Shown here: in pieces, positions 1 through 64,000 of the stretch
How the letters are laid out: each line of letters opens with the position of its first letter
Numbering within the stretch: the first letter of the stretch is position 1
DNA from: Mechercharimyces sp. CAU 1602
Lineage (GTDB): Bacteria > Bacillota > Bacilli > Thermoactinomycetales > JANTPT01
DNA: 64,000 nucleotides
Reading direction: 5' to 3'
Assembly: GCF_024753565.1 (NCBI RefSeq)
Contig: NZ_JANTPT010000001.1
Span: forward strand, 1,507,969 to 1,571,968
Notes under the pieces: generated by a model
The model's input: the letters and a program-made list of their open reading frames with translations, nothing else
The model's database searches: none
Told to the model about the DNA's origin: nothing
Translations under genes and position numbers: made by a program

Positions 1-2
1 TG

Positions 3-392
3 GAAGAAAAACTATTACAAATCCTAGCTCGTCACGATCTGACTGGTCCCCAAGCACGCAAAGATCAGCTCTTAATCCAGTCCTTTAGCAAAGAGAGCTT
101 GCAGAAAGTCCATCAACTAGATCCGGATATTTCTCTTATCCAGCTCCTCTGGTACACGGAACCCGCTAAAATTTCGAATCAAGAGCTAGTCAATATTAAA
201 CAGTACGCTATCGGTATTGGAATGAACTATGATCTGGTTGATCAGTCTTATATCCAAAAGGCGCGAGATCATCAATTATGGGTTCATGCCTATACCGTCA
301 ACAAAAAAGATGAAATTGACAAGATGCTTCAATGGGGGGCAACAGGAATCTTCACCAACTTTCCAGACCTACTTAGCGCCGAAAATTATTGA
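3..392 (+). CDS. Glycerophosphodiester phosphodiesterase, C-terminal part (5' end outside window)
   Basis: The open frame enters from the left edge and ends at the TGA-containing stop at 390-392, giving about 129 residues. The C-terminal stretch VHAYTVNKKDEIDKML, followed by GATGIFTNFPDLL, is the hallmark end of the GDPD TIM-barrel family: a Trp/Val strand, then 'TVN', then a 'G(V/I)xTNxPD' motif. The catalytic N-terminal half with the metal-binding Glu/Asp and His residues lies outside the window, so activity cannot be judged. The family hydrolyses glycerophosphodiesters to glycerol-3-phosphate and an alcohol. A hairpin at 474-514 follows the stop. Confidence 0.85.
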   Translation, partial: EEKLLQILARHDLTGPQARKDQLLIQSFSKESLQKVHQLDPDISLIQLLWYTEPAKISNQELVNIKQYAIGIGMNYDLVDQSYIQKARDHQLWVHAYTVNKKDEIDKMLQWGATGIFTNFPDLLSAENY

Positions 393-473
393 TGCGTGTA
401 TCTCACTGCTCGACCAAACCCAGCTACAACTAAAGATATTAGACCAATTCGTTAGAACATATATTTCCAAAGA

Positions 474-514
474 AAACGGTAGATATAACAATATAACTTA
501 CATATCTACCGTTT
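474..514. terminator. Stem-loop downstream of the GDPD gene
   Basis: Perfect 13-bp arms AAACGGTAGATAT (474-486) and ATATCTACCGTTT (502-514) with a 15-nt loop. It lies 80 bp past the GDPD stop and is the likely transcription end. The rest of 393-714 shows no convincing gene. Confidence 0.5.
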
Positions 515-714
515 ACACCATTTAAAGAACAAAGCAGTAAAGGAAGTGAAAAAATCTGATCTACCTTACAACCTCACTCCCACTCTTAATTTACCACTCC
601 TGCTGTTATGATCCAAAATTTACCATCTTCCATATCCACTTTAAGATTCCACTTATAACTATCACATTAAATAACGATTAGAATACTATACCTATAGCTT
701 AAGAACCCTCTGGA

Positions 715-1257
715 TTGGAGGTTGACTCAATAATTATTGGGAAAAGTTTAGCATCCGTCGTTGAAGTCACTCAAAGTGCATTTCGAGCATCACGAGGAAA
801 CCTTTTTATAGGCACAACAGGAACGTTATTATTTGGAGAGGGTCGATTTGCGTGGGGACGCCTGTTCAACCCTTTGGGATCTAATAGAAACTTAACTGTG
901 CAATTATTTTCCATCGCTAATTTTTCCCCAACTCCGTGTACAGCAAGATTATTTTTGAACCCATTTCCTCCAGGAAAAGTATTCACCTCTCCCCTTACGG
1001 GTAATTTAAAATTAAATTCAACAAACATACCAGTAGGAAAAGTTCAGTTTAGTTCGTTTGTTACTAGAATTCCCGTTGGAGGATCACTGGTTGCGCTTAG
1101 AAGGGTCCCTCCAAATAATACATTTGATATTTCACTGGAAGGAAATGTATTAATCACCCCTGGAAAATCATTTCTGTTCTTTTTAATAAATCAGTCTCTG
1201 ACTAGAGCCTCAGTAGAATTTGTTTGGTGGGAAAGTCCTATCTCTTCTAAACTATAA
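715..1257 (+). CDS. DUF6143-like hypothetical protein
   Basis: A 180-residue open frame without obvious membrane segments. The layout (an early 'FIGTTGTLLFGEGRFAWGRLFNP' region, 'LFLNPFPPGK', and a terminal 'VEFVWWESP') resembles a family of uncharacterised Firmicute proteins that I recall as DUF6143; this is from memory and not checked. The start is uncertain. The first possible codon is TTG at 715, but the GGAGG at 717-721 would fit a start about 8 nt further on, where only ATA/ATT codons occur in frame. The true N-terminus may therefore use a rare start or the 5' end may be damaged. Function unknown. Confidence 0.55.
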   Translation: MEVDSIIIGKSLASVVEVTQSAFRASRGNLFIGTTGTLLFGEGRFAWGRLFNPLGSNRNLTVQLFSIANFSPTPCTARLFLNPFPPGKVFTSPLTGNLKLNSTNIPVGKVQFSSFVTRIPVGGSLVALRRVPPNNTFDISLEGNVLITPGKSFLFFLINQSLTRASVEFVWWESPISSKL

Positions 1258-1343
1258 CTAACTGTTTCTCTTCCGATGGCTATCAGAGAATTCAATTGAA
1301 TTCAATGTTTCTACAGACTCATCAAAGTACCCTCACGCTCCTT

Positions 1344-1382
1344 ATACAACAAACTCTACTAATCCGGTAGGGTTTGTTGTAT
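1344..1382. terminator. Stem-loop, 15-16 bp arms
   Basis: Arms ATACAACAAACTCTAC and GTAGGGTTTGTTGTAT (one mismatch) with a 7-nt loop, 87 bp past the DUF6143-like gene. A likely terminator although no long T-run follows. Confidence 0.5.
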
Positions 1383-1403
1383 GGACAACTGTTTCCTGAC
1401 GCT

Positions 1404-1447
1404 ATACACGCAATACCCGTGAATACCACCAAGGGTATTGCGTGTAT
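1404..1447. terminator. Perfect 15-bp stem-loop
   Basis: Arms ATACACGCAATACCC (1404-1418) and GGGTATTGCGTGTAT (1433-1447) are perfect complements. It sits between convergent genes (the DUF6143-like gene on + and copA on -) and could end either transcript. The remaining 1448-1685 contains no gene I can support. Confidence 0.5.
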
Positions 1448-1685
1448 TAAATATAACTATTATTCTCCAGATAAGTATGGAAACGGTGATTCTTAGAACC
1501 TAAGTGGGGTATCACATTTTTTGATTCCAATCTCCTTTAGAGTATACAACAACAGCAGACCCATCTTTAGATCATTGTTAGGCAAGGAAGGTGTGAATTT
1601 GGTTTATTAATCCTCGGGTGTGTTAATCAATGTCCGAATGTGTGTAGAGACATTGGACAAATCCATCACAATCAATCACTCCTAA

Positions 1686-4103
1686 CTACAACTTCACCTT
1701 TTGTAGTCGAAGTGAATTTAAAACAACAGAAACCGAACTAAATGCCATCGCTGCTCCTGCTAACCAGGGAGCGAGAAATCCAAATGCAGCAATCGGGATT
1801 CCCAAAGTATTGTAGGCAAATGCCCAGAACAAGTTCTGCTTAATGTTACGAATCGTTTTCTTACTCATGTAGATGGCATCTGCTATGCTATTTAAATCCC
1901 CACGGATAAGGGTAATGTCTGCTGTTTCCATGGCAATATCCGTTCCTGTTCCAATGGCCATACCAATATCTGCAACCGCGAGAGCTGGTGCATCGTTAAT
2001 CCCATCCCCAACCATGGTCACTTTATTCCCTTGTTTCTGCAATCTCTTCACTTCATCGGCTTTACCTTCTGGTAATACTTCAGCTATGACATGATCAATA
2101 CCAACTTGACTTGCTATAGCCTTGGCCGTCTGTTCATTGTCGCCTGTAATCATGATGACGTTAATACCCATATCCTTCAAGCGAGAAATCGCTGTTTTCG
2201 ATGTATCTTTCAATGTATCCGCAACCGCAATGATCCCAGCATATTGATGATCTACGGCAACCAACATGGCAGTTTTCCCATCTTGCTCCAGCTGAGTCAT
2301 CTGGGGCATATATGGGTCGATATGGATTTGATTTTCTAACATCAACTTCCTTGTCCCTATCAAGATTGTTTTATTATTCACTACAGCTTTAATTCCATAG
2401 CCAGGTATAGCTTCAAAGTCAGTAGGCTTGGATAGTTCGATCCCTTTTTCTACTACACCTTCTACAATAGCCTGGGCTAAGGGATGTTCAGAATTTCTTT
2501 CTGAAGAACCAACCCATCGTAAAAATGAATCTTCATCTATCCTTTCATGTAAAATAACATCTGTAAGTGTAGGAGTACCATGTGTAACCGTCCCTGTTTT
2601 ATCTAATACAACAGTATCAATAAGGTGTGTAACTTCTATATGTTCGCCGCCTTTGAATAAAATACCAAATTCAGCAGATCGTCCAGAGCCCGCCATGATC
2701 GAAGTAGGAGTAGCCAAACCTAATGCACACGGGCAGGCAATAACCAGAACAGCAATGAGTTTTTCTAAAGCCACTGGAAATTCTTCTGGACTAACGACTA
2801 GATACCAAATCAAGAAAGTTACGATAGCAATCCCAATAACAATGGGAACAAACACAGCTGAAATACGATCCGCCAGTCGCTGAATAGGTGCTTTTAATCC
2901 TTGAGCCTCTTCAACTACTTTAATGATTTGAGCGAGAGCCGTATCTTTTCCAACTTTCGTAGCTCTAACTTTCAAAAATCCATTTTTATTGATAGAAGCA
3001 CCTATGACTAAATCCCCAATAGTTTTATCATTAGGTATACTCTCCCCTGTAATCATGGATTCATCAATGCTAGATCGACCTTCTATGATCTCACCATCAA
3101 CAGGTACTTTTTCTCCAGGTTTAATATATACGATATCTCCAACCAAAACCTCTTCAATGGATATTTCTTTTTCCATACCATCACGATCTACGATAGCTGT
3201 CTTAGATTGTAAACCGATTAACTTCTTGATCGCCTCTGATGAACGTCCCTTAGCTCTAGCTTCAAACAGTTTTCCTAAGATGATCAAGGTAATCAAGACA
3301 GCCGACGTCTCAAAATATAGATCGACCATGTGAGCATTAGAACCAATGGTTTTAAAAGACAAGTACACACTATAAAAATAAGCTGCTGATGTTCCAAGTG
3401 CCACAAGAACATCCATATTGGCACTTTTATTTTTTAATGCTTTGAATGCACCGACATAAAAAGGTTTCCCTATAATAAATTGAACTGGGGTTGCTAGTGC
3501 CATCTGAACCCAAGGATTCATCAAAATATTGGGCAAATAAATGAAGGACATAAATTCAAAGTGGCTTACCATGGACCACAATAATGGAAGCGAAAGGATA
3601 AGTGAAATGAAGAATCTTCGTTTCTGATTATTCATCTCTCTGGAGCGAATATCATCTGTCTCTTCTACAAGATCCTCCTGCAATACGGCTTCATACCCTA
3701 AACTTTTTACTTTATTCGCTATATCTAACACACTGACCTCACTCGGTTGGTATTCGACTGTTGCTTTTTCTACTGCAAAATTAACATTTACTTTTGTTGT
3801 CCCTGATAGTTGATTTAGCCCTTTTTCAATTCTAGTGGCACATGCAGCACATGTCATGCCAGTAATATCGAATTCTTTCTTTTCCGTAACAACCTCATAC
3901 CCTAAACCTTCTATCTCTTTTTGAAATTCCCCTTCACTAGTTAAAGAAGAGTCGTAAGTAATTTTAGCGTTTTCTAAAGCAAAGTTAACGCTGACATCTT
4001 GAACCCCATTAACCTTTTTAAGACCTTTCTCAGTGCGAATCGCGCAGGAAGCACAAGTCATACCTGATATTTGCATCGTTGCTTCTCTTATTTTTCCACT
4101 CAT
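1686..4103 (-). CDS. copA: Copper-exporting P1B-type ATPase CopA
   Basis: An 805-residue P-type ATPase. Two N-terminal heavy-metal-associated domains carry GMTCASC (about residue 14) and GMTCAAC (about residue 82). Eight transmembrane helices follow, with the ion-binding CPC motif in 'VIACPCALGLATP', the phosphorylation motif DKTGT and the hinge GDGINDAPAL. These define a P1B-1 Cu(I) exporter that pumps cytosolic copper out of the cell. The length and two HMA domains match B. subtilis CopA. It is preceded by csoR and copZ in the same direction, with its own CsoR-type operator just upstream (4121-4137), so copper-induced derepression is expected. The start has a GGAGG-type site at 4112-4118. 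Confidence 0.97.
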   Translation of the reverse strand: MSGKIREATMQISGMTCASCAIRTEKGLKKVNGVQDVSVNFALENAKITYDSSLTSEGEFQKEIEGLGYEVVTEKKEFDITGMTCAACATRIEKGLNQLSGTTKVNVNFAVEKATVEYQPSEVSVLDIANKVKSLGYEAVLQEDLVEETDDIRSREMNNQKRRFFISLILSLPLLWSMVSHFEFMSFIYLPNILMNPWVQMALATPVQFIIGKPFYVGAFKALKNKSANMDVLVALGTSAAYFYSVYLSFKTIGSNAHMVDLYFETSAVLITLIILGKLFEARAKGRSSEAIKKLIGLQSKTAIVDRDGMEKEISIEEVLVGDIVYIKPGEKVPVDGEIIEGRSSIDESMITGESIPNDKTIGDLVIGASINKNGFLKVRATKVGKDTALAQIIKVVEEAQGLKAPIQRLADRISAVFVPIVIGIAIVTFLIWYLVVSPEEFPVALEKLIAVLVIACPCALGLATPTSIMAGSGRSAEFGILFKGGEHIEVTHLIDTVVLDKTGTVTHGTPTLTDVILHERIDEDSFLRWVGSSERNSEHPLAQAIVEGVVEKGIELSKPTDFEAIPGYGIKAVVNNKTILIGTRKLMLENQIHIDPYMPQMTQLEQDGKTAMLVAVDHQYAGIIAVADTLKDTSKTAISRLKDMGINVIMITGDNEQTAKAIASQVGIDHVIAEVLPEGKADEVKRLQKQGNKVTMVGDGINDAPALAVADIGMAIGTGTDIAMETADITLIRGDLNSIADAIYMSKKTIRNIKQNLFWAFAYNTLGIPIAAFGFLAPWLAGAAMAFSSVSVVLNSLRLQKVKL

Positions 4104-4120
4104 AATGATCCCCTCCTCAT

Positions 4121-4137
4121 ATACCTATATAGGGTAT
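4121..4137. promoter_or_regulatory. CsoR-type operator upstream of copA
   Basis: ATACC-tatata-GGGTAT, a 17-bp imperfect palindrome of the same size and half-sites as the element before csoR. It lies between the copZ terminator and the copA start, implying a separate copper-controlled promoter for copA. Confidence 0.7.
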
Positions 4138-4148
4138 ATTTTTAAGAA

Positions 4149-4178
4149 AAATAATGTGCAATTGTAAGCACATTATTT
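4149..4178 (-). terminator. Terminator after copZ
   Basis: Arms AAATAATGTGC and GCACATTATTT (11 bp) followed on the minus strand by TTTTTCTT, 12 bp after the copZ stop. Confidence 0.7.
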
Positions 4179-4190
4179 GGTTATAAACAG

Positions 4191-4397
4191 TTAAACAGCC
4201 TCATATCCTTGTTCGTCTATGGTTTCTTTGATTTGTTTCAAAGTTACTTTATTAGAGTCAAATTCAACGTCTACTTTCTTTTCACTTAGATGAACCTTCA
4301 CTTGGTCGACACCTTCTAATTTACCTACGCTCTCTTCAATCGCTTTTACACAATGGTTGCAAGACATCCCAACCACATTTAAGGTTGCTTTTTCCAT
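4191..4397 (-). CDS. copZ: Copper chaperone CopZ
   Basis: A 68-residue single HMA domain with the metal-binding GMSCNHC near residue 10 and the usual beta-alpha-beta-beta-alpha-beta length. CopZ binds Cu(I) in the cytosol and delivers it to the N-terminal domains of CopA. It lies 17 bp downstream of csoR in the same direction and is followed by a terminator, so csoR-copZ probably forms one transcript, with copA next from its own promoter. The start has a strong GGGGGG-type site (AAGGGGGG). Confidence 0.95.
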   Translation of the reverse strand: MEKATLNVVGMSCNHCVKAIEESVGKLEGVDQVKVHLSEKKVDVEFDSNKVTLKQIKETIDEQGYEAV

Positions 4398-4414
4398 GTA
4401 AATCCCCCCTTATT

Positions 4415-4708
4415 TTATTTCATCATTTTCTTAACTGTAATTAGTAATTCATCGATTACTTCTGTTTCACCCTCTTGAATACGTTCTACAACACAACTTT
4501 TCATGTGTCCCTCTAGTAGAATTCTTCCTACACTGTTTAGAGCAGATTGGATCGCAGAGATTTGGGTCAAGACATCATCACAGTAGGTGTCTTTTTCTAT
4601 TAATCCTTTTACTCCTCTAATCTGCCCCTCGATCCTATTCAATCGGGTAACTAAATTATTTTTAATTTCAGCTGAATGGTGACTTTTCCTCTCGTGTATT
4701 GAATCCAT
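4415..4708 (-). CDS. csoR: Copper-sensing repressor CsoR
   Basis: A 97-residue all-helical DUF156/CsoR family protein. The Cu(I) ligand set Cys-His-Cys is visible: Cys in 'KDTYCDDVL', then His and Cys in 'EGHMKSCVV'. The X-C-H-C pattern points to a copper sensor rather than RcnR or FrmR. The apo-protein represses; copper binding releases DNA. It heads the copper module, and an operator at 4737-4753 overlaps its promoter region, so it is probably autoregulated. Confidence 0.95.
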   Translation of the reverse strand: MDSIHERKSHHSAEIKNNLVTRLNRIEGQIRGVKGLIEKDTYCDDVLTQISAIQSALNSVGRILLEGHMKSCVVERIQEGETEVIDELLITVKKMMK

Positions 4709-4736
4709 ATTGAGCCCTCCTTGTTCACATCATATT

Positions 4737-4753
4737 ATACCCCCCTTGGGTAT
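4737..4753. promoter_or_regulatory. CsoR operator upstream of csoR-copZ
   Basis: ATACCC-ccctt-GGGTAT palindrome, matching the TACCC-N-GGGTA pattern of CsoR boxes, 29 bp upstream of the csoR start codon. Confidence 0.75.
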
Positions 4754-4939
4754 GTCAAGTGTGGTTTATTGAATAAAAAATAGGCTTATCCCTAAAACAT
4801 AGATAGCTGTGCAGACACACAATATCACAGGCAGAGGATCGAAAAATCCCGGTTGGAGTGAAGAAGATCGGGGACTTACCCCTTCATTCACGGGAGACCT
4901 TCGACCAAAAATCCCTAGAGATTGTTTGTAAGTAAAGAA

Positions 4940-5590
4940 CTAGAGGAGATCTTGATAGTACCAGTGTTCTTGAATCGTATACTTTTCCCCGAGAAGAAAG
5001 GAGACGTGGTTAGAAAATAATGGACCGTCATAAACGAAGGTATGGTATTCCCCATATTCGCCACAGGCATCTGATGTTCCTAGATCATATATGAACTCTT
5101 TATCCAGCACTCGACCTAAAAAGGAAGCAGGCAAATCCGTTGTTCTTACACAGATGACGATTGCTCGATAGCCCAAGCTAACAAACTCTTGATACAAGGT
5201 TTCACTACTCTCTTGCCAAAGAGGTAGTAGCATTTGAAAACCCTCTGTTTGAAACAGTTGCTCTTTGTACTCTTTAACTTCTTCAAGGAACAGATCACCA
5301 TAAGCGATTTTTGTAATCCCTTCTTGCTTCAATTCTTTCATCATCTCTTTAAAGCCATCCTCAAATTGCTTCACCGTAAAATGGGAAAAGACTAGCTTCT
5401 TCAGCGGGATGCCAAGAGCACGTGCTTGTCGTTCAATTAATTCGATTCGAATTTGATGGCTGGTTGCTCGCCCATCTGCTGTCATGGTGACGAGAAGGTA
5501 GGCAACTTCAAAGTGCTGATTCTGCAAACGGTGTAGCATCATCACAGAATCTTTGCCACCACTAAAGGCGACAACAATCTTTTCTTTCAT
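4940..5590 (-). CDS. Dph6-like ATP pyrophosphatase (adenine nucleotide alpha hydrolase)
   Basis: 216 residues starting with the PP-loop VAFSGGKDSVMMLHRL, the ATP pyrophosphatase P-loop of the Dph6 / MJ0570 group. The conserved 'YGDLFLEEVKEYKE' block and the late 'DACGEYGEYHTFVYDGP' block are diagnostic. Eukaryotic and archaeal Dph6 amidates diphthine on EF-2. Bacteria lack diphthamide, so the bacterial homologue must act on another, unknown substrate by adenylation. The start follows an AAAGGAG site. It appears to be a single-gene unit. Confidence 0.85.
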   Translation of the reverse strand: MKEKIVVAFSGGKDSVMMLHRLQNQHFEVAYLLVTMTADGRATSHQIRIELIERQARALGIPLKKLVFSHFTVKQFEDGFKEMMKELKQEGITKIAYGDLFLEEVKEYKEQLFQTEGFQMLLPLWQESSETLYQEFVSLGYRAIVICVRTTDLPASFLGRVLDKEFIYDLGTSDACGEYGEYHTFVYDGPLFSNHVSFLLGEKYTIQEHWYYQDLL

Positions 5591-5674
5591 TTCGGGTGCT
5601 CCTTTTTTGCGCCTATTATAATGGTATTCATCCCATCTATCATTCTATTAAAGACAAGAGATACGAGTTAGCTT

Positions 5675-6151
5675 TCACATGCCTCTAAGATGTTTTTTCA
5701 TCTTAATGCTTGTTGGGATATACCCCATCTTGGTATATAACTGATGCGCACGTTTGTTGTGCCCGAAAACATGTAGCCCGATTGAACTTACATTCATCGG
5801 AGCCAGTTCAGTTTCAAGTGCAATAAGTGCCTGCTTTCCATATCCCTTACCTTGAAATTCTTCGTTTATCTGAATGCTGTATATAAAAGCTGATATCTCG
5901 TCCATGTTTGTTTTGACTGCATACCAAAGCGTGCCTATTATACCTACTACTTCGTGATGCAATGAACACAGAAAATGTCCATTCGTTTGAATCCCTTTAG
6001 GTAATAGTTCATTTGCTTCTTTGGTCGCTCGTTCAATCGATTCCGATGGTGTCCATCTACCTTCCTTTACATATTCTTCGGCATACTCTCTCACTGTCTC
6101 TTCGAAGAAACTTGAAAATTGTTCTTCATTCATTCGAACTAGATTTATCAT
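5675..6151 (-). CDS. GNAT-family N-acetyltransferase
   Basis: 158 residues. The acetyl-CoA-binding pattern 'EEFQGKGYGKQALIALE' (Q/R-x-x-G-x-G/A) and the following 'IGLHVFGHNKRAHQLYTKMGY' are typical of a full GNAT fold. The start was placed at the ATG at 6151 because GGAGGAG lies 6 nt before it; a 20-residue longer reading has no ribosome binding site. The substrate cannot be predicted. Confidence 0.88.
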   Translation of the reverse strand: MINLVRMNEEQFSSFFEETVREYAEEYVKEGRWTPSESIERATKEANELLPKGIQTNGHFLCSLHHEVVGIIGTLWYAVKTNMDEISAFIYSIQINEEFQGKGYGKQALIALETELAPMNVSSIGLHVFGHNKRAHQLYTKMGYIPTSIKMKKHLRGM

Positions 6152-6557
6152 GGATACTCCTCCAATACTCGAAACACCGAGACTAATTCTTGTCAGAAAA
6201 ATAAACAGCATCCCTTGCAGAGGATTTTAAACAACGACAGCATAGAACTGCCTTCTCCTTCCACTTTTTCATATAGTCATAGTGACCCTTACTCCATGTT
6301 AAACTGAACCAAAAATTATTTCTACGACTGTCATAGCATCTGCCCTTCAGGAAGTTAATCGCTCCCTAGACCCTGTCCGATTCTCTTGATTAAATTATGT
6401 AATAATCAAATAATATATTTAAATCTGGGTTATGGAGTACACGTGATTTAACGCCTCATTAAAGTACTATCTACTCTAAATCGAGTCACTCCTCAAAATG
6501 GAGTTAGTGGAAATGTGTACACAAAAAAACCTACTAATTAACCACTTAGTTAATATC
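6152..6557. other. Intergenic region without recognisable genes
   Basis: About 400 bp of AT-rich sequence between two minus-strand genes. No ORF with a credible start, no clear hairpin terminator and no repeat shared with the rest of the window were seen. Confidence 0.4.
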
Positions 6558-6992
6558 TCAGTCGCGCAAGTGCTTCATCAGATCGTCAAATGCGCCAGAC
6601 CAGCCATCATACACATACTTATCACCGGGGTGACCGGCGAATCCGCGTAGGTGGAAAATCATCTCAGTGCAATCACCGTGACCCGTAAGAGTTAAAGTTA
6701 CAACAGGGGATTTTTCAATGGGATCGTTGGGGTATCCCCAGGTGAAAACGAGCCGTTCGAAAGGTACCACGTCGAGGAACACACCTCCGGTAGGATACTC
6801 CTCGCTGGTCTCATTGTTGACCATCGTGTAACAATAGCGACCGCCCTTTTGGACATCGAAAGAGATGGACTCCAGAGGTGTAGAAGGCAACCAGTTACAG
6901 AGTTCTTTCTCCTCGGTCCAGGCACACCACACGAGTTCGCGACTGGCGTTCAGGGTGCGAGTAATGGTAAACTCCGGCACAGGTGTCGTCAT
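6558..6992 (-). CDS. SRPBCC / AHSA1-type domain protein
   Basis: 144 residues spanning one START-like fold of the activator-of-Hsp90-ATPase-1 family: 'ITRTLNASRELVWCAWTEEKELCNWL' at the start, 'GGRYCYTM' in the middle, and 'GHPGDKYVYDGWSGAFDDLMKHL' at the C-terminal helix. Such proteins bind hydrophobic ligands; individual functions are mostly unknown. Three ATGs cluster behind AAGGAGG; the third (6992) has the best spacing (9 nt) and was used. Confidence 0.85.
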   Translation of the reverse strand: MTTPVPEFTITRTLNASRELVWCAWTEEKELCNWLPSTPLESISFDVQKGGRYCYTMVNNETSEEYPTGGVFLDVVPFERLVFTWGYPNDPIEKSPVVTLTLTGHGDCTEMIFHLRGFAGHPGDKYVYDGWSGAFDDLMKHLRD

Positions 6993-7118
6993 ATTCATCA
7001 TCCTCCTTCTATTTGTTATAGTCTTAAGGTGGTCTTCCAATACATCGAAGCACTGGTTCCACTCGCGGTGGTGCTTCTCAACCCAAGCTGATGCTAGTCA
7101 ACCTTACAAACCAACAAG

Positions 7119-7670
7119 TTACAATTCTTTGATATCATCTATAAGTTCAGGAACTCCATCACTAAATGCATGCTCAGATCCATCGAGCATGCGAATATTT
7201 GCCTGTGGAAGTTTTCTCATATAGTGTTCAAGGTGTACAGGCGGCACTATTTCATCGTAACAGCTGTGATAAAGAAAGATCTGCGATATCGGAGGAAGTT
7301 TTAAGGCGAAATCTTCCGACAAAGTATACTCCTCAGCCAACCAATCATTATCCTCTCCCCAGTATGGTGCTGCAATCATAAACAAACCGGCCACGGTTTG
7401 TGTACATACTTCCTCAGAGAGATATTTCAACAAAACCGAACCACCCAAAGAATGGCCGATAAGAATTACTCCACTGTCCAATGAAGCGAATACTTTATCA
7501 AGTTGATCTTTCCAAAGCGTGTACTTAGGGTTTTCTGGATCAGGCATATCGGGGTCTAATAAGATGTATTCATCACTGAACGCCTTTTGTAAATATGCCT
7601 TTAGATCGCTACTTCCTTGGTGAAGGTTCTGGGAGCCCGCACTATGAATAAATAATACTTGTTTCCTCAT
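7119..7670 (-). CDS. Alpha/beta hydrolase, RBBP9/YdeN family
   Basis: 183 residues. The nucleophile elbow GHSLGGS near residue 83, a later 'YDEIVPPVHLEHY' acid region and 'GSEHAFSDG' with the catalytic His give a complete Ser-Asp-His triad as in B. subtilis YdeN. The family contains small serine hydrolases of uncertain physiological substrate. The start (ATG at 7670) follows AAGGGAG; the 15-residue upstream extension is unsupported. Confidence 0.85.
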   Translation of the reverse strand: MRKQVLFIHSAGSQNLHQGSSDLKAYLQKAFSDEYILLDPDMPDPENPKYTLWKDQLDKVFASLDSGVILIGHSLGGSVLLKYLSEEVCTQTVAGLFMIAAPYWGEDNDWLAEEYTLSEDFALKLPPISQIFLYHSCYDEIVPPVHLEHYMRKLPQANIRMLDGSEHAFSDGVPELIDDIKEL

Positions 7671-7982
7671 ATTATAAACTCCCTTTTCTTCTAGATACGT
7701 TTGAAAAGAAGCCACCTTACCTCATGAATAATCTGAAATCATTTCATTAAAGTTCGTATGATTGCTTGATAACTCCTTGATGTAGCCCTTCGATACCAGA
7801 GAGTGAATATGAACAGATCCCCACCATCTTTATCTTTCATCATAAGTGTTTCTTGATCTATTAGAGGGAGGTTCATCAAAGATCATAGAACGAGTCTTCC
7901 GTTCTTGGACGCTTTAATGAAAAAAGCGCCCTTTTGCGGAGCATAAGAGGCCCCTTTTCTCTATTCAGAAACTAGCGATTTA
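7671..7982. other. Intergenic region
   Basis: About 310 bp without a credible gene. An imperfect GC-containing stem around 7918-7960 (AAAAAGCGCCC... GGCCCCTTTT) could serve as a weak terminator. Nothing else was recognised. Confidence 0.3.
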
Positions 7983-8297
7983 TTAGTTGTCAATGCTTGT
8001 CACCAACGTGTAATACCCACCCTCTGCCTCTTCGATTAGATGTTGAATCTTGTTTAGATGTTCTGAGAAATCAGTTTTTTCTAACCAACTTTTATGAAAT
8101 TCCGCATTCTCAAAAGTAGTTAGCATAATTGCTTTGTTATTATCTACAGAACGATGCCAACGACTACTTATCCAACCAGGAACGTCACTATCCTTAAAAT
8201 TAAGTAATTCTTCAGCTTGAATATCGACCAATTCATCTAGTTTGCCTGGTTTCGCAGTAAATATATTAATCCATACAATGGATTGATTAGATTTCAT
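7983..8297 (-). CDS. Antibiotic biosynthesis monooxygenase (ABM) domain protein
   Basis: 104 residues forming a single dimeric alpha/beta ABM barrel: 'IVWINIFTAKPGKLDELVDIQ' at the N-terminus and 'FENAEFHKSWLEKTDFSEHLNKI' in the second helix. Members range from quinol monooxygenases to haem-degrading enzymes. The Asn/Trp pattern of IsdG is not obvious here, so the substrate is open. It is the last intact chromosomal gene before the interrupted gerE. Confidence 0.75.
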   Translation of the reverse strand: MKSNQSIVWINIFTAKPGKLDELVDIQAEELLNFKDSDVPGWISSRWHRSVDNNKAIMLTTFENAEFHKSWLEKTDFSEHLNKIQHLIEEAEGGYYTLVTSIDN

Positions 8298-8754
8298 TCA
8301 AATTACCCCTTTGATCTAACGACGTATAAAACTTGACCAACTCCAAAGTTCCCTGATCCTCCGGCATTGCAACCATTTCCCTAACGTCATTTAGCCCAAT
8401 TATCCGTTCCATCCACTCCCCTTTCACTTCTGCTTCCCCTATTTAAGAAAAAACCGAAAACAATCGTTTATGAAACTGCCACTAAGCACTTATATCTTCG
8501 TTCCTTCCCTATCCTCTCGGTACTTAAACGCATTCCCAAAAATAAAATCCCATTTATAGGAATAGGGATTATTTCAGGCGATACCTTGCAATGCTCGCTT
8601 CATTTCAGACAGACGGGAGTAGATTTTCTCACTCGCACATTTTGTAAAGGGTCATTTTCGATATTTCATATTGGCTATCTCGTCTCCCAACCTAAGTCTC
8701 TATCATGACCACTATCTCTTCTAATTCCTACTTATATCCCCACTCCTCTCACAC
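8298..8754. other. Intergenic region downstream of gerE
   Basis: About 460 bp without a supported gene. It separates the ABM gene from the gerE terminator. No repeat or hairpin of note. Confidence 0.3.
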
Positions 8755-8784
8755 AAAAAACCCTACCGAAATAGTAGGGTTTTT
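8755..8784 (-). terminator. gerE terminator
   Basis: AAAAAACCCTAC - cgaaata - GTAGGGTTTTT lies 11 bp past the gerE stop codon (8796-8798). It is the natural transcription end for the reconstituted gerE. Confidence 0.8.
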
Positions 8785-8795
8785 CACGGATAAGG

Positions 8796-8878
8796 TCAGA
8801 TTTTAAGCTCTTCAAGACGAACAAGTTCAACGACTGCTTGTGACCGTCCTTTTACATTCAGCTTCTGCATCACATTTG
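8796..8878 (-). CDS. gerE: gerE, 3' part (split by the intervening element)
   Basis: On the minus strand, codons for N-V-M followed by QKLNVKGRSQAVVELVRLEE and three more residues run to a TGA at 8796-8798. This is the recognition and dimerisation end of the LuxR/GerE helix-turn-helix and matches my recollection of B. subtilis GerE ('QKLGVKGRSQAVVELLRMGELEL'). Alone it has no start. Joined at the shared core GCATCACATTTG (8867-8878 = 23538-23549) to the 5' part, it gives an uninterrupted 73-residue GerE. GerE is the last mother-cell regulator of sporulation, acting with sigma-K on coat genes. Confidence 0.95.
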
Positions 8879-8899
8879 TAATGCGTACCTTTTGCAAAT
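8867..8899. other. attL of the gerE intervening element
   Basis: gerE sequence up to the 12-bp core (8867-8878), then element sequence TA plus the arm ATGCGTACCTTTTGCAAAT (8881-8899). That arm is the exact reverse complement of the arm at the right end. The stop codon of the recombinase gene lies only 65 bp further in, the usual position of a large serine integrase next to its att site. Confidence 0.92.
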
Positions 8900-8963
8900 C
8901 ATCATCAGGTACAGGAAGTCTATACAGACTCGTGTCTTCGTAATTCAGGACTATATTTTCTCG

Positions 8964-10439
8964 TCATTTCTCATCTACAGGTGCCTGAATGGCTAAATGA
9001 ATATCGATCGTGCGATCGGGATGGATGACGATTCTGTCAATCAAAGTATTCAAAGCCTGAAACAAATCTTGATTTTGATCGCTGAGTGATGCAAATGCTT
9101 CTCTCACCGTCTCTACCTTCTTCCCTATGTGCTCCTTCCGCTGTATGAGAAATAAGTGGTCCTCTCCTTCTCTAATCTCATTCTCCAGTTCCTCTCTCTT
9201 CTCCTCAAATTCCTGCTTGCTAATCAACTCATCCAAATAAAGATCGACGAGCCCTTCTTTCTTCTTTTTAAGCTGGGTAATACCCTTTTCGTATTGGCAC
9301 ACTTCCTTCTGCCGTTGCTCCTCAAACTGATTAAGATAGTGAAAAGGAGCAATCGTCTCTCCTTCTTTCATTAACTGATCCAAGACGAAGGCACGTAGCT
9401 CTTCATATGTAATCGGCTCATGGTTGACACACCCATACTCCCCAGCCCGACGCCGACTACTACATTTCAAGTACTTCCAGCTCTTCTTTGTCCCATCTTT
9501 GCGCTTATTCCAGCTTTGCAGGATAACCATATTAAATCCACAGACACTACATTTTAATAATCCTCGGAACTCATTCCATGGAGTAATCTTCGTTTTCCCC
9601 TGTGTTGTCTTTTTTTTATTCGCCATATCCCAAACCTCTCTTGAAACAATTGCTGGGTGATGGTCACGAAAATAAATCCACTTTTCTTCTGGATTCTGAA
9701 TCTGCTTCTTCTTCCCACTCACTTTGATATTGGTGTACTTGTTCATCACAAAATCTCCGCAGTATATCGGGTTACGGATCAAACGCTGTACTGAGGTTAC
9801 CTGCCACTTACTCTTCATTTTCGGCTTGCAACCTCGGGAATTGAGCTCTAATGTAATCCGTTTAAATCCCCAGCCTTGGTTATACCATTGATAGATTTGA
9901 CGTACGATATCTGCTTCTTCCTGAAGGGGCACTAATAATCCTTCTTTTTTCTCATATCCATAAGGAGTTTTTCCAATATGCTCCCCCCGCCGCACCTTGG
10001 CGGCTAATGCAGCAGATATACCGGCTGAAAGGGTACGACTATATTGTGCGGAAAAGAGCGACCATAGTTCAAAGGCCATGTCATTCTTCCCCGCTTTGTT
10101 CGAATCATATCCTTCTTCCACCGAAATAATGCGGACATTGTGTGAGAGGAAAATCTCACGAATCTCTAAGGAATCTTTCAGATCTCGAGCCAAACGGCTG
10201 ATTGATTTAAATATCACTGTATCTATTTCCTTGTTTTTCGCTTTAGTTAATATAAGTTGGATGGCTGGACGATCTAATAGGAGAGTCCCACTGATGCCTT
10301 CGTCCTTATATACTCTCGTCTCATTCCATTCAAAGCCGCTGCGCTCCAGCCAATTACGACAGATATCGATTTGGTTTTCCACCGAGGATATTTGTTCATC
10401 CCGATCGGTGGACACACGTACATATACCCCGTAGTTCAT
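8964..10439 (-). CDS. Large serine recombinase (SpoIVCA-like) of the gerE element
   Basis: 491 residues. The N-terminal resolvase domain carries the catalytic serine in 'YVRVSTDRDEQ' (about residue 10) and the 'SRLARDLKDSLEI' arginine motif. A Recombinase domain follows ('GKTPYGYEKKEG'), then a zinc ribbon (CSVCG about residue 300, 'LKCSSRRRAGEYGC') and a C-terminal coiled coil (about 370-450). Domain order and length match large serine integrases and B. subtilis SpoIVCA, which excises skin. It lies 65 bp inside attL. Its expected job is recombining attL and attR to restore gerE. RBS GAGAGGTGG. An 18-bp palindrome lies 57 bp upstream. I found no convincing sigma-E or sigma-K promoter by eye. 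Confidence 0.93.
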   Translation of the reverse strand: MNYGVYVRVSTDRDEQISSVENQIDICRNWLERSGFEWNETRVYKDEGISGTLLLDRPAIQLILTKAKNKEIDTVIFKSISRLARDLKDSLEIREIFLSHNVRIISVEEGYDSNKAGKNDMAFELWSLFSAQYSRTLSAGISAALAAKVRRGEHIGKTPYGYEKKEGLLVPLQEEADIVRQIYQWYNQGWGFKRITLELNSRGCKPKMKSKWQVTSVQRLIRNPIYCGDFVMNKYTNIKVSGKKKQIQNPEEKWIYFRDHHPAIVSREVWDMANKKKTTQGKTKITPWNEFRGLLKCSVCGFNMVILQSWNKRKDGTKKSWKYLKCSSRRRAGEYGCVNHEPITYEELRAFVLDQLMKEGETIAPFHYLNQFEEQRQKEVCQYEKGITQLKKKKEGLVDLYLDELISKQEFEEKREELENEIREGEDHLFLIQRKEHIGKKVETVREAFASLSDQNQDLFQALNTLIDRIVIHPDRTIDIHLAIQAPVDEK

Positions 10440-10495
10440 CCTGGCACCACCTCTCTATAGCCCGTTGTTAGCACTTTGTTATGTTCAAATGAAAT

Positions 10496-10513
10496 AGCCA
10501 CCATGTGGTGGCT
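10496..10513. promoter_or_regulatory. 18-bp palindrome upstream of the recombinase
   Basis: AGCCACCA-TG-TGGTGGCT, perfect 8-bp arms with a 2-nt centre, between the upstream small ORF and the recombinase start. Its symmetry and position suggest an operator or a recombinase/RDF binding site; this is inference. Confidence 0.4.
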
Positions 10514-10557
10514 CTGTACGCTCCATAGTCTGTTTTCTCCTAGCAGCCATTGTGAGG

Positions 10558-10800
10558 TTATCTTGATCCATCGATATTTCGTCCCTGCCAAGGGATTACC
10601 TTTAGTACTTCCTGAGAGGATTTACTCTCTTTTTCTTTCCCAGTTGTTGTGTCAGTCATTTGATGAAAGTATGGAGCAAATGCTTCTTGGAAAGCTTTCT
10701 CTCTGTCCTTCTCTCCATAAGTTAATTGACCTAACCTCAGAGCCGTTCGCTCGTCCATTGCCACTCTCTCCATCTCCATCAACTCCAGATCGTATTTCAC
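10558..10800 (-). CDS. Small hypothetical protein upstream of the recombinase
   Basis: 80 residues from a GTG at 10800 (an internal ATG at codon 8 is also possible). It is charged and soluble, with 'ERVAMDERTALRLGQLTYGEKDREKAF' looking like a helical segment. It lies 118 bp upstream of the recombinase gene in the same direction. I do not recognise a family. Its position would suit an accessory or directionality factor for excision, but nothing in the sequence proves that. Confidence 0.45.
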   Translation of the reverse strand: MKYDLELMEMERVAMDERTALRLGQLTYGEKDREKAFQEAFAPYFHQMTDTTTGKEKESKSSQEVLKVIPWQGRNIDGSR

Positions 10801-11294
10801 CTTATTCGTCTGTCAGGTTGTCTTATGAGTGGAAATGAAAAGACACCCAACTATGTGAGATGGATGTCTTAAGAAGAGTAATTCATGTTGCTTAATTGCT
10901 ACCTACTATTAATGTTCCGTGAGAAGAAGATAAGTGGTCTATAGGTTTTCCGGAGTTTTTCCGGCTAGAGACTGCCTTGAAAAAGAGAACTTTAATGAGC
11001 TACATTGCCGTCGACGTTATTCGCGCAGAGAATCGGCAGAATATACCCTGACTAAAACTGTTTACCGTATGTCATGAAAGAGCATGCATGATAATGCACT
11101 ACAGTAAAAAATAGGTTCCGATATAACTTTAATGATTCCAACAATTACAGCACTGGAGGTCAAGACTGTGCCAACGACCCACACAATAATACTTTGTTTA
11201 GTCTGGTTAATTTCTAGTTTTCACTAGCTCGTCAAATAATACCCACCTATTAGTCAAATGGGGATTGAAGTATGCTTTAGTTATCCTGGTTTTT
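10801..11294. other. Non-coding or decayed stretch in the element
   Basis: About 490 bp. A hairpin at about 10840-10871 (AAGACACCCA...TGGATGTCTT) may end a transcript. On the minus strand around 11,080-11,220 a short frame encodes one hydrophobic segment (IIVWVVGTVLTSSAVIVGII) without a clear start, possibly a remnant of a small membrane protein. Confidence 0.3.
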
Positions 11295-11960
11295 TTATTT
11301 CACACGTCTCCGTTTAACCTTATTAGAAACAGGGACTATAATGACTCTGTATATGAAATATCCTAATATCGCTCCGGCGAAATTCAACATTAAATCATCA
11401 ACATCAAAGCTGCGGGAGTACGGCCATTCACTAAATTTAGCATCTATATAAGAGACAATCAACTGGATTACCTCTATTGATAAAATGATGAAAAATAATA
11501 TAGGTATAGTTTTTTTACTTTTGTTCAACTTCCCATCGTAAATTAAAGGTAATAGTATCCCTAGAGGAAGCATGAGAAGTAGGTTACCATATATATTTAT
11601 AAAGGTGATACTTCCGGAAATTGTCTGGAATAAAACAAGATTATATCTAATTGGCTCTTGATCTAATTCAGGGAGTAAGGGCTGTGAAATAAATTGATAA
11701 AACGGTATATATAGTAGCACATAAAATAAAACATGATATATATACACATAGTACAAAGATTTGATTAGATAAATCTTTATTGTTGATTCCTTCTTCCTCA
11801 TAGCATCCCATAAAACATAAATAATAATTGGTGATATATTTAGCAATAACTCTATAATATTTCCCACATCAACTCGATAACTGTAATTATCAAATGCATC
11901 ACGAGATAGAAAAAAGAAAAATGGGATAACTGAGATGAATAGCAAAATTATACGCTTCAT
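11295..11960 (-). CDS. VanZ-family membrane protein
   Basis: 221 residues with about five hydrophobic segments. The VanZ signatures 'NIYGNLLLMLPLGILLPL' and 'RSFDVDDLMLNFAGAILGYF' are clear. VanZ proteins are membrane proteins known from low-level teicoplanin resistance; most homologues have no assigned function. The start lies 3 bp past the stop of the solute-binding remnant, with AAAGGTGA 7 nt before the ATG, so the two were once co-transcribed. Low GC like the rest of the element. Confidence 0.85.
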   Translation of the reverse strand: MKRIILLFISVIPFFFFLSRDAFDNYSYRVDVGNIIELLLNISPIIIYVLWDAMRKKESTIKIYLIKSLYYVYIYHVLFYVLLYIPFYQFISQPLLPELDQEPIRYNLVLFQTISGSITFINIYGNLLLMLPLGILLPLIYDGKLNKSKKTIPILFFIILSIEVIQLIVSYIDAKFSEWPYSRSFDVDDLMLNFAGAILGYFIYRVIIVPVSNKVKRRRVK

Positions 11961-11963
11961 ACT

Positions 11964-12934
11964 TTAATCACCTTTTGATCCTTTAATATGGTCATGTTTG
12001 ATTTTCCTTAGCCCCTCTTCGACTGACAAGTCACCATCCAATATTAAAGGGAAATATTTTCTACAAAGCTCGTGGAACAATGCGTAGTCGCTTTCTTTTT
12101 GGAATGCATACCCATTGTATGGTCCTGTGCTCCCAAAATAAAAAACTTTTTCAATATCAATGCCTGGGTATTTGTGTTCATATGAGTTTAGGGTATCTTT
12201 ATCATAGTAAGTCACAAAGTTACCCTCGAATGATTTACGATCTGTTTTTATCATATGCTCAGCATAGCTTTTACTCATTGCATATTCAATAACTTTTAAA
12301 GCTGTATCCTTTTTGCGCGAGCTGGTAGAAATTGCAATGTTACTCATATTAACATCTATATTTGCTAATTCATCATTTTCTGAGAAAACAGGGATAGGTG
12401 AGATAGAAAAATCAAAGTCTTTTATCTTCGTTCCGAGAATTTCCTCACCACCTTTTTTATTATAGATGAAATCTAATTCATGCCCTTGACTTATTCTTAA
12501 CGGAATCTTACCTTGATAAAAAGCCTCGTATTCCAGTGATTCCTCCTCTTTGATCCCGTACTTCTTATACATTTCAATGAAGAAGGTCCATGAATTAAGT
12601 AGTTCTTTGTCTGAGAAAACTTCCCCAGACTCCACAAAAGGTCGCTCTTTAGCAAGAGTTAAGAGTTCAGCATCCATAAATAACCCTTCTTTACCACCTG
12701 GCCCCAAAGATATAGCGTATAAGTCTTCTTTAGAATCATTCTGTACAATATAGTGATCTACTTTCTCCGCTAAATTTTCGAAATCTTCCCAGTTAAGGTC
12801 TTTCTCTGGCTTTTTTATATGAGCATCCTTTAAAATGTCTTCATTTATCATTAATAACTTTGTAGAGAATGTAGGGCTTACAAAGTATAGAGAACCTTGT
12901 CCTACTTTTCGTCCAATATCATGGTATACAGATT
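11964..12934 (-). pseudogene. ABC transporter extracellular solute-binding protein, 5' truncated
   Basis: About 310 codons of a family 1 solute-binding protein: 'FSTKLLMINEDILKDAHIKKPEKDLNWEDFENLAEKV' is the typical hinge-strand and 'ttWdEf' block, followed by lobe 2 and a final 'SVEEGLRKIKHD'. The usual signal peptide, lipobox Cys and about 100-130 N-terminal residues are missing. At about 12,935 the sequence changes to an IS3-type transposase fragment, so the few residues before 'GRKVGQGSLYFVSPTF' are probably IS-derived. No permease genes are near. Almost certainly not functional. Confidence 0.75.
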
Positions 12935-13349
12935 GTCGGATGACCAAAGAACTTGTCCTGAAAGCCTTAGATCGCGCTTATGACCAACAAAGACCGAAAG
13001 AATCCGTTCTTCATCACTCCGATCGCGGGGGCCAGTACGCTTCTCATGAATACCAAGCCGACTCAAACAATACGCGATGCAAGGGAGCATGAGCCGAAAG
13101 GGAAACTGCTACGACAACGCTTGTATTGAGTCCTTCCATAGCATCATCAAACGAGAGCTCGTTTATCTTTCTCGCTTCGAAACCCGAAAACAGGCTCAAC
13201 AAAGCATCTTTAAATATATCGAATGTTTCTATAACAAGAGGAGGGTTCACTCATCGATTGACTATTGTACACCATGTGAGTATGAACAACTTTTCTACGA
13301 ATCTCTGTCCCCAGTCGCATAACATTCTAGATTTCTTGTGTCCAATCTA
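12935..13349 (+). mobile_element. IS3-family transposase remnant (orfB 3' part)
   Basis: The C-terminal part of an IS3/IS150-type DDE transposase: 'HHSDRGGQYASHEYQ' (second Asp) in one frame, then 'GSMSRKGNCYDNACIESFHSIIKRE' (catalytic Glu) in another, so there is a frameshift near 13,053. The right end TGTCCAATCTA (13339-13349) is the complement of the left tip TAGATTGGACA of the intact IS at 17185, indicating a related element. The left half of the IS is missing. Confidence 0.8.
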
Positions 13350-13365
13350 TTGACCTAATACCAAA

Positions 13366-13640
13366 TTAACCCCACATCCTTTTGTATATAATACCTACGT
13401 ATATCCATCCAATTAATTGAACGAGAGTTTAAGATAACATAATCATAAAACTCTCCATTCCTGATAGTTCAAAACATATCTCTTCCACTGTAATTCTTGA
13501 TATAGTATGAAGCGGGGTTAATAGCAGAACGATGTTAAGAGTGTAGATAAATGACTTGTTCCATATGCAAATAAGTACTAAAGCTAAGGTTGATAAGAAA
13601 GAGCAAACAACGGTTAGTCTTAGTCATCATCTTTAACCAG
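13366..13640 (-). pseudogene. Decayed copy of the small membrane protein family
   Basis: The sequence from about 13,390 is clearly homologous to the 3' part of the gene at 18,392-18,667: shared blocks ACCTACGTATATCCATCC, AATCATAAAAC and AGTAGATAAATG-like stretches. Stops and small indels break the frame. Just before it, AAATTAACCCCACATCC repeats half of the terminator at 17,126-17,163, so this is a second, older copy of the same terminator-membrane gene module. Confidence 0.6.
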
Positions 13641-13723
13641 ATTGTACATTGCATGGTTTTTCAATAGGAGAATGAATAGTTTTAAAATGAAAAAAGTAAG
13701 CATAAGCTACTTTCACTAACTCT

Positions 13724-14044
13724 TCACCTTTCTTTACTTCTTAAATGTAATATAAATATATATATCCATCCTACTATATGGACAAAAAGGAAAATAACAC
13801 TGAGTATGACACACCTAATTCCTGCTATATCTAAACATCTCCCCGACCAGGCTTCCCAAAAGGTAAAGGTAATTATAAATAGAAAAAATAATGCATTAGC
13901 TATGTACATATACTCTTTTTTCCATAAAAAAGATAGAGTGATGAAAATAAGAAGAACAGCTAATGAAGTAAAGAATACAAACATTGATCCCGATAGTGAT
14001 CCATCAATTTTATCACCTAAAACTTCAAAAATGAAATCATACAT
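13724..14044 (-). CDS. Small integral membrane protein (paralogue family in the element)
   Basis: 106 residues from the ATG at 14044, which has GGAGAG upstream. It has three or four hydrophobic segments, a conserved 'LWKKEYMYIANALFFLFIITFTFWEAWSGRCLDIAGIRC' core and the C-terminal 'HIVGWIYIFIL'. The same layout (W-K-K, x-Y-I-x-N, C-x-x-x-A-x-x-x-C, GWIY) occurs in the protein at 18,392-18,667 and in two fragments (13,390-13,640 and 18,873-18,960). No family recognised; function unknown. Confidence 0.65.
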   Translation of the reverse strand: MYDFIFEVLGDKIDGSLSGSMFVFFTSLAVLLIFITLSFLWKKEYMYIANALFFLFIITFTFWEAWSGRCLDIAGIRCVILSVIFLFVHIVGWIYIFILHLRSKER

Positions 14045-14565
14045 TATATACTCTCCATCTTTCATATGACTCAGAATTCCTAAAAACAATTTTATTGTAC
14101 CATTCTAAATCCTAAATTCCCATGAAAACACACCCCTGCGATAAAAAAGCATCTCCGTTGAACAGCTCACCTATCAAAATAAGTGCAGAAACCTTTCATA
14201 AATAACTATACCACACCTCATGTCCCGCTCTCACCGCTATCCGGTTTCACTTGCATCCATCTTGGAATTGAAGCCCGTTAGCAACTGACCCCTCTCCCTA
14301 AAAAAATGAACCTAAGTTAATATAAAGAGTTAAGAACACCGGCCGATCGACCGAAAGCCATCCGGGGTGCGGTGAAGATGATAGGACGGAGGAAGTACCT
14401 CCGTAACTATCAAGTTGCACTTTGAGTGTATTTATTTAAGGTATTATTATCAAGGTGTTTCTCTTCATTTGTAATAAATTGTATTACGACTTTGCTACAC
14501 GACTGCTATACCACCACTTACTACGACAGTAACGCCGACAATTAGACCGAAATCTAAACCGACGC
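14045..14565. other. Non-coding stretch with a strong hairpin
   Basis: About 520 bp without a supported gene. At 14,380-14,411 a nested stem forms (GATA..ACGGAGG - aagta - CCTCCGT..TATC), embedded in a GC-rich patch (14,340-14,410) that contrasts with AT-rich surroundings and could be part of a structured RNA. I cannot assign it to a known class. Confidence 0.35.
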
Positions 14566-15053
14566 TTACACCAACATTTTTTCCGCTTGAGGCCATCCAT
14601 TTCGGGATAACAAATACGAAGTCTCTTCACCAGCCGTGAAGAAGAGCATCTCTGGCATATATCCTTGATACTTCACAGTTTCTTGCACCTCTGGTTCCCA
14701 TTCGACCATTCGCCAAATCTCGCTCAGCCTTTGTGTTCTTTTCGAATCCGGCGCTATCCAGACAATAGGAGCACGGACCCCAGCATCTTCTGGGAAGGGA
14801 GCAAAGGTGTACACATAGTTACTTAATTTTTTTCTCAGTCTCTTCTCTCGCTCAGACTTGTCATCATATTCGATCCAGTACGTTGACCTTCCAGCACTAG
14901 TTTCGCATCGGGGTGGATGATCGTCCGTAATTCTTGGTACCTTGCCCGATCGGTCTTACCTTCCTTTTTCTATCCCATCTAGTTTCCCTGCAAAACGAAA
15001 GGTTTGCGGTCGCTGGGTATTCAATGCGCTTGCCGATGATTGTGAAGACGCAT
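14566..15053 (-). pseudogene. Replication-relaxation family protein remnant
   Basis: Three minus-strand frames join into one protein-like reading: 'LNTQRPQTFRFAGKLDGIEKG', then 'KTDRARYQELRTIIHPDAKL', then 'STYWIEYDDKSEREKRLRKK' and onward to APFPEDAGVRAPIVWIAPDS and the stop at 14566. The order 'HPDA.L.LE', '(W/F)(I/V)E.D....RL..KL..Y', 'P.(V/L)W.AP' fits the replication-relaxation family found on Gram-positive plasmids and integrative elements. At least two frameshifts (about 14,905 and 14,965). It indicates that the element, or an insertion in it, descends from a self-replicating or conjugative element. Confidence 0.5.
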
Positions 15054-15205
15054 TTACTTCTCTTTCCCGATTCGAAGATTCTCTGCCTGATAACGACTTG
15101 TGGTCATCTTTTCAAAGACAGCCGCTGTTTTTTGACCTACGGTACAGGAAATAAGGGTAGCAGCAATTTCAGTGATGGCATCCAAACATTTATGAACCCG
15201 AAATA
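15054..15205 (-). pseudogene. Unidentified gene remnant next to the replication-relaxation remnant
   Basis: An open minus-strand frame of about 45 codons ending at TAA 15054-15056: 'DAITEIAATLISCTVGQKTA' then 'VFEKMTTSRYQAENLRIGKEK'. The composition and regular amphipathic pattern look coding. It ends one base before the first ATG of the following sequence, suggesting an operon remnant with the replication-relaxation gene. I do not recognise the family; a C-terminal part of a plasmid or conjugation ATPase is one possibility. Confidence 0.35.
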
Positions 15206-15303
15206 ATACAATAAAATCAATTTGCAATCTATTTAATGTCTCTGCTGACTACTTAATCTGTCTTTGCCACCATTCTGAGCGAAGAAAACACTGACCTGGT
15301 CAA

Positions 15304-16512
15304 GCAAAGTTGTAACGGATAGTAGAATATATTAAAGATACCTTGCTTCCATCGGAATTTTCCCATCTAGAGCACTATGAGGTCTTACATGATGGTAGTA
15401 TAGAAAAATATAATCGGTAATTAGAGAATGTAGCTGTTCATTCTTTAACTTACCAAAAAAGGATTCCATCGGAGCATTATCAAAAGGAGAGCCAGCTTTG
15501 CTCATACTTTGTTGAATCCCGTTTTGCTCACAGAATTGAATAAAGGCTTTTGAAGTGAACTGGACTCCTTGATCACTATGTAAAATCAACCCTTCCCTTG
15601 GAGAGTGTTGGTTTAGGGCCTCTTGAAGGGTTTTGATCGCTAACTCCGCTGTCATATAAGAAGCCGTTTTCGTTGCTACAATGCTTCGGTCGCTTAAATC
15701 CAAGATGGAGCAATTGTAACGCATTCGCCCATTCGATAAAGGAACGTAGGTGAAATCGGTACACCACCGCTGGTTGATCCCTTAGCAGAAAAGTCTCTGT
15801 TAAGAATATTAGGAAAGGTCTTATGAGGCTTTCCTTTCAGGTGCGGTGGTTTCCTTTTATATACAATCGAACGGAGACCCAGCTCTTTCATGTATTTATA
15901 CACCGTTAAACGGCTATACCGATACCCTTCATACGTCAATTGCTGTTGAATCATCCGGTAACCCATCTTGCCTTGATAACGATGATAAATGTCTTTGATT
16001 ACGCCAAGCACAGCTTCTTTTCGCTTATAGTAGCTCGCTTTTCGTTTTTTTCGGTTGTTGTAGTACGCATGAGGGGATAATTGAAACCGCTTGAGAAGCC
16101 ATCGAACACCGAACTCGAAGGCATGCTCTTCTATGAATGAGTACATTACTTTTTGGTTTCCTTCGCAAAGAATGCTGCTGCCTTTTTTAAAAAACGGTTC
16201 TCCTTTTCTAACTCCTCTTTTTTCCTTTCGGAGGCGAGCAAGTTGATCGTAGACATCTTTGTCTCCTATGATAGATCCGTTATTTGCATTCGATTTTCGG
16301 CATTCTTCGCGGTACTGCTTCACCCAATGATTTAAGCTTCCTTGTCCCAAGCGATATTCTTTTATCAAACTGCTCATCGATCGTCCCTCTTCCAAATGTA
16401 AACGAATAAGCTTTTCTTTGAACGACGAATCATCATGCTTTCTTCCCATTTTGCAACACCACTTTCTTTCTCTAGTATATCGTTTTTATTCTACGTGGTG
16501 TTACAACTTCAC
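15304..16512 (-). mobile_element. Degenerate IS3-family insertion sequence
   Basis: Bounded by imperfect inverted repeats around 15,306-15,329 (AAAGTTGTAAC..AGTAGAATA) and 16,488-16,511 (complement GAAGTTGTAAC..CGTAGAATA). The transposase region has an N-terminal HTH (from 16449, MGRKHDDSSFKEKLIRLHLE), an orfB-like middle (MYSFIEEHAFEFGVRWLL) and a DDE end (LILHSDQGVQFTS, PMESFFGKLKNEQ). An A6G run near 16,210 puts orfA out of frame, and a one-base loss near 15,780 splits orfB between 15694-16449 and 15332-15724. It is therefore probably inactive. It truncates the repeat-protein gene that resumes at 16,513. Confidence 0.85.
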
Positions 16513-17052
16513 TATATCATGTCAATTTCTCCCGAAAGAGAATTGTCATTCGATGTATATGAATACGATCCTTCTGACCCTGATGATTATGTAGGGGAAT
16601 GTATTGTGAATTTGAAAAGTCGAAGTTGCTATATGTCCAATATTCATGAGTTTACAGATGGACCCTCAGGAAAACCCCAGAAGGCTGAAATATATTTAAA
16701 AGGGGATTCAGATGTTACATTTGATGTCCAATTCAAAGAAAATATTAATTGGGATACCATAGGTGAGGCGGAGTCTTCAAATGATCAAATAAGTACATCT
16801 AGCCCGCATGTAGCTACAATTGCAAGCCCGACCAACAAGGAATATACAATAAAAATGTATGAGTATGATCCTAGTAATGAGGATGAATATGTAGGGTCTT
16901 GTAAGGTAGGAACCACATCAACCCATTGTTATTGGACTAATGTAGATGCCTTCGCAGATGGTGGCAATGGTAAAGCGGAGTTGTACATTCAAAGTGATTA
17001 CTATTCTGCAGAAGGTGAAAAGATAAGCTTTGAAGGTTCGAAAAAACGTTAA
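16513..17052 (+). pseudogene. YEYDP-repeat protein, 5' truncated by an IS
   Basis: About 178 codons from the first in-frame ATG (16519). Two repeat units are visible: 'VYEYDPSDPDDYVGECIV...CYMSNIHEFTDGPSGKPQKAEIYL' and 'MYEYDPSNEDEYVGSCKV...CYWTNVDAFADGGNGKAELYI'. The same unit occurs three times in the protein at 19,970-21,454. Each unit has two Cys about 11-12 residues apart, consistent with a disulfide in a secreted protein, and an acidic loop that could bind calcium. The left end starts inside the first repeat exactly at the IS boundary, so the signal peptide and N-terminal domains are lost. Confidence 0.7.
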
Positions 17053-17125
17053 TGAAGAAATGGTCTACAGGTGAGTTCTAAGAATTCATCCACTGTTTCC
17101 CGGATATTATACTCTATAATAGTTG

Positions 17126-17163
17126 AAAGGATGTGGGGCAAATTAACCCCGCATCCTTTTATA
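17126..17163 (+). terminator. Terminator after the truncated repeat-protein gene
   Basis: AAAGGATG-GGGG - caaattaa - CCCC-GCATCCTTTT; a strong hairpin with a T-run. Half of it is duplicated at about 13,366-13,385. Confidence 0.75.
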
Positions 17164-17250
17164 TAAAATATGGATCGGCTACAGTAGATTGGACAGAAAA
17201 ATTAAGGTCAGGTAGACTGAGTTCAATTACTGAAGAGGGGCGAACCGATC

Positions 17251-17535
17251 ATGACGAAAAGAAAGCGACGTACGTTTACTCACGAATTTAAACAGCAGAT
17301 GGTGCGACTGCACGAGAATGGAAAGCCGAGAAGAGAAATCATTGAAGAATATGAGATGACAGCATCCGCCTTCGACAAGTGGGTAAGACAAAGCCAGAGT
17401 AGCGGTTCGTTTAAAGAAAAGGATAACCGAAGTCCTGAGGAAACGGAGTTAGTCCGACTAAGAAAAGAAAACCAACGTCTCCTGATGGAGAATGATATTT
17501 TAAAGCAAGCCGCGCTGATCATGGGACGAAAGTAA
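17251..17535 (+). CDS. IS3-family transposase OrfA
   Basis: 94 residues: an N-terminal helix-turn-helix ('FTHEFKQQMVRLHENGKPRREIIEEYEMTASAFDKWV') followed by a leucine-zipper-like coiled coil ('ELVRLRKENQRLLMENDILKQAA'). OrfA binds the IS ends and is normally fused to OrfB by -1 frameshifting. Its stop (TAA, 17533-17535) precedes orfB by 2 bp. Confidence 0.92.
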   Translation: MTKRKRRTFTHEFKQQMVRLHENGKPRREIIEEYEMTASAFDKWVRQSQSSGSFKEKDNRSPEETELVRLRKENQRLLMENDILKQAALIMGRK

Positions 17536-17537
17536 AT

Positions 17538-18374
17538 GTGATCCGAAATAATCGGCACAAATACTCGGTATCAGCAATGTGTGACGTCCTACAGATCCCA
17601 AGAAGTTCGTACTACTATGAGAAGAAAAGTGAGCCATCACAAGAGGAAGAGCTTGCGGTGATTATCGAAGAGATCTTTCATAAAAGCCGTCAAACCTACG
17701 GTACACGGAAAATTAAAGTGGAATTAAGGAAAGCAGGCTGGACGGTATCTAGAAGGCGAATTGGACGAATCATGAAAGAGCAAGGTCTGGTATCCAAGTA
17801 CACCGTTGCTCAGTTTCGACCGAGTAAAAGCACGTGTAATGAGTCCAATCTAGCCAATCGACTCAATCGTGAGTTTCATCAAGATCAAGAGCTGAAAGTG
17901 GTTGTAAGCGACTTAACTTACGTACGTGTTCAGCAAAAGTGGCATTACATCTGTGTTTTTGTCGACCTCTTTAACCGTGAGATCATTGGATATAGTACCG
18001 GAGCGAAAAAGGACGCCCTGCTGGTATACCGTGCCCTTTCTTCCATTCAACAAGACCTATCGAAAATCGAACTCTTTCATACTGACCGGGGAAATGAATT
18101 TAAGAATAGGCTGATTGACGAAGCTCTTGAAACCTTTGAGATTCAGCGATCCTTGAGTCTAAAAGGGTCCCCTTATGACAATGCCGTAGCCGAGGCCATG
18201 TTCAAGGTGATTAAGACAGAGTTTGTTAAATCTGCGCATTTTGAAAGCCTGCAACAACTAGAGTTAGAATTATTCGATTATGTTCACTGGTTTAATCACA
18301 TTCGAATCCACAGTACTCTCGATTATTTAACACCGGTAGAGTACAAACAGAGACACCTTAAAAAATCTGTCTAG
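17538..18374 (+). CDS. IS3-family transposase OrfB (DDE integrase)
   Basis: 278 residues from a GTG; the frame is also open upstream into orfA, so an OrfAB fusion by ribosomal frameshift is possible. An HTH_21 domain ('YGTRKIKVELRKAGWTVSRRRIGRIM') is followed by the rve integrase core. The catalytic triad is intact: Asp in 'VVVSDLTYV', Asp in 'FHTDRGNEF' and Glu in 'NAVAEAMFKVIKTEF'. This copy may be mobile. Confidence 0.93.
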   Translation: MIRNNRHKYSVSAMCDVLQIPRSSYYYEKKSEPSQEEELAVIIEEIFHKSRQTYGTRKIKVELRKAGWTVSRRRIGRIMKEQGLVSKYTVAQFRPSKSTCNESNLANRLNREFHQDQELKVVVSDLTYVRVQQKWHYICVFVDLFNREIIGYSTGAKKDALLVYRALSSIQQDLSKIELFHTDRGNEFKNRLIDEALETFEIQRSLSLKGSPYDNAVAEAMFKVIKTEFVKSAHFESLQQLELELFDYVHWFNHIRIHSTLDYLTPVEYKQRHLKKSV

Positions 18375-18391
18375 TTTGCTGTTGACAATCC

Positions 18392-18667
18392 AATACCTAC
18401 GTATATCCATCCGATTACTTGAGCTAGAATAAAAGATAATACAATCATAAAACAGCCTATCACTGCTAGTTCAAAGCATTTTTCTTCCATAGCCATCCAT
18501 AATATCATATGGAACATAATTAATAGTAGAACGATATTAGGAATGTAGATAAATTGTTTCTTCCATATATAAATTACAGTAATACAGCCAAGGTTGATAA
18601 GAGTTAGAGTAGACAAATCTATGAGAAACATGTTCCCAAAATTATTGTGAAAAAGCCAGTCATACAT
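18392..18667 (-). CDS. Small integral membrane protein, C-terminus altered by the IS
   Basis: From the ATG at 18667 about 92 codons are native and the reading runs a few codons into the IS, ending at 18371 (98 residues in all). Three or four hydrophobic segments carry the family core 'WKKQFIYIPNIVLLLIMFHMILWMAMEEKCFELAVIGCFMIV' and 'QVIGWIYVGI'. It is a paralogue of the protein at 13,724-14,044. The gene is probably expressed, but its last residues (about LSTAN) come from the IS end. Confidence 0.6.
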
Positions 18668-19074
18668 CTTAGAACTCCTCCCAGCGAAATTTAATTCGTT
18701 ACTGACTGATTCACAACCCAGCCTGTTTTTTATCCATATTTCAGATATCGATCATCATCTTAGTCTATATAATACAATTCATGGTTATTAAATAGAGTAT
18801 CAAACCGTTATAAAATGCAATAGTAGGTATAAACTAATGAAATATCGTATTTTGCACTAGCATTTCACGTTTGCTTCTTAAATGTAATATAAATATATAT
18901 ATCCATCCTGCTATATGGACAAAAAGGAAAATAACACTGAGTATGACACACTCGATTCCTTTTCGAAGGGGGGTTGTGCAAAAACATCTATTTTACAATC
19001 TATCATTCAATAAACAAAAAAAATATATAATTGGAGGTAATCAAGCCTGGGTTACTGATAATTGGTGAAAACAA
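18668..19074. other. Decayed stretch with a fragment of the small membrane gene family
   Basis: At 18,873-18,960 the sequence (CTTCTTAAATGTAATATAAA and onward) is nearly identical to 13,737-13,825, the 3' end of the small membrane gene there, with only a few substitutions. It breaks off at about 18,961. The rest holds no supported gene. Confidence 0.6.
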
Positions 19075-19086
19075 GAGGTGATGAAA

Positions 19087-19188
19087 ATGGGAACAACTAT
19101 TTTCCAAATAATTTTAGCTGCTACTTTTATTTTTACTATCGTGGCTGCATATCTATTATCTAGGGTACTGTACAAAAAGAGTGAGTAA
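19087..19188 (+). CDS. 33-residue single-helix membrane peptide
   Basis: ATG at 19087 with AGAGGTG 6 nt upstream. The peptide MGTTIFQIILAATF continues to 'IVAAYLLSRVLYKKSE', one transmembrane helix with a basic C-terminal tail. A hairpin with a T-run (about 19,188-19,217) follows directly. Size, single helix and charged tail resemble small membrane toxins or small regulatory membrane peptides, but no family is recognised. Confidence 0.5.
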   Translation: MGTTIFQIILAATFIFTIVAAYLLSRVLYKKSE

Positions 19189-19217
19189 AAAAGTCACCCA
19201 CGGGCGGCTTTTTTTAC
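19188..19217 (+). terminator. Terminator of the 33-residue peptide gene
   Basis: An imperfect stem AAAAGTCACCC - GGGCGGCTTTT followed by seven T residues, starting at the stop codon. Confidence 0.55.
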
Positions 19218-19414
19218 TCTAGGATCTCTTGTCGATATCCAATTGGGCTTTTTTTTGCTTTCTCTATAGAAAGAACATACTTAAAATCTTCAAAAATCCA
19301 CCTCAATGTCGTCGATCCCCCGAATTACGACACTACTGAAGATCGAGGACAGATCGGGTACTTGCACCCTCTCCATCATTTGTATACAATTGAGGCAAGA
19401 GTCATATAATAAGA

Positions 19415-19552
19415 AGTAGCAGGTGCATTAACACCCGCCGTAGATACGGAACAATCGGATGGTCAACCGTCAAAACGACTGACTAATCCCAGTTTAAGAT
19501 CTCAAAAGTAATCCGCCACTAGGTTTTGGGGACCAGGCGGATTACTTTTTCT
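19415..19552 (+). ncRNA. Putative type I antitoxin RNA (antisense to the toxin 3' end)
   Basis: A plus-strand region preceded by a plausible sigma-A -10 (TATAAT at about 19,406) and ending in a strong terminator, AAAAGTAATCCGCC - loop - GGCGGATTACTTTTT (19,504-19,550). It contains several small hairpins and no ORF. Its terminator arm is complementary to the last codons and stop of the convergent toxin gene (stop 19542-19544). The geometry is that of RatA/TxpA, where antitoxin RNA and toxin mRNA overlap at their 3' ends. The promoter and start are approximate. Confidence 0.5.
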
Positions 19553-19625
19553 TTCCGACGTTGTACGCGTAGTAGCCGACGGTAACAATTAGCATGAAGA
19601 GCATAATTGTTTCTCCGACTGTCAT
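19542..19625 (-). CDS. Putative type I toxin (holin-like/TxpA-type membrane peptide), copy 1
   Basis: 27 residues: MTVGETIMLFMLIVTVGYYA, then YNVGKKK. A short N-terminus, one transmembrane helix and a Lys-rich tail match the small hydrophobic toxins of Gram-positive type I systems and 'putative holin-like toxin' annotations. The ribosome binding site AAAGGGGGTGA is very strong. The 3' end overlaps the terminator of the convergent RNA. Such modules stabilise skin (txpA/ratA) and SPbeta (bsrG/SR4) in B. subtilis. A near-identical copy lies at 23,269-23,358. Confidence 0.6.
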   Translation of the reverse strand: MTVGETIMLFMLIVTVGYYAYNVGKKK

Positions 19626-19816
19626 AGCGTCACCCCCTTTCGGGGGCTAGTCGCCGCCTCTGGCCCTTATCCGATTGTCCTGACTTGAATTATATCATAA
19701 TTCCAAATTTAATAGAGTGTATGATAAAAAAGCTGGGTGAGCGGAATTGAAGGAAATAAGTCCATTCACTCTTAAGTAATCCCACCCCTTTTCAAAAGGT
19801 ATGCATTACATTCTTT
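19556..19816. repeat. Right-end duplication, copy A (toxin plus degenerate att-like site)
   Basis: From 19,556 to about 19,700 it is almost identical to 23,289-23,440, then about 70 % similar up to 19,816. It ends in TTTTCAAAAGGTATGCATTA-CATT, a degenerate copy of the attR arm and core (TTTGCAAAAGGTACGCAT-CACATT). The sequence after it is not gerE. It therefore looks like the right terminus of a second, older element inside the present one. Confidence 0.7.
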
Positions 19817-19888
19817 AGGGGCGGTTTGCGGAAGATTGTTGTAGAACAAGCTTGTATCTTCTCGCGGGAAGAGTATGGGGTAAAAAGG

Positions 19889-19931
19889 AATAATCGTAGA
19901 ATAGTTAGTAACATAAACTATTCTACGATTA
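19889..19931 (-). terminator. Perfect 17-bp stem-loop after the repeat-protein gene
   Basis: ATAATCGTAGAATAGTT - agtaacata - AACTATTCTACGATTAT, 39 bp past the stop at 19970, followed on the minus strand by TTCCTTTTT. Confidence 0.75.
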
Positions 19932-19969
19932 TCATATAATGTCATCTGATGTCACTTTTTATTGAAGTC

Positions 19970-22395
19970 TTAGTCGAAAAACACCGCTGAGAACGGACAA
20001 TCTGTAGAGTTCGTCAGAATGTAAAGTTCTGCTTTGTTATTGGATCCATCGACGTCAATACCTTTCCAATTACAGCTATTTTTAGTGCCAGTTACAGTAC
20101 ATTCGCCAATATGGTCATCCCCGTTATCTGGATCATACTCATATAACTGGAAGGTTATCGTGCTGGATGCATCATAACCCGAAAAGTTCACTTTAACGTT
20201 TCCTCCATTGGAACTCACACGATCACTTGTAGTGGTGAATTCCAAGTCTTCGCCAATCTTCTCCCACGAGTCTCCTTTTTGTTGGAATGAGACTGAGAAG
20301 GGTCCATCTGTAGAGTATGTTAGAAGATACAATTCTGCAAGTTCATTAGGTCCATCTGTATTGCTATCATTTATTTCCCATACACACTCGTAGGGGTCAT
20401 TTGAAACTGTACATCGACCAACATAATCGTCACTATTATCTGGATCATATTCGTACAAGTAGAATGTCGTTTTCTTACCAGAAAGATTACCAGAGATACT
20501 GGCTTTAAGCTGTCCCTCAGCTACACTAATTCGGTCACTTTCATCAGTGAACTCTGAGCTAGAGCCAACTTTACTCCATCCATCCTCATAAAAGACCGCC
20601 GCAAAAACATTTGTACCAGCTTCTGTTTTCAAATAAAGTTCTGCCTTTTCATTTGGTCCATCTGTCGCATCATCTATTCCTTCCCATATGCAATCATACG
20701 CATTAGTCGTTACAGTACATTCTCCTACATAATCATCATCGTTATCTGGATCATATTCGTATAGCTTGAACGTTTTATTGGTATCATTTGCTGATAATCC
20801 CCAAATTTGCGCCTTAAAATCGCCACCTGAATAACTAACTTGATCACTTATGTGTGTAAACTTCAGATCTTCACCAATCCTTTCCCATTCTCCATCATCA
20901 CTAATAGATTGAGTATTCTCTACCAATTCATTATTAATTACACTGATCTTCCATTCGCAATTAGGAAATGGTGGGAATAAATATTTGAAATCTTGGTGTT
21001 CATGCTGATGGATAGGAAATCCCCAATCCGAACTATATTGCATCATATACATTTCATGGGAAGGGGCTTGGTCGTGAGTACCTGAAAATTCAAAATCTCC
21101 ATTCTTATAAACTTTAGCGTCATACTCCGCGTCTATGGCTGGTGCAATCGGTTTATCAAATGCCTTCAATATTGGGATATTGGACGCTAAGTCCATACTA
21201 TATGAGATCCAATCTGTGTGAAACTCCTCATTTTCAATTTTCATATCGGATGTTGGCGCTTTATCTGTAGCAACTTCCTCACCATCTAGATAACCGATCG
21301 TTACCCCTGTCTGGGGGTCATGATGCAGACCATTAGGCTCACCACTTCTATAATCCCATGTTACATAGACGTCTGATCTTGTTCGAAAATCATCCGACCA
21401 CATGTCAAACTCCCTGTTATCGCCATGAAAACTATCAAATTCGCAAACACCCAACCAATCACACCAAGGATTAGGAGCGGTCTCTAACGGAATAAATGTA
21501 GTATATCTTATTAGCCATCCCTCTCCACTTATATCTGGGGGGGTTAGTTCAGGAGATTTTTCTATGACATTTTTTCACTACTGTTTGTTTGTGTACCTTC
21601 CTCAGATGAATTGAGAATAATTGTTTCTAATTCTTTCTTTTCATATGAAAGCTCCTGCTCCATTTCAGCAGATACTTCAATTCCACTTTCTTCAAGTTCA
21701 TTCTTTTTAATGCTAACAATTTCAGAAGATAGCCTCTTTTTTGCGTGGATGCTGTACTTTGTTTGTTTATCACTCTTATTATTTTCTATATCATTATCAC
21801 ATAAATATTCCCTTCAACCTCCCCGATTAATTCCTCATTTTTATATATATCGTAATTATTATCATCATCAGGTAGATCAAACCATTCAAGGATTATTTTA
21901 TCCTCTGTGATAATAGAGTTGATTCGACTCTCTTGCATTGAATACTGTATTTCCTCTGATGCAATACCTTCCCTTTCTCCCTTCTCGTTGTTATCACTTT
22001 CCTTTCTTTCGGAAATCTGCTCCTTCGACTTTTTTGTTGAAGTATTGATATTTGATATTCTATGACATTTCCTTCAATATCATACACAATTAATTGATAT
22101 TTATAAGATTGCCCTGCCTCCAAATCTCCTATTTCATACTTGTTCGCAACACCAGTATATATAATGTTTTTATCATGATTTTTTTCAATTAATTTATGTA
22201 CATAAATTTCTCCAATATCGCTCCAGGTCACACTAATGGAACTAGTATCTGATTCTATTCCTATGTCCATTTCATCTTTGCTACTTCATCTTTGCTTGAA
22301 GTTTCTCCTTCCGCGAAGCTATAACTTAAGTTAGCTGGAAGGACAAAGACCAGTACAAGAGACATAAAAAAAAGTTTTAGAGAACGTTTTTTCAT
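19970..22395 (-). pseudogene. Secreted DUF3238-like / YEYDP-repeat protein gene with N-terminal frameshifts
   Basis: An original reading of about 800 codons can be followed in pieces: a signal peptide from the ATG at 22395 (MKKRSLKLFFMSLVLVFVLP, then ANLSYSFAEG) ending in a stop at about 22,263; an FN3-like piece (22270-21,990); a charged linker in a second frame (22,060-21,790); then 'ISELTPPDISGEGWLIRYTT' leading into the long intact frame 19970-21454. That frame has a central domain ('GDNREFDMW', 'RTRSDVYV', 'GTHDQAPSHEMY') resembling DUF3238 and three C-terminal repeats of about 80 residues with 'LYEYDPDN.DDYVGECTV..C.W..I...DGPN.KAELYL'. At least three frameshifts or stops separate the signal peptide from the rest, so secretion is unlikely. 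Confidence 0.65.
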
Positions 22396-22647
22396 GCTAG
22401 AACATCTACCTTTCTTTTTCTTAATAAAAATCATGAATCACTGAAAACCGATACTAACACACTAATTTTCCTGTGTTGAAAATGATTTTCAAATATACTG
22501 ATATAGTATATAATTATTGGATAAACCGTAAACATTATCTAGTTATTTATTTTCAATTTAACTTTTTAATTCAATATTTTACTTATTATAGAATATATTA
22601 AAGCCTTATCAATGTCATCAGTATGATAATAAATAGGGGGATAAAAA

Positions 22648-23208
22648 ATGAGTGTTATTAAAAGAAAATTCATTGCAGGATCTTTATCTTTCATTTTTTT
22701 CACTTTGTGCATTTCGTTGATTAACGATTTCTATTTTTTTAATTCATATGAAGATTTTCTCTTTTATGTTTGTGTTTTCACTCCGATCTTTTTAATTTAC
22801 GGAGTAGGAGCTTCTTATTTAACTGAACGAATATCTCAAGGTGATCAGTGGAAATCTTTCTTGTTACATATCTTCGGGTCAATGTTTATTTTCTATCTAG
22901 CATTCATTTTAGTAGAAGCCATTGCCCTAGAGCAGCTTGATCTTTTTTTAATTTTAATCGGGAGTATCATGATCTATGGGATTGCGGTAACAGTAATAAC
23001 AAAAAAAAGACTTATTGCAAAAAAAAGAGTATGGATTTTCTTTTGGTTCATCCCCTTTTTAGTGATTCTTATCCCCAGTTTAGTATTCATGCTTATAGAT
23101 CCCACTGAGTATTCCCCAATTATATTTTTAGTTCTTTATAACATTACAGGGGCTTTGTTTTTTTGGCTAACAGATTGTCTTCTTATTAAGATATTCAACA
23201 GGAGTTAA
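22648..23208 (+). CDS. Multi-pass membrane protein, unknown function
   Basis: 186 residues with about six hydrophobic helices and short loops ('FTPIFLIYGVGASYLTERIS', 'FGSMFIFYLAFILVEA', 'IFFWFIPFLVILIPSLVFML'). The layout resembles the UPF0715 family of Bacillus mobile-element membrane proteins; that is a guess from memory. RBS GGGGGATAAAAA before the ATG. It is one of the few intact genes in the right part of the element. Very AT-rich. Confidence 0.6.
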   Translation: MSVIKRKFIAGSLSFIFFTLCISLINDFYFFNSYEDFLFYVCVFTPIFLIYGVGASYLTERISQGDQWKSFLLHIFGSMFIFYLAFILVEAIALEQLDLFLILIGSIMIYGIAVTVITKKRLIAKKRVWIFFWFIPFLVILIPSLVFMLIDPTEYSPIIFLVLYNITGALFFWLTDCLLIKIFNRS

Positions 23209-23268
23209 GTGGCATTAAGAGCCACGTTAAACTGCGATGAACTAAAATATACCTAACAGGCCAGGCAA

Positions 23269-23358
23269 TTATAACACCGTGCCTGGCCCGACATTGTACG
23301 CGTAGTAGCCGACGGTAACAATTAGCATGAAAAGCATAATTGTTTCTCCGACTGTCAT
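23269..23358 (-). CDS. Putative type I toxin, copy 2 (altered C-terminus)
   Basis: 29 residues identical to copy 1 through 'MTVGETIMLFMLIVTVGYYA YNVG' and then ending PGTVL instead of KKK. The same strong RBS is present. The antisense terminator region found after copy 1 is absent; instead a GGCCAGGC/GCCTGGCC hairpin (23,259-23,288) overlaps the 3' end. It lacks the Lys tail and the antitoxin, so it may be inactive or a relic of end duplication. Confidence 0.55.
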   Translation of the reverse strand: MTVGETIMLFMLIVTVGYYAYNVGPGTVL

Positions 23359-23549
23359 AGCGTCACCCCCTTTCGGGGGCCAGTCGCCGCCTCAGACCCA
23401 TATCCGATTGTTCTGACTTGAATTATATCATAATTCCAAATTTAATTTGAGTATGTGATAAACGAGTTGGGGGAGCGGAAATGAAGTAATACAAATCCGC
23501 TCCCCCTGAATTAACTCCACCTATTTGCAAAAGGTACGCATCACATTTG
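23289..23549. repeat. Right-end duplication, copy B (toxin plus attR)
   Basis: The counterpart of 19,556-19,816: toxin, its leader (CCCCCTTTCGGGGG hairpin, TTGAATTATATCATAATTCC), an inverted repeat GGGGGAGCGGA / TCCGCTCCCCC (23,469-23,506), then the attR arm and core. This copy forms the actual right end of the element. Confidence 0.75.
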
Positions 23550-23688
23550 AAATATGATTGCGAACGGTTTTTTCGCTGATGAATAAATCCTGAGCAATTT
23601 CTTTGGTGGTCTTATCCTGTACTAGTAATTCAAATACTTCCCTCTCCCTATTCGTCAACAAGGGCTTCCCATTCTGTTTGTGAGTCAA
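23521..23688 (-). CDS. gerE: gerE, 5' part (split by the intervening element)
   Basis: TTG start at 23688 with AAGGAGGGG 7 nt upstream. The first 50 codons encode [20 protein letters not shown], then [20 protein letters not shown] and [10 protein letters not shown]: the N-terminal two-thirds of the LuxR/GerE helix-turn-helix, nearly identical to what I recall of B. subtilis GerE. After the core the frame runs into the element and ends RTFCK-stop (TAG 23521-23523), so the unexcised form makes a 55-residue protein lacking the last helices. Excision restores a 73-residue GerE, against 74 in B. subtilis. A sigma-K-type promoter lies upstream. Confidence 0.95.
23523..23549. other. attR of the gerE intervening element
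   Basis: The arm ATTTGCAAAAGGTACGCAT (23523-23541) overlaps the 12-bp core GCATCACATTTG (23538-23549), followed by gerE codons. Joined to the left element end it makes a symmetrical attP with centre CACATTTGTA, predicting TT (23546-23547) as the crossover dinucleotide. Confidence 0.92.
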
Positions 23689-23746
23689 ATGTCTACCCCT
23701 CCTTGCTCGAGCTCTTAGTGCACAAGGGTCAGGGACTCAGTCAGAT

Positions 23747-23775
23747 TATTGTATGAACGGGCTTTTTTATCGGTG
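23747..23775 (-). promoter_or_regulatory. Sigma-K-type promoter of gerE
   Basis: On the minus strand: -35 CACC (23775-23772), 16 nt, then -10 CATACAATA (23755-23747), a perfect match to the sigma-K pattern mACm-N16-CATAnnnTA. The expected start near 23,740 gives a leader of about 50 nt. This fits mother-cell expression of gerE. Confidence 0.75.
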
Positions 23776-23913
23776 AGCTTTAGAGGGGAAAATAGGCGAT
23801 CGATGATGTTCAGGTGCATGAGTGACTCGTGACTCGGGTTATCTTATGATGAAGTAAAAGAAGGTGTGACTTGTACAATAACAGCCCTAAATCAGCAAGG
23901 TCTATTTCCAAAC
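23776..23913. other. Intergenic region between gerE and ppiB
   Basis: No gene seen. It contains the region upstream of the gerE promoter and leads into the ppiB terminator. Confidence 0.3.
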
Positions 23914-23953
23914 AAAAACCTTATTTCGATTTAACGGTCGAAATAAGGTTTTT
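23914..23953 (-). terminator. ppiB terminator
   Basis: AAAAACCTTATTTCG - loop - CGAAATAAGGTTTTT, a strong stem with flanking A and T runs 50 bp past the ppiB stop. Confidence 0.8.
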
Positions 23954-24003
23954 CAATTCATTCCTTCAGATTAATAGGAGTGAGTAGGGGTTGTTTCCCA
24001 TCT

Positions 24004-24447
24004 CTACTCGCTATCTACACGTACCTCTTTCATCACATCACCATTCTTCATTGCACGAACTGCTTCTAAACCAGATGTTACTTTGCCAAAAACAGTGTGT
24101 ACACCATCGAGATGAGGTTGAGGTTCATGTACGATAAAGAATTGGCTAGAGCCCGTATCTTTACCCGCATGAGCCATAGAGAAAGTTCCTGCTTCATGTT
24201 TATGTGGGTTGCCCGCTGTTTCACACTTGATCGTCGTCCCGCTTCCTCCGGCTCCCGTTCCAGTGGGATCCCCACCTTGGCTAACAAAACCAGGAATCAC
24301 ACGGTGGAAAGTAACACCGTTATAGAAGCCTTCATTTGCTAGTTTCTCAAAGTTAGCAACTGTGTTAGGGGCTTCGTTGGGATAAAGCTCAAAATGAATG
24401 GTTTCTCCGTTTTCCATTACGATCTGTCCTTTTTTAGACATCTTCAT
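24004..24447 (-). CDS. ppiB: Peptidyl-prolyl cis-trans isomerase B (cyclophilin)
   Basis: 147 residues, a single cyclophilin domain without signal peptide. The catalytic pattern is complete: '[22 protein letters not shown]', '[19 protein letters not shown]' and '[11 protein letters not shown]' contain the conserved Arg, Phe, Gln, Trp/His-equivalent positions. It catalyses proline isomerisation in the cytosol. RBS AAAGGAGC before MKMSKKG. Its own terminator makes it monocistronic. Confidence 0.95.
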
Positions 24448-24590
24448 TCAGCTCCTTTAGGTATGTATCACGCTTTCCATCGTCCTTAGTCCCTTAGGAA
24501 AGCACCATGTCCAATTTACCACAATCCCTTTCTCCATACCAGTCTATGATATTGGTCGCAAAAAGCCTTCATATAACAAAACTCACTTCA

Positions 24591-25043
24591 TTAATAATTG
24601 TTGTAAGTCTCTCCATCATTTTTATTCCTATATATTACTCCCCTTTTCCTATTACTTTTGTAGGGAGGGGTTACGATGGGTATCAGGGGAAAATGATCGT
24701 TTAGCCAAGCCACATGTAACGATTGATTGCAAAAAACCCAGCGGGCCGTGTCCATTGGAAGGCTCCTTACTCCCCACTCATGCGGACTTAATTGAATTCT
24801 TGGAAACGGCAAAGTAGGAAAAGCAAAGACCACATCACCATAATGAAGGCATTCGTCTAGGCACGTTCTTATCGGATATGATGGTGAGGATTTCAGTAAG
24901 TGTACAGGTTCAAAGCCTACTTTCTTCATCAGATGTCGTGCGTCCTTTCGTTGCAGACGAGTCCGTTGCCAACACTCATCAGTAGATTGGAAGACGGGAT
25001 ATTGTCGTTTGAGATGGATAAAAGGAATTCCATGAAAATACAC
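24591..25043 (-). CDS. Hypothetical protein
   Basis: 150 residues from a GTG at 25043 placed 6 nt after GGGAGG. No signal peptide or membrane segment. Rich in Arg, His, Trp and Pro ('GIPFIHLKRQYPVFQSTDECWQRTRLQRKDARHLM', 'FPRIQLSPHEWGVRSLP'). No family recognised. The opposite-strand alternative at 24507-24704 looks less coding. The end of the gene is lysine/asparagine-rich and may not be conserved. Confidence 0.5.
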   Translation of the reverse strand: MYFHGIPFIHLKRQYPVFQSTDECWQRTRLQRKDARHLMKKVGFEPVHLLKSSPSYPIRTCLDECLHYGDVVFAFPTLPFPRIQLSPHEWGVRSLPMDTARWVFCNQSLHVAWLNDHFPLIPIVTPPYKSNRKRGVIYRNKNDGETYNNY

Positions 25044-25167
25044 TTCTCTACCTCCCTGCACTTCATCTTATAGAAAGCTGTATCATCACTTCAGGAATAT
25101 AGCGAATTGTTACCTCATTTGATATAATTGTAGAAGAATGTTCATCCTATTCAATGGAGGAATCTTA

Positions 25168-25824
25168 ATGAAATTAATCCGCATAGGGGTTGTGATTACC
25201 CTGTTTGCATCTCTTTTCTTCCCCTTATCCGATAGTTTAGCAAGTGAAGAAATTCAGCCTATGACACTAGACGAGCACGCCTCCAGTTATTTGTTTGGCG
25301 TACAGCTCGCCTTCGTCCAAGATGAGCACGAACGCTTAGTAAAAGCGAAAAAAGAAAAAGAATCTGCCCAAGCAGAGACTACTACACCTCCCGCAAATGA
25401 AAATAACGATGATTCCTCCAAGAAAAAACAGGAGGGCATCCTTCCTATAGAACAGGAAGTGATCCAACTTGTTAATAAAGAACGTACCCAACGTGGGCTT
25501 CAACCGTTACAAGGTGACTCCAAGTTAAGTAAAGTTGCACGTACAAAATCTGCTGACATGCGGGACAAAGAATATTTTTCCCATGATTCCCCCACCTATG
25601 GCTCTCCATTCGATATGATGACCCAATTTGGGGTTTCCTATAGCAAAGCAGCAGAAAATATTGCCGCTGGTCAACAAAGTGCACAAAGTGTTATGAAAAG
25701 CTGGATGAATAGTGACGGCCACCGTAAAAATATTCTGGATCCTAACTTAACAACGATTGGAGTAGGGTATGTAGAAGGTGGCAGCTGGGGAACGATGTGG
25801 ACTCAAATGTTTATTACTCGTTAA
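25168..25824 (+). CDS. Secreted CAP-domain (SCP/PR1-like, YkwD-type) protein
   Basis: 218 residues. Start at ATG 25168 behind TGGAGG. A signal peptide (MKLIRIGVVITLFASLFFPL, cleavage near DSLAS-EE) precedes a low-complexity linker and a C-terminal CAP domain from about residue 95: 'LVNKERTQRGLQPLQGDSKLSKVARTKSADM', 'FSHDSPTYGSPFDMM', 'AENIAAG', 'SWMNSDGHRKNIL', 'TIGVGY'. The CAP His and Glu positions are present. Relatives in Bacillus are associated with the spore or cell envelope. A terminator (25,840-25,874) follows. Confidence 0.9.
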   Translation: MKLIRIGVVITLFASLFFPLSDSLASEEIQPMTLDEHASSYLFGVQLAFVQDEHERLVKAKKEKESAQAETTTPPANENNDDSSKKKQEGILPIEQEVIQLVNKERTQRGLQPLQGDSKLSKVARTKSADMRDKEYFSHDSPTYGSPFDMMTQFGVSYSKAAENIAAGQQSAQSVMKSWMNSDGHRKNILDPNLTTIGVGYVEGGSWGTMWTQMFITR

Positions 25825-25839
25825 ATTATATTTAACACC

Positions 25840-25874
25840 TGCCTTCTACTAAGAATAGTAGAAGGCTCTTTTTA
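25840..25874 (+). terminator. Terminator of the CAP-domain gene
   Basis: GCCTTCTACTA - agaa - TAGTAGAAGGC followed by TCTTTTTAT. Confidence 0.8.
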
Positions 25875-25949
25875 TTGGATACGAATGGGTCAAGCTGACA
25901 TAGACATAGGATGGGGTATATCAATTGCTCAGGGAAGGAGGACGCCACA

Positions 25950-26702
25950 GTGACTCGTATCCACAAAGGCTCTTCTCCCCCACTCAGATTAACTGCACTC
26001 TCTTTTGCTCGTACATGGCCTACCTTAGATGAGGTGAGCCTAGCCTATATGGAATTAGAACAAGATTCTTACTTCTCTCTTTTTTCCTCAGCTGATATTA
26101 CAACATATATCGATCGATCACTTCACTACGGAAAACAAGCCGCTCAGAAAATCGCTCTTCCCACTTCATCAGGGTTAGATGAACTGCTAAATGTCGTGCT
26201 CCGATCAGGGGCAGCAGTTCGTTTCGATGATGGAACTTCCTCTCAGTCACATTGGGTTCGAGCACAGTATAAACCGAAGGAGAAGCAGATTGTCATATAC
26301 CGCTCTTCATTAGAACAGTTGCGACAATTTTTTGCGCGAGCACATTTTAATGTTTCTCCCGATGACCTGATCGCTCTTCACTTATATCATGAATGGTTCC
26401 ATCACCTCGAAGTAACTCGATTAGGACGTACCGATCGCTCTTTACCCAAAATAATCGTACACAAGTGGGGACCCTTCAAGCAGCGCGCCTATGTTGAACG
26501 AACGAGAGAAATTGCCGCTCATGCCTTTACTCAGCACGCTTTGGGAATTTCTTGGTATCCCTCACTATTAGATCATCTTCTTCATTATGAAGAAAAGGGA
26601 TGGAGTAATGGTCGTATTCGAGAACATTTTCAGCAAATTCGCACACAAATAGAGGCTCATTATGCTTTGATCGTGCCGAAAATAGAGGAGGAGCCATCCT
26701 AA
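25950..26702 (+). CDS. Putative zinc-metallopeptidase-like protein
   Basis: 250 residues from GTG 25950, which has AAGGAGG 9 nt upstream. The stretch 'DDLIALHLYHEWFHHLEVTRLG' is HEWFHH, an HExxH-type zincin motif, and a further 'TREIAAHAFTQHALGI' could supply the third ligand (Glu). No signal peptide or membrane anchor. I do not recognise a named family. It is convergent with the M2/M3-type peptidase gene, whose stop is 8 bp away. Confidence 0.65.
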   Translation: MTRIHKGSSPPLRLTALSFARTWPTLDEVSLAYMELEQDSYFSLFSSADITTYIDRSLHYGKQAAQKIALPTSSGLDELLNVVLRSGAAVRFDDGTSSQSHWVRAQYKPKEKQIVIYRSSLEQLRQFFARAHFNVSPDDLIALHLYHEWFHHLEVTRLGRTDRSLPKIIVHKWGPFKQRAYVERTREIAAHAFTQHALGISWYPSLLDHLLHYEEKGWSNGRIREHFQQIRTQIEAHYALIVPKIEEEPS

Positions 26703-26709
26703 TCACCTG

Positions 26710-28350
26710 CTAAACATTAGCAGATGATTTATTTGTGGAGTCAGCTGACTCCTCTTCTTTTGACACGCAGAATTGTTGGTAAAAATATATTGGATTTAAC
26801 TTTTCACCGGTCGCCCTTTGTAACAAGTCCTGCCAGGGTAATGCTGCACCCATTGAAAAGATCTCCTTATTAAAGAACTCTCCCGCTCTTTGATTTAAGA
26901 TAAGTGGATGTCCCTCGGTATGATGCTCCAAATAAGACCACCATTGCGATACAATTAACTCTCCTAACAAGTAATTATGGTAATATGCGGGGGCGATACT
27001 AAAATGAATTTTAGCTGCCCAATCGGGAGCATCACGCCCTTCAGGCTTCGGTACATACTGAAACCTCTCTACATATTCCCACCATAAGGAGTTTAAATCT
27101 TGTTCTGGATCAGCATAAAGGTCACGCTCAAAGTGTGTCATTACTAAGCACCAACGTGCAAGAATAAGCATGGCATGTGCTTGTTGTTTTTTTAACATTT
27201 CCTTGTACTCATCCATCTCCTCATTGGAAACCTTCAATACATGTAATAACCAAGCAGGATCTGAAGCGAGTCGGCCCATTGTCATCGCCATCGCTTCCGT
27301 CATACATATATGAGCGTGAGTCCTTAATAAATAGGGCAAGCCGTCATCTCGATAGGTATCATATACTGCATGCCCCAATTCGTGCAATAAGGTGTGCATC
27401 CAGTACTGATTTGAGCGTAGATTACACAAAATGCGTACATCTCGTTCACGATCAATATCAAAAGAATAGGCATGTTGGCTCTTGCCTTCTCGCTCATACA
27501 AATCACTTTTAGATAAGATCTGTGTAACATCCCAGCCCATTTCTAAAAACGTCTTTTCCGCTAATGCAACCAGATTCTCTTCTGCAAACAGCGAATTGAC
27601 ATCTACTGCTGCGCTCGTGGGCACCTCCTGAAAGAAGAAATCGTCATAATGCCATGAACGCACCCCTTCAGGACGCAGATGAGGATACTCCTTCGCAATT
27701 CGCTTATCCATCTCTTTCTTCATCTTCAGATAAGGCTCATCAGTAAAATCCTTCACCTCTTGCAGTACTGCAAATAACTGATCTTCTTCCATCTCTCCAA
27801 CTGCCAGTGATAGCTGATAATAATCCCGATATCCTTTTGCCTGCGCAATCCGATTACGCACCTTCACCAACTTTAATAGTTTCTTTTCTACTTCTACTCC
27901 GATCTGCTTGCTCGCACGCCACAGCTCTTTACGTTTCTTATTCGTCTTTTCCAGCTTTAGCGCTTCTTTAAGATCATTATCTGTATATGATTTTCCTCCC
28001 ACCTGTGCACGGAAGTGAGCAAATATCTCTTTGATTTCCATCTCCAACGCTACCCATTCGGTCCGATCTTCTTCATTCATTTGATAACGCAAAAACCTCA
28101 GCTCTAATAATTGAAACTGCCGCTTAAGTAAGTGATCTTCTATCTTCTCCCACTCAATGGCACAAAACTGCTCATAACGCTTAGGATCAGCAAATAACTG
28201 AATCAATGCTTCACGCTTACGTGCAACTTTCTCCCCATATTTCTTTTTACCGCTGGTAATTGCTTCCCAATTCGCTTCCGCAAGTTCTCGCTCCAAAGTA
28301 GCCACTTTAGGAATCACTTCATCTATAAACAATTGTGCCTGTTCATCCAT
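26710..28350 (-). CDS. M2/M3-type zinc metallopeptidase
   Basis: 546 residues from the ATG at 28350 behind AAGGAGAGG. The zinc site 'HTLLHELGHAVYD' (HExxH, about residue 325) with the downstream 'HICMTEAMAMTMGRLA' (third ligand Glu about 25 residues on) is the gluzincin pattern of the M2 (peptidyl-dipeptidase A) and M3 (oligoendopeptidase) families. The long helical N-terminal half fits a closed-channel oligopeptidase. No signal peptide, so it is cytosolic; likely peptide turnover. M2 versus M3 cannot be decided by eye. Confidence 0.85.
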   Translation of the reverse strand: MDEQAQLFIDEVIPKVATLERELAEANWEAITSGKKKYGEKVARKREALIQLFADPKRYEQFCAIEWEKIEDHLLKRQFQLLELRFLRYQMNEEDRTEWVALEMEIKEIFAHFRAQVGGKSYTDNDLKEALKLEKTNKKRKELWRASKQIGVEVEKKLLKLVKVRNRIAQAKGYRDYYQLSLAVGEMEEDQLFAVLQEVKDFTDEPYLKMKKEMDKRIAKEYPHLRPEGVRSWHYDDFFFQEVPTSAAVDVNSLFAEENLVALAEKTFLEMGWDVTQILSKSDLYEREGKSQHAYSFDIDRERDVRILCNLRSNQYWMHTLLHELGHAVYDTYRDDGLPYLLRTHAHICMTEAMAMTMGRLASDPAWLLHVLKVSNEEMDEYKEMLKKQQAHAMLILARWCLVMTHFERDLYADPEQDLNSLWWEYVERFQYVPKPEGRDAPDWAAKIHFSIAPAYYHNYLLGELIVSQWWSYLEHHTEGHPLILNQRAGEFFNKEIFSMGAALPWQDLLQRATGEKLNPIYFYQQFCVSKEEESADSTNKSSANV

Positions 28351-28515
28351 CTCATCCTCTCCTTTGCACCCTATAAAAGTTTTTCGGTTATCCCTTACAC
28401 CTTTCGCCTTATCTGTTCTCACTCCTGCTCCTTCATCAAACCACTCTCGACACATGATCTACTTAAGAAAGGATACACTATCATCTAACAACATAAACAA
28501 GGAGTTGAGTAGTTG

Positions 28516-28773
28516 ATGGCAACACCCTACCTATGCCCCACTTGTGGAACCAACCGTACTCGCTTTAATCTTATCGAACAAGTAGCCCAGTCGGTTAAAA
28601 AAGATCCTCAAACCGGGGATATCACAGAAACGATCATAGCTCCAGATCCACTTCATATCTTTTATCAAGGGGCTTCTTATCTTGTCCAATGTGGAGTATG
28701 TGGACAAGTGGAAACAGAGGAACGATTCATTAAATCAGCCCAAGCCCAACCCATGCCTTTTCTCTACTCCTAG
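28516..28773 (+). CDS. Small zinc-ribbon protein
   Basis: 85 residues. Two CxxC pairs, 'CPTCGTNRTRFNLIEQVAQSVKKDP' and 'LVQCGVCGQVE', form a zinc ribbon separated by about 50 residues. ATG at 28516 follows AAGGAG with 10-nt spacing; a TTG lies directly before it. Divergent from the metallopeptidase gene. Function unknown; such ribbons often bind nucleic acid or protein. Confidence 0.75.
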   Translation: MATPYLCPTCGTNRTRFNLIEQVAQSVKKDPQTGDITETIIAPDPLHIFYQGASYLVQCGVCGQVETEERFIKSAQAQPMPFLYS

Positions 28774-29057
28774 CTCCACATAGCTCTCCAGTATTACACC
28801 ATGTGCCATTGTTGCCGGATGAACGACTACAAATTCCTCGTCCGGCACAAGGGATTGCTATAAATATCTTAATCTTCTTTCAAAAATCTCATTACGTCTC
28901 CAATATTTTTAACAGGTGCGATACTGACCAACAATATTAATCTACTAAAACTACATCATTACATTTTAAGTACTCGTAGAATGAACCTTCTCATCGACAA
29001 AAGAACGTTTACTAGTGTAAGATAAAGGTTGTTCCGACATAATCTATTTAGAGAAGG
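28774..29057. other. Intergenic region with a terminator
   Basis: A hairpin GCCGGATGA...TCGTCCGGC (about 28,815-28,849) follows the zinc-ribbon gene. The rest is AT-rich and presumably holds the promoter of the PBP gene. Confidence 0.5.
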
Positions 29058-31064
29058 ATGGGAGAAATGAAAGTTTATCTCCGCTGGGTGATCCCACTTA
29101 TACTTGTGTGTACGTTTTTATTTTTACCCGCTTGTGAATCAAAACCTACAGCGGAAGAAGTACTTACCACTTACTTCACACACTGGAATAAGCAAAACTA
29201 CGAAGAAATGTATGGTCTCATTAGCCCCGAATCAAAACAACATATAAAAAAGAAAGACTTTATTCAAAAACACAAAATGATAGTGGATAAAGTGAAACTA
29301 ACCTCCGTTGCACTTACATTAAAAACAGAGGAAGATGATAAACAGTACGAGCCGACTGAGGGCATCCCTTACGAGTGGAACATATCATCCACCACATATA
29401 AAGAGCTATCCTTCTCAGGTAAGGTCACTTTTACGGAAAGCGAAGAAGGATGGCGCATCCAATGGAAACACTCCCTCCTCTTCCCTGATCTAACCGCTGA
29501 TGATTCCGTTGAAGAAGTCCGCGGTGTATGGGGAGAACGTGGACAAATACGAACGAGTGCTGGCGAGATCTTGGCTGATAATAAAAAAATTACCCAAATC
29601 GGAGTAATTCCCCAACAAATTGAAAAAGAAGATGACCTGCTTAAACAGCTTGCCACCCAATTCTCTCTTAAAAAAGAGGACATTAAAGAGAAGCTGGAAG
29701 CTAAGTGGGTAAAACCTTATCATTTCATTCCAATCGCACAGGTGGATGCTGAAGATAGTAAAACGATCGAAAATGCCATCGCTATTTCAGGGGTAAGCGC
29801 ACGAGAGAGTAGCAAGCGTCATTACCCTTATGCCGAAGTTACTGCTCACTTTACAGGCTATATGGACACAATTACCGATGAACAGCTAAAAACTTGGAAA
29901 GAAAAAGGATACCGTGAAGGCGACTGGGTCGGACATTCTGGCTTGGAAGAATCTACTGACGCCCGTCTGCGTGGTGTGGCTTCCACACGACTTTTAATAT
30001 TAGATCATGAAGGAAGAAGTAAGAAGGAGCTGGCTGCCACCACACCTAAAGATGGAGAAGATGTTGTCGTCACACTCGATTTAAAGTTACAAAAAGAGCT
30101 TTACAACATGATTAAAGGAGACGCAGCTTCTGCTGTCGCCTTCCATCCTAAGACGGGTGCTTTACTTGCTGCCGTCAGTTACCCTTCGTTTGATCCGAAC
30201 GTAGAAATACGTAATTGGAACCAACGTCGTCGCTTTGCCGCGGCAGCCGTACCTGGCTCTACTATGAAACCCTTAACCGCCGCCATCGGTTTAGAGACGG
30301 AAGCGATAAAGCCAGATACCACGTTTAATACAAATGCAGGTAAGTGGCAAAAAGACTCATCTTGGGGCGGATATTTCATTCGGCGTGTATCCAATCCTGG
30401 CGGTGGTGTCGACTTAAACGAAGGTATGGCTTGGTCTGATAATATCTACTTTGCACGCACAGGCGTCAAAGTAGGAGCAGAAGAAATGGAGAAATATCTA
30501 CGACTGTTTGGCTTTGGACAAAAAATCCCTTCTGATCTTTTTGTTGATCAATCACAGTTCTCCAATAGTGGACAACTAGATAATGAAATCTTATTAGCTG
30601 ACACCTCTTATGGACAAGGACAATTGCTCATAAGCCCCTATCATCTTGCGCTTACTTATACACCCTTCGTAAACGAAGGAAATCTGCTCAAACCACAAGT
30701 ATTAATAGAAGGAGAGAATGAACAAATTGAGCCGCAAGCTTGGCAGGAACAACTAATCTCAAAAGAGAATGCAGCTTCAGTCTACTCCGCTTTAAAAGAA
30801 GTCGTTACCAAACCTTCTGGAACTGCACACGATTTAAATATATCAGGAGCCACCATCGCTGCTAAAACAGGCACCGCTGAATTAAAAGCTAGTCGCGACG
30901 ACAAAAATTCGATAGAATATGGGTGGTTAACCGTAATTGCAGGTAAGAAGGATAAGGAGCCGGATCTCCTCATTACAACCATGTTTGAAGGCGTGCAAAA
31001 TCGCGGTGGAAGTCACTATAATTCATCCAAATTGAGACCACTATTACAAAAACGGTACCAATAA
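29058..31064 (+). CDS. pbpC: Class B penicillin-binding protein (PBP3/MecA-like lipoprotein)
   Basis: 668 residues, the same length I recall for B. subtilis PbpC. Lipoprotein-type N-terminus with lipobox 'FLPAC' at about residue 27; an NTF2-like MecA_N domain (about 30-150); a PBP dimerisation domain ('RGQIRTSAGEILA', about 160-310); then the transpeptidase with SxxK 'PGSTMKPL', SxN 'WSDNIYF' and 'AAKTGTAEL'. It cross-links peptidoglycan outside the membrane; this subgroup often has low beta-lactam affinity. Start ATG 29058; ATG 29067 is an alternative. It may be in one transcript with ypuA. Confidence 0.93.
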   Translation: MGEMKVYLRWVIPLILVCTFLFLPACESKPTAEEVLTTYFTHWNKQNYEEMYGLISPESKQHIKKKDFIQKHKMIVDKVKLTSVALTLKTEEDDKQYEPTEGIPYEWNISSTTYKELSFSGKVTFTESEEGWRIQWKHSLLFPDLTADDSVEEVRGVWGERGQIRTSAGEILADNKKITQIGVIPQQIEKEDDLLKQLATQFSLKKEDIKEKLEAKWVKPYHFIPIAQVDAEDSKTIENAIAISGVSARESSKRHYPYAEVTAHFTGYMDTITDEQLKTWKEKGYREGDWVGHSGLEESTDARLRGVASTRLLILDHEGRSKKELAATTPKDGEDVVVTLDLKLQKELYNMIKGDAASAVAFHPKTGALLAAVSYPSFDPNVEIRNWNQRRRFAAAAVPGSTMKPLTAAIGLETEAIKPDTTFNTNAGKWQKDSSWGGYFIRRVSNPGGGVDLNEGMAWSDNIYFARTGVKVGAEEMEKYLRLFGFGQKIPSDLFVDQSQFSNSGQLDNEILLADTSYGQGQLLISPYHLALTYTPFVNEGNLLKPQVLIEGENEQIEPQAWQEQLISKENAASVYSALKEVVTKPSGTAHDLNISGATIAAKTGTAELKASRDDKNSIEYGWLTVIAGKKDKEPDLLITTMFEGVQNRGGSHYNSSKLRPLLQKRYQ

Positions 31065-31120
31065 TATGAAATAAGCGATCTTCACTTCCATCCGCCTACT
31101 CTAAGGGAGGCTAACATCTT

Positions 31121-32002
31121 ATGAAGAAGAAATGGATTTCAGCTTTACTCACCCTAGCTATGGTCTTCACTTTTGTTCCCACAATTGTACATGCTGATGC
31201 AGTTGTAGGTGAAACCGTTGTAACCTTGGGACAAAACTTAACGCAAGAGCAAAGAAGTGCCATGCTCCAAGAGATGGGTGTGAATGAAAAAGATGTCCAA
31301 GTGATTGAGGTTACCAATGCTGAAGAACATCAATATTTAGGTGACTACATGAGCAAGGCTACAATCGGAACAAGAGCGCTCTCCTCCGCCAAAATTACAT
31401 TAGCTGAAACAGGTACAGGAATTACGGTAGAAACAAAAAACATCAGCACCATCACTGAAATGATGTATTCGAACGCTCTGATTACTGCTGGTGTAAAAGA
31501 TGCTGATGTTTATGTTACAGCCCCGTTCCCCGTATCGGGAACCGCAGGACTTACCGGTGTCATTAAAGCATTTGAATCCGCAACAGATAAAAAGATTAGT
31601 GAAGAACAGAAACAAGTGGCGAATGAAGAGATGGTTCGCACCTCAGAAATTGGGGAACAAATCGGAGATACTGAAAAAGCAGCTGAACTCATCATGCGCG
31701 TCAAAGAGGAGATTGCTGAACAACAACCCCAATCTCCCGAAGAAATTAAGCAGATTATCATTAATGTCGCAGGTGACTTGAATATCAATCTGACAGAACA
31801 AAATATTAATGACCTTACAAACTTAATGGATAAGTTCTCCCAACTTGATATTGACTGGGATCAGCTCTCCTCCCAGTTGGATCAATTTAAAGAGAAATGG
31901 GGCGATGCGCTCCAGTCCGCTGAAGAAGCTAAAGGGTTCTTTGATAAATTAATCAACTGGCTCTCTAACCTCTTGGATTCCTTGACGAGTATATTTTCAT
32001 AA
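31121..32002 (+). CDS. ypuA: DUF1002 secreted protein (YpuA-like)
   Basis: 293 residues with a signal peptide (MKKKWISALLTLAMVFTFVP, cleavage near VHADA). The body from about residue 30, 'VVTLGQNLTQEQRSAMLQEMG' through 'YSNALITAGVKDADVYVTAPFPVSGTAGLTGVIKA', is the DUF1002 domain. The C-terminus is amphipathic helical. Function unknown; YpuA belongs to cell-envelope-associated proteins in Bacillus. RBS AAGGGAGG. It lies 57 bp downstream of the PBP gene. Terminator at 32,007-32,032. Confidence 0.9.
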   Translation: MKKKWISALLTLAMVFTFVPTIVHADAVVGETVVTLGQNLTQEQRSAMLQEMGVNEKDVQVIEVTNAEEHQYLGDYMSKATIGTRALSSAKITLAETGTGITVETKNISTITEMMYSNALITAGVKDADVYVTAPFPVSGTAGLTGVIKAFESATDKKISEEQKQVANEEMVRTSEIGEQIGDTEKAAELIMRVKEEIAEQQPQSPEEIKQIIINVAGDLNINLTEQNINDLTNLMDKFSQLDIDWDQLSSQLDQFKEKWGDALQSAEEAKGFFDKLINWLSNLLDSLTSIFS

Positions 32003-32006
32003 CACT

Positions 32007-32032
32007 AAGCGCCCTTTACTAAAGGGCGCTTT
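32007..32032 (+). terminator. ypuA terminator
   Basis: AAGCGCCCTTT - act - AAAGGGCGCTTT followed by CGTTTT. Confidence 0.75.
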
Positions 32033-32043
32033 CGTTTTCACAG

Positions 32044-32080
32044 AAAAAAGAGCGCGGCCGTAATGGCCGCGCTCTTTTTA
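32044..32080 (-). terminator. sdhCAB terminator
   Basis: AAAAAAGAGCGCGGCC - gtaat - GGCCGCGCTCTTTTTA, 27 bp past the sdhB stop; also effective on the plus strand. Confidence 0.85.
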
Positions 32081-32106
32081 TATAATCAACAATCATCTTT
32101 GCACTC

Positions 32107-32856
32107 TTATTTTTTCAACCACTTGCGGAAGATATACTTTGTTCCTTCCCAGTTAAGAGCACCGATCGCAGTCGTGAGCGGAATTCCTTTAGGACAAGAC
32201 TGCACGCAGTTTTGTGAGTTTCCGCACTCCTGAACTCCGCCATCGTCAAAGATCGCTTCCAGGCGTTCGTCTCTATTCATCGCGCCCGTTGGATGCTCAT
32301 TAAAAAGGTTAACTTGACCAGCAGCAAATGGACCCACAAAGTTAGAATTAGAATTTACATTTGGACATGCTTGTAAGCATACTCCACAAGTCATACATTT
32401 GGAGAGCTCATAACGCCATTGCCGTTTATTCTCCGGTAATCGTGGTCCTGGACCTAAATCATACGTACCATCAATCGGAATCCATGCTTTCACGCGCTTC
32501 AGCGTATCAAACATTTGACTGCGATCAATAATGAGGTCACGTAACACAGGAAAAGTTTTCATCGGCTCTACCCGCACTGGTTGTTCTAATTGATCGATCA
32601 AAGCGGAACACGCCTGGCGTGGCTTCCCATTGATTACCATCGAACAAGCACCACAAACTTCTTCCAAGCAGTTAGATTCCCATGCTATCGGCGTCGTCTC
32701 TTTCCCATCAGCCGTCACAGGATTGCGCTGAATCTCCATTAGAGCCGAAATCACGTTCATGTTTTGTCGATAGGGGAGCACAAAGCGCTCTTGGTATGGC
32801 TTTTGTTCCGGTTCATCTTGACGAGTAATGATCACTTCTACGGTTTGCGTGCTCAT
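32107..32856 (-). CDS. sdhB: Succinate dehydrogenase iron-sulfur subunit
   Basis: 249 residues. The N-terminal [2Fe-2S] ferredoxin domain has 'CLEEVCGACSMVINGKPRQAC' (here split: CLEEVCGAC and the later PRQAC); the C-terminal domain has 'CMTCGVCLQACP' and 'CVQSCPKGIP' for the [4Fe-4S] and [3Fe-4S] centres. It passes electrons from SdhA to menaquinone through SdhC. Its start overlaps the sdhA stop by 4 bp (ATGA), so the two are translationally coupled. Third gene of sdhCAB. Confidence 0.97.
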   Translation of the reverse strand: MSTQTVEVIITRQDEPEQKPYQERFVLPYRQNMNVISALMEIQRNPVTADGKETTPIAWESNCLEEVCGACSMVINGKPRQACSALIDQLEQPVRVEPMKTFPVLRDLIIDRSQMFDTLKRVKAWIPIDGTYDLGPGPRLPENKRQWRYELSKCMTCGVCLQACPNVNSNSNFVGPFAAGQVNLFNEHPTGAMNRDERLEAIFDDGGVQECGNSQNCVQSCPKGIPLTTAIGALNWEGTKYIFRKWLKK

Positions 32857-34613
32857 TTTGTTTTCGCCCCCTCTTTCGCCACATCATAACGACGTGGACG
32901 TGGTTTGATGAGCGACGTATCTACATCTTCATAAGAAAGGTCTGGTCCCGCAGCAGTCCACTTCGCTTTCGTCGTCTTGAGGAAGTTTTCGTCATCGCGC
33001 TCTGGGAATTCTGGCTTATAGTGTGCACCACGACTTTCATTTCGATTAAGCGCACCCAACGTAACCACACGAGCCAACTCTAACATATTCCATAAGTGGC
33101 GTGTAAACTGGGCCCCTTGGTTGCTCCAGCGAGTGGTATCAGTCATATTGATACGCTTATACCGTTGCATCAACTCTTGAATCTTTTCATCCGTCTTCTG
33201 TAAGCGGTCATTATGACGCACAACCGTCACATTATCCGTCATCCATTCGCCTAGCTCTTTATGAATTTTATAAGCATTTTCATCTCCGTCCATCTTCAAG
33301 AGGTCTGCAAATTTAGCTTGATGCTCTTTTGCTTTCCCTTCAAAAAGAGTAGATGGGAGATCTTGTGAAGATTTATCTAGCCCACGCGCGTATTCGATCG
33401 CTTTCGGCCCTGCTACCATCCCACCATATATACAAGAAAGCAGCGAGTTGGCACCAAGGCGGTTCCCACCATGGTACTGGTACTCACACTCTCCAGCTGC
33501 AAACAGCCCTGGAATATTGGTTTGCTGATCGTAGTCTACCCACAGACCACCCATGGAGTAATGTACAGCAGGGAAGATTTTCATCGGTACTTTCCGGGGA
33601 TCTTCACCCATGAATTTTTCATAAATCTCAATAATGCCACCTAACTTGATGTCTAGCTCTTTTGGATCCTTATGTGAAAGGTCGAGGAAAACCACATTTT
33701 CTCCGTTTACCCCTAATTTTTGATCCACACAAACGCTAAAGATAGCACGTGTGGCGATATCACGAGGAACCAGGTTTCCATAGGATGGATACATCTCCTC
33801 TAGGAAGTACCATGGTTTTCCATCTTTATATGTCCAAACTCGTCCACCTTCACCCCGAGCTGACTCTGACATGAGACGAAGCTTATCATCACCAGGAATA
33901 GCTGTAGGATGAACCTGAATAAATTCACCGTTAGCATAGTACACTCCTTGCTGATAAAGTGCACTCGCTGCCGTCCCTGTGTTAATCATAGAGTTGGTTG
34001 TCTTACCGAAAATAATCCCTGGTCCACCTGTAGCCATGATAACCGCATCCGCAGGGAATGAATGAATTTCGCTTGAACGCATATCTTGCGCCAAAATCCC
34101 ACGACAGCGACCTTCATCGTCTAAAATAGCTTCAAGGAAATCCCAATGTTCATATTTCGTCACACGCCCCTCTACTTCCCAGCGGCGGGCTTGCTCGTCC
34201 AATGCATACAGGAGTTGTTGTCCGGTCGTAGCACCTGCAAAAGCGGTGCGATGATGCTTTGTTCCACCAAAACGTCGAAAATCAAGCAATCCCTCAGGTG
34301 TACGGCTAAAAGGTACACCCATACGATCCATCAAATAGATAATACCAGGTGCCGCCTCTGCCATCGCTTTAACAGGCGGTTGGTTTGCAAGAAAGTCTCC
34401 ACCATATATGGTATCGTCAAAATGTTCCCAAGGAGAATCTCCTTCTCCTTTGGTATTAACCGCTCCATTGATGCCGCCTTGTGCACACACTGAGTGTGAG
34501 CGTCGTACGGGCACCAAGGAAAATAGCTCTACATCTGCACCTGCCTCGGCTGCTTTCACTGTTGCCATCAAGCCGGCGAGTCCGCCACCGACGACAATAA
34601 TTTTTTCACTCAT
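32853..34613 (-). CDS. sdhA: Succinate dehydrogenase flavoprotein subunit
   Basis: 586 residues. FAD-binding 'IVVGGGLAGLMATVKAAEAG' at the N-terminus; 'HSVCAQGGINGA' around the flavin-linking region; the active-site block 'HPTAIPGDDKLRLMSESARGEGG' with the catalytic Arg; and 'HYSMGGLWVDYDQQTNIPGLFAAGE'. It oxidises succinate to fumarate at the cytosolic face of the membrane, in the TCA cycle. Lies between sdhC (17 bp) and sdhB (overlap). The length matches Gram-positive SdhA. Confidence 0.97.
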   Translation of the reverse strand: MSEKIIVVGGGLAGLMATVKAAEAGADVELFSLVPVRRSHSVCAQGGINGAVNTKGEGDSPWEHFDDTIYGGDFLANQPPVKAMAEAAPGIIYLMDRMGVPFSRTPEGLLDFRRFGGTKHHRTAFAGATTGQQLLYALDEQARRWEVEGRVTKYEHWDFLEAILDDEGRCRGILAQDMRSSEIHSFPADAVIMATGGPGIIFGKTTNSMINTGTAASALYQQGVYYANGEFIQVHPTAIPGDDKLRLMSESARGEGGRVWTYKDGKPWYFLEEMYPSYGNLVPRDIATRAIFSVCVDQKLGVNGENVVFLDLSHKDPKELDIKLGGIIEIYEKFMGEDPRKVPMKIFPAVHYSMGGLWVDYDQQTNIPGLFAAGECEYQYHGGNRLGANSLLSCIYGGMVAGPKAIEYARGLDKSSQDLPSTLFEGKAKEHQAKFADLLKMDGDENAYKIHKELGEWMTDNVTVVRHNDRLQKTDEKIQELMQRYKRINMTDTTRWSNQGAQFTRHLWNMLELARVVTLGALNRNESRGAHYKPEFPERDDENFLKTTKAKWTAAGPDLSYEDVDTSLIKPRPRRYDVAKEGAKTK

Positions 34614-34630
34614 CTAGCAGTGCCCTCCTT

Positions 34631-35281
34631 TTATCGCTGCGCCAATTGTTTTGTGAATTCTGGATCGACGAAGGCAAACAGGGCGCTCACCCCTAAGTAG
34701 GAGACAACGAAAAATACCGCAATCCATACGAAGGTCGAAACCCGTTGCGAACGCGGTCCCACTGTAATGCCCCAGCTAACTAAGAATGACCACATGCCAT
34801 TACTAAAGTGGAAGACAGCCGCGATCAAACCAATAATGTATAAAATAAATGTGAGATCATTACTTAAAAGCTCTGCTGTATGTCCTGCCAATTCACTCGC
34901 TGTAAAACCTTGGAGTAGTAATTGTATGCGTGTCTCCCAGACGTGCCAACTCACAAAAACCAAGGTAATAACGCCTGTTACCCGTTGCAACATAAACATT
35001 ACATTGCGAAAGTATCCGTAATTGGTAACGTTGTTTTTCGCTGTAAATGCGATATAAAGCCCATATACCCCATGATACAACAATGGTAAAAAGATGAAAA
35101 AGACCTCAAACACCCATAAAAAAGGAATTTCCCACAGGCTATTCACCTTCTCTACGAACACGTCCGCACCACGGGTTGCATACCAGTTCGTCAGTAAATG
35201 CTCCACCAAAAAAAAGCCGACCGGAATCACACCCAACAATGAATGTAGCCGACGACTAAAAAAACTAACTTGCTTACTCAT
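34631..35281 (-). CDS. sdhC: Succinate dehydrogenase cytochrome b558 subunit
   Basis: 216 residues, five transmembrane helices, the single-polypeptide di-haem anchor of the B. subtilis type. Axial-ligand His candidates are in 'RRLHSLLGVIPVGFFLVEHLLTNW', 'LLYHGVYG', 'VFVSWHVWETR' and 'AVFHFSNGMWSF'. Start ATG 35281 behind GGGGGGCG; a 7-residue upstream extension is unlikely. First gene of sdhCAB. The upstream 300 bp should hold the promoter. Confidence 0.95.
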   Translation of the reverse strand: MSKQVSFFSRRLHSLLGVIPVGFFLVEHLLTNWYATRGADVFVEKVNSLWEIPFLWVFEVFFIFLPLLYHGVYGLYIAFTAKNNVTNYGYFRNVMFMLQRVTGVITLVFVSWHVWETRIQLLLQGFTASELAGHTAELLSNDLTFILYIIGLIAAVFHFSNGMWSFLVSWGITVGPRSQRVSTFVWIAVFFVVSYLGVSALFAFVDPEFTKQLAQR

Positions 35282-35584
35282 GAAACGCCCCCCATAACCC
35301 AATTAAAATGTCATCGTTATACCCTCATAAGCGAAACCCGTCCATATCCACTTGTTACAGGATTCCACTGTACTACAAGGGAGACTACTATATTCCACAA
35401 CATCAATTGTACTCCCAATTCGACAAAAGCGTCAAGCATCGACAAAGCAGTTCCCACACCCTTAAAAAGTACTTGTTTCTAGCCTGTTCGAACCGTATCC
35501 TTTCTATTCTTTTCTTGATTCTTCTCCTCAGCAAAAAGCTGAGATCAGGTTTGATCTCAGCTTTTTGCCAGTTTCGCATATGAA
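35282..35584. other. sdh promoter region and bidirectional terminator
   Basis: The hairpin AAAAAGCTGAGATC - aggttt - GATCTCAGCTTTTT (35,535-35,568) ends the SCP2 gene on the minus strand. The remainder, AT-rich and without ORF, leads into sdhC. Confidence 0.7.
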
Positions 35585-35908
35585 CTACTGGTAATTTTTC
35601 AAGATAGATTGCAATTTCATGGCCAATGACAAGTCACCATCAATCTTCAGCTTTCCACTCATAAATGCCATCGTTGGGTTTAACTCTCCTTGCACCAACT
35701 TAGCAAAGTTCTTCTCCGATAAACGCATCGTACACTGCGCATCGAGGGGAGTTCCTTCATATTGCTCTGCCTTACCGTCGGCAAATTGGATTTGATAGGT
35801 ACCTCCCTCATCCAGATCAAATTGATAAATTGCATTTACCCCTTGAATACCTTCTGGATTTTCGTTTACTTTTTGTGTCAGTTCAGCAAATACACTGCTA
35901 ATCTCCAT
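35585..35908 (-). CDS. SCP2 sterol-binding domain protein
   Basis: 107 residues from the ATG at 35908 (AGGGAGG upstream). A single SCP2 fold: 'YQFDLDEGGTYQIQFADGKAEQYEGTPLDAQCTMRLSEKNFAKLVQGELNPTMAFMSGKLKIDGDLSLAMKLQ', here recognised by 'NPTMAFMSGKLKIDGD'. Binds lipids or acyl-CoA in its hydrophobic cavity. Its neighbourhood (etf, lcfA, sdh) fits lipid metabolism, but no partner can be named. Confidence 0.9.
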   Translation of the reverse strand: MEISSVFAELTQKVNENPEGIQGVNAIYQFDLDEGGTYQIQFADGKAEQYEGTPLDAQCTMRLSEKNFAKLVQGELNPTMAFMSGKLKIDGDLSLAMKLQSILKNYQ

Positions 35909-36253
35909 ATCTATGTATCCTCCCTTAGCTTGGACTTCGTCCATCCCCAAAGCAATGAACCGTCCTTCACTTCAACTAATGATATGGCGAAAAAATCCTC
36001 GTTGTCAAGGATCAACGCCCATCGGATCCATTATAAAGACAAACCGAACCCACAACCATTATACTAAAAATTCGGTCTGATTGCACTTCATTTTTAGTGA
36101 GAGTGATTTTACGCCCAACCGTTCTTCAAACCTTATCCATCAAATCTTAACTAGCATTTGCAAGAAGTTCCCGATATAATGGGTACAATAGCAGGTAAAT
36201 CATGAATCTCATCTACAAATATGAGATCAGATGCTATGTAGGAGGTCTTTTAT
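35909..36253. other. Divergent promoter region between the SCP2 gene and tatA
   Basis: About 345 bp with no supported gene. AGGAGG at 36,240-36,245 is the tatA ribosome binding site. No operator recognised. Confidence 0.35.
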
Positions 36254-36448
36254 ATGTTACCAAACATTGGAGTACCAGGGCTGATCCTTATCTTGGTCGT
36301 TGCCCTCATCATTTTCGGTCCCAGTAAGCTCCCTGAATTGGGTCGTGCTACAGGTCGGACATTAAAAGAGTTTAAAGACTCCGTCTCCGGACTCTCTGAA
36401 GATAAATCTGAGAGTCAAGCAGACGATACGAAGAAAGTCAAATCATAA
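36254..36448 (+). CDS. tatA: Twin-arginine translocase TatA/E
   Basis: 64 residues: a short N-terminal transmembrane helix ('[21 protein letters not shown]' region), the FGPxKLPELG hinge, an amphipathic helix and a charged tail. Forms the Tat protein-conducting complex with TatC for folded proteins. No tatC is nearby. RBS TAGGAGG. Terminator follows. Confidence 0.95.
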
Positions 36449-36451
36449 AAC

Positions 36452-36487
36452 AAGCACCCACAGCTTTAAAAGGGCTGTGGGTGTTTT
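36452..36487. terminator. Bidirectional terminator between tatA and uvrC
   Basis: AAGCACCCACAGC - tttaaaag - GGCTGTGGGTGTTTTTT, between two convergent genes. Confidence 0.8.
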
Positions 36488-38260
36488 TTATTTATTAAGT
36501 GTCGCAATAATCTCACGTGCTAATTTATCTCCGATTCCAGCTTCGCGATACTCGTTTATACTCCCTTTAGCCATCTTTTCAATAGAACCAAAGTGTTGAA
36601 AGAGGAGGCGCTTTCGTTTTTCCCCTATACCTGGAATGGAGTCTAATTGAGAGGTGATCATCGCTTTGCTGCGGGTTTGACGGTGGAAAGATATAGCAAA
36701 CCGATGTACTTCTTCCTGCACTCGTTGCAGCAAATAAAACCCTTGTGACCCCCGCTTTAATGCTACAGGCTCTGGAGGATCCCCAAAGAGAAGACGTGCC
36801 GTCTGATGGCGATCATCCTTTACCATGCCCCCAACCGGAATGTATAAACCAAGTTCATTTTCCAATACATCTAACGCTGCCCCCATCTGTCCTTTTCCTC
36901 CATCAATCAATATCAAATCAGGCAAGGGAAGGTCTTCTTTCAAAACACGTGTGTAACGCCGGCGAATCACTTCCCTCATCGTATCTACATCATCCGCTTT
37001 TCTTTCTGAACGGATTTTAAATTTCCGATATTCTTTTTTAGCTGGCTTCCCATCTAAAAAAGTAATCATCGCAGACACCGGCGATGTTCCTTGGATATTG
37101 GAGTTGTCAAAAGCCTCAATCCGACGAGGTAGACCAATGCTGATTGACTCCGCCAATTCCTGCATCGCTTGCTCTGTTCGTGCTTGATCTTTCTCCATCA
37201 GTTGAAAACGCTCTTCAAGCGCGATTTGGGCATTTTGCGTCGCCATTTCCACCAGTTGTTTCTTTAGACCTCGTTGAGGGACATGCACTTTCACCGTGTC
37301 TAACCACGCTGAGAGCAACGAATGATCTACCCCTTGCGGAAGATGAATTTCTCGAGGTAATGAGGGAGCACTATGATAAAACTGTGTAACATAAGAAAGA
37401 AAATCTTCCTCCGGCTCATTGTAGTGCGGGAAGATAGAAACATCACGCTCGATCAATTTCCCCTGTCTACTGAAAAAAACTTGTACACACATCCACCCTT
37501 TGGCTGAAGCATACCCAAATGCATCCCGATCCACTCGATCAGCAAAATCCATGTGTTGCTTATGCATAATCGCTTCAATATGCGAAATCGTATCACGATA
37601 CTCCTTTGCCTGTTCATACTGCAACCCTGCAGCGGCTTCCTCCATTTTGGTTTGTAAATCTTGCTGTACCTCTTTATAACCACCATTAAGGAAGCGAATA
37701 ATTTGACTTGTCATCTCTTCATAGGTTTCCTCTGCCACAGGAAATTCACATGGGGCCACACATTGCTCCAGATGATAATACAAACAAACTCGCTTCGGTA
37801 ATGTGCGGCATTTGCGTAGAGGATACAAGCGGTCTAGTAACTTTTTTGTCTGTTGTGCTGCCCCGGCGTTCGGGTATGGTCCAAAATATCGCGAGCCATC
37901 TTTTTTTACTTTACGGGTCACTTCTAAACGGGGATGTTTTTCTTTGGTTAATCGAATATACGGATACGATTTATCATCTTTTAGCATCACGTTATATCGG
38001 GGTCGATGTTTTTTAATTAAATTACACTCTAAAAGAAGCGCATCTAAGTTACTAGCAGTAACAATATATTCAAAATCGACAATATCTATCACCATCCGCT
38101 GTGTCTTCGCATCATGGCTGCCTGTAAAATAGGAACGAACACGGCTACGTAACGATTTCGCTTTCCCCACATAAATGATCTCCCGTTCCTTATTTTTCAT
38201 TAAATAACACCCTGGCTGATCAGGTAGTAGTGACAATTTATGCTTCAATTGGTCAACCAT
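36488..38260 (-). CDS. uvrC: Excinuclease ABC subunit C
   Basis: 590 residues, full-length. N-terminal GIY-YIG nuclease ('[25 protein letters not shown]'), a UVR domain at about 200-235 ('[20 protein letters not shown]') for UvrB contact, the RNase H-like C-terminal nuclease ('[18 protein letters not shown]', '[15 protein letters not shown]') and a C-terminal tandem HhH ('[21 protein letters not shown]'). It makes the 3' and 5' incisions in nucleotide excision repair. Position next to trxA/etf and sdh is like B. subtilis. RBS AAGGAGG. Confidence 0.97.
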
Positions 38261-38379
38261 CGTAAATTCCTCCTTAACCGAACGTATATGCGTTTACAAA
38301 CCCCTATTTATTCTATACCATGGAAACAGGAAAAACTGTTTTTTGTCTATTTTACATAAACGAGGAGGAGATTCTCTCA

Positions 38380-39723
38380 ATGTCTACATACTTTCGATTG
38401 TTAGGAAAGCATGGTTTTAAAATATGGGCTAGCTTATTTGTCGGCTCTATCATTGGTGGCATCATATTAGCCATTTTTTTACTCATTGGAGGATTAGCAT
38501 TTGGAGCAGGTGCTGCTACCACGGCGGTTGAATTAGGAGAGGCTATTAATACCGCTACTAGCACAGGACAAAATTTAGATACGCTTGCACTCACACAAAG
38601 TGTAAGTCCAGGATTTATCACTGGTTTGCTCGTATTCATCCTCTTTGCAGCACTGGGGATCACTATTGTATCTACCTTTAACTCAGCTGGCACTATTGGG
38701 ATGATCACAGAGCCCGTCTATACCAATCAATCTCGCTTTGGAGCCTATTTTTCGTATGGATTCCGCTACTTTTTTAAAATATTATTCCAGAATATCCTTA
38801 TCTCCTTGCCCATATTTCTATTTTATATAATCGTTACTTTAACGTGGCAAGGTCCTACTATGCTGGCTATACTCGTCACGTTCATCTTTACGATTGTCAT
38901 TTTCTTATATGTTTTGATGATCATGCATGCACCCATTATTATGATGGCAGATCGGAAAGGAATGTGGCAGTCAATCGTATTATCTAGCCGCCTCTTTTTC
39001 AACTCTTTTGGTCAGGTATTCCTTTCCTATCTTACCATGCTCGCAATAGCACTATGTGCATTTATTGTATCATTCCTATTTGAACTTATCGCCACTCTCC
39101 TTAAAGACGCGCTAGCAATTGTTTTTCTAATTGCTTTTACTCAACTATTGGTCTTGCTATTCTTCCATGTGGCCGCTTATATGGCACTCATTTACCGCTA
39201 CCGTTATAAATTGAGCCCCATTATCAGCGGTCCAACAAATGGACCGAATACCTCTCAGGTACAGGTCCCTCTACAAACACCGTCAAATCCATCAACACCA
39301 TCAACACCATCAACACCATCATTACAACAACGAGAGCCTGTCGCACCTCCTGTACAAGGATTTATACAGGATCAAGAAGCAGCTCCTTCCTTTTCTCCTC
39401 ACATCAGAATACAAAGTGCGGACGAACGGTCGGGAAGCCCTTCACCACAAACTCCAGTTCCACCAGCTCCCGCACCGCAGCAACAACGGAAAGAAAATCA
39501 TTCCGAACAAGCGCAAGGATCATCACAGCCTAACATTCCTACATTCCAGCACTTCCATTATCCAGATGAGAATGAAGCGCACGTTAAAAAAGAGGTGGAG
39601 CAAGCACCCGTACACCCAAATAAACCGGTGGAGAAAAGAGAGTCAACCTCAGCTGAAACATCCTTTCCCACCTTTTCATACGATGAGTCTGCTGCCAGTA
39701 AGGAGGAGAATCAAAATGACTAA
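38380..39723 (+). CDS. Multi-pass membrane protein with Pro-rich tail, paralogue 1
   Basis: 447 residues from the ATG at 38380 (GAGGAGGAG upstream). About six hydrophobic segments in residues 10-275, with the family marks 'FRLLGKHGFKIWASLFVGSI' at the N-terminus, 'LMIMHAPIIMMADRKGMWQSIVLSSRLFFNSFGQVF' and 'YRYRYKL'. Residues about 280-447 are a disordered Pro/Ser/Gln-rich cytosolic tail, including STPSTPSTPS encoded by three 9-bp repeats (39,288-39,318). Three paralogues lie in the window (39790, 49814, 50992). No family name recognised; function unknown. Confidence 0.75.
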   Translation: MSTYFRLLGKHGFKIWASLFVGSIIGGIILAIFLLIGGLAFGAGAATTAVELGEAINTATSTGQNLDTLALTQSVSPGFITGLLVFILFAALGITIVSTFNSAGTIGMITEPVYTNQSRFGAYFSYGFRYFFKILFQNILISLPIFLFYIIVTLTWQGPTMLAILVTFIFTIVIFLYVLMIMHAPIIMMADRKGMWQSIVLSSRLFFNSFGQVFLSYLTMLAIALCAFIVSFLFELIATLLKDALAIVFLIAFTQLLVLLFFHVAAYMALIYRYRYKLSPIISGPTNGPNTSQVQVPLQTPSNPSTPSTPSTPSLQQREPVAPPVQGFIQDQEAAPSFSPHIRIQSADERSGSPSPQTPVPPAPAPQQQRKENHSEQAQGSSQPNIPTFQHFHYPDENEAHVKKEVEQAPVHPNKPVEKRESTSAETSFPTFSYDESAASKEENQND

Positions 39724-39789
39724 CACGATTTAAAAACCTCTCATACGTACTATAATAAGCATTACACTTTAAGAAGGAGATATGCTCTA

Positions 39790-40677
39790 ATGAACACTTA
39801 TTTTAATCTACTACGCCGCCAGGGCCTTCATTTATGGCTCAGCTTCCTACTAGGGAGCATTGCTACGCAGGTGATCCTCAGTATTGCATTCATTTTCATC
39901 GGTGTTTTAGGAGTCATGACAATCGGCTTCGCCTATGCTTCTGATTTTGAAGAGATCTTCAATAACTCAGATCTTCGCCTCACCATAGATGCATTGGTTA
40001 ACTTTCTTGTAAGTACCCCCTCATTTATAATCACGATTATTATTTTCATCCTGGTATTAAGTGCGATCTCGCTCATCCCTTCCAGCTTTTTAAAGGCTGG
40101 AATGTATGGCTTGGTCAACAAGACTGTAAACGGGGAGAAAGCAAATATAAACACTTTTTTTGCTCAAGGAATAAAATGGGTTTGGCACATGGTGCTACAA
40201 GGGCTACTAATTTTTCTATTATATCTTCCCTTGTTTTTGTTCTCACTTGTTCCCATCTTTCTTATTATCGGAGGAGCCATCGCCGCCCCTATCCTTCTCT
40301 TCTTAATGATTTTTTTCATCCAGCTAATGATGTGGATCGGGCTTATGCATGCGCCCATTATGATGATAGCGGAAGACGTATCTCCATGGACAGCTATCAA
40401 AGGCTCATTCTCTCTTTTTTTCCGCTCGATGGGTAAAGTTTTCGGCTCCGTTCTTTCAGTCATCGGGATTTCCGTGCTATTTATGCTTCCGCTTCTTATC
40501 ATCACCGTTGTTTTATCCATTCTATTGAGCACTTCCTCTGAGGAAGCGATGGGCATAGGTAATTTACTCATACAAATGATCTCCATGCTTTATCAATATA
40601 CTGTCATCCCTTTCATGCAGGTGATGACTACCCTCGCTATCGTTCTCCGCTACAAATTATATCTGACTAAATCCTAA
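39790..40677 (+). CDS. Multi-pass membrane protein, paralogue 2
   Basis: 295 residues, about six hydrophobic helices and no tail. 'FNLLRRQGLHLWLSFLLGSI', 'IGLMHAPIMMIAEDVSPWTAIKGSFSLFFRSMGKVFGSVL' and terminal 'LRYKLYLTKS' align with paralogue 1, 66 bp upstream. AAGGAGA before the ATG. Probably co-transcribed with paralogue 1. A bidirectional terminator follows. Function unknown. Confidence 0.75.
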   Translation: MNTYFNLLRRQGLHLWLSFLLGSIATQVILSIAFIFIGVLGVMTIGFAYASDFEEIFNNSDLRLTIDALVNFLVSTPSFIITIIIFILVLSAISLIPSSFLKAGMYGLVNKTVNGEKANINTFFAQGIKWVWHMVLQGLLIFLLYLPLFLFSLVPIFLIIGGAIAAPILLFLMIFFIQLMMWIGLMHAPIMMIAEDVSPWTAIKGSFSLFFRSMGKVFGSVLSVIGISVLFMLPLLIITVVLSILLSTSSEEAMGIGNLLIQMISMLYQYTVIPFMQVMTTLAIVLRYKLYLTKS

Positions 40678-40713
40678 CAAAAAGACGCTTCCTCACTCTG
40701 GAAGCGTCTTTTT
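40678..40713. terminator. Bidirectional terminator between paralogue 2 and trxA
   Basis: ACAAAAAGACGCTTCC - tcactct - GGAAGCGTCTTTTTGT. Confidence 0.85.
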
Positions 40714-40738
40714 GTAGCCTTAAACGTAACAACTATAT

Positions 40739-41062
40739 TTAGATATGATCGTTAATCCATTCTTGCAGCTGCTCTTTTGGTAGGAAACCGGACATTTTAT
40801 TAACCATTTGACCGTCTTTAAAGAGCATCAAGGTTGGAATGCTCATCACACCATAACGACCAGAAATATCTGGGTTTTCATCCACATTGATCTTAGCGAT
40901 GGTTAATTGATTCCCCATCTCAGCATCCAGTTCTTCCAAGACTGGCGCCAACATCTTACACGGACCACACCATGGTGCCCAAAAATCGACGAGCACAGCA
41001 CCTGTACCTGCCGATTCAACTTGTTCATTAAAGGATTGATCTGTCACTTCAATAATAGCCAT
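40739..41062 (-). CDS. trxA: Thioredoxin
   Basis: 107 residues, the canonical thioredoxin fold with active site 'FWAPWCGPCKMLAP' and cis-Pro in 'VMSIPTLMLFKDG'. Reduces cytosolic disulfides with TrxB. Lies downstream of etfA with a terminator (41,163-41,199) between them, so it is separately transcribed. The order etfB-etfA-trxA is as in B. subtilis. Confidence 0.97.
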   Translation of the reverse strand: MAIIEVTDQSFNEQVESAGTGAVLVDFWAPWCGPCKMLAPVLEELDAEMGNQLTIAKINVDENPDISGRYGVMSIPTLMLFKDGQMVNKMSGFLPKEQLQEWINDHI

Positions 41063-41162
41063 TCTCCATCCTCCTTCAAGTCAATCGCTTACCGCATCCT
41101 CAGTATACCACTGATAACATAAAAGTTCCAAGTACTTCGTGACACGAAATAATAGGTAATCA

Positions 41163-41199
41163 AAAAAACGAAGGAGCAAAATGGTGCCCCTTCGTTTTT
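41163..41199 (-). terminator. etfA terminator
   Basis: AAAAACGAAGGAGCA - aaat - GGTGCCCCTTCGTTTTT with an A/T tail. Confidence 0.8.
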
Positions 41200-41231
41200 C
41201 CCTTCATCGAAGAGAATCAATCCTTATGGAC

Positions 41232-42215
41232 TTAGCTATCTGCTAATACTTTTTTTAGCTCTTCAGTCAGCATAGGCACTACATCGAAAAGGTCACCTAC
41301 AATCCCGTAGTCAGCTACATTGAAGATAGTAGCTTCTGGATCTTTGTTGATGGCAACAATAATTTTCGAATTGGACATCCCTGCCAAGTGTTGAATCGCA
41401 CCGGAAATTCCGCAAGCTATATAAAGATCCGGGGTAACTACTTTCCCTGTTTGTCCAATTTGCAAGGCATAGTCACAATAACCAGCGTCAGCTGCACCAC
41501 GGGATGCACCTACAGCGCCACCCAGTACATCTGCTAACTCTTGTAGTGGCTTAAAACCATCTTCGCTTTTTACCCCACGACCACCCGAGACGATCACACG
41601 CGCTTCGGAAAGATCTACACCATCGGTAGACTTACGCACAACCTCTTTCACGATGGTACGAAGAGATTCTGCAGCGATCGTGACAGATAGCTCTTCCACT
41701 TCTGCGCTACGGCTCGTGTCTGGTTCGCCAGCGGCGATATTGTTAGGGCGCAACGTAGCGAAAATGATTCCTTCTTTCGCTGCTTTCTTCATGAATGCTT
41801 TCCCAGCATAGATTGGACGAGTGAAGACAACTTTGTCTCCCTCCACTTCCATTCCTGTGCAGTCGGACATCAATCCCAAGTTAAGACGAGCTGCGATCCG
41901 TGGACTCACGTCACGACCAACTGCGGTATGTCCAGTCAAAATCATATCTGGCTTCACATGCTCAATCACTTCGCGCAAAGCTTGAAAATATGCATCCGTC
42001 GTATACTGATCAAGAATTTCATTTTCAACTACAACCACTTTATCTGCACCGTAATGTGCCAGTTGGTCAACTAATTCTTTACCTTTGGTACCAAATACAG
42101 TAGCGGTTACGGTTCCGCCCGCTGCTGCTTGCGTTGCGGCCGCCAAAGATTCTAGGGTTACGTTCCGTAAGCCCCCATCACGAACATCTGCTAATACCAG
42201 TACGTTTTTGCTCAT
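41232..42215 (-). CDS. etfA: Electron transfer flavoprotein alpha subunit
   Basis: 327 residues. N-terminal alpha/beta domain, then the FAD-binding C-terminal domain with 'VIVSGGRGVKSEDGFKPLQELADVLGGAVGASRGAADAGY', here marked by GGRGVKS, and 'LYIACGISGAIQHLAGM', 'IVAINKDPEATIF'. With EtfB it carries electrons from acyl-CoA dehydrogenases to the quinone pool. Downstream of etfB by 20 bp. Confidence 0.97.
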   Translation of the reverse strand: MSKNVLVLADVRDGGLRNVTLESLAAATQAAAGGTVTATVFGTKGKELVDQLAHYGADKVVVVENEILDQYTTDAYFQALREVIEHVKPDMILTGHTAVGRDVSPRIAARLNLGLMSDCTGMEVEGDKVVFTRPIYAGKAFMKKAAKEGIIFATLRPNNIAAGEPDTSRSAEVEELSVTIAAESLRTIVKEVVRKSTDGVDLSEARVIVSGGRGVKSEDGFKPLQELADVLGGAVGASRGAADAGYCDYALQIGQTGKVVTPDLYIACGISGAIQHLAGMSNSKIIVAINKDPEATIFNVADYGIVGDLFDVVPMLTEELKKVLADS

Positions 42216-42235
42216 CGGTTCTGGTCCCCCTATTT

Positions 42236-43009
42236 TTATATCACTTTTGCTTCCGTGCGCAACAATTGAACCAATTCATTTACTTGATCGTTCAATTCAC
42301 CTTCCAGTATCTTTCCTTCGCCTTTTTCTGGTGGTAATGAAATTTCCAGGATTTCCGTTTTAGCCGCCACTTCGTCTTCATCAAGATCTAATTCATCCCA
42401 ATCGACACTTTCAAGCGGTTTCTTTTTCGCTTTCATAATCCCTTGCAAAGAAGGGTAACGAGGATCGTTTAATCCTTGTTGTGCTGTCAACAAAATCGGA
42501 AGTGTCGACTCAACATATTCAATATCGCCTTCTACGTCTTTCTCCACTTCTACTTTGTCACCCGAAACAGTCAACTTGGTAATTGTTGAGATATGAGGAA
42601 TATCTAGCAATTCAGCCAAACGAGGACCTACTTGGGCTGAACCGTCGTCAACAGCCATATAACCGCAGAGAATCATATCATATTCTAAATCTTCTTCCTC
42701 GATTAACCCTTTAATCAAGTGAGCATACGAGAATTCATCACCTACGAAATCATCGGTATCAACGATAAACCCTTTGTCTGCTCCCATTGCCATCGCAGTA
42801 CGCAATGCCTGCTCTGCGCGCTCAGGACCAATAGTGATAACCGTTACTTCACCACCGTGCTCCTCTTTCAACTTAATGGCTTCCTCAACGGCATACTCGT
42901 CGTAAGGATTGATGACAAACTCGGCACCTTCCTCACTGATCTTACCGTCTTCAATGACAATCTGTTCTTCGGTGTCAAACGTTTGCTTTAAGCACACCAA
43001 AATATTCAT
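42236..43009 (-). CDS. etfB: Electron transfer flavoprotein beta subunit
   Basis: 257 residues with the ETF beta signature 'DGSAQVGPRLAELL' and 'GGEVTVITIGPERAEQALRTAMAMGAD'. Binds AMP and clamps EtfA. Its start overlaps the fadR stop by 4 bp, so fadR-etfB-etfA is one translationally coupled operon. Confidence 0.97.
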   Translation of the reverse strand: MNILVCLKQTFDTEEQIVIEDGKISEEGAEFVINPYDEYAVEEAIKLKEEHGGEVTVITIGPERAEQALRTAMAMGADKGFIVDTDDFVGDEFSYAHLIKGLIEEEDLEYDMILCGYMAVDDGSAQVGPRLAELLDIPHISTITKLTVSGDKVEVEKDVEGDIEYVESTLPILLTAQQGLNDPRYPSLQGIMKAKKKPLESVDWDELDLDEDEVAAKTEILEISLPPEKGEGKILEGELNDQVNELVQLLRTEAKVI

Positions 43010-43632
43010 GTACCGATTTCCTCCTTCGAATGGGAATTCTCTGTTACTGCATTACCAATGCCTCGCAAGAAGAGACTGTGGATCGAATCCACCTGGTCCA
43101 GTAAGTTGTACTTAAAATCATTCATAATCCAAGATGAGACAGTCTCATCTATGGTACCAAAAATCATCTTCCGTGTGATTCGATGAGCGATATCGGAGCG
43201 AAACACCCCATTTTTAATACCTGCATCTACCACTGCATCCATAACATCGAGGTACCGTTTTAATATTTGGGCGATCCCTTGTCGCACTTCAGGATTAGAT
43301 TGACGAAGTTCAATCTGTGTCACCATAGCGAGTTGATGATCGCGCTCCAAGTGAGCAAAGTGAAGCCGAATCAGTTCCCTCAACTGGTTCGATGGATCTT
43401 CGATAACGGAAAGCGCTTTCTCTACATCGTTAATAAACGCGCCCATCTTCTCATTAAAAACAGAGATCAATACATCATCTTTATTTTTAAAATAGAGATA
43501 GATCGTCCCATCAGCCACTTTGGCCTCACGAGCAATTTTGGAGACTTGTGTATTATGGTACCCGTATTGAGCGATCACACGCACAGCTGCGTCAAGAATC
43601 GCTTCGTATTTCCCTCCAGTTCGTTTGGCCAT
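43006..43632 (-). CDS. fadR: TetR-family fatty-acid regulator FadR
   Basis: 208 residues. N-terminal TetR HTH 'VIAQYGYHNTQVSKIAREAKVADGTIYLYFKNKDDVL', then an all-helical acyl-CoA-binding domain. Its place between lcfA and etfB matches B. subtilis FadR (YsiA), which represses beta-oxidation genes until long-chain acyl-CoA binds. A FadR-type operator lies 43 bp upstream. The fadB gene present in the B. subtilis operon is absent here. Confidence 0.9.
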   Translation of the reverse strand: MAKRTGGKYEAILDAAVRVIAQYGYHNTQVSKIAREAKVADGTIYLYFKNKDDVLISVFNEKMGAFINDVEKALSVIEDPSNQLRELIRLHFAHLERDHQLAMVTQIELRQSNPEVRQGIAQILKRYLDVMDAVVDAGIKNGVFRSDIAHRITRKMIFGTIDETVSSWIMNDFKYNLLDQVDSIHSLFLRGIGNAVTENSHSKEEIGT

Positions 43633-43674
43633 AGATTCGCTTCCTTTCCCTCATCCAGTGCGCACAAACAAAAA

Positions 43675-43692
43675 TGAATGGTCATTCATTCA
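43675..43692. promoter_or_regulatory. FadR operator
   Basis: TGAATGGTCATTCATTCA: the half-sites TGAATG and CATTCA at the spacing of the B. subtilis FadR consensus TGAATGAMTANTCATTCA, upstream of fadR. Implies autoregulation of fadR-etfBA. Confidence 0.8.
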
Positions 43693-43744
43693 ACCTCTAG
43701 TTTAGTACGCTTTTTACCCTCTGTCAACTAGTGAACACCGCATT

Positions 43745-43776
43745 AAAGAAACGACCCACTGAGTCGTTTCTTTAAA
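43745..43776 (-). terminator. lcfA terminator
   Basis: AAAGAAACGAC - ccactga - GTCGTTTCTTT, 12 bp past the lcfA stop. It implies that fadR has its own promoter. Confidence 0.75.
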
Positions 43777-43787
43777 GTCGCTCATCG

Positions 43788-45491
43788 TTATTGTGTGACG
43801 GCTTCTCGTTCAAGTTTCTCTTTCTCTTCCCGTACCAATTCGCGGCGCAAGATTTTTCCTACAGAACTCTTTGGTAAGTCTGTCCGGAACTCATACAAGC
43901 GAGGTACTTTATATTTAGCCATTTGCCCCCGACAAAACTGATCAAGCTCTTCTTCCGACAAAGTAGCTCCTTCTTTTAAGACCACATATGCCTTTACGGT
44001 CTCGCCCCGATAAGCATGTTGAACACCTACTACAGCTGCTTCTTGAATTGCCTCATGTGTATACAAGACTTCTTCTACTTCGCGTGGATAAATATTGTAA
44101 CCACTAGCGATGATCATATCCTTTTTACGATCCATAATGTAAAAGGCGCCTTTTTCATCCATGCGTGCCATATCTCCAGTGGAGAGCCAACCATCTTTTA
44201 ATACCTTCGCTGTTTCCTCTGGACGATTCCAATAACCTGTCATCACCTGTGGGCCTTTTACCTGCATCTCACCGATCTCGCCCGCAGCCACCTCTTCACC
44301 CGTTTCCGGGTTTACGATCCGGCAGTCTGTATTGGGCCATGGTAGACCAATGCTTCCGGGAGTGCGCTCTCCCCACACAATATTACAGTGCGTAACAGGT
44401 GAAGCCTCTGTTAAGCCGTACCCTTCGACTAAGTTCCCACCAGTCAGTTCTTCAAAAGTTTTTTGCACATCGACCGGAAGCGGAGCTGATCCACTAATAC
44501 ACGCATCCACCGATGATAAATCGTGCATCGCCGCCTTTGGATGATTAATCAGTGCGACGTACATGGTAGGTGCCCCGGGAAACATCGTCGGTTTCTCTTT
44601 AGCAAAGGTTTTCAAAAGTTGATCTGCATCAAATTTTGGAATTAAAATCATCGTTGACGCCATGTAAATAGAGTAATTCATTACTGTGGTCATCCCATAT
44701 ACGTGAAAAAACGGCAATAACCCAAGCACTTTTTCTTTACCGCGCTCCGTTTTATATACCCAGGCTGCACATTGAGCCGCGTTGGTTGCCAAGTTACGAT
44801 GTGTGAGCATCGCCCCTTTCGCAAGACCTGTCGTCCCCCCTGTGTATTGCAACAGTGCCAATTCTTCTGGAGACTCCACTGCAGACTCCACTGGATCTGC
44901 AAGCGCTTTCTTAATTAGGTCAGAGAAACGGTATATATTTTTATCTTCATAAGGTATGTTTACCTTAATCTTGTCAACAAATTTTACTTTTAGCGGATAC
45001 GCCACGTTTTTCGGGAATGGAAGGTAATCCTTTATACTAGTGACAATCACTTGCTTCAACTTCGTCTGTGCCTTTACGTTGGCCACTTTCGGATAGACCA
45101 GGTCCAAGCAGATGATTGTCTCCGCCTCAGAATCATTTAACTGGTGCTCCAACTCGCGCTCCATATACAGCGGATTTGTTTGTACGACGACAGCACCCAA
45201 ATATAGGCTGGCATAGTAGGCGATCACTGCTTGTGGAGAGTTGGGTAGCATCAAAGAGATACGATCCCCTTTCTTAATACCTAACCCTCGCAATGCATTA
45301 GCCAACCGATATACATGATCTTGCAATTGGCTATATGTCATGCGTTTTCCCATAAAATGAATGACTTCACGATCTGGAAAGTCGCGTACAGCATCTTCTA
45401 AAAAGCGGGTAAGTGGTACATCTGGAATGTCCAGTTCTGCTGGCACCTCCGCAGGATATGAGGCAAGCCACTTCTTTTCCTTATTCACCAA
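43788..45491 (-). CDS. lcfA: Long-chain fatty-acid-CoA ligase
   Basis: 567 residues with a TTG start at 45491, 8 nt after AAGGGGG (GTG 45488 is an alternative; longer upstream readings lack a site). AMP-binding motifs 'LQYTGGTTGLAKGAMLTH', 'EGYGLTEASPVTH', 'GWLSTGDMARMDEKGAFYIMDRKKDMI' and 'YNIYPREVEEVL' are complete. Activates fatty acids to acyl-CoA for beta-oxidation or lipid synthesis. First gene of the fatty-acid locus. Confidence 0.95.
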   Translation of the reverse strand: MVNKEKKWLASYPAEVPAELDIPDVPLTRFLEDAVRDFPDREVIHFMGKRMTYSQLQDHVYRLANALRGLGIKKGDRISLMLPNSPQAVIAYYASLYLGAVVVQTNPLYMERELEHQLNDSEAETIICLDLVYPKVANVKAQTKLKQVIVTSIKDYLPFPKNVAYPLKVKFVDKIKVNIPYEDKNIYRFSDLIKKALADPVESAVESPEELALLQYTGGTTGLAKGAMLTHRNLATNAAQCAAWVYKTERGKEKVLGLLPFFHVYGMTTVMNYSIYMASTMILIPKFDADQLLKTFAKEKPTMFPGAPTMYVALINHPKAAMHDLSSVDACISGSAPLPVDVQKTFEELTGGNLVEGYGLTEASPVTHCNIVWGERTPGSIGLPWPNTDCRIVNPETGEEVAAGEIGEMQVKGPQVMTGYWNRPEETAKVLKDGWLSTGDMARMDEKGAFYIMDRKKDMIIASGYNIYPREVEEVLYTHEAIQEAAVVGVQHAYRGETVKAYVVLKEGATLSEEELDQFCRGQMAKYKVPRLYEFRTDLPKSSVGKILRRELVREEKEKLEREAVTQ

Positions 45492-45747
45492 TATCTGTTC
45501 CCCCTTGAGAAATATATGCACCATTCCGTTATAACCGTATTTCAAACCATAGTCTCGCAATCTATGATTCGATCATTTAATCTAGGTTCCCTCTTCGCTA
45601 TTTTAACGAACTTTCTTCCGTTTTTAAATCACTTTTTTCTTCCTCACTGTAAGAAAAGCCGATGCAAATCAAGGAAACCCTTGATAAGATCGGCTTTTCG
45701 CGACACAAAAACGAAAAAATATTTTCATCAAATCTTCATAATCACGT
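45492..45747. other. Promoter region of lcfA with a long hairpin
   Basis: A hairpin GAAAAGCCGAT ... ATCAAGG aaa CCTTGAT ... ATCGGCTTTTC (about 45,655-45,698) ends the spoVAF transcript. No FadR-like box was seen near the lcfA start. Confidence 0.55.
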
Positions 45748-47223
45748 TTAGCGATCTGGATCTTGCGTAGATAATGCTTGTGGTCGTTTGTCTTTAATGG
45801 GGATAGGGGAACGAACCAACACATCGATTAATGCTTTTCCGTTAAATGGAATAAGTGGCCACAGATACGGCGTATTTATTGATTTGGCACGAGCCAAATA
45901 GATAAACCATGCTAATACCGCTACTATTAATCCAGGTGTTTTAAAGATGGCTACCGCCAGCAAAAATAGGAGTCGCATCATCTTATTTGCCAATCCTAGC
46001 TCATAACTGGGCGTCGCAAACGTACCGATCGCCGCCACCGAAATATATAAAATCACCTCTGGTATAAACAACCCTACTTTGATCGCCATTTCCCCTAGTA
46101 AGATAGCAGCAATTAACCCCAAAGCCGTCGCCAAAGCGGAAGGAGTGTGAACAGAGGCCATCCGCAATATTTCAATACCCAACTCAGCAATAATAATTTG
46201 TACGATTAGTGGAAGCTGGCCCATTTTCTCAGGTCCTAAAAATTGCAGTGCACCAGGGGTCAAATCAGGCTGAATAGCGAGCAAATACCAAAGTGGTAAC
46301 AAAAAAAGAGAGGCAAACATAGCCAGAAACCGCACCCATCGTAAAAATGCACCTACTGCCGGCTTCTGTCGATATTCCTCTGCATGCTGAACATGATGAA
46401 AAAAAGTAGTTGGTGTGATCATAACGCTGGGAGAGGTATCTACATAGACCAGCACGTGCCCTTCAAACAGGTGCACAGCTGCCACATCCGGACGCTCTGT
46501 ATAACGAACCATCGGATATGGATTCCAATAATGCCCAAACAAATACTCTTCCACACTTTTTTCGGCCATCGGCAACCCATCCACATTAATCTTCTTTAAC
46601 TTTTGTTTAATATTTTCTACTAAAGGGGGGTTCGCTATATCTTCTAAATATCCTATACAAATATCTGTCTTCGACCGCTTTCCTACCGATACATGTTCTA
46701 AGCGAAAGGAAGGATCCCGCACTCTCCGTCGTGTCAAAGCAGTATTTACCACGATTGTCTCCACAAAACCGTCACGCGCACCACGCACCACTCTCTCCAA
46801 ATCCGGCTCTTGCGGAGAGCGCACCGGATAAGTACGGGCATCAATCACCAACGCTTCCTCTGCTCCTTCAATAAAAAGAACAACCGGACCAGATAAAAGT
46901 TGGTTAATAATATCCTTCATCTTATCTGTTTTTTCAAGTTCAATATACGGTATTTCTGTCTGCAACAAGCGCTGAATTGGATCAATACTTAGCTCTTTCC
47001 GTTCTAAATTGGCCAAATTCGTCATGATAAAGTTCATAATATCATCTTTAACCAGGCCATCGACAAAATAGAGAACAAAGCGCTTCCCTGCATACGAAAG
47101 GTCGCGTCGATTCATATCGTAACTTTTTTCTACTCCCAACAATTGATCTAATACCTCGGTGTTATCATCTAACTTTTTGCTGACCTTCATCGTTTGTGCA
47201 CGATCTTTCAGTGCTTGACCCAC
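45748..47223 (-). CDS. spoVAF: GerA-family spore protein, SpoVAF-like
   Basis: 491 residues. A large soluble N-terminal half, then four or five transmembrane helices from about residue 290 ('FLAMFASLFLLPLWYLLAIQPDL', 'IAELGIEILRMASVHTPSALATALGLIAAILLGE'), and the C-terminus 'RSPIPIKDKRPQALSTQDPD', which recalls SpoVAF rather than GerAA/BA/KA. SpoVAF sits in the inner spore membrane and, with FigP, is reported to form a channel that amplifies germinant signalling. Here it is not preceded by the other spoVA genes. Confidence 0.85.
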   Translation of the reverse strand: MGQALKDRAQTMKVSKKLDDNTEVLDQLLGVEKSYDMNRRDLSYAGKRFVLYFVDGLVKDDIMNFIMTNLANLERKELSIDPIQRLLQTEIPYIELEKTDKMKDIINQLLSGPVVLFIEGAEEALVIDARTYPVRSPQEPDLERVVRGARDGFVETIVVNTALTRRRVRDPSFRLEHVSVGKRSKTDICIGYLEDIANPPLVENIKQKLKKINVDGLPMAEKSVEEYLFGHYWNPYPMVRYTERPDVAAVHLFEGHVLVYVDTSPSVMITPTTFFHHVQHAEEYRQKPAVGAFLRWVRFLAMFASLFLLPLWYLLAIQPDLTPGALQFLGPEKMGQLPLIVQIIIAELGIEILRMASVHTPSALATALGLIAAILLGEMAIKVGLFIPEVILYISVAAIGTFATPSYELGLANKMMRLLFLLAVAIFKTPGLIVAVLAWFIYLARAKSINTPYLWPLIPFNGKALIDVLVRSPIPIKDKRPQALSTQDPDR

Positions 47224-47407
47224 CTAACATCCCCCTCGATCTATGTAAGCTTTCCATATGTAGTATGTCAGTATGTCTTGATAGACATTCTTCCCTAACG
47301 AAAGAGATTCCCGGTTTGACGAAAACACTATCGGTTTTTCAAACCTCCCGCTCTTCACTATGATAGAATGCCTGTAATCATACTTAACATAAAAAGAGGA
47401 GTTTGTT

Positions 47408-49561
47408 ATGAGTACTTCACACGAAGCCCAGCGCCTGCTACATGAGATTTATGGGTATACAGCCTTTCGTCCCGGTCAACAACAAGTGATCGATAGTATC
47501 GTTAACGGTCATGATACAATGGCGATTATGCCCACTGGGGGCGGGAAGTCAATCTGTTATCAGATCCCTGCACTCCTCCTTCCCGGAGTAACACTTGTCG
47601 TCTCACCCCTGATCTCCCTTATGAAAGATCAAGTAGATGCCTTAGGTCGTGTAGGCATTCCCGCAACGTATCTCAACAGTACACTTTCGACCGAGGAAAA
47701 TAACGAACGGGTAAGAAAAGCCAGTCAGGGCAAATACCAACTGATCTATGTTGCTCCTGAGCGGTTGGATTCCTCTATTTTCCGCTCCTTATTACACTCC
47801 CTCACCGTCTCTTTTATAGCCGTTGATGAGGCTCATTGCGTTTCCCAATGGGGCCACGATTTTCGTCCTAGCTATCGCATGATCGCACCATTGATCACAC
47901 AGCTATCTCCTCGCCCCATCGTTGCAGCTTTTACTGCCACCGCCACCGCTGAAGTAATAAGTGATATGAAAGAAGCGTTAGAGCTGCGTGACCCCAACAC
48001 TTACTTCACCAGCTTCGCTCGTGAAAATTTGTCCCTTTCAGTCTTACGCGGAGTAAATAAGCGCAACTATATTAAACGTTATCTGCAAACAAACCCTGAT
48101 GACGCAGGAATTATTTATACTGCTACCCGCAGAGAAGCTGACCAGTTAACTCAGTACCTTCAACAAGCAGGTGTTCAAGCTGGCACTTATCATGCTGGTT
48201 TACGTGATGACCAACGCAAAGAGGCACAGGAGCGCTTCCTCTTCGACGACACGAGGATCATTGTTGCCACCAATGCATTTGGCATGGGTATCGATAAATC
48301 AAACGTACGCTTCGTTATCCATCACAATATGCCAAAAAATATGGAGTCCTATTACCAGGAAGCAGGTCGTGCAGGTCGTGATGGTGAACCGAGCGAGTGT
48401 ATTCTTCTATTCGAATCCAAGGACGTTCAATTACAAAAATATTTATTGGAGCAATCTGACCTCACCCAGGAACGAAAAGCGATGGAGTATCAAAAATTAC
48501 AAGCAATGATGGATTATTGCTACACCCAACAATGCTTAACCTCTTCTATCCTCAACTACTTTGGTGAAACATTAGTTGCTCCTTGTGGTACATGTAGCAA
48601 CTGTACTGATACCACGGAAAAAAGCGACATTACACTGGAAGCACAAAAAATATTTTCTTGTATCAAACGAATGCGTGAACGATTTGGTATCTCCATGATT
48701 GCCAAGGTGCTCGTCGGTTCCAAGAGCAAACGCATCTATCAGCTACAGTTAGAGCAACTTCCTACCTACGGAGTGATGAAAGATCAAGGGGCGAAAGAAG
48801 TTGAAGACTTGATAAAATTCCTCATAGCCGAACGGTACCTGGGTTTGACTGATGATCAATACCCAGTCGTGTTTTTACGAGAACAAGCGGTGCAAACATT
48901 ACTAGGAAATGAGAAAGTATACCACAAAACCACTCGTGTTATGAGTAAAATCGTAAGCGATAATGCCTTATTCCAAGAGTTGCGGCAGGTTCGTAAGCAG
49001 TTGGCTCAAGACGAAGGAGTTCCCCCCTATGTTATTTTTAACGATGCCAGCTTACGCGAGATGAGCATCCGCCTCCCACAAACAGAAGAAGAGATGCTGC
49101 TTATCAAAGGGGTTGGGACTGAAAAATGGAAGCGCTACGGGTTACTCTTTATTGAAGCGATCCAAACCTTTTTGCAACACCATCCTGACTTCATCACAAC
49201 CCTAGACCCCATCCCTGTGGAAACCCAGCTCTTAACACCACAGACGAAGGAAAACGACAACAAAGAAGCGAGCCATCTGCTCACCTTAGCACAATTCCAA
49301 CAAGGGGCGAGCATTACAGCTATTGCTAATGAACGACAACTGAAAGAACGTACCGTTGAAGCCCATTTATTACGCTCCGCACAAGAAGGGTTTGAAATCA
49401 ACTGGGATCGACTTATTCCTGAACAACATGAAGCGCTGATATTAGCTGCCTATAACCAGCTACAAGAAGTAAAATTAAAGCCAATAAAAGAGAATCTTCC
49501 TTCTACCATCGAATACGGTACGATCAAAGCCGTTCTTATTAAAAATGGTATCTGGAAATAG
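47408..49561 (+). CDS. recQ: ATP-dependent DNA helicase RecQ
   Basis: 717 residues. Motif 0/I 'FRPGQQQVIDSI...MPTGGGKSICYQIPAL', DEAH box in 'FIAVDEAHCVSQWGHDFRPSY', motif VI 'YYQEAGRAGRDGEPSE', a zinc-binding RQC region ('CYTQQCLTSSILNYFGE...CGTCSNC'), then an HRDC domain ('LLIKGVGTEKWKRYG') and a C-terminal HTH_40-type domain ('SITAIANERQLKERTVEAHL'). 3'-5' helicase for recombination and fork repair. RBS AAGAGGAG. Confidence 0.96.
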   Translation: MSTSHEAQRLLHEIYGYTAFRPGQQQVIDSIVNGHDTMAIMPTGGGKSICYQIPALLLPGVTLVVSPLISLMKDQVDALGRVGIPATYLNSTLSTEENNERVRKASQGKYQLIYVAPERLDSSIFRSLLHSLTVSFIAVDEAHCVSQWGHDFRPSYRMIAPLITQLSPRPIVAAFTATATAEVISDMKEALELRDPNTYFTSFARENLSLSVLRGVNKRNYIKRYLQTNPDDAGIIYTATRREADQLTQYLQQAGVQAGTYHAGLRDDQRKEAQERFLFDDTRIIVATNAFGMGIDKSNVRFVIHHNMPKNMESYYQEAGRAGRDGEPSECILLFESKDVQLQKYLLEQSDLTQERKAMEYQKLQAMMDYCYTQQCLTSSILNYFGETLVAPCGTCSNCTDTTEKSDITLEAQKIFSCIKRMRERFGISMIAKVLVGSKSKRIYQLQLEQLPTYGVMKDQGAKEVEDLIKFLIAERYLGLTDDQYPVVFLREQAVQTLLGNEKVYHKTTRVMSKIVSDNALFQELRQVRKQLAQDEGVPPYVIFNDASLREMSIRLPQTEEEMLLIKGVGTEKWKRYGLLFIEAIQTFLQHHPDFITTLDPIPVETQLLTPQTKENDNKEASHLLTLAQFQQGASITAIANERQLKERTVEAHLLRSAQEGFEINWDRLIPEQHEALILAAYNQLQEVKLKPIKENLPSTIEYGTIKAVLIKNGIWK

Positions 49562-49813
49562 TTTAACCTCCATACCTCCCTTCTCATGATATGCACAAGA
49601 AAACAAGTACTTATTTATCCCTCAAATGAGAAAGAATTTTGGTTCGTCGTGCGAGAATAATCAATTGTAAAGAAGAGCCCCTCTTATGCAAGCAGGGCTC
49701 TTCTTTACATTTGATTCGCATTCCTTCATCTCCAATTTCTACTAGTCATTTAGTTTCTTTTATTGTAAAATAATAGAGTAATATTTGAGATATTATGTAG
49801 CGGAGGCTGATTC
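49562..49813. other. Terminator region after recQ
   Basis: A strong hairpin GTAAAGAAGAGCCC - loop - GGGCTCTTCTTTAC (49,667-49,709). The rest is AT-rich and leads into the next membrane-protein gene. Confidence 0.75.
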
Positions 49814-50821
49814 ATGATACCTAGATTTTCTACTCTTATTCGACACAACTGGCCATCCATATGGGGGCTGCACCTTCTCTCATTCATCGTAACTTCTGGG
49901 CTTAGTATTGGTGCCGCACTGCTGGCATATCTAATATTTATCCCCTTTGTTATCGTAATCGGCCTTGTAGGAGTCTCCTCAGGCGTAAGTTCTGATTTTG
50001 GTGAAGCGTTGAATCAGTTTCCCACGGAATATGGGGTTGCTTTTTCTACTATCATGATCACCTTGATCATTCTTCTACAAGCGCTAGCGCAAGCCATCCC
50101 TTACAGTTACTATTATTCCGGATTATTCGGTGTATTTAAAGAGATGATAGCAAGACAAGCTCCCAATACCAACACTCTTATGACCTCGGGATTTAGTAGA
50201 TTTGTCAAATCATCGCTTCTTTACTTCACTATTTTTCTTATTTTATCCATCCCATTTTTGTGTTTAGTAATAATCATCCAGTTAGATCAAGCTGAAGTAC
50301 TTTCGTTTTCATGGATCCTCTTCCTCGTTATGATAACCATATTACTCTTTATATTTACTGCCTTATCTTTAATGCACGCCCCCATCATTTTTACCCTCGA
50401 GCAACGATCTATTGCGGATTCTATTCTCAGCTCTGTTCGAGTCACTTTCACCTCACTGGGTAAGGTAATATTATCTGCCCTAACCTATATAGGAATAAAT
50501 TTTATTATCGTTCTTTTTCTCGGTCTAGGCATCCTATTCATACCCCTGATGATCGTTGCTAAAGGAATCGCACCCGTACAAGTTCTCATCGGCATATTGC
50601 TGTTTTTTTATGGCCTATTTTTCGTTTTTTTTCTCATTCCATTTATCCATGCCGTATCCTTAAAGTCGATCGTTTATCGTTATTACAAACATATTCGTCC
50701 TCCATGCTACCCTCACGATCCTTCAAATATTTCATCATCTGCTATAGTAGAGTCCAAATTAGCCAACTCGATTCCCTCTGACGATAAAAATGAGGGTAAT
50801 ATTATCATAAAGTGGCATTAA
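49814..50821 (+). CDS. Multi-pass membrane protein, paralogue 3
   Basis: 335 residues, about six hydrophobic helices. 'FSTLIRHNWPSIWGLHLLSF' at the N-terminus, 'LSLMHAPIIFTLEQRSIADSILSSVRVTFTSLGKVIL' and 'KSIVYRYYKHIRPPCYP' near the end show the same pattern as paralogues 1, 2 and 4. The soluble tail is short and ends in 'IIIKWH'. RBS GCGGAGG. Function unknown. Confidence 0.75.
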   Translation: MIPRFSTLIRHNWPSIWGLHLLSFIVTSGLSIGAALLAYLIFIPFVIVIGLVGVSSGVSSDFGEALNQFPTEYGVAFSTIMITLIILLQALAQAIPYSYYYSGLFGVFKEMIARQAPNTNTLMTSGFSRFVKSSLLYFTIFLILSIPFLCLVIIIQLDQAEVLSFSWILFLVMITILLFIFTALSLMHAPIIFTLEQRSIADSILSSVRVTFTSLGKVILSALTYIGINFIIVLFLGLGILFIPLMIVAKGIAPVQVLIGILLFFYGLFFVFFLIPFIHAVSLKSIVYRYYKHIRPPCYPHDPSNISSSAIVESKLANSIPSDDKNEGNIIIKWH

Positions 50822-50991
50822 AAGGTCGTCATTTAAGCCGTCTTTATCCCTATAGAAATAAGTTCCCATATCGTCTCCAATATCTACTAGCTTACATATA
50901 TCTTTTCATGTAAAATAATCGAAGAATATATTATAATAGATCGATTACTATATGATATATTATTAAAAGGAAATGTATGGGAGGATGTTGA

Positions 50992-52014
50992 ATGGTACCT
51001 AATTTTTTTACGCTTGTCCGTAATAACTGGGCCTCCTTATGGGGGTTAAGTTGGCTTTCATATCTTATTTATACAGCATTATCCACTGCGGCGTTCATTG
51101 TATACTATATCTTTCTATTTATCGGCCTCTTTTTTGTCGCTTTGTTAGGAGCAACAACCGCTGCCGGCTCGTCCCCTGCGGAATTTATCGATAATGCCGG
51201 CGTGATTGCCTTTCTCTTTTTTGCTGTCTATTTAATCATCCTTTCTTCAGCGCTGTATGCCATTCTTTGCTCTTTTCACATCTCTAGTCTACTCGGTATT
51301 ATTCAGGAGATAGTGAATAAAGGTCGTACAAGTGCTAGCACATTAATTGAGTATGGCTTTAAAAATTTTTTTAAGACTATCCTCTTTTACATAACCTTGT
51401 TTTTGATTGCAGGGGCGATTCTCTTTCTATTCATCGCAGGAACGATATTTACTGGTATGGATGTACTCATTCTTAATATTCTAGGGGTTGTACTTGTTCT
51501 TATTAGCGCGATCTGTCTCATCTTCTATGGTTTATTGATGATGCATGCCCCTATCTTTTTTACTGTTGAAGATCAGTCCATCCGACAATCCATTAGTAAC
51601 TCCGTTCATGTATTCTTCACTTCGATGGGCAACGTGTTGATGTCCGGACTCATAAGTTTTTCTTACATTCTCCTTCTCGTGCTCCTGTACCTAGTAGGGA
51701 TACTGTTATTTGCCCTCATGGCTCTCCTAGACGGGCACAGCGGCCTACAGATATTTATTGGCCTCATCCTGTTTATATGTGGGGTATTTTACGTGCTTTT
51801 TTTGGTACCTATCATACCTACCTTATCCCTTAAGTCTATCTACTATCGTTATGTCAAATATATTCGTCCAACATACTTTCCCACAGAACCGGCTCAGGCT
51901 GCAGTAACAGCATCGCATTCACCACCACCTGCCATACAGCAACCCCCTTCTGTTATAGAAGATAACTCTTCACAGCCCAAGAAGGACGATTCGTTTAATG
52001 TAAGCTGGCACTAA
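50992..52014 (+). CDS. Multi-pass membrane protein, paralogue 4
   Basis: 340 residues. 'FFTLVRNNWASLWGLSWLSY', 'LLMMHAPIFFTVEDQSIRQSISNSVHVFFTSMGNVLM', 'KSIYYRYVKYIRPTYFP' and the end 'FNVSWH' align along the whole length with paralogue 3, 171 bp upstream, so this pair is a tandem duplication. The tail is Pro/Gln-rich. RBS GGGAGG. A stem (about 52,026-52,050) follows. Function unknown. Confidence 0.75.
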   Translation: MVPNFFTLVRNNWASLWGLSWLSYLIYTALSTAAFIVYYIFLFIGLFFVALLGATTAAGSSPAEFIDNAGVIAFLFFAVYLIILSSALYAILCSFHISSLLGIIQEIVNKGRTSASTLIEYGFKNFFKTILFYITLFLIAGAILFLFIAGTIFTGMDVLILNILGVVLVLISAICLIFYGLLMMHAPIFFTVEDQSIRQSISNSVHVFFTSMGNVLMSGLISFSYILLLVLLYLVGILLFALMALLDGHSGLQIFIGLILFICGVFYVLFLVPIIPTLSLKSIYYRYVKYIRPTYFPTEPAQAAVTASHSPPPAIQQPPSVIEDNSSQPKKDDSFNVSWH

Positions 52015-52176
52015 CGATGTCTCGCCTCTCATCTCTTGATGAGGGGCCTTTCTATTTAGTAAACCATCGGCTCTGTCTGTGGAACCCTTCACCCACTCTC
52101 CTTTCCATTCCCACTCCTTTTTTGCTACAATGAGCTTTGAATCTATTGTAAACCGTTTCCGTGAGGAGGAGCCTCG

Positions 52177-53583
52177 TTGCCATATACACCACTGCCATTA
52201 CCAGAAGACTATATAACAATGATGAAGTCGTTATTACAAACTGAATTTGACGCTTTTCTTGCTACATATGAACAACCCATTCAGCGCGGGCTACGTGTAA
52301 ACCCATTGAAAAGCACCATTTCACAGTTCCTCGCACTAACTGAATTTCGTCTAGAACCGATTCCTTGGTGCAAAGAAGGGTTTTATTATCAACACCAGAC
52401 CACAAGACCTGGGAAACACCCTTACCATGCCGCAGGGGTATATTATATACAGGAACCCAGCGCGATGGCTCCAGCTGAAGCACTGGAACCACAGCCCGGG
52501 GAACGCATTTTAGATTTATGCGCAGCACCTGGTGGGAAATCGACGCAAATAGCTGCTAAGATGGAAGGTAAGGGAATCCTGGTCTCTAACGAAATTGACA
52601 GTTCACGTGCCAACGCTCTGGTAGAAAATCTCGAGCGCTGTGGAGTAAAAAATGCAGTCGTTACCAATGAGACACCAGCCCGTTTGGCGAAGCACTTTAG
52701 AGGCTATTTCGATCGTATCCTTATTGATGCCCCCTGCTCCGGAGAGGGCATGTTCCGTAAGGATAACGATGCCCGTGGTCGTTGGAGCGTTCGCTCAACG
52801 GAGCGAGCAGCAGAACTGCAATTAGAGATCTTGCTCGAAGCAGCCCTCATGTTAAAACCAGGTGGCCGACTCGTATACTCTACTTGTACGTTTAATCCGA
52901 ATGAGAACGAAGGAGCATTACAGAGATTTATGCAGCAAGAACCTAGCTTTTCAATAGAAAAGCTTCCAAATAATGTTTACTTCCAATCTGGTCAACCTCA
53001 ATGGGCTCAGGCAGATCCCGCATTGCATCAGAGCGCACGACTGTGGCCACATCACTTACGCGGTGAAGGACACTTTGTCGCTGTTCTACAAAAGTCTGCA
53101 CAAGCACCCCTGCAAAAGGTCCGCCCTGGTAAAGCTAAACAAATATCTGCGCAGGACCAACAATTACTTCAATCTTTTTATCGAGATGAGCTCAAGGTGA
53201 AGCCACCCAGCGGTAACTATGTTTTGTTCGGGGAACATCTTTATCGCCTTCATGAAGAACTTCCCTCACTCAAAGGATTAAAAGTTAAACGGCCTGGTTT
53301 TTATATCGGTCAGCTCAAGAAGAGTCGGATTGTTCCTTCCCATGCGTTGGCGCTTTCTCTTACACCAAAAGAAGCGCAGCGAACCATCAACTTTTCTGCT
53401 ACTGAATCATCACTTTTTCAATACCTCCAAGGAGAAGCACTACCCACTGCCCAAGTAAAAGGTTGGACATTGGTCACTGTTGATGGGTTTAGCCTAGGGT
53501 GGGGGAAAGTCTCCGGTGGATTACTAAAAAACCATTATCCTAAGTGGATGCGCTGGGATGAAAACATGATGTCAACTAGATAA
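52177..53583 (+). CDS. RsmF/RsmB-type rRNA cytosine-C5 methyltransferase
   Basis: 468 residues with a TTG start 5 nt after GAGGAGGAG. NOL1/NOP2/Sun family: SAM motif I 'ILDLCAAPGGKSTQIAA', motif IV 'ILIDAPCSGEGMFRK' and motif VI 'LVYSTCTFNPNENEG' contain both catalytic Cys. The N-terminal 'RGLRVNPLK' and the C-terminal RsmF-like PUA region (about 320-460, 'YVLFGEHLYRLHEELPSL') suggest an RsmF-type 16S rRNA methylase. Cytosolic. The exact target base cannot be read from sequence. Confidence 0.92.
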   Translation: MPYTPLPLPEDYITMMKSLLQTEFDAFLATYEQPIQRGLRVNPLKSTISQFLALTEFRLEPIPWCKEGFYYQHQTTRPGKHPYHAAGVYYIQEPSAMAPAEALEPQPGERILDLCAAPGGKSTQIAAKMEGKGILVSNEIDSSRANALVENLERCGVKNAVVTNETPARLAKHFRGYFDRILIDAPCSGEGMFRKDNDARGRWSVRSTERAAELQLEILLEAALMLKPGGRLVYSTCTFNPNENEGALQRFMQQEPSFSIEKLPNNVYFQSGQPQWAQADPALHQSARLWPHHLRGEGHFVAVLQKSAQAPLQKVRPGKAKQISAQDQQLLQSFYRDELKVKPPSGNYVLFGEHLYRLHEELPSLKGLKVKRPGFYIGQLKKSRIVPSHALALSLTPKEAQRTINFSATESSLFQYLQGEALPTAQVKGWTLVTVDGFSLGWGKVSGGLLKNHYPKWMRWDENMMSTR

Positions 53584-53608
53584 AGGCAGGAAGAATTTTC
53601 TGCCTTTA
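53582..53608 (+). terminator. Terminator after the rRNA methyltransferase gene
   Basis: AAAGGCAG-gaagaatttt-CTGCCTTT, overlapping the stop codon. Confidence 0.7.
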
Positions 53609-53794
53609 TCTCCCGCTGCTTATATTCTTCTTGCCTTCCTATAAAAGCGGATCATTTCACATCGCTTTCCGATGCATCCTTTTCATATGGATGATTATAT
53701 CTTTAATTCGAATTTACAGCGCCAATGTATATTCGCTCTGTAAATTCGTACATTTAAGTAACCTTTATCATCCCTTTTGCGAGGTGACAAAGCA

Positions 53795-54022
53795 TTGATC
53801 ACAATGCCAATCCCTTCTTCCACCTTATCATCATCATGGAATTCCTATTTTCATACAGCTTGGATGATCTCCCTCTTACAGCCTGGCTTAAGTCATTATG
53901 GTCCCTATCCCTTTTGGCTTCCGACGGAAGAAAAACCTTCTCATAACCCAGATACTTCTCCATCCTATTCTAAACCAAAGTCATCCCCTATCCTCATTCG
54001 GATTCGTGCTCGTTCTCATTAG
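53795..54022 (+). CDS. Doubtful small hypothetical protein
   Basis: 75 residues from a TTG at 53795 that has GAGGTGA 7 nt upstream. Pro/Ser-rich ('SWNSYFHTAWMISLLQPGLSHYGPYPFWLP'), no recognised domain. The ribosome binding site is its only support; it could be a chance frame in the 600 bp before the protease gene. Confidence 0.3.
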   Translation: MITMPIPSSTLSSSWNSYFHTAWMISLLQPGLSHYGPYPFWLPTEEKPSHNPDTSPSYSKPKSSPILIRIRARSH

Positions 54023-54192
54023 CAACTCACTTTTTGCAAGTTTCTTACTCTCCTTCTTTAAAAATATAGAGGCACAAATAGCGGGGAAAAGCCTAGATAA
54101 AATATTTATTTCAAATTTTTTGATTATTAGCAGGATTATAATAATTATGGTCGAATCTCTTATCTAACCCTAACTTGAAGGAGGAGTTACAC

Positions 54193-55365
54193 ATGCGCAT
54201 CGCACGTGTCCTGTTCTCACTGCTGCTCGCCGTTATCATGGTTTTGCCCGCCATCAGTACCGCCACAGCTGCCCCAGATAGGGGAAATGAAAAAAGTAAT
54301 ATGCAACAAATGATTCCCGATGAGGTGATCGTTAAATTTAAAGACGGAACATCCAAAAATACGATTGCTTCCGTACACAAACAAAATGGAAAGCTAAAGA
54401 AACGTAGCACCAAGATGGGTTTTGATGTGATAAAACTGAAAGGGAAGACCGTGCAAGAAGCAATCAAAGAGTACAAAGCACTGCCACAGGTAGAGTATGT
54501 GGAACCCAACTACCGCTTCTACACACAGTGGACTCCCAATGACTCTAAATTTACTCAACAATACGGGCCCCAAATTTCAAAAGCACCCGCTGCTTGGGAT
54601 ATTGAAAAAGGTGACAGCTCCGTTCGAATTGCGATTGTCGACACAGGTGTAGATGATAGCCATCCTGATCTTAAAGGTAAAGTGATCAATGGCTATGACT
54701 TCGTCGATGATGATAATGATCCCAATGATGAACAAGGTCACGGTACCCACTGTGCAGGCATTGCTGCTGCCATTACCAATAATAACATAGGAATTGCTGG
54801 GATGGCACCAAACGCCTCTATCTACGCTGTTCGTGTTTTGGATGAAAACGGAGGGGGAAGCCTCGACGATGTAGCTGAAGGAATCCGCCATGCAGCTGAC
54901 AATGCTAATGTCGTCAGTCTCAGCTTGGGCTCCCTCTTTGGCTCTAACACATTAAAAGATGCTGTTAACTACGCCTGGAACAGTGGTGCGGTCGTAGTTG
55001 CAGCCGCCGGTAATAATGGATTTTTCTTTAAAAACTACCCTGCTGGATACAATAACGCGATCGCTGTCGCCGCTACCGATTCACAAGATCAAATCGCTTC
55101 TTTTTCTACCTGGGGAAGATGGGTTGACATCGCCGCACCCGGAGTTGACATTTTATCCACTGTTCCTAATGGAGGATATGAATCTTATTCCGGTACATCT
55201 ATGGCTACTCCTCATGTAGCTGGCTTAGCGGGGTTACTCGCCTCACAAGGCCGCAACAATCAAGAAATTCGCGATGCAATTGAAAATACTGCTGACTCAA
55301 TCTCTGGCACAGGCTTCAGATTCCAAAACGGCCGCATCAACGCAAAAGATGCTGTCAACTATTAA
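54193..55365 (+). CDS. Thermitase-like subtilisin (S8 serine protease)
   Basis: 390 residues from the ATG at 54193, 6 nt after AAGGAGGAG. Signal peptide (about 1-32, ending TATAA), an I9 propeptide ('DEVIVKFKDGTSKNTIASVHKQNGKLKK...VEYVEPNYRF'), then a mature domain of about 280 residues. Catalytic triad: Asp in 'IVDTGVDDSHPDL', His in 'GHGTHCAGIAAAITNN' and Ser in 'GTSMATPHVAGLAGLLA'. The mature part follows thermitase of Thermoactinomyces vulgaris closely (QYGPQ, APAAWDI, VSLSLGS, YAWNSGAVVVAAAGN). Secreted, calcium-stabilised; likely for nutrient proteolysis. Strong terminator after it. Confidence 0.95.
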   Translation: MRIARVLFSLLLAVIMVLPAISTATAAPDRGNEKSNMQQMIPDEVIVKFKDGTSKNTIASVHKQNGKLKKRSTKMGFDVIKLKGKTVQEAIKEYKALPQVEYVEPNYRFYTQWTPNDSKFTQQYGPQISKAPAAWDIEKGDSSVRIAIVDTGVDDSHPDLKGKVINGYDFVDDDNDPNDEQGHGTHCAGIAAAITNNNIGIAGMAPNASIYAVRVLDENGGGSLDDVAEGIRHAADNANVVSLSLGSLFGSNTLKDAVNYAWNSGAVVVAAAGNNGFFFKNYPAGYNNAIAVAATDSQDQIASFSTWGRWVDIAAPGVDILSTVPNGGYESYSGTSMATPHVAGLAGLLASQGRNNQEIRDAIENTADSISGTGFRFQNGRINAKDAVNY

Positions 55366-55408
55366 AAAAAAGAGGGAGGGCATTTTCAAATGCCCTCCCT
55401 CTCTTTTT
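55364..55408 (+). terminator. Terminator of the protease gene
   Basis: AAAAAAGAGGGAGGGCATTT - tca - AAATGCCCTCCCTCTCTTTTT. It also fits the end of the short minus-strand gene at 55,407. Confidence 0.85.
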
Positions 55409-55490
55409 ATGCATTACGATAAAACCAGATCAGTCCGATGACAAAGAAAAGTACTGCACATATCATCAAAATCTTTGCTAGACGTTCCAT
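55407..55490 (-). CDS. 27-residue membrane peptide downstream of mutS2
   Basis: ATG at 55490 with GAGGGAAG directly upstream; the peptide starts MERLAKILMICAVLFFVIGL and ends IWFYRNA, one transmembrane helix. It lies 25 bp past the mutS2 stop in the same direction. It resembles a shortened DUF2905-type peptide, but this is uncertain. Confidence 0.45.
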   Translation of the reverse strand: MERLAKILMICAVLFFVIGLIWFYRNA

Positions 55491-55515
55491 TCTTCCCTCT
55501 TTCCCCTTCCTACCG

Positions 55516-57876
55516 TCACTGCAGTTCTACGACAGTAACTCCAGTCCCACCTTCACGATATCCACCTAAGCGAAAGCTTTTAACATGCTTATGCTTTTGT
55601 AGAAACTGGGTAATGCCCGATCGTAGAGCACCTGTTCCCTTACCGTGGATGATCGACACTTGCTGAAACCCACTCATGAGTGCATCATCTAAGTATTTAT
55701 CTGTCTGTGCTAATGCTTCTTCTACCATCTTACCGCGCAAGTCTATTTCAGGGCTAATCCTACTGGAACTTCGTTGATAGGAGGTATAAGCGCTTTCCTG
55801 CTTTACTTGTTTCTTCCTCTGTACACGCTTTAAACCACTGCGACCCACTTTCATCTTTAAGGCTCCAACTTGTACAAGCCACTCATCGTTACTAAGCGCC
55901 TCCACAACTTCACCCTTTTGCTGTACTGTTTGTACAAACACTTCGTCGCCTATCTGAATCGTAGTATCCTCTTCTACTACAGTGACTGCTCCACCTTGTA
56001 ACTCCCACCCAGGAACAGCGTCGTTTAAACGCTTCTTCGCTTCTGTCAGCTGATGCTCTTTCAACTCTGTCGGACGCATCTTGGCCCATTCCCGCAGTTG
56101 AACCAGCACCTCTTCCGCTTCATGTTTTGCATCTGTAATAAGTGAACGTGCTTCACGCCGAGCAGTTTCGCGCATCTTCGCTTTCTCCTGCTCCCAAGTC
56201 GACACTTTTTCTTGTAGCTGTCGCTGTAATTGCGCTGCCTCACGCTGGAGAGATTCTGCCTGCAGACGACGCTCTTCTGCAATCCGTCGATCTTCCGTCA
56301 GGGTAGCAATTAAATCCTCTAATTGGTGTTGATCTTGGCTCAACTCCGATTTTGCGCGCTCAATAATCCCATCTGGTAATCCCAGGCGCGCAGCAATCGC
56401 AAATGCATTACTACGTCCTGGAATTCCTACAAGCAAGCGGTAAGTAGGGCGAAGAGTCTCTACATTAAACTCGACGCTCGCATTTACGACTCGTGGATCC
56501 GTATGAGCAAACATTTTTAACTCACTATAGTGGGTTGTTGCCACAAAAAGTGCTTGGCGTTGTAATATTTCCTCCAGGATGGAAATCGCTAACGCCGCCC
56601 CTTCGATCGGATCAGTCCCAGCACCTAACTCATCCAATAGGATTAAACTTTTCTCATCCACACGTTTTAACATGGTCACAATATTGGTCATATGACTGGA
56701 AAACGTACTTAAACTTTGTTCAATACTTTGTTCATCCCCAATATCAGCAAACACTTGCTGAAAAACAGGCATAAACGAACCATCATTAGCAGGAATAGGT
56801 AAGCCACTCTGTGTCATCAAGGCAAACAACCCGACCGTTTTCAATGTTACTGTCTTGCCACCCGTGTTAGGTCCTGTAACAATAATTCCCTGATGCTCTT
56901 CTCCAATCTCAAGATTGATCGGAACAATCTCCTGCGAAGGAATTAATGGGTGTCGTGCTTGCTTCAATTGCAAGTGACGCCCATCATGGACATGTGCACA
57001 ATGACCTTGAACTTTTCTCCCAAAACGTGCCTTTGCTAAAACAACATCGAGATGCGCCAGCACTTCCATGTTTACTCGGAGCGGATCAACCACCTCCGCC
57101 ACCTCAGCCGAAAGTTCATATAAGATTCGCTCCACTTCACGCTCTTCATCCAAGTGGCATTCACGCAATGAATTGTTTAAAGAAACCACTGCGTTGGGCT
57201 CCATAAAGACGGTTGCTCCCGAAGCAGACTGATCATGTACCAAACCGCCGAATTCATGACGATACTCCTGCTTCACAGGTAAACAATAGCGGTCATTGCG
57301 TAATGTGACTAGTGGATCTTGCAGCATTTTTTGATAGCGAGCACTTTTTAACATCTGATCTAGAGTAGAGCGTACCCGCGCACCCAACGTGTGGATCTTA
57401 CTTCTTAACCGCGATAATTCAGGACTAGCATGATCAAGGATCTCTCCCTCTTCATCGATGGTTCGCTCCATTCGATCCCGTAACTCGGGTTGCAAAGAAA
57501 CTTGTCCCAATGCTGCCCGCAATATAGGAAGAGGCAGTTCCTCCGGTTCGATTTCTCTTATTTTACGAACAGCTTGTTGAGCTGAAACTAGCATCTTATA
57601 TAGAGCGACAAGTTCTGATGACTGTAACATCCCTCCGATTTCTGCTCTTTTAAGGCTTCCTTCCATATCCTTTAATCCACGGAATGAAAGTTCTCCTTTT
57701 AGGCGCAGAAGATCTAATGCTTCTTTTGTCTCTGCCAGTTGCTCTTCTACTTCCTTCAAGTTTGTATTCGGTTTTAAGTTTTGTATTCGCTCCTCACCCA
57801 ACGGGGACGTTGCTTGTTCTTGCACCAGTTGGAGAACGCGATGGTATTCTAATACACGAAGAGTATGAGCGTCCAT
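55516..57876 (-). CDS. mutS2: Endonuclease MutS2
   Basis: 786 residues from the ATG at 57876 (AAAGGAG upstream). MutS core and ATPase: Walker A 'VTGPNTGGKTVTLKT', Walker B 'LILLDELGAGTDPIEGAALA', a long coiled coil (about 510-640, 'RRIAEERRLQAESLQREAAQLQ') and a C-terminal Smr nuclease domain ('IDLRGKMVEEAL', 'VSIIHGKGTGALRSGI'). MutS2 suppresses recombination and, in B. subtilis, splits collided ribosomes. The position before lcfA is shared with B. subtilis. Confidence 0.96.
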   Translation of the reverse strand: MDAHTLRVLEYHRVLQLVQEQATSPLGEERIQNLKPNTNLKEVEEQLAETKEALDLLRLKGELSFRGLKDMEGSLKRAEIGGMLQSSELVALYKMLVSAQQAVRKIREIEPEELPLPILRAALGQVSLQPELRDRMERTIDEEGEILDHASPELSRLRSKIHTLGARVRSTLDQMLKSARYQKMLQDPLVTLRNDRYCLPVKQEYRHEFGGLVHDQSASGATVFMEPNAVVSLNNSLRECHLDEEREVERILYELSAEVAEVVDPLRVNMEVLAHLDVVLAKARFGRKVQGHCAHVHDGRHLQLKQARHPLIPSQEIVPINLEIGEEHQGIIVTGPNTGGKTVTLKTVGLFALMTQSGLPIPANDGSFMPVFQQVFADIGDEQSIEQSLSTFSSHMTNIVTMLKRVDEKSLILLDELGAGTDPIEGAALAISILEEILQRQALFVATTHYSELKMFAHTDPRVVNASVEFNVETLRPTYRLLVGIPGRSNAFAIAARLGLPDGIIERAKSELSQDQHQLEDLIATLTEDRRIAEERRLQAESLQREAAQLQRQLQEKVSTWEQEKAKMRETARREARSLITDAKHEAEEVLVQLREWAKMRPTELKEHQLTEAKKRLNDAVPGWELQGGAVTVVEEDTTIQIGDEVFVQTVQQKGEVVEALSNDEWLVQVGALKMKVGRSGLKRVQRKKQVKQESAYTSYQRSSSRISPEIDLRGKMVEEALAQTDKYLDDALMSGFQQVSIIHGKGTGALRSGITQFLQKHKHVKSFRLGGYREGGTGVTVVELQ

Positions 57877-58100
57877 ACTTATTACGCTCCTTTCTGCGTC
57901 ATCAAGCATTCACCCCTTATTATACCATGTTAAGTGGAAGTAAAAGCAATGCCTCCCCTCTGACTGCAACCTTTGTCTTCATACTTTTCCTCACTCAGGA
58001 TAAGCTACTCTTATGCGTCAACATAAAAAGCTTCTAGAAAGGGAGGGCTATGGTCACGGATGCATAAGCAAGACGGCATGGACCCGTGGCGATCTATCAA

Positions 58101-58451
58101 ATGAAACTCATTCGACATGTGATTCGTTTTTTTGTAGCTGCGATCGTATTACTACTCATCGCTGCCATTGTACCCGGATTTCAACTCAATCACTTTTGGA
58201 GCGCCTTCTTTGCCGCTATCGTTATCGCCTTGTTTTGTTGGGCGTTGGAGAAAATTTTTGGCGAAGATATCTCCCCCTACGCCCGAGGTGTGATTGGTTT
58301 TTTCGTCAGTGCAGCCGTCATCTATCTCACACAGTTCTTTATAAATGGCATGAAAGTAAGCTTAGTGGGTGCACTCATGGCAGCGCTTGTTATCGGTATT
58401 GTTGACCTTTTTGTTCCGATCAAAGGAAAATTTAAAGCTAGCGCAGAGTAA
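58101..58451 (+). CDS. Phage-holin-4-2 (YvlD-like) membrane protein
   Basis: 116 residues from the ATG at 58101 (an in-frame GTG at 58086 is the alternative). Four transmembrane helices with little loop: 'FFVAAIVLLLIAAIVPGFQL', 'FFAAIVIALFCWALEKIF', 'GVIGFFVSAAVIYLTQFFI', 'GALMAALVIGIVDLFV'. This is the PF04020 / YvlD pattern. The ATG overlaps the stop of a tiny upstream frame (MHKQDGMDPWRSIK) that itself follows GGGAGGG, a possible leader peptide. Function of YvlD-type proteins is unclear (envelope stress in Bacillus). Confidence 0.8.
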   Translation: MKLIRHVIRFFVAAIVLLLIAAIVPGFQLNHFWSAFFAAIVIALFCWALEKIFGEDISPYARGVIGFFVSAAVIYLTQFFINGMKVSLVGALMAALVIGIVDLFVPIKGKFKASAE

Positions 58452-58481
58452 TATCTGCGCTAGCTTTACTCATTACATCGG

Positions 58482-60119
58482 TTATGGGGCAAGGGTGAAA
58501 ACCACCACCTTTACCCCCCTCTTCCTTCTTGCCAACGCTAACTGCTCTTTAATTTCCTTCCCCGTTGTGGTCGCTGAAACCATTAACTGAGAACAATGAT
58601 CTACACCACAGGCAGATAAGATAGACAGTAAGTTTAAAGAAGGAACTCCCGCTTCAGTCTGATGGGATAAAGCGTTTTTTTGTCTCCCTGTCCTGCGAGA
58701 GATATAATCATGAATAATAATGACCATCATCTCTTTCTCTTGTACTACGGCTTCCATCAAAGGAGCCATACCTGAGTGAAGAAAAGCATAGTCACCAATT
58801 ACCGCTACCGCAAGTGCATCAATACTGGCTAAACCTGCAACCACCCCGATCGGAGATCCCAAGCCATAGCTCCATTCTGCACTATTATATGGAGGATAGC
58901 ACAGGGCGATCGATGAACCAACGTCGACTGCCACTTTAGCCCCTGATGCTTTCGTCCATGCAGAAATAGCATCATAAATACGTACTAACGGTTGATCCTG
59001 TTCTGGTGATTTTAATCCTCGCGCAGAAGGAGATACACGGATAATCTCAGGATCTTCACCTTTTTGTATCTGCTCGATCACCTCATTTACCCTATTCTCA
59101 TCCAAGCGATCCCCCGCTGAAAATGCTCCTGAAAGACGACCCACTATCGTTAAATTTAGTTCATACTTCTGTGTTAACTGATATAACTCCACCTCTACAA
59201 ATGGATGTGGCTCTTCTAATACAAGAATTCTTTTATATTTTTTCATAAAGCTGAGCACATGTTTTTCATCTACTGGCCATAAAGAACTGAGCTGTAATAA
59301 GGGAAGCGATTCATCTGTTACTAAGGTGGAACAACCTCCGGTTGCAATAATCCCAACACCAACATCACGACCCGAGCGCACTTCCATTGACGATCCCTCT
59401 ATGATGCGTTTGACAACCGGTAGCGTATACTGTTCGTAGTGATGCATTCTCCCTATTTTAGAAAGCCCCCTCGCGACCCTTCCTCCTGTGTAAGGAAATA
59501 GGGGGAGTACTGTATCACAAACCTTCACTTCCCCCTCATACTTATCCATTAATAAGCGGGAACTCAGTCGAATCAACACCGGTACTGATGCTTGCTCAGA
59601 TAATTGATATGCCCATGGAATCAATTTCCGTACCTCTTGAGCACTATTAGGGTCCAACACAGGAACACCTGCAATTTTAGCCAGTTGACGCGAATCTTGT
59701 TCCACAGTAGATGCCTTGCAGCCAATGTCATCTGTTGCTATAATAACCAATCCTCCGCCGATACTATGAACAACCGCATTCACCAACGTATCATATAAAA
59801 CACCCATCCCCGCCTGTTTTACAATAACGGCAGAACGATACCCCCCTATCGAAATCCCTAATGCCATCTCTAGCGAAACCTTCTCATTTATATTCCAAGT
59901 AAACCGTGGGAAGAGTGTATCTAATTTTTCCCCCAATTGTGTAGCGGGAAAACCGTAGACACCATAAGCAGAATGAACCCCCGCTTCCACTATCCCCCAC
60001 GCTGCGATCTCGATACCATTTACCTGCAAACCGTTCACATCCTCACTTTCTCCCCCATCCACCGGCAGACTCCCTCTCTGGTCATCCCATATAACCATGC
60101 GCAAAATGGAGGAATACAC
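58482..60119 (-). CDS. IorA-like thiamine-pyrophosphate enzyme without ferredoxin domain
   Basis: 545 residues (start uncertain: GTG 60119, ATG 60098 or an internal GTG). The layout is that of indolepyruvate:ferredoxin oxidoreductase alpha subunit: an N-terminal pyrimidine-binding half ('AYGVYGFPATQLGEKL', 'NEKVSLEMALGISIGGYRSAVIVKQAGMGVLYDTLVNAV') and a C-terminal TPP half ('VDVGSSIALCYPPY', 'AVIGDYAFLHSGMAPLMEAVVQEKEMMVIIIHD'). The C-terminal 2x[4Fe-4S] ferredoxin domain of true IorA is missing, and no IorB partner is near. The TPP motif GDYxF...HD lacks the usual Asn. The substrate is therefore unknown. Confidence 0.75.
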   Translation of the reverse strand: MYSSILRMVIWDDQRGSLPVDGGESEDVNGLQVNGIEIAAWGIVEAGVHSAYGVYGFPATQLGEKLDTLFPRFTWNINEKVSLEMALGISIGGYRSAVIVKQAGMGVLYDTLVNAVVHSIGGGLVIIATDDIGCKASTVEQDSRQLAKIAGVPVLDPNSAQEVRKLIPWAYQLSEQASVPVLIRLSSRLLMDKYEGEVKVCDTVLPLFPYTGGRVARGLSKIGRMHHYEQYTLPVVKRIIEGSSMEVRSGRDVGVGIIATGGCSTLVTDESLPLLQLSSLWPVDEKHVLSFMKKYKRILVLEEPHPFVEVELYQLTQKYELNLTIVGRLSGAFSAGDRLDENRVNEVIEQIQKGEDPEIIRVSPSARGLKSPEQDQPLVRIYDAISAWTKASGAKVAVDVGSSIALCYPPYNSAEWSYGLGSPIGVVAGLASIDALAVAVIGDYAFLHSGMAPLMEAVVQEKEMMVIIIHDYISRRTGRQKNALSHQTEAGVPSLNLLSILSACGVDHCSQLMVSATTTGKEIKEQLALARRKRGVKVVVFTLAP

Positions 60120-60329
60120 TCTCTTATATGTAAAATTGAATGTTTATGTGACTTTATCTTCATGATACAGGCGCCACATAGTAAGAAAAAGAGGCTAAGA
60201 ACGGGTATAGAACGGGATTCTCCACTCATGTTCCCTCCGTTCCAAGAATAGAATGAAGCGGGGGCATACATGATCCCTTCTTGCAATTAGACCCGTAAGT
60301 AAGTAGATCGCTAAGGGAGTGCCAGATCG

Positions 60330-61046
60330 ATGAGAAGCAAGCAGGACATATCTGAAAGCTTGTTAGAAAAGTTACGTACAGAATCGATAAACCCTTTATT
60401 ATTGGATCGATTGGTTTATCTATCGCGTCAATATTTCGCCTTCTTTACCAAACACACTTCACGTGCTTACGAATATGTTTGGCTTTTATCACAGTTACAT
60501 GAAATCAGAGGTAAAAAGTTCTTAGATATTGGAACAGGCCTCTCTCCATTACCTATCCACCTGGCTCAACAAGGGGCCGAGGTATATACAGTCGATTTTT
60601 TTAAAGAAAAGGATCGCTATTGGGGAGCTGATCGTTCTCAGTGGTATGAATGGGGCTTTATCGATTATCATCCCATTCATCCCAACATCATCTCTTACCA
60701 TGCCGACGTAAATCAGCTGCAGTTTGGTGAAAGCGAGTTTGATTGCATCTATTCCATCAGCTCTGTAGAACATATTGACGCCTCAGCACGAAGAAAGATT
60801 TGGGAGAATGCACATACTTGGCTAAAACCTGAAGGACAGTTATTACTTACCGTCGATATCATTAAAAATAGCACCTCTCTTCACAATTACTTTCTCGATG
60901 TGTTCGTAGAAGATCCCAACCTTCACGGCAATATTGACGCTCTTATCCATGAATTAAATGCCTTCACCTTACACGATGTACAATTTACATGTAATATTCC
61001 ACAACTGGACGAGGTTGATATTGTTAGTTTAGCTTGTACAAAGTAA
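60330..61046 (+). CDS. SAM-dependent methyltransferase
   Basis: 238 residues. Class I fold with motif I 'KFLDIGTGLSPLPIHLAQQG', acidic end of strand 2 'VYTVDF', motif IV 'FDCIYSISSVEHIDASARRKIW' and 'WLKPEGQLLLTVDI'. Methyltransf_11/25-like; the substrate is unknown. AAGGGAG upstream of the ATG. Convergent with the glycosyltransferase gene, which ends 55 bp away; a sugar- or lipid-related role is possible but speculative. Confidence 0.85.
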   Translation: MRSKQDISESLLEKLRTESINPLLLDRLVYLSRQYFAFFTKHTSRAYEYVWLLSQLHEIRGKKFLDIGTGLSPLPIHLAQQGAEVYTVDFFKEKDRYWGADRSQWYEWGFIDYHPIHPNIISYHADVNQLQFGESEFDCIYSISSVEHIDASARRKIWENAHTWLKPEGQLLLTVDIIKNSTSLHNYFLDVFVEDPNLHGNIDALIHELNAFTLHDVQFTCNIPQLDEVDIVSLACTK

Positions 61047-61100
61047 CAGTACGAATCAGTGCCCCTAAGGCATCTCTACACTGCCTGTTGGGGCACATCT

Positions 61101-63242
61101 TTATTGGAGGCGCGATGTCTGCTTCAACTCCTGATACAATTGACCCACCTTTTGTGCAATCCCATCCCATTGGTACTTCCATTGAAGTTCCCGGTAAGCT
61201 GTTTCAATCCACGTCGTTAGCTCCGGTGGTTGCTGAAGTACCTCACATATTTGATCAAACAACGATTCCACATGACCCGTAATCACAGTAAGCCCATTAA
61301 CACGATGTTTCACTATTTCCTTTAGCCCTCCTGTATGAGAAACAATAACGGGGACTCGATGCGCCATCGCTTCTAAGACAACGATTCCAAACGGCTCATA
61401 GAAACTTGGAAGAACAAATACATCCGCACATCTATACAGTCGCTCTTTCTCTAACTCATCTACATGACCTAAGAACATTACCTTTTCTTCTACCCCCAAC
61501 GCAGCAACCCGCTCTTTTAATGAGTCCGTCTCAGATCCCTTCCCGACGAGAATAAATTTAGTGTGGGGAAATCTATTCACAATATATGGAGAAGCTTCGA
61601 TCAATCCTTGCACCCCTTTATGTGGAGTCATACGTCCTACATATAATATGATTTTCTCCTTCTCCTCAGCATAGCGCTTGCGTGCTTCCATATCCTCCTT
61701 ACGTTCCTCTTTGGTGGGTGAACGCGGCATCACCACGCCATTAGGAATCACTCTTACTTTGGTAGGAGAAACGGAAAACCCTTGAATCAATTCCTCCTTC
61801 ATATATTGACTGCACACGGCTAACATAGATGAATGCACAGAAGCTGATTTTTCTATGTTGTGCACATAGGTTAAGTTAGGACTACCCATAATACGATCAT
61901 ATACATGTTGAATACCATGATAAGTGTAGAGTAAGGGTAGGCGTAGTCTCGTGCTTAACTCCTCTGCCACAAAAAACGTCAACCATTCATGTGCATGAAT
62001 CACATCTATTTGCAATCCTGCACGCAGTAACTGCTCTGCTTTTCTCATCATGGCAACATTGAGTTGGAAAATCCAGTGATAAAATTGCAGGTGATCCACT
62101 GCCTCTATCTGGTCTTCATCCACTGTCTGCACACGGTGAACGTGGATTCCTTCCACCTTTTCATAAGTAGGTGCTTCTTTTACTTCGTACGTAATCATAT
62201 GCACTTCTATCTGTTGCTTGATTAAATGGCGTGCTAATTGATATACCGCTGTTCCCATTCCCCCTACAAATCGTGGCGGAAATTCCCAGCAGAGGATCAT
62301 CACACTTAAGCTTTTTTTCGTCTCCCACCCCACTGTTTGAGAATCGCTTCTTTTCAGCAATTGCTCATCTTCTTTTATATCTGAATATTCATCTTCTTTT
62401 TCCATCTGCTCTAACTCCACCGGATCAATTAAACCTAGGCGGATATCATCATAAATCTTAGTAAACTGTACTAAATGACCATGAATCCGTTCTATCGTCT
62501 CATCCCGATCAACTCCCTTCTTATGTAGTGAGATCCAATCGGCCTGAGCACTACGTAGCCTTCTACTCGCCAGCACCATCGCACGCCGTTTAAGCGGTGA
62601 AGAGCCACTCGTTATTTTCCCCATCCGTTTTTCTGCCATATGAAGATGACGATAAAGCCAATACTCCTGTTCCATCGCTTTTAATATTTCTGCATCAGCA
62701 AACTTCTTTTCCTGCCCGCTTGTTGCTACTGATGTTGAAGAAAGTAAGGGAGTATACTGTGGAAGATGGATCCCTTCTTTGTACTTTAAACAGAGATAGG
62801 CACAATAAATCCGATCCTCTGTTACATCTATAAAGCACTCCCGTGTAGTGGGATCAATCACCTTTTCCCAATACAGATCTCCATTCCCCTCATCTTTCGT
62901 ATAAGTGATATCGTACACACACAACACCATGTCAGCCGATTGCTGATTCTTATCAAGAAAGGAAGCAATCATTCTCTTCAAGGAGGCATTCCATTCCCAA
63001 TAAAGAAAAACTTTTGTTGAACTGTAAGGATGCATAACTAACATATTTTCACCATAATCTTCTGGCAATAGCAATGACCATTTCTTAGTCGTGCTCGATT
63101 TCTGCTTGGGGATATTAGGTTTCTTCATCTCCTCATATAAAATAGTGTGTAATTGTGCCATCGAAATAGAGTAACGATTACTCAGAGTAGTCAATTTTTC
63201 TCCATTGCGAAATAAATTAATGATCTGTTCCTCTATGTTCAT
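61101..63242 (-). CDS. DUF4912-GT4 glycosyltransferase fusion
   Basis: 713 residues from the ATG at 63242 (GAGGTGG upstream). N-terminal HTH-like segment (1-40); DUF4912 ('LLLPEDYGENMLVMHPYSSTKVFLYWEWN', about 55-170); a helical linker; then a GT-B family 4 domain from about residue 320 with 'LCWEFPPRFVGGMGTAVYQLARHL', 'VIHAHEWLTF', 'ILYVGRMTPHKGVQGLIEA' and the nucleotide-sugar motif 'FVLPSFYEPFGIVVLEAMAHRVPVI'. The GT part resembles glycogen-synthase-like enzymes. No signal peptide. It may be involved in spore or envelope polysaccharide; this is inferred from nearby sleB only. Confidence 0.85.
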   Translation of the reverse strand: MNIEEQIINLFRNGEKLTTLSNRYSISMAQLHTILYEEMKKPNIPKQKSSTTKKWSLLLPEDYGENMLVMHPYSSTKVFLYWEWNASLKRMIASFLDKNQQSADMVLCVYDITYTKDEGNGDLYWEKVIDPTTRECFIDVTEDRIYCAYLCLKYKEGIHLPQYTPLLSSTSVATSGQEKKFADAEILKAMEQEYWLYRHLHMAEKRMGKITSGSSPLKRRAMVLASRRLRSAQADWISLHKKGVDRDETIERIHGHLVQFTKIYDDIRLGLIDPVELEQMEKEDEYSDIKEDEQLLKRSDSQTVGWETKKSLSVMILCWEFPPRFVGGMGTAVYQLARHLIKQQIEVHMITYEVKEAPTYEKVEGIHVHRVQTVDEDQIEAVDHLQFYHWIFQLNVAMMRKAEQLLRAGLQIDVIHAHEWLTFFVAEELSTRLRLPLLYTYHGIQHVYDRIMGSPNLTYVHNIEKSASVHSSMLAVCSQYMKEELIQGFSVSPTKVRVIPNGVVMPRSPTKEERKEDMEARKRYAEEKEKIILYVGRMTPHKGVQGLIEASPYIVNRFPHTKFILVGKGSETDSLKERVAALGVEEKVMFLGHVDELEKERLYRCADVFVLPSFYEPFGIVVLEAMAHRVPVIVSHTGGLKEIVKHRVNGLTVITGHVESLFDQICEVLQQPPELTTWIETAYRELQWKYQWDGIAQKVGQLYQELKQTSRLQ

Positions 63243-63337
63243 TATTTTGCACCACCTCATTCATCGTGCGGGAATGATATGTTGTTATGGTTATGACCAT
63301 TAGATCTTCCCTATTCCCTTCCCCCAATACAAAATAA

Positions 63338-63368
63338 AGAAGGGGCTGGTGAGTACCAGCCCCTTCTT
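63338..63368 (-). terminator. Terminator of the sleB-type gene
   Basis: AGAAGGGGCTGGT - gagt - ACCAGCCCCTTCT, immediately after the stop codon (63369-63371). Confidence 0.85.
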
Positions 63369-64000
63369 CTACTTAGCAAAAATATGCTTGCCTATCTGTT
63401 TTGTCTGTGGGCGTCCCCAAATCCAATCGGACGAAGCAGTGTCTGGGTTAAAATAATATATAGATCCACCTGTGGGGTCCCATCCATTAAGAGCATCAAA
63501 GCAGGCCTTTCTCGCTTGTTCATTGGGATCCAACCAAAAAGTTCCATTGGCCACAGCTTCAAAAGCAAGTGGTTGAAAAATAACTCCGGATGGTGTGTTA
63601 GGAAACTTTTCATCATCCAACCGATTAAGGATAACAGCTGCTACTGCTACTTGACCCACATAAGGCTCACCGCGTGCCTCTGAATAGACCGCTCGCGCCA
63701 TCAACTGAATATCTCCCTCATCCATTCCCCCGGCTACTTTCTTGGTAAGCTGTTCTTCCCCTTTTCCTTTCTGCTGCTCGGATGTATCACCCTTCGGGGA
63801 TTCATTTTTTCCTTTTTTAACTATATCGCTATTTTCTTTGAAATCATCCGCTTTTGGATTCCAATTTTTTGTGGCAACCCATAATTTTTCACGCGTATTC
63901 ACACCGATTTTTCCATCTACGGGAATCCCAAATTCATATTGGAAAAGTCGTGCCGCTTTATACGTTCTCTCTCCAAAGTGACCATCCACTTTGCCCGTAT
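63369..64000 (-). CDS. sleB: SleB-type spore cortex-lytic enzyme / cell-wall hydrolase, 5' end outside window
   Basis: The frame is open to the right edge, giving 210 residues. The first part is the end of a PG_binding_1 repeat ('TGKVDGHFGERTYKAARLFQYEFGIPVDGKIGVNTREKL'), then a charged linker, then the Hydrolase_2 domain from about residue 95: 'LMARAVYSEARGEPYVGQVAVAAVILNR' with the catalytic Glu, 'GVIFQPLAFEAV' and 'GSIYYFNPDTASSDWIWGRP'. SleB is a lytic transglycosylase that depolymerises spore cortex during germination. A vegetative or other spore-associated hydrolase of the same family is the alternative. Confidence 0.88.
   Translation of the reverse strand, partial: TGKVDGHFGERTYKAARLFQYEFGIPVDGKIGVNTREKLWVATKNWNPKADDFKENSDIVKKGKNESPKGDTSEQQKGKGEEQLTKKVAGGMDEGDIQLMARAVYSEARGEPYVGQVAVAAVILNRLDDEKFPNTPSGVIFQPLAFEAVANGTFWLDPNEQARKACFDALNGWDPTGGSIYYFNPDTASSDWIWGRPQTKQIGKHIFAK

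Follow-up and report, generated by a model that had tools for sequence, protein, structure and literature searches.

The gerE gene in the window (the whole 64-kb stretch of DNA analyzed here, from genome G000) has a sigma-K-type promoter and is cut in two by an intervening element. The reading that best fits the locus, to which we give a probability of roughly 85%, is that the two halves are rejoined by excision of the element during sporulation, after sigK itself has been rebuilt. gerE is inactive in the chromosome because its Ser-Asn-Val-Met codons are interrupted by a serine-integrase element of 14.7 kb. At sporulation the recombinase of the element, probably switched to excision by a small conserved protein, would recombine attL with attR across a central AA dinucleotide, leaving a continuous GerE frame that ends at a terminator past the 3′ half. 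Because the mother cell is terminal, the element would nonetheless stay in the germ line. Sigma-K would have to be rebuilt first by separate excisions from sigK, and the gerE promoter would fire only then; this order is suggested by the fact that sigK is itself in three pieces, separated by inserts of 65 kb and 18.4 kb.

The promoter is the sole exact match to CACC-N16-CATACAATA within the 64-kb window, and none was found in 100 shuffles. The initial annotation had placed it about 60 bp before a TTG start, and it does lie there, with 58 bp measured from the end of the −10 element to the start codon (Table 1). The degenerate form CAC-N17-CATANNATA has 2 copies in 64 kb versus 0.10 expected, and its other copy forms a second sigma-K-like site 93 bp upstream of the gerE promoter, with a similar site at approximately equal distance in 7 other genomes. 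In the compilation of Bacillus subtilis sigma-K promoters, the −35 element is counted as 5 nt and the −10 element as 10 nt, with an optimum gap of 15 nt (PMC517825). By this convention the gap in the gerE promoter is 15 nt, matching the optimum, and the site combines an AC-type −35 element, the −10 sequence CATANNNTA, and accepted spacing in front of a late mother-cell gene. It thus shares both elements and the optimal spacing with the B. subtilis promoters (PMC517825), a likeness drawn from sequence alone.

A sigma-K-type promoter precedes gerE in all 41 upstream regions from the order, before split and intact genes alike. In 40 of the 41 genomes it takes the form CAC-N17-CATANN[AT]TA (equivalent to N16 after a four-base −35 element) at approximately equal distance from gerE, versus 0.04 sigma-K motifs in shuffled gerE upstream regions; the exception, G028, has N15 spacing. 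The shuffles and the conservation across the order rule out a chance match as the source of the motif. The earlier claim that the site fits the sigma-K consensus in both elements and in spacing is borne out by the optimum gap and by this conservation. We infer that the site in the window is the gerE promoter and serves RNA polymerase carrying sigma-K at a late stage of mother-cell development.

Other parts of the upstream region are conserved as well. The GerE-box-like sequence AAATAGGCGATC lies upstream of the −35 element, where a GerE-box-like AAATAGGC is also visible in the alignment of the order. RWWTRGGY, which we take to be the GerE-box consensus, is present in 39 of the 41 gerE upstream regions, versus 4.0 in shuffles, and autoregulation of gerE is possible on the strength of this site. 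Between the −10 element and the RBS, the leader TGACTGAGTCCCTGACCCT (23746-23700) is strongly conserved across the order and may represent a regulatory site or RNA. The RBS expected before gerE is present as well.

Table 1. Features of the split gerE locus, with positions numbered along the 64-kb window.
Feature	Position	Strand	Description
Second sigma-K-like site	23868-23840	minus	Copy of CAC-N17-CATANNATA, same direction as the gerE promoter
GerE-box-like site	23790-23801	plus	AAATAGGCGATC, upstream of −35
Sigma-K-type gerE promoter	23775-23747	minus	−35 CACC at 23775-23772, N16, −10 CATACAATA at 23755-23747
gerE leader and RBS	23746-23696	minus	RBS AAGGAGGGG at 23704-23696; conserved in alignment of 41 genomes
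gerE 5′ part	23688-23546	minus	TTG start at 23688; ends at crossover central AA (23547-23546)
attL	23569-23524	minus	Hybrid of gerE sequence and left arm of element
Strong hairpin just inside left end of element	23506-23469	minus	−29.0 kcal/mol, z −4.9
Whole intervening element	8876-23547	none	14,671 bp
Conserved small ORF, candidate recombination directionality factor	10758-10558	minus	66 aa from ATG at 10758
Large serine recombinase, candidate integrase/excisionase	8964-10439	minus	491 aa; Resolvase, Recombinase, and zinc-ribbon domains
attR	8898-8853	minus	Hybrid of right arm of element and gerE sequence
gerE 3′ part	8876-8796	minus	Stop codon TGA
Intrinsic terminator after gerE 3′ part	about 8787-8755	minus	Hairpin followed by T run

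The frame that opens at the TTG start agrees with GerE over roughly the first 50 codons; beyond them it enters the element and meets a stop at 23521, giving a truncated product of 55 aa. The remainder of the gene is collinear on the same strand 14,671 bp away, and joining the two halves at their common core, the short direct repeat CAAATGTGATGC, gives a GerE of 73 aa. No second gerE was found in G000; the remaining strong matches there belong to long regulators of the LuxR type. The terminator that the initial annotation assigned to gerE does exist, but it follows the 3′ half, some 15 kb off. The frame of the 5′ half has a promoter, an RBS, and a stop codon of its own, as would be expected if the promoter expressed a truncated 55-aa GerE with its own function. 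We consider this scarcely credible, because no activity was obtained from the truncated form in Bacillus cereus (PMC5595907), elements differ in the tail that they add to the truncated frame, and selection acts on the 3′ part of the gene too.

The ends of the element carry the two halves of a recombination site. When the arms are joined, the deduced attP TTTGCAAAAGGTACGCATTACAAATGTGATGCGTACCTTTTGCAAA is palindromic at 21 of 23 positions, compared with a shuffled mean of 6.4 and a maximum of 16, whereas the target site in gerE is not palindromic (9 of 23 positions). Independent support for the deduced att site comes from a circular 41-kb phage-like record from B. altitudinis (NZ_CP124832), which encodes a recombinase 47% identical to that of the window and carries, directly 3′ of the recombinase gene, an unintegrated attP built to the same plan, 38/46 identical. 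This record is filed as a plasmid and resembles a circularized phage genome, with an integrase and attP that match the gerE-targeting family.

The large serine recombinase of the element is intact, and the rest of its cargo consists of IS3-type transposase genes and a few other genes, IS elements having inserted in it. No phage structural or conjugation families were found by Pfam search among the larger proteins of the element. This argues against a conventional mobile element, or the remains of a phage, excising to serve its own transfer or induction and outside sporulation control, an explanation encouraged by the presence of the same integrase family on phages and on the circular phage-like record. 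Several of the gerE elements of the order are only 5-6 kb long, and selection on gerE requires excision at sporulation, so we regard this explanation as very unlikely. The strong hairpin inside the left end has counterparts of similar strength in four other elements and is weaker or absent in the rest; it may be a terminator that prevents read-through from the gerE promoter before excision. Also inside the element is a 29-aa hydrophobic frame, MTVGETIMLFMLIVTVGYYAYNVGPGTVL (23274-23360, minus strand), which by eye resembles a holin-like toxin peptide; a reading of this frame near 23300 as a holin-like type I toxin was dropped, no Pfam family being matched.

The same interruption recurs across the order. 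The cut falls at one and the same gerE codon in 14 of 41 gerE-bearing genomes; in every one of these the 3′ part shares a contig and strand with the 5′ part at a distance of 5.1 to 49.2 kb, and all 14 have related element arms. The recurrence of this split in 14 genomes whose att arms match speaks against an assembly artifact. The genera involved include Paludifilum, Marininema, Thermoflavimicrobium, Thermoactinomyces, Baia, Croceifilum, Shimazuella, and Laceyella. The recombinase has orthologues (56-66% identical) in each of the 14 split genomes and in none of the 28 others searched. In a class-wide sample of 399 genomes, the recombinase was present in 20, with no match identifiable as belonging to the B. 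cereus group. Most of its relatives in Bacillales adjoin a gerE half, as in Aneurinibacillus, Brevibacillus, Cytobacillus, Neobacillus, Heyndrickxia, Evansella, Lederbergia, Terribacillus, Sporolactobacillus, and B. methanolicus. In the recombinase tree, the 14 sequences share a region with Brevibacillus, Aneurinibacillus, and some Bacillaceae and are not resolved as one clade. Six further genomes (G128, G091, G261, G293, G271, and G068) have gerE cut at the same codon, with the recombinase family absent at the cut-off used, and other integrases may use the same gerE site.

A second gene follows the same distribution. The conserved small ORF is found in 14 of 14 split-gerE genomes, in 0 of 28 other genomes of the order searched, and at five Bacillales loci that have the recombinase, while its position varies from adjoining the recombinase gene to kilobases away. 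It matched no Pfam family. By likeness to GirX and SprB, it is a candidate directionality factor, and we infer that the direction of recombination may be under its control. No convincing sigma-E or sigma-K promoter consensus was found before the recombinase and small genes in G000. Most of the other elements have a conserved GGCTCGTA-N14-GCATA-like site ahead of the small gene; this motif could be a mother-cell promoter, with a poor fit to both the sigma-E and sigma-K consensus.

Selection appears to maintain both parts of the gene. Within the split genera, codon changes are purely synonymous in the 5′ and 3′ halves of gerE; summed over the three pairs among G032-G034, there are 35 synonymous changes versus 0 nonsynonymous. 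Between G000 and G016, the 5′ half has 16 synonymous and 3 nonsynonymous changes and the 3′ half 11 and 3, so that pN/pS is low in both halves of the window's gene. These patterns indicate that both halves are under purifying selection, and such upkeep would be unexpected of a gerE that is never reassembled; the view of gerE as a dead pseudogene is disfavored on this account.

The initial annotation had reached the same conclusion by another route, arguing that retention of the promoter on a split gene points to regular excision rather than a dead gene. The conclusion is very likely right, but the reason given for it is weak, because the promoter lies outside the element and a young insertion would leave it intact anyway. 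A recent insertion, in which gerE has been lost and its promoter, RBS, and terminator survive for lack of time, would also leave these signals in place, and the attP arms in G000 are in fact the least diverged of the 14. We nevertheless judge it unlikely, given the low pN/pS of the G000 halves, the intact state of the recombinase and small ORF throughout the 14 split genomes, and the persistence of a split gerE through speciation in at least 3 genera, where all changes in either half are synonymous. Excision at sporulation is instead very likely in view of a recombinase and a small ORF whose occurrence in the order coincides with the 14 split genomes, the matching att sites, the purifying selection on both halves, the lack of a second gerE, and the published excision of an analogous element, gin (PMC5595907).

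gin of B. cereus ATCC10987 is a 28.6-kb element in gerE with three recombinases, girA, girB, and girC, and its excision in B. cereus has been published, with GirC and GirX (PMC5595907). The two elements have much in common. Both lie at practically the same gerE codons (47-49), encode a serine recombinase and, as a separate small gene, a factor (a candidate one in the window), show no phage genes (by Pfam search of the larger proteins in the window), and would yield a composite GerE of about 74 aa. In both, the central AA, which is the pair predicted for gin (PMC5595907), makes up bases 1 and 2 of the Asn codon. The element in the window differs in its length of 14.7 kb, its single recombinase in place of three, and its host order. 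As an intervening element in gerE, the one in the window would be expected to work like gin.

Other sporulation genes are interrupted in comparable ways. The skin element in sigK of B. subtilis and Clostridioides difficile is likewise a serine-recombinase element that splits a mother-cell regulator (PMC5025042); it shares its location in sigK with the inserts that G000 has outside the window. In SP-beta, which lies in spsM, the integrase SprA and the small directionality factor SprB restore a sporulation gene in the mother cell (PMC4191935). SP-beta is an inducible phage, whereas no phage families were found among the searched proteins of the gerE element in the window.

In G000, sigK itself is broken into three pieces that keep their order and share a strand (near C1:390700-390930, 325480-325720, and 306860-307125; C1:306858-390925 overall, outside the window, L181-L185). 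The first gap (65 kb) contains long phage-like reading frames, judged from sequence by reading, and a 564-aa recombinase adjoins piece 1. No clear repeat was found at the ends of this gap, so the exact joint is uncertain. In the second gap (18.4 kb), a 523-aa recombinase adjoins piece 3 and the ends share a 16-bp repeat, AATGAGATTACACTAA.

Breakage of sigK is common in the order. Twenty genomes have a sigK above the family cut-off, and in most of the remaining genomes the gene is broken, at three recurring fixed sites used in varied combinations and into as many as four pieces. Among the relatives whose sigK regions were examined (L188-L201; G008, G020, G021, G025, G026, G029, G033, G034, and G004), the gene is cut at two sites in G008, G020, G029, and G033 and at three in G034, apparently also in G021 and G026, where some pieces are on other contigs. 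A serine recombinase lies beside a junction in most of the gaps within the stretches examined. In G034 (C1:348440-373933; L198, L199), the final sigK piece has the opposite orientation to the three before it, and simple excision would not restore the gene there, barring an inversion or a fault in the assembly. The described cases of skin have one element per sigK, compared with two in G000 and up to three in its relatives, and we found no reports of more than one element in sigK in the open-access literature.

Since sigK is split in three, use of the gerE promoter by sigma-K would need further rearrangements, and several DNA excisions are probably needed before the spore program is complete. 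On balance, we favor the broader view that the late mother-cell program of this host and its order is gated by serial programmed excisions in sigK and gerE, a stepwise genome assembly somewhat like DNA elimination in ciliates. Elements that interrupt gerE were already known from gin; their combination with a multiply interrupted sigK appears to be new.

With these observations, gerE interruption can no longer be seen as peculiar to the B. cereus group. A single integrase family is found at the same gerE codon in about one third of the sampled genomes of the order and in scattered genera of Bacillales, and its conserved candidate excision factor is open to direct testing. A multiply split sigK upstream of gerE would make the sporulation cascade a chain of DNA excisions, and the question of whether such elements are parasites adapted to development or checkpoints of the host is thereby made testable.
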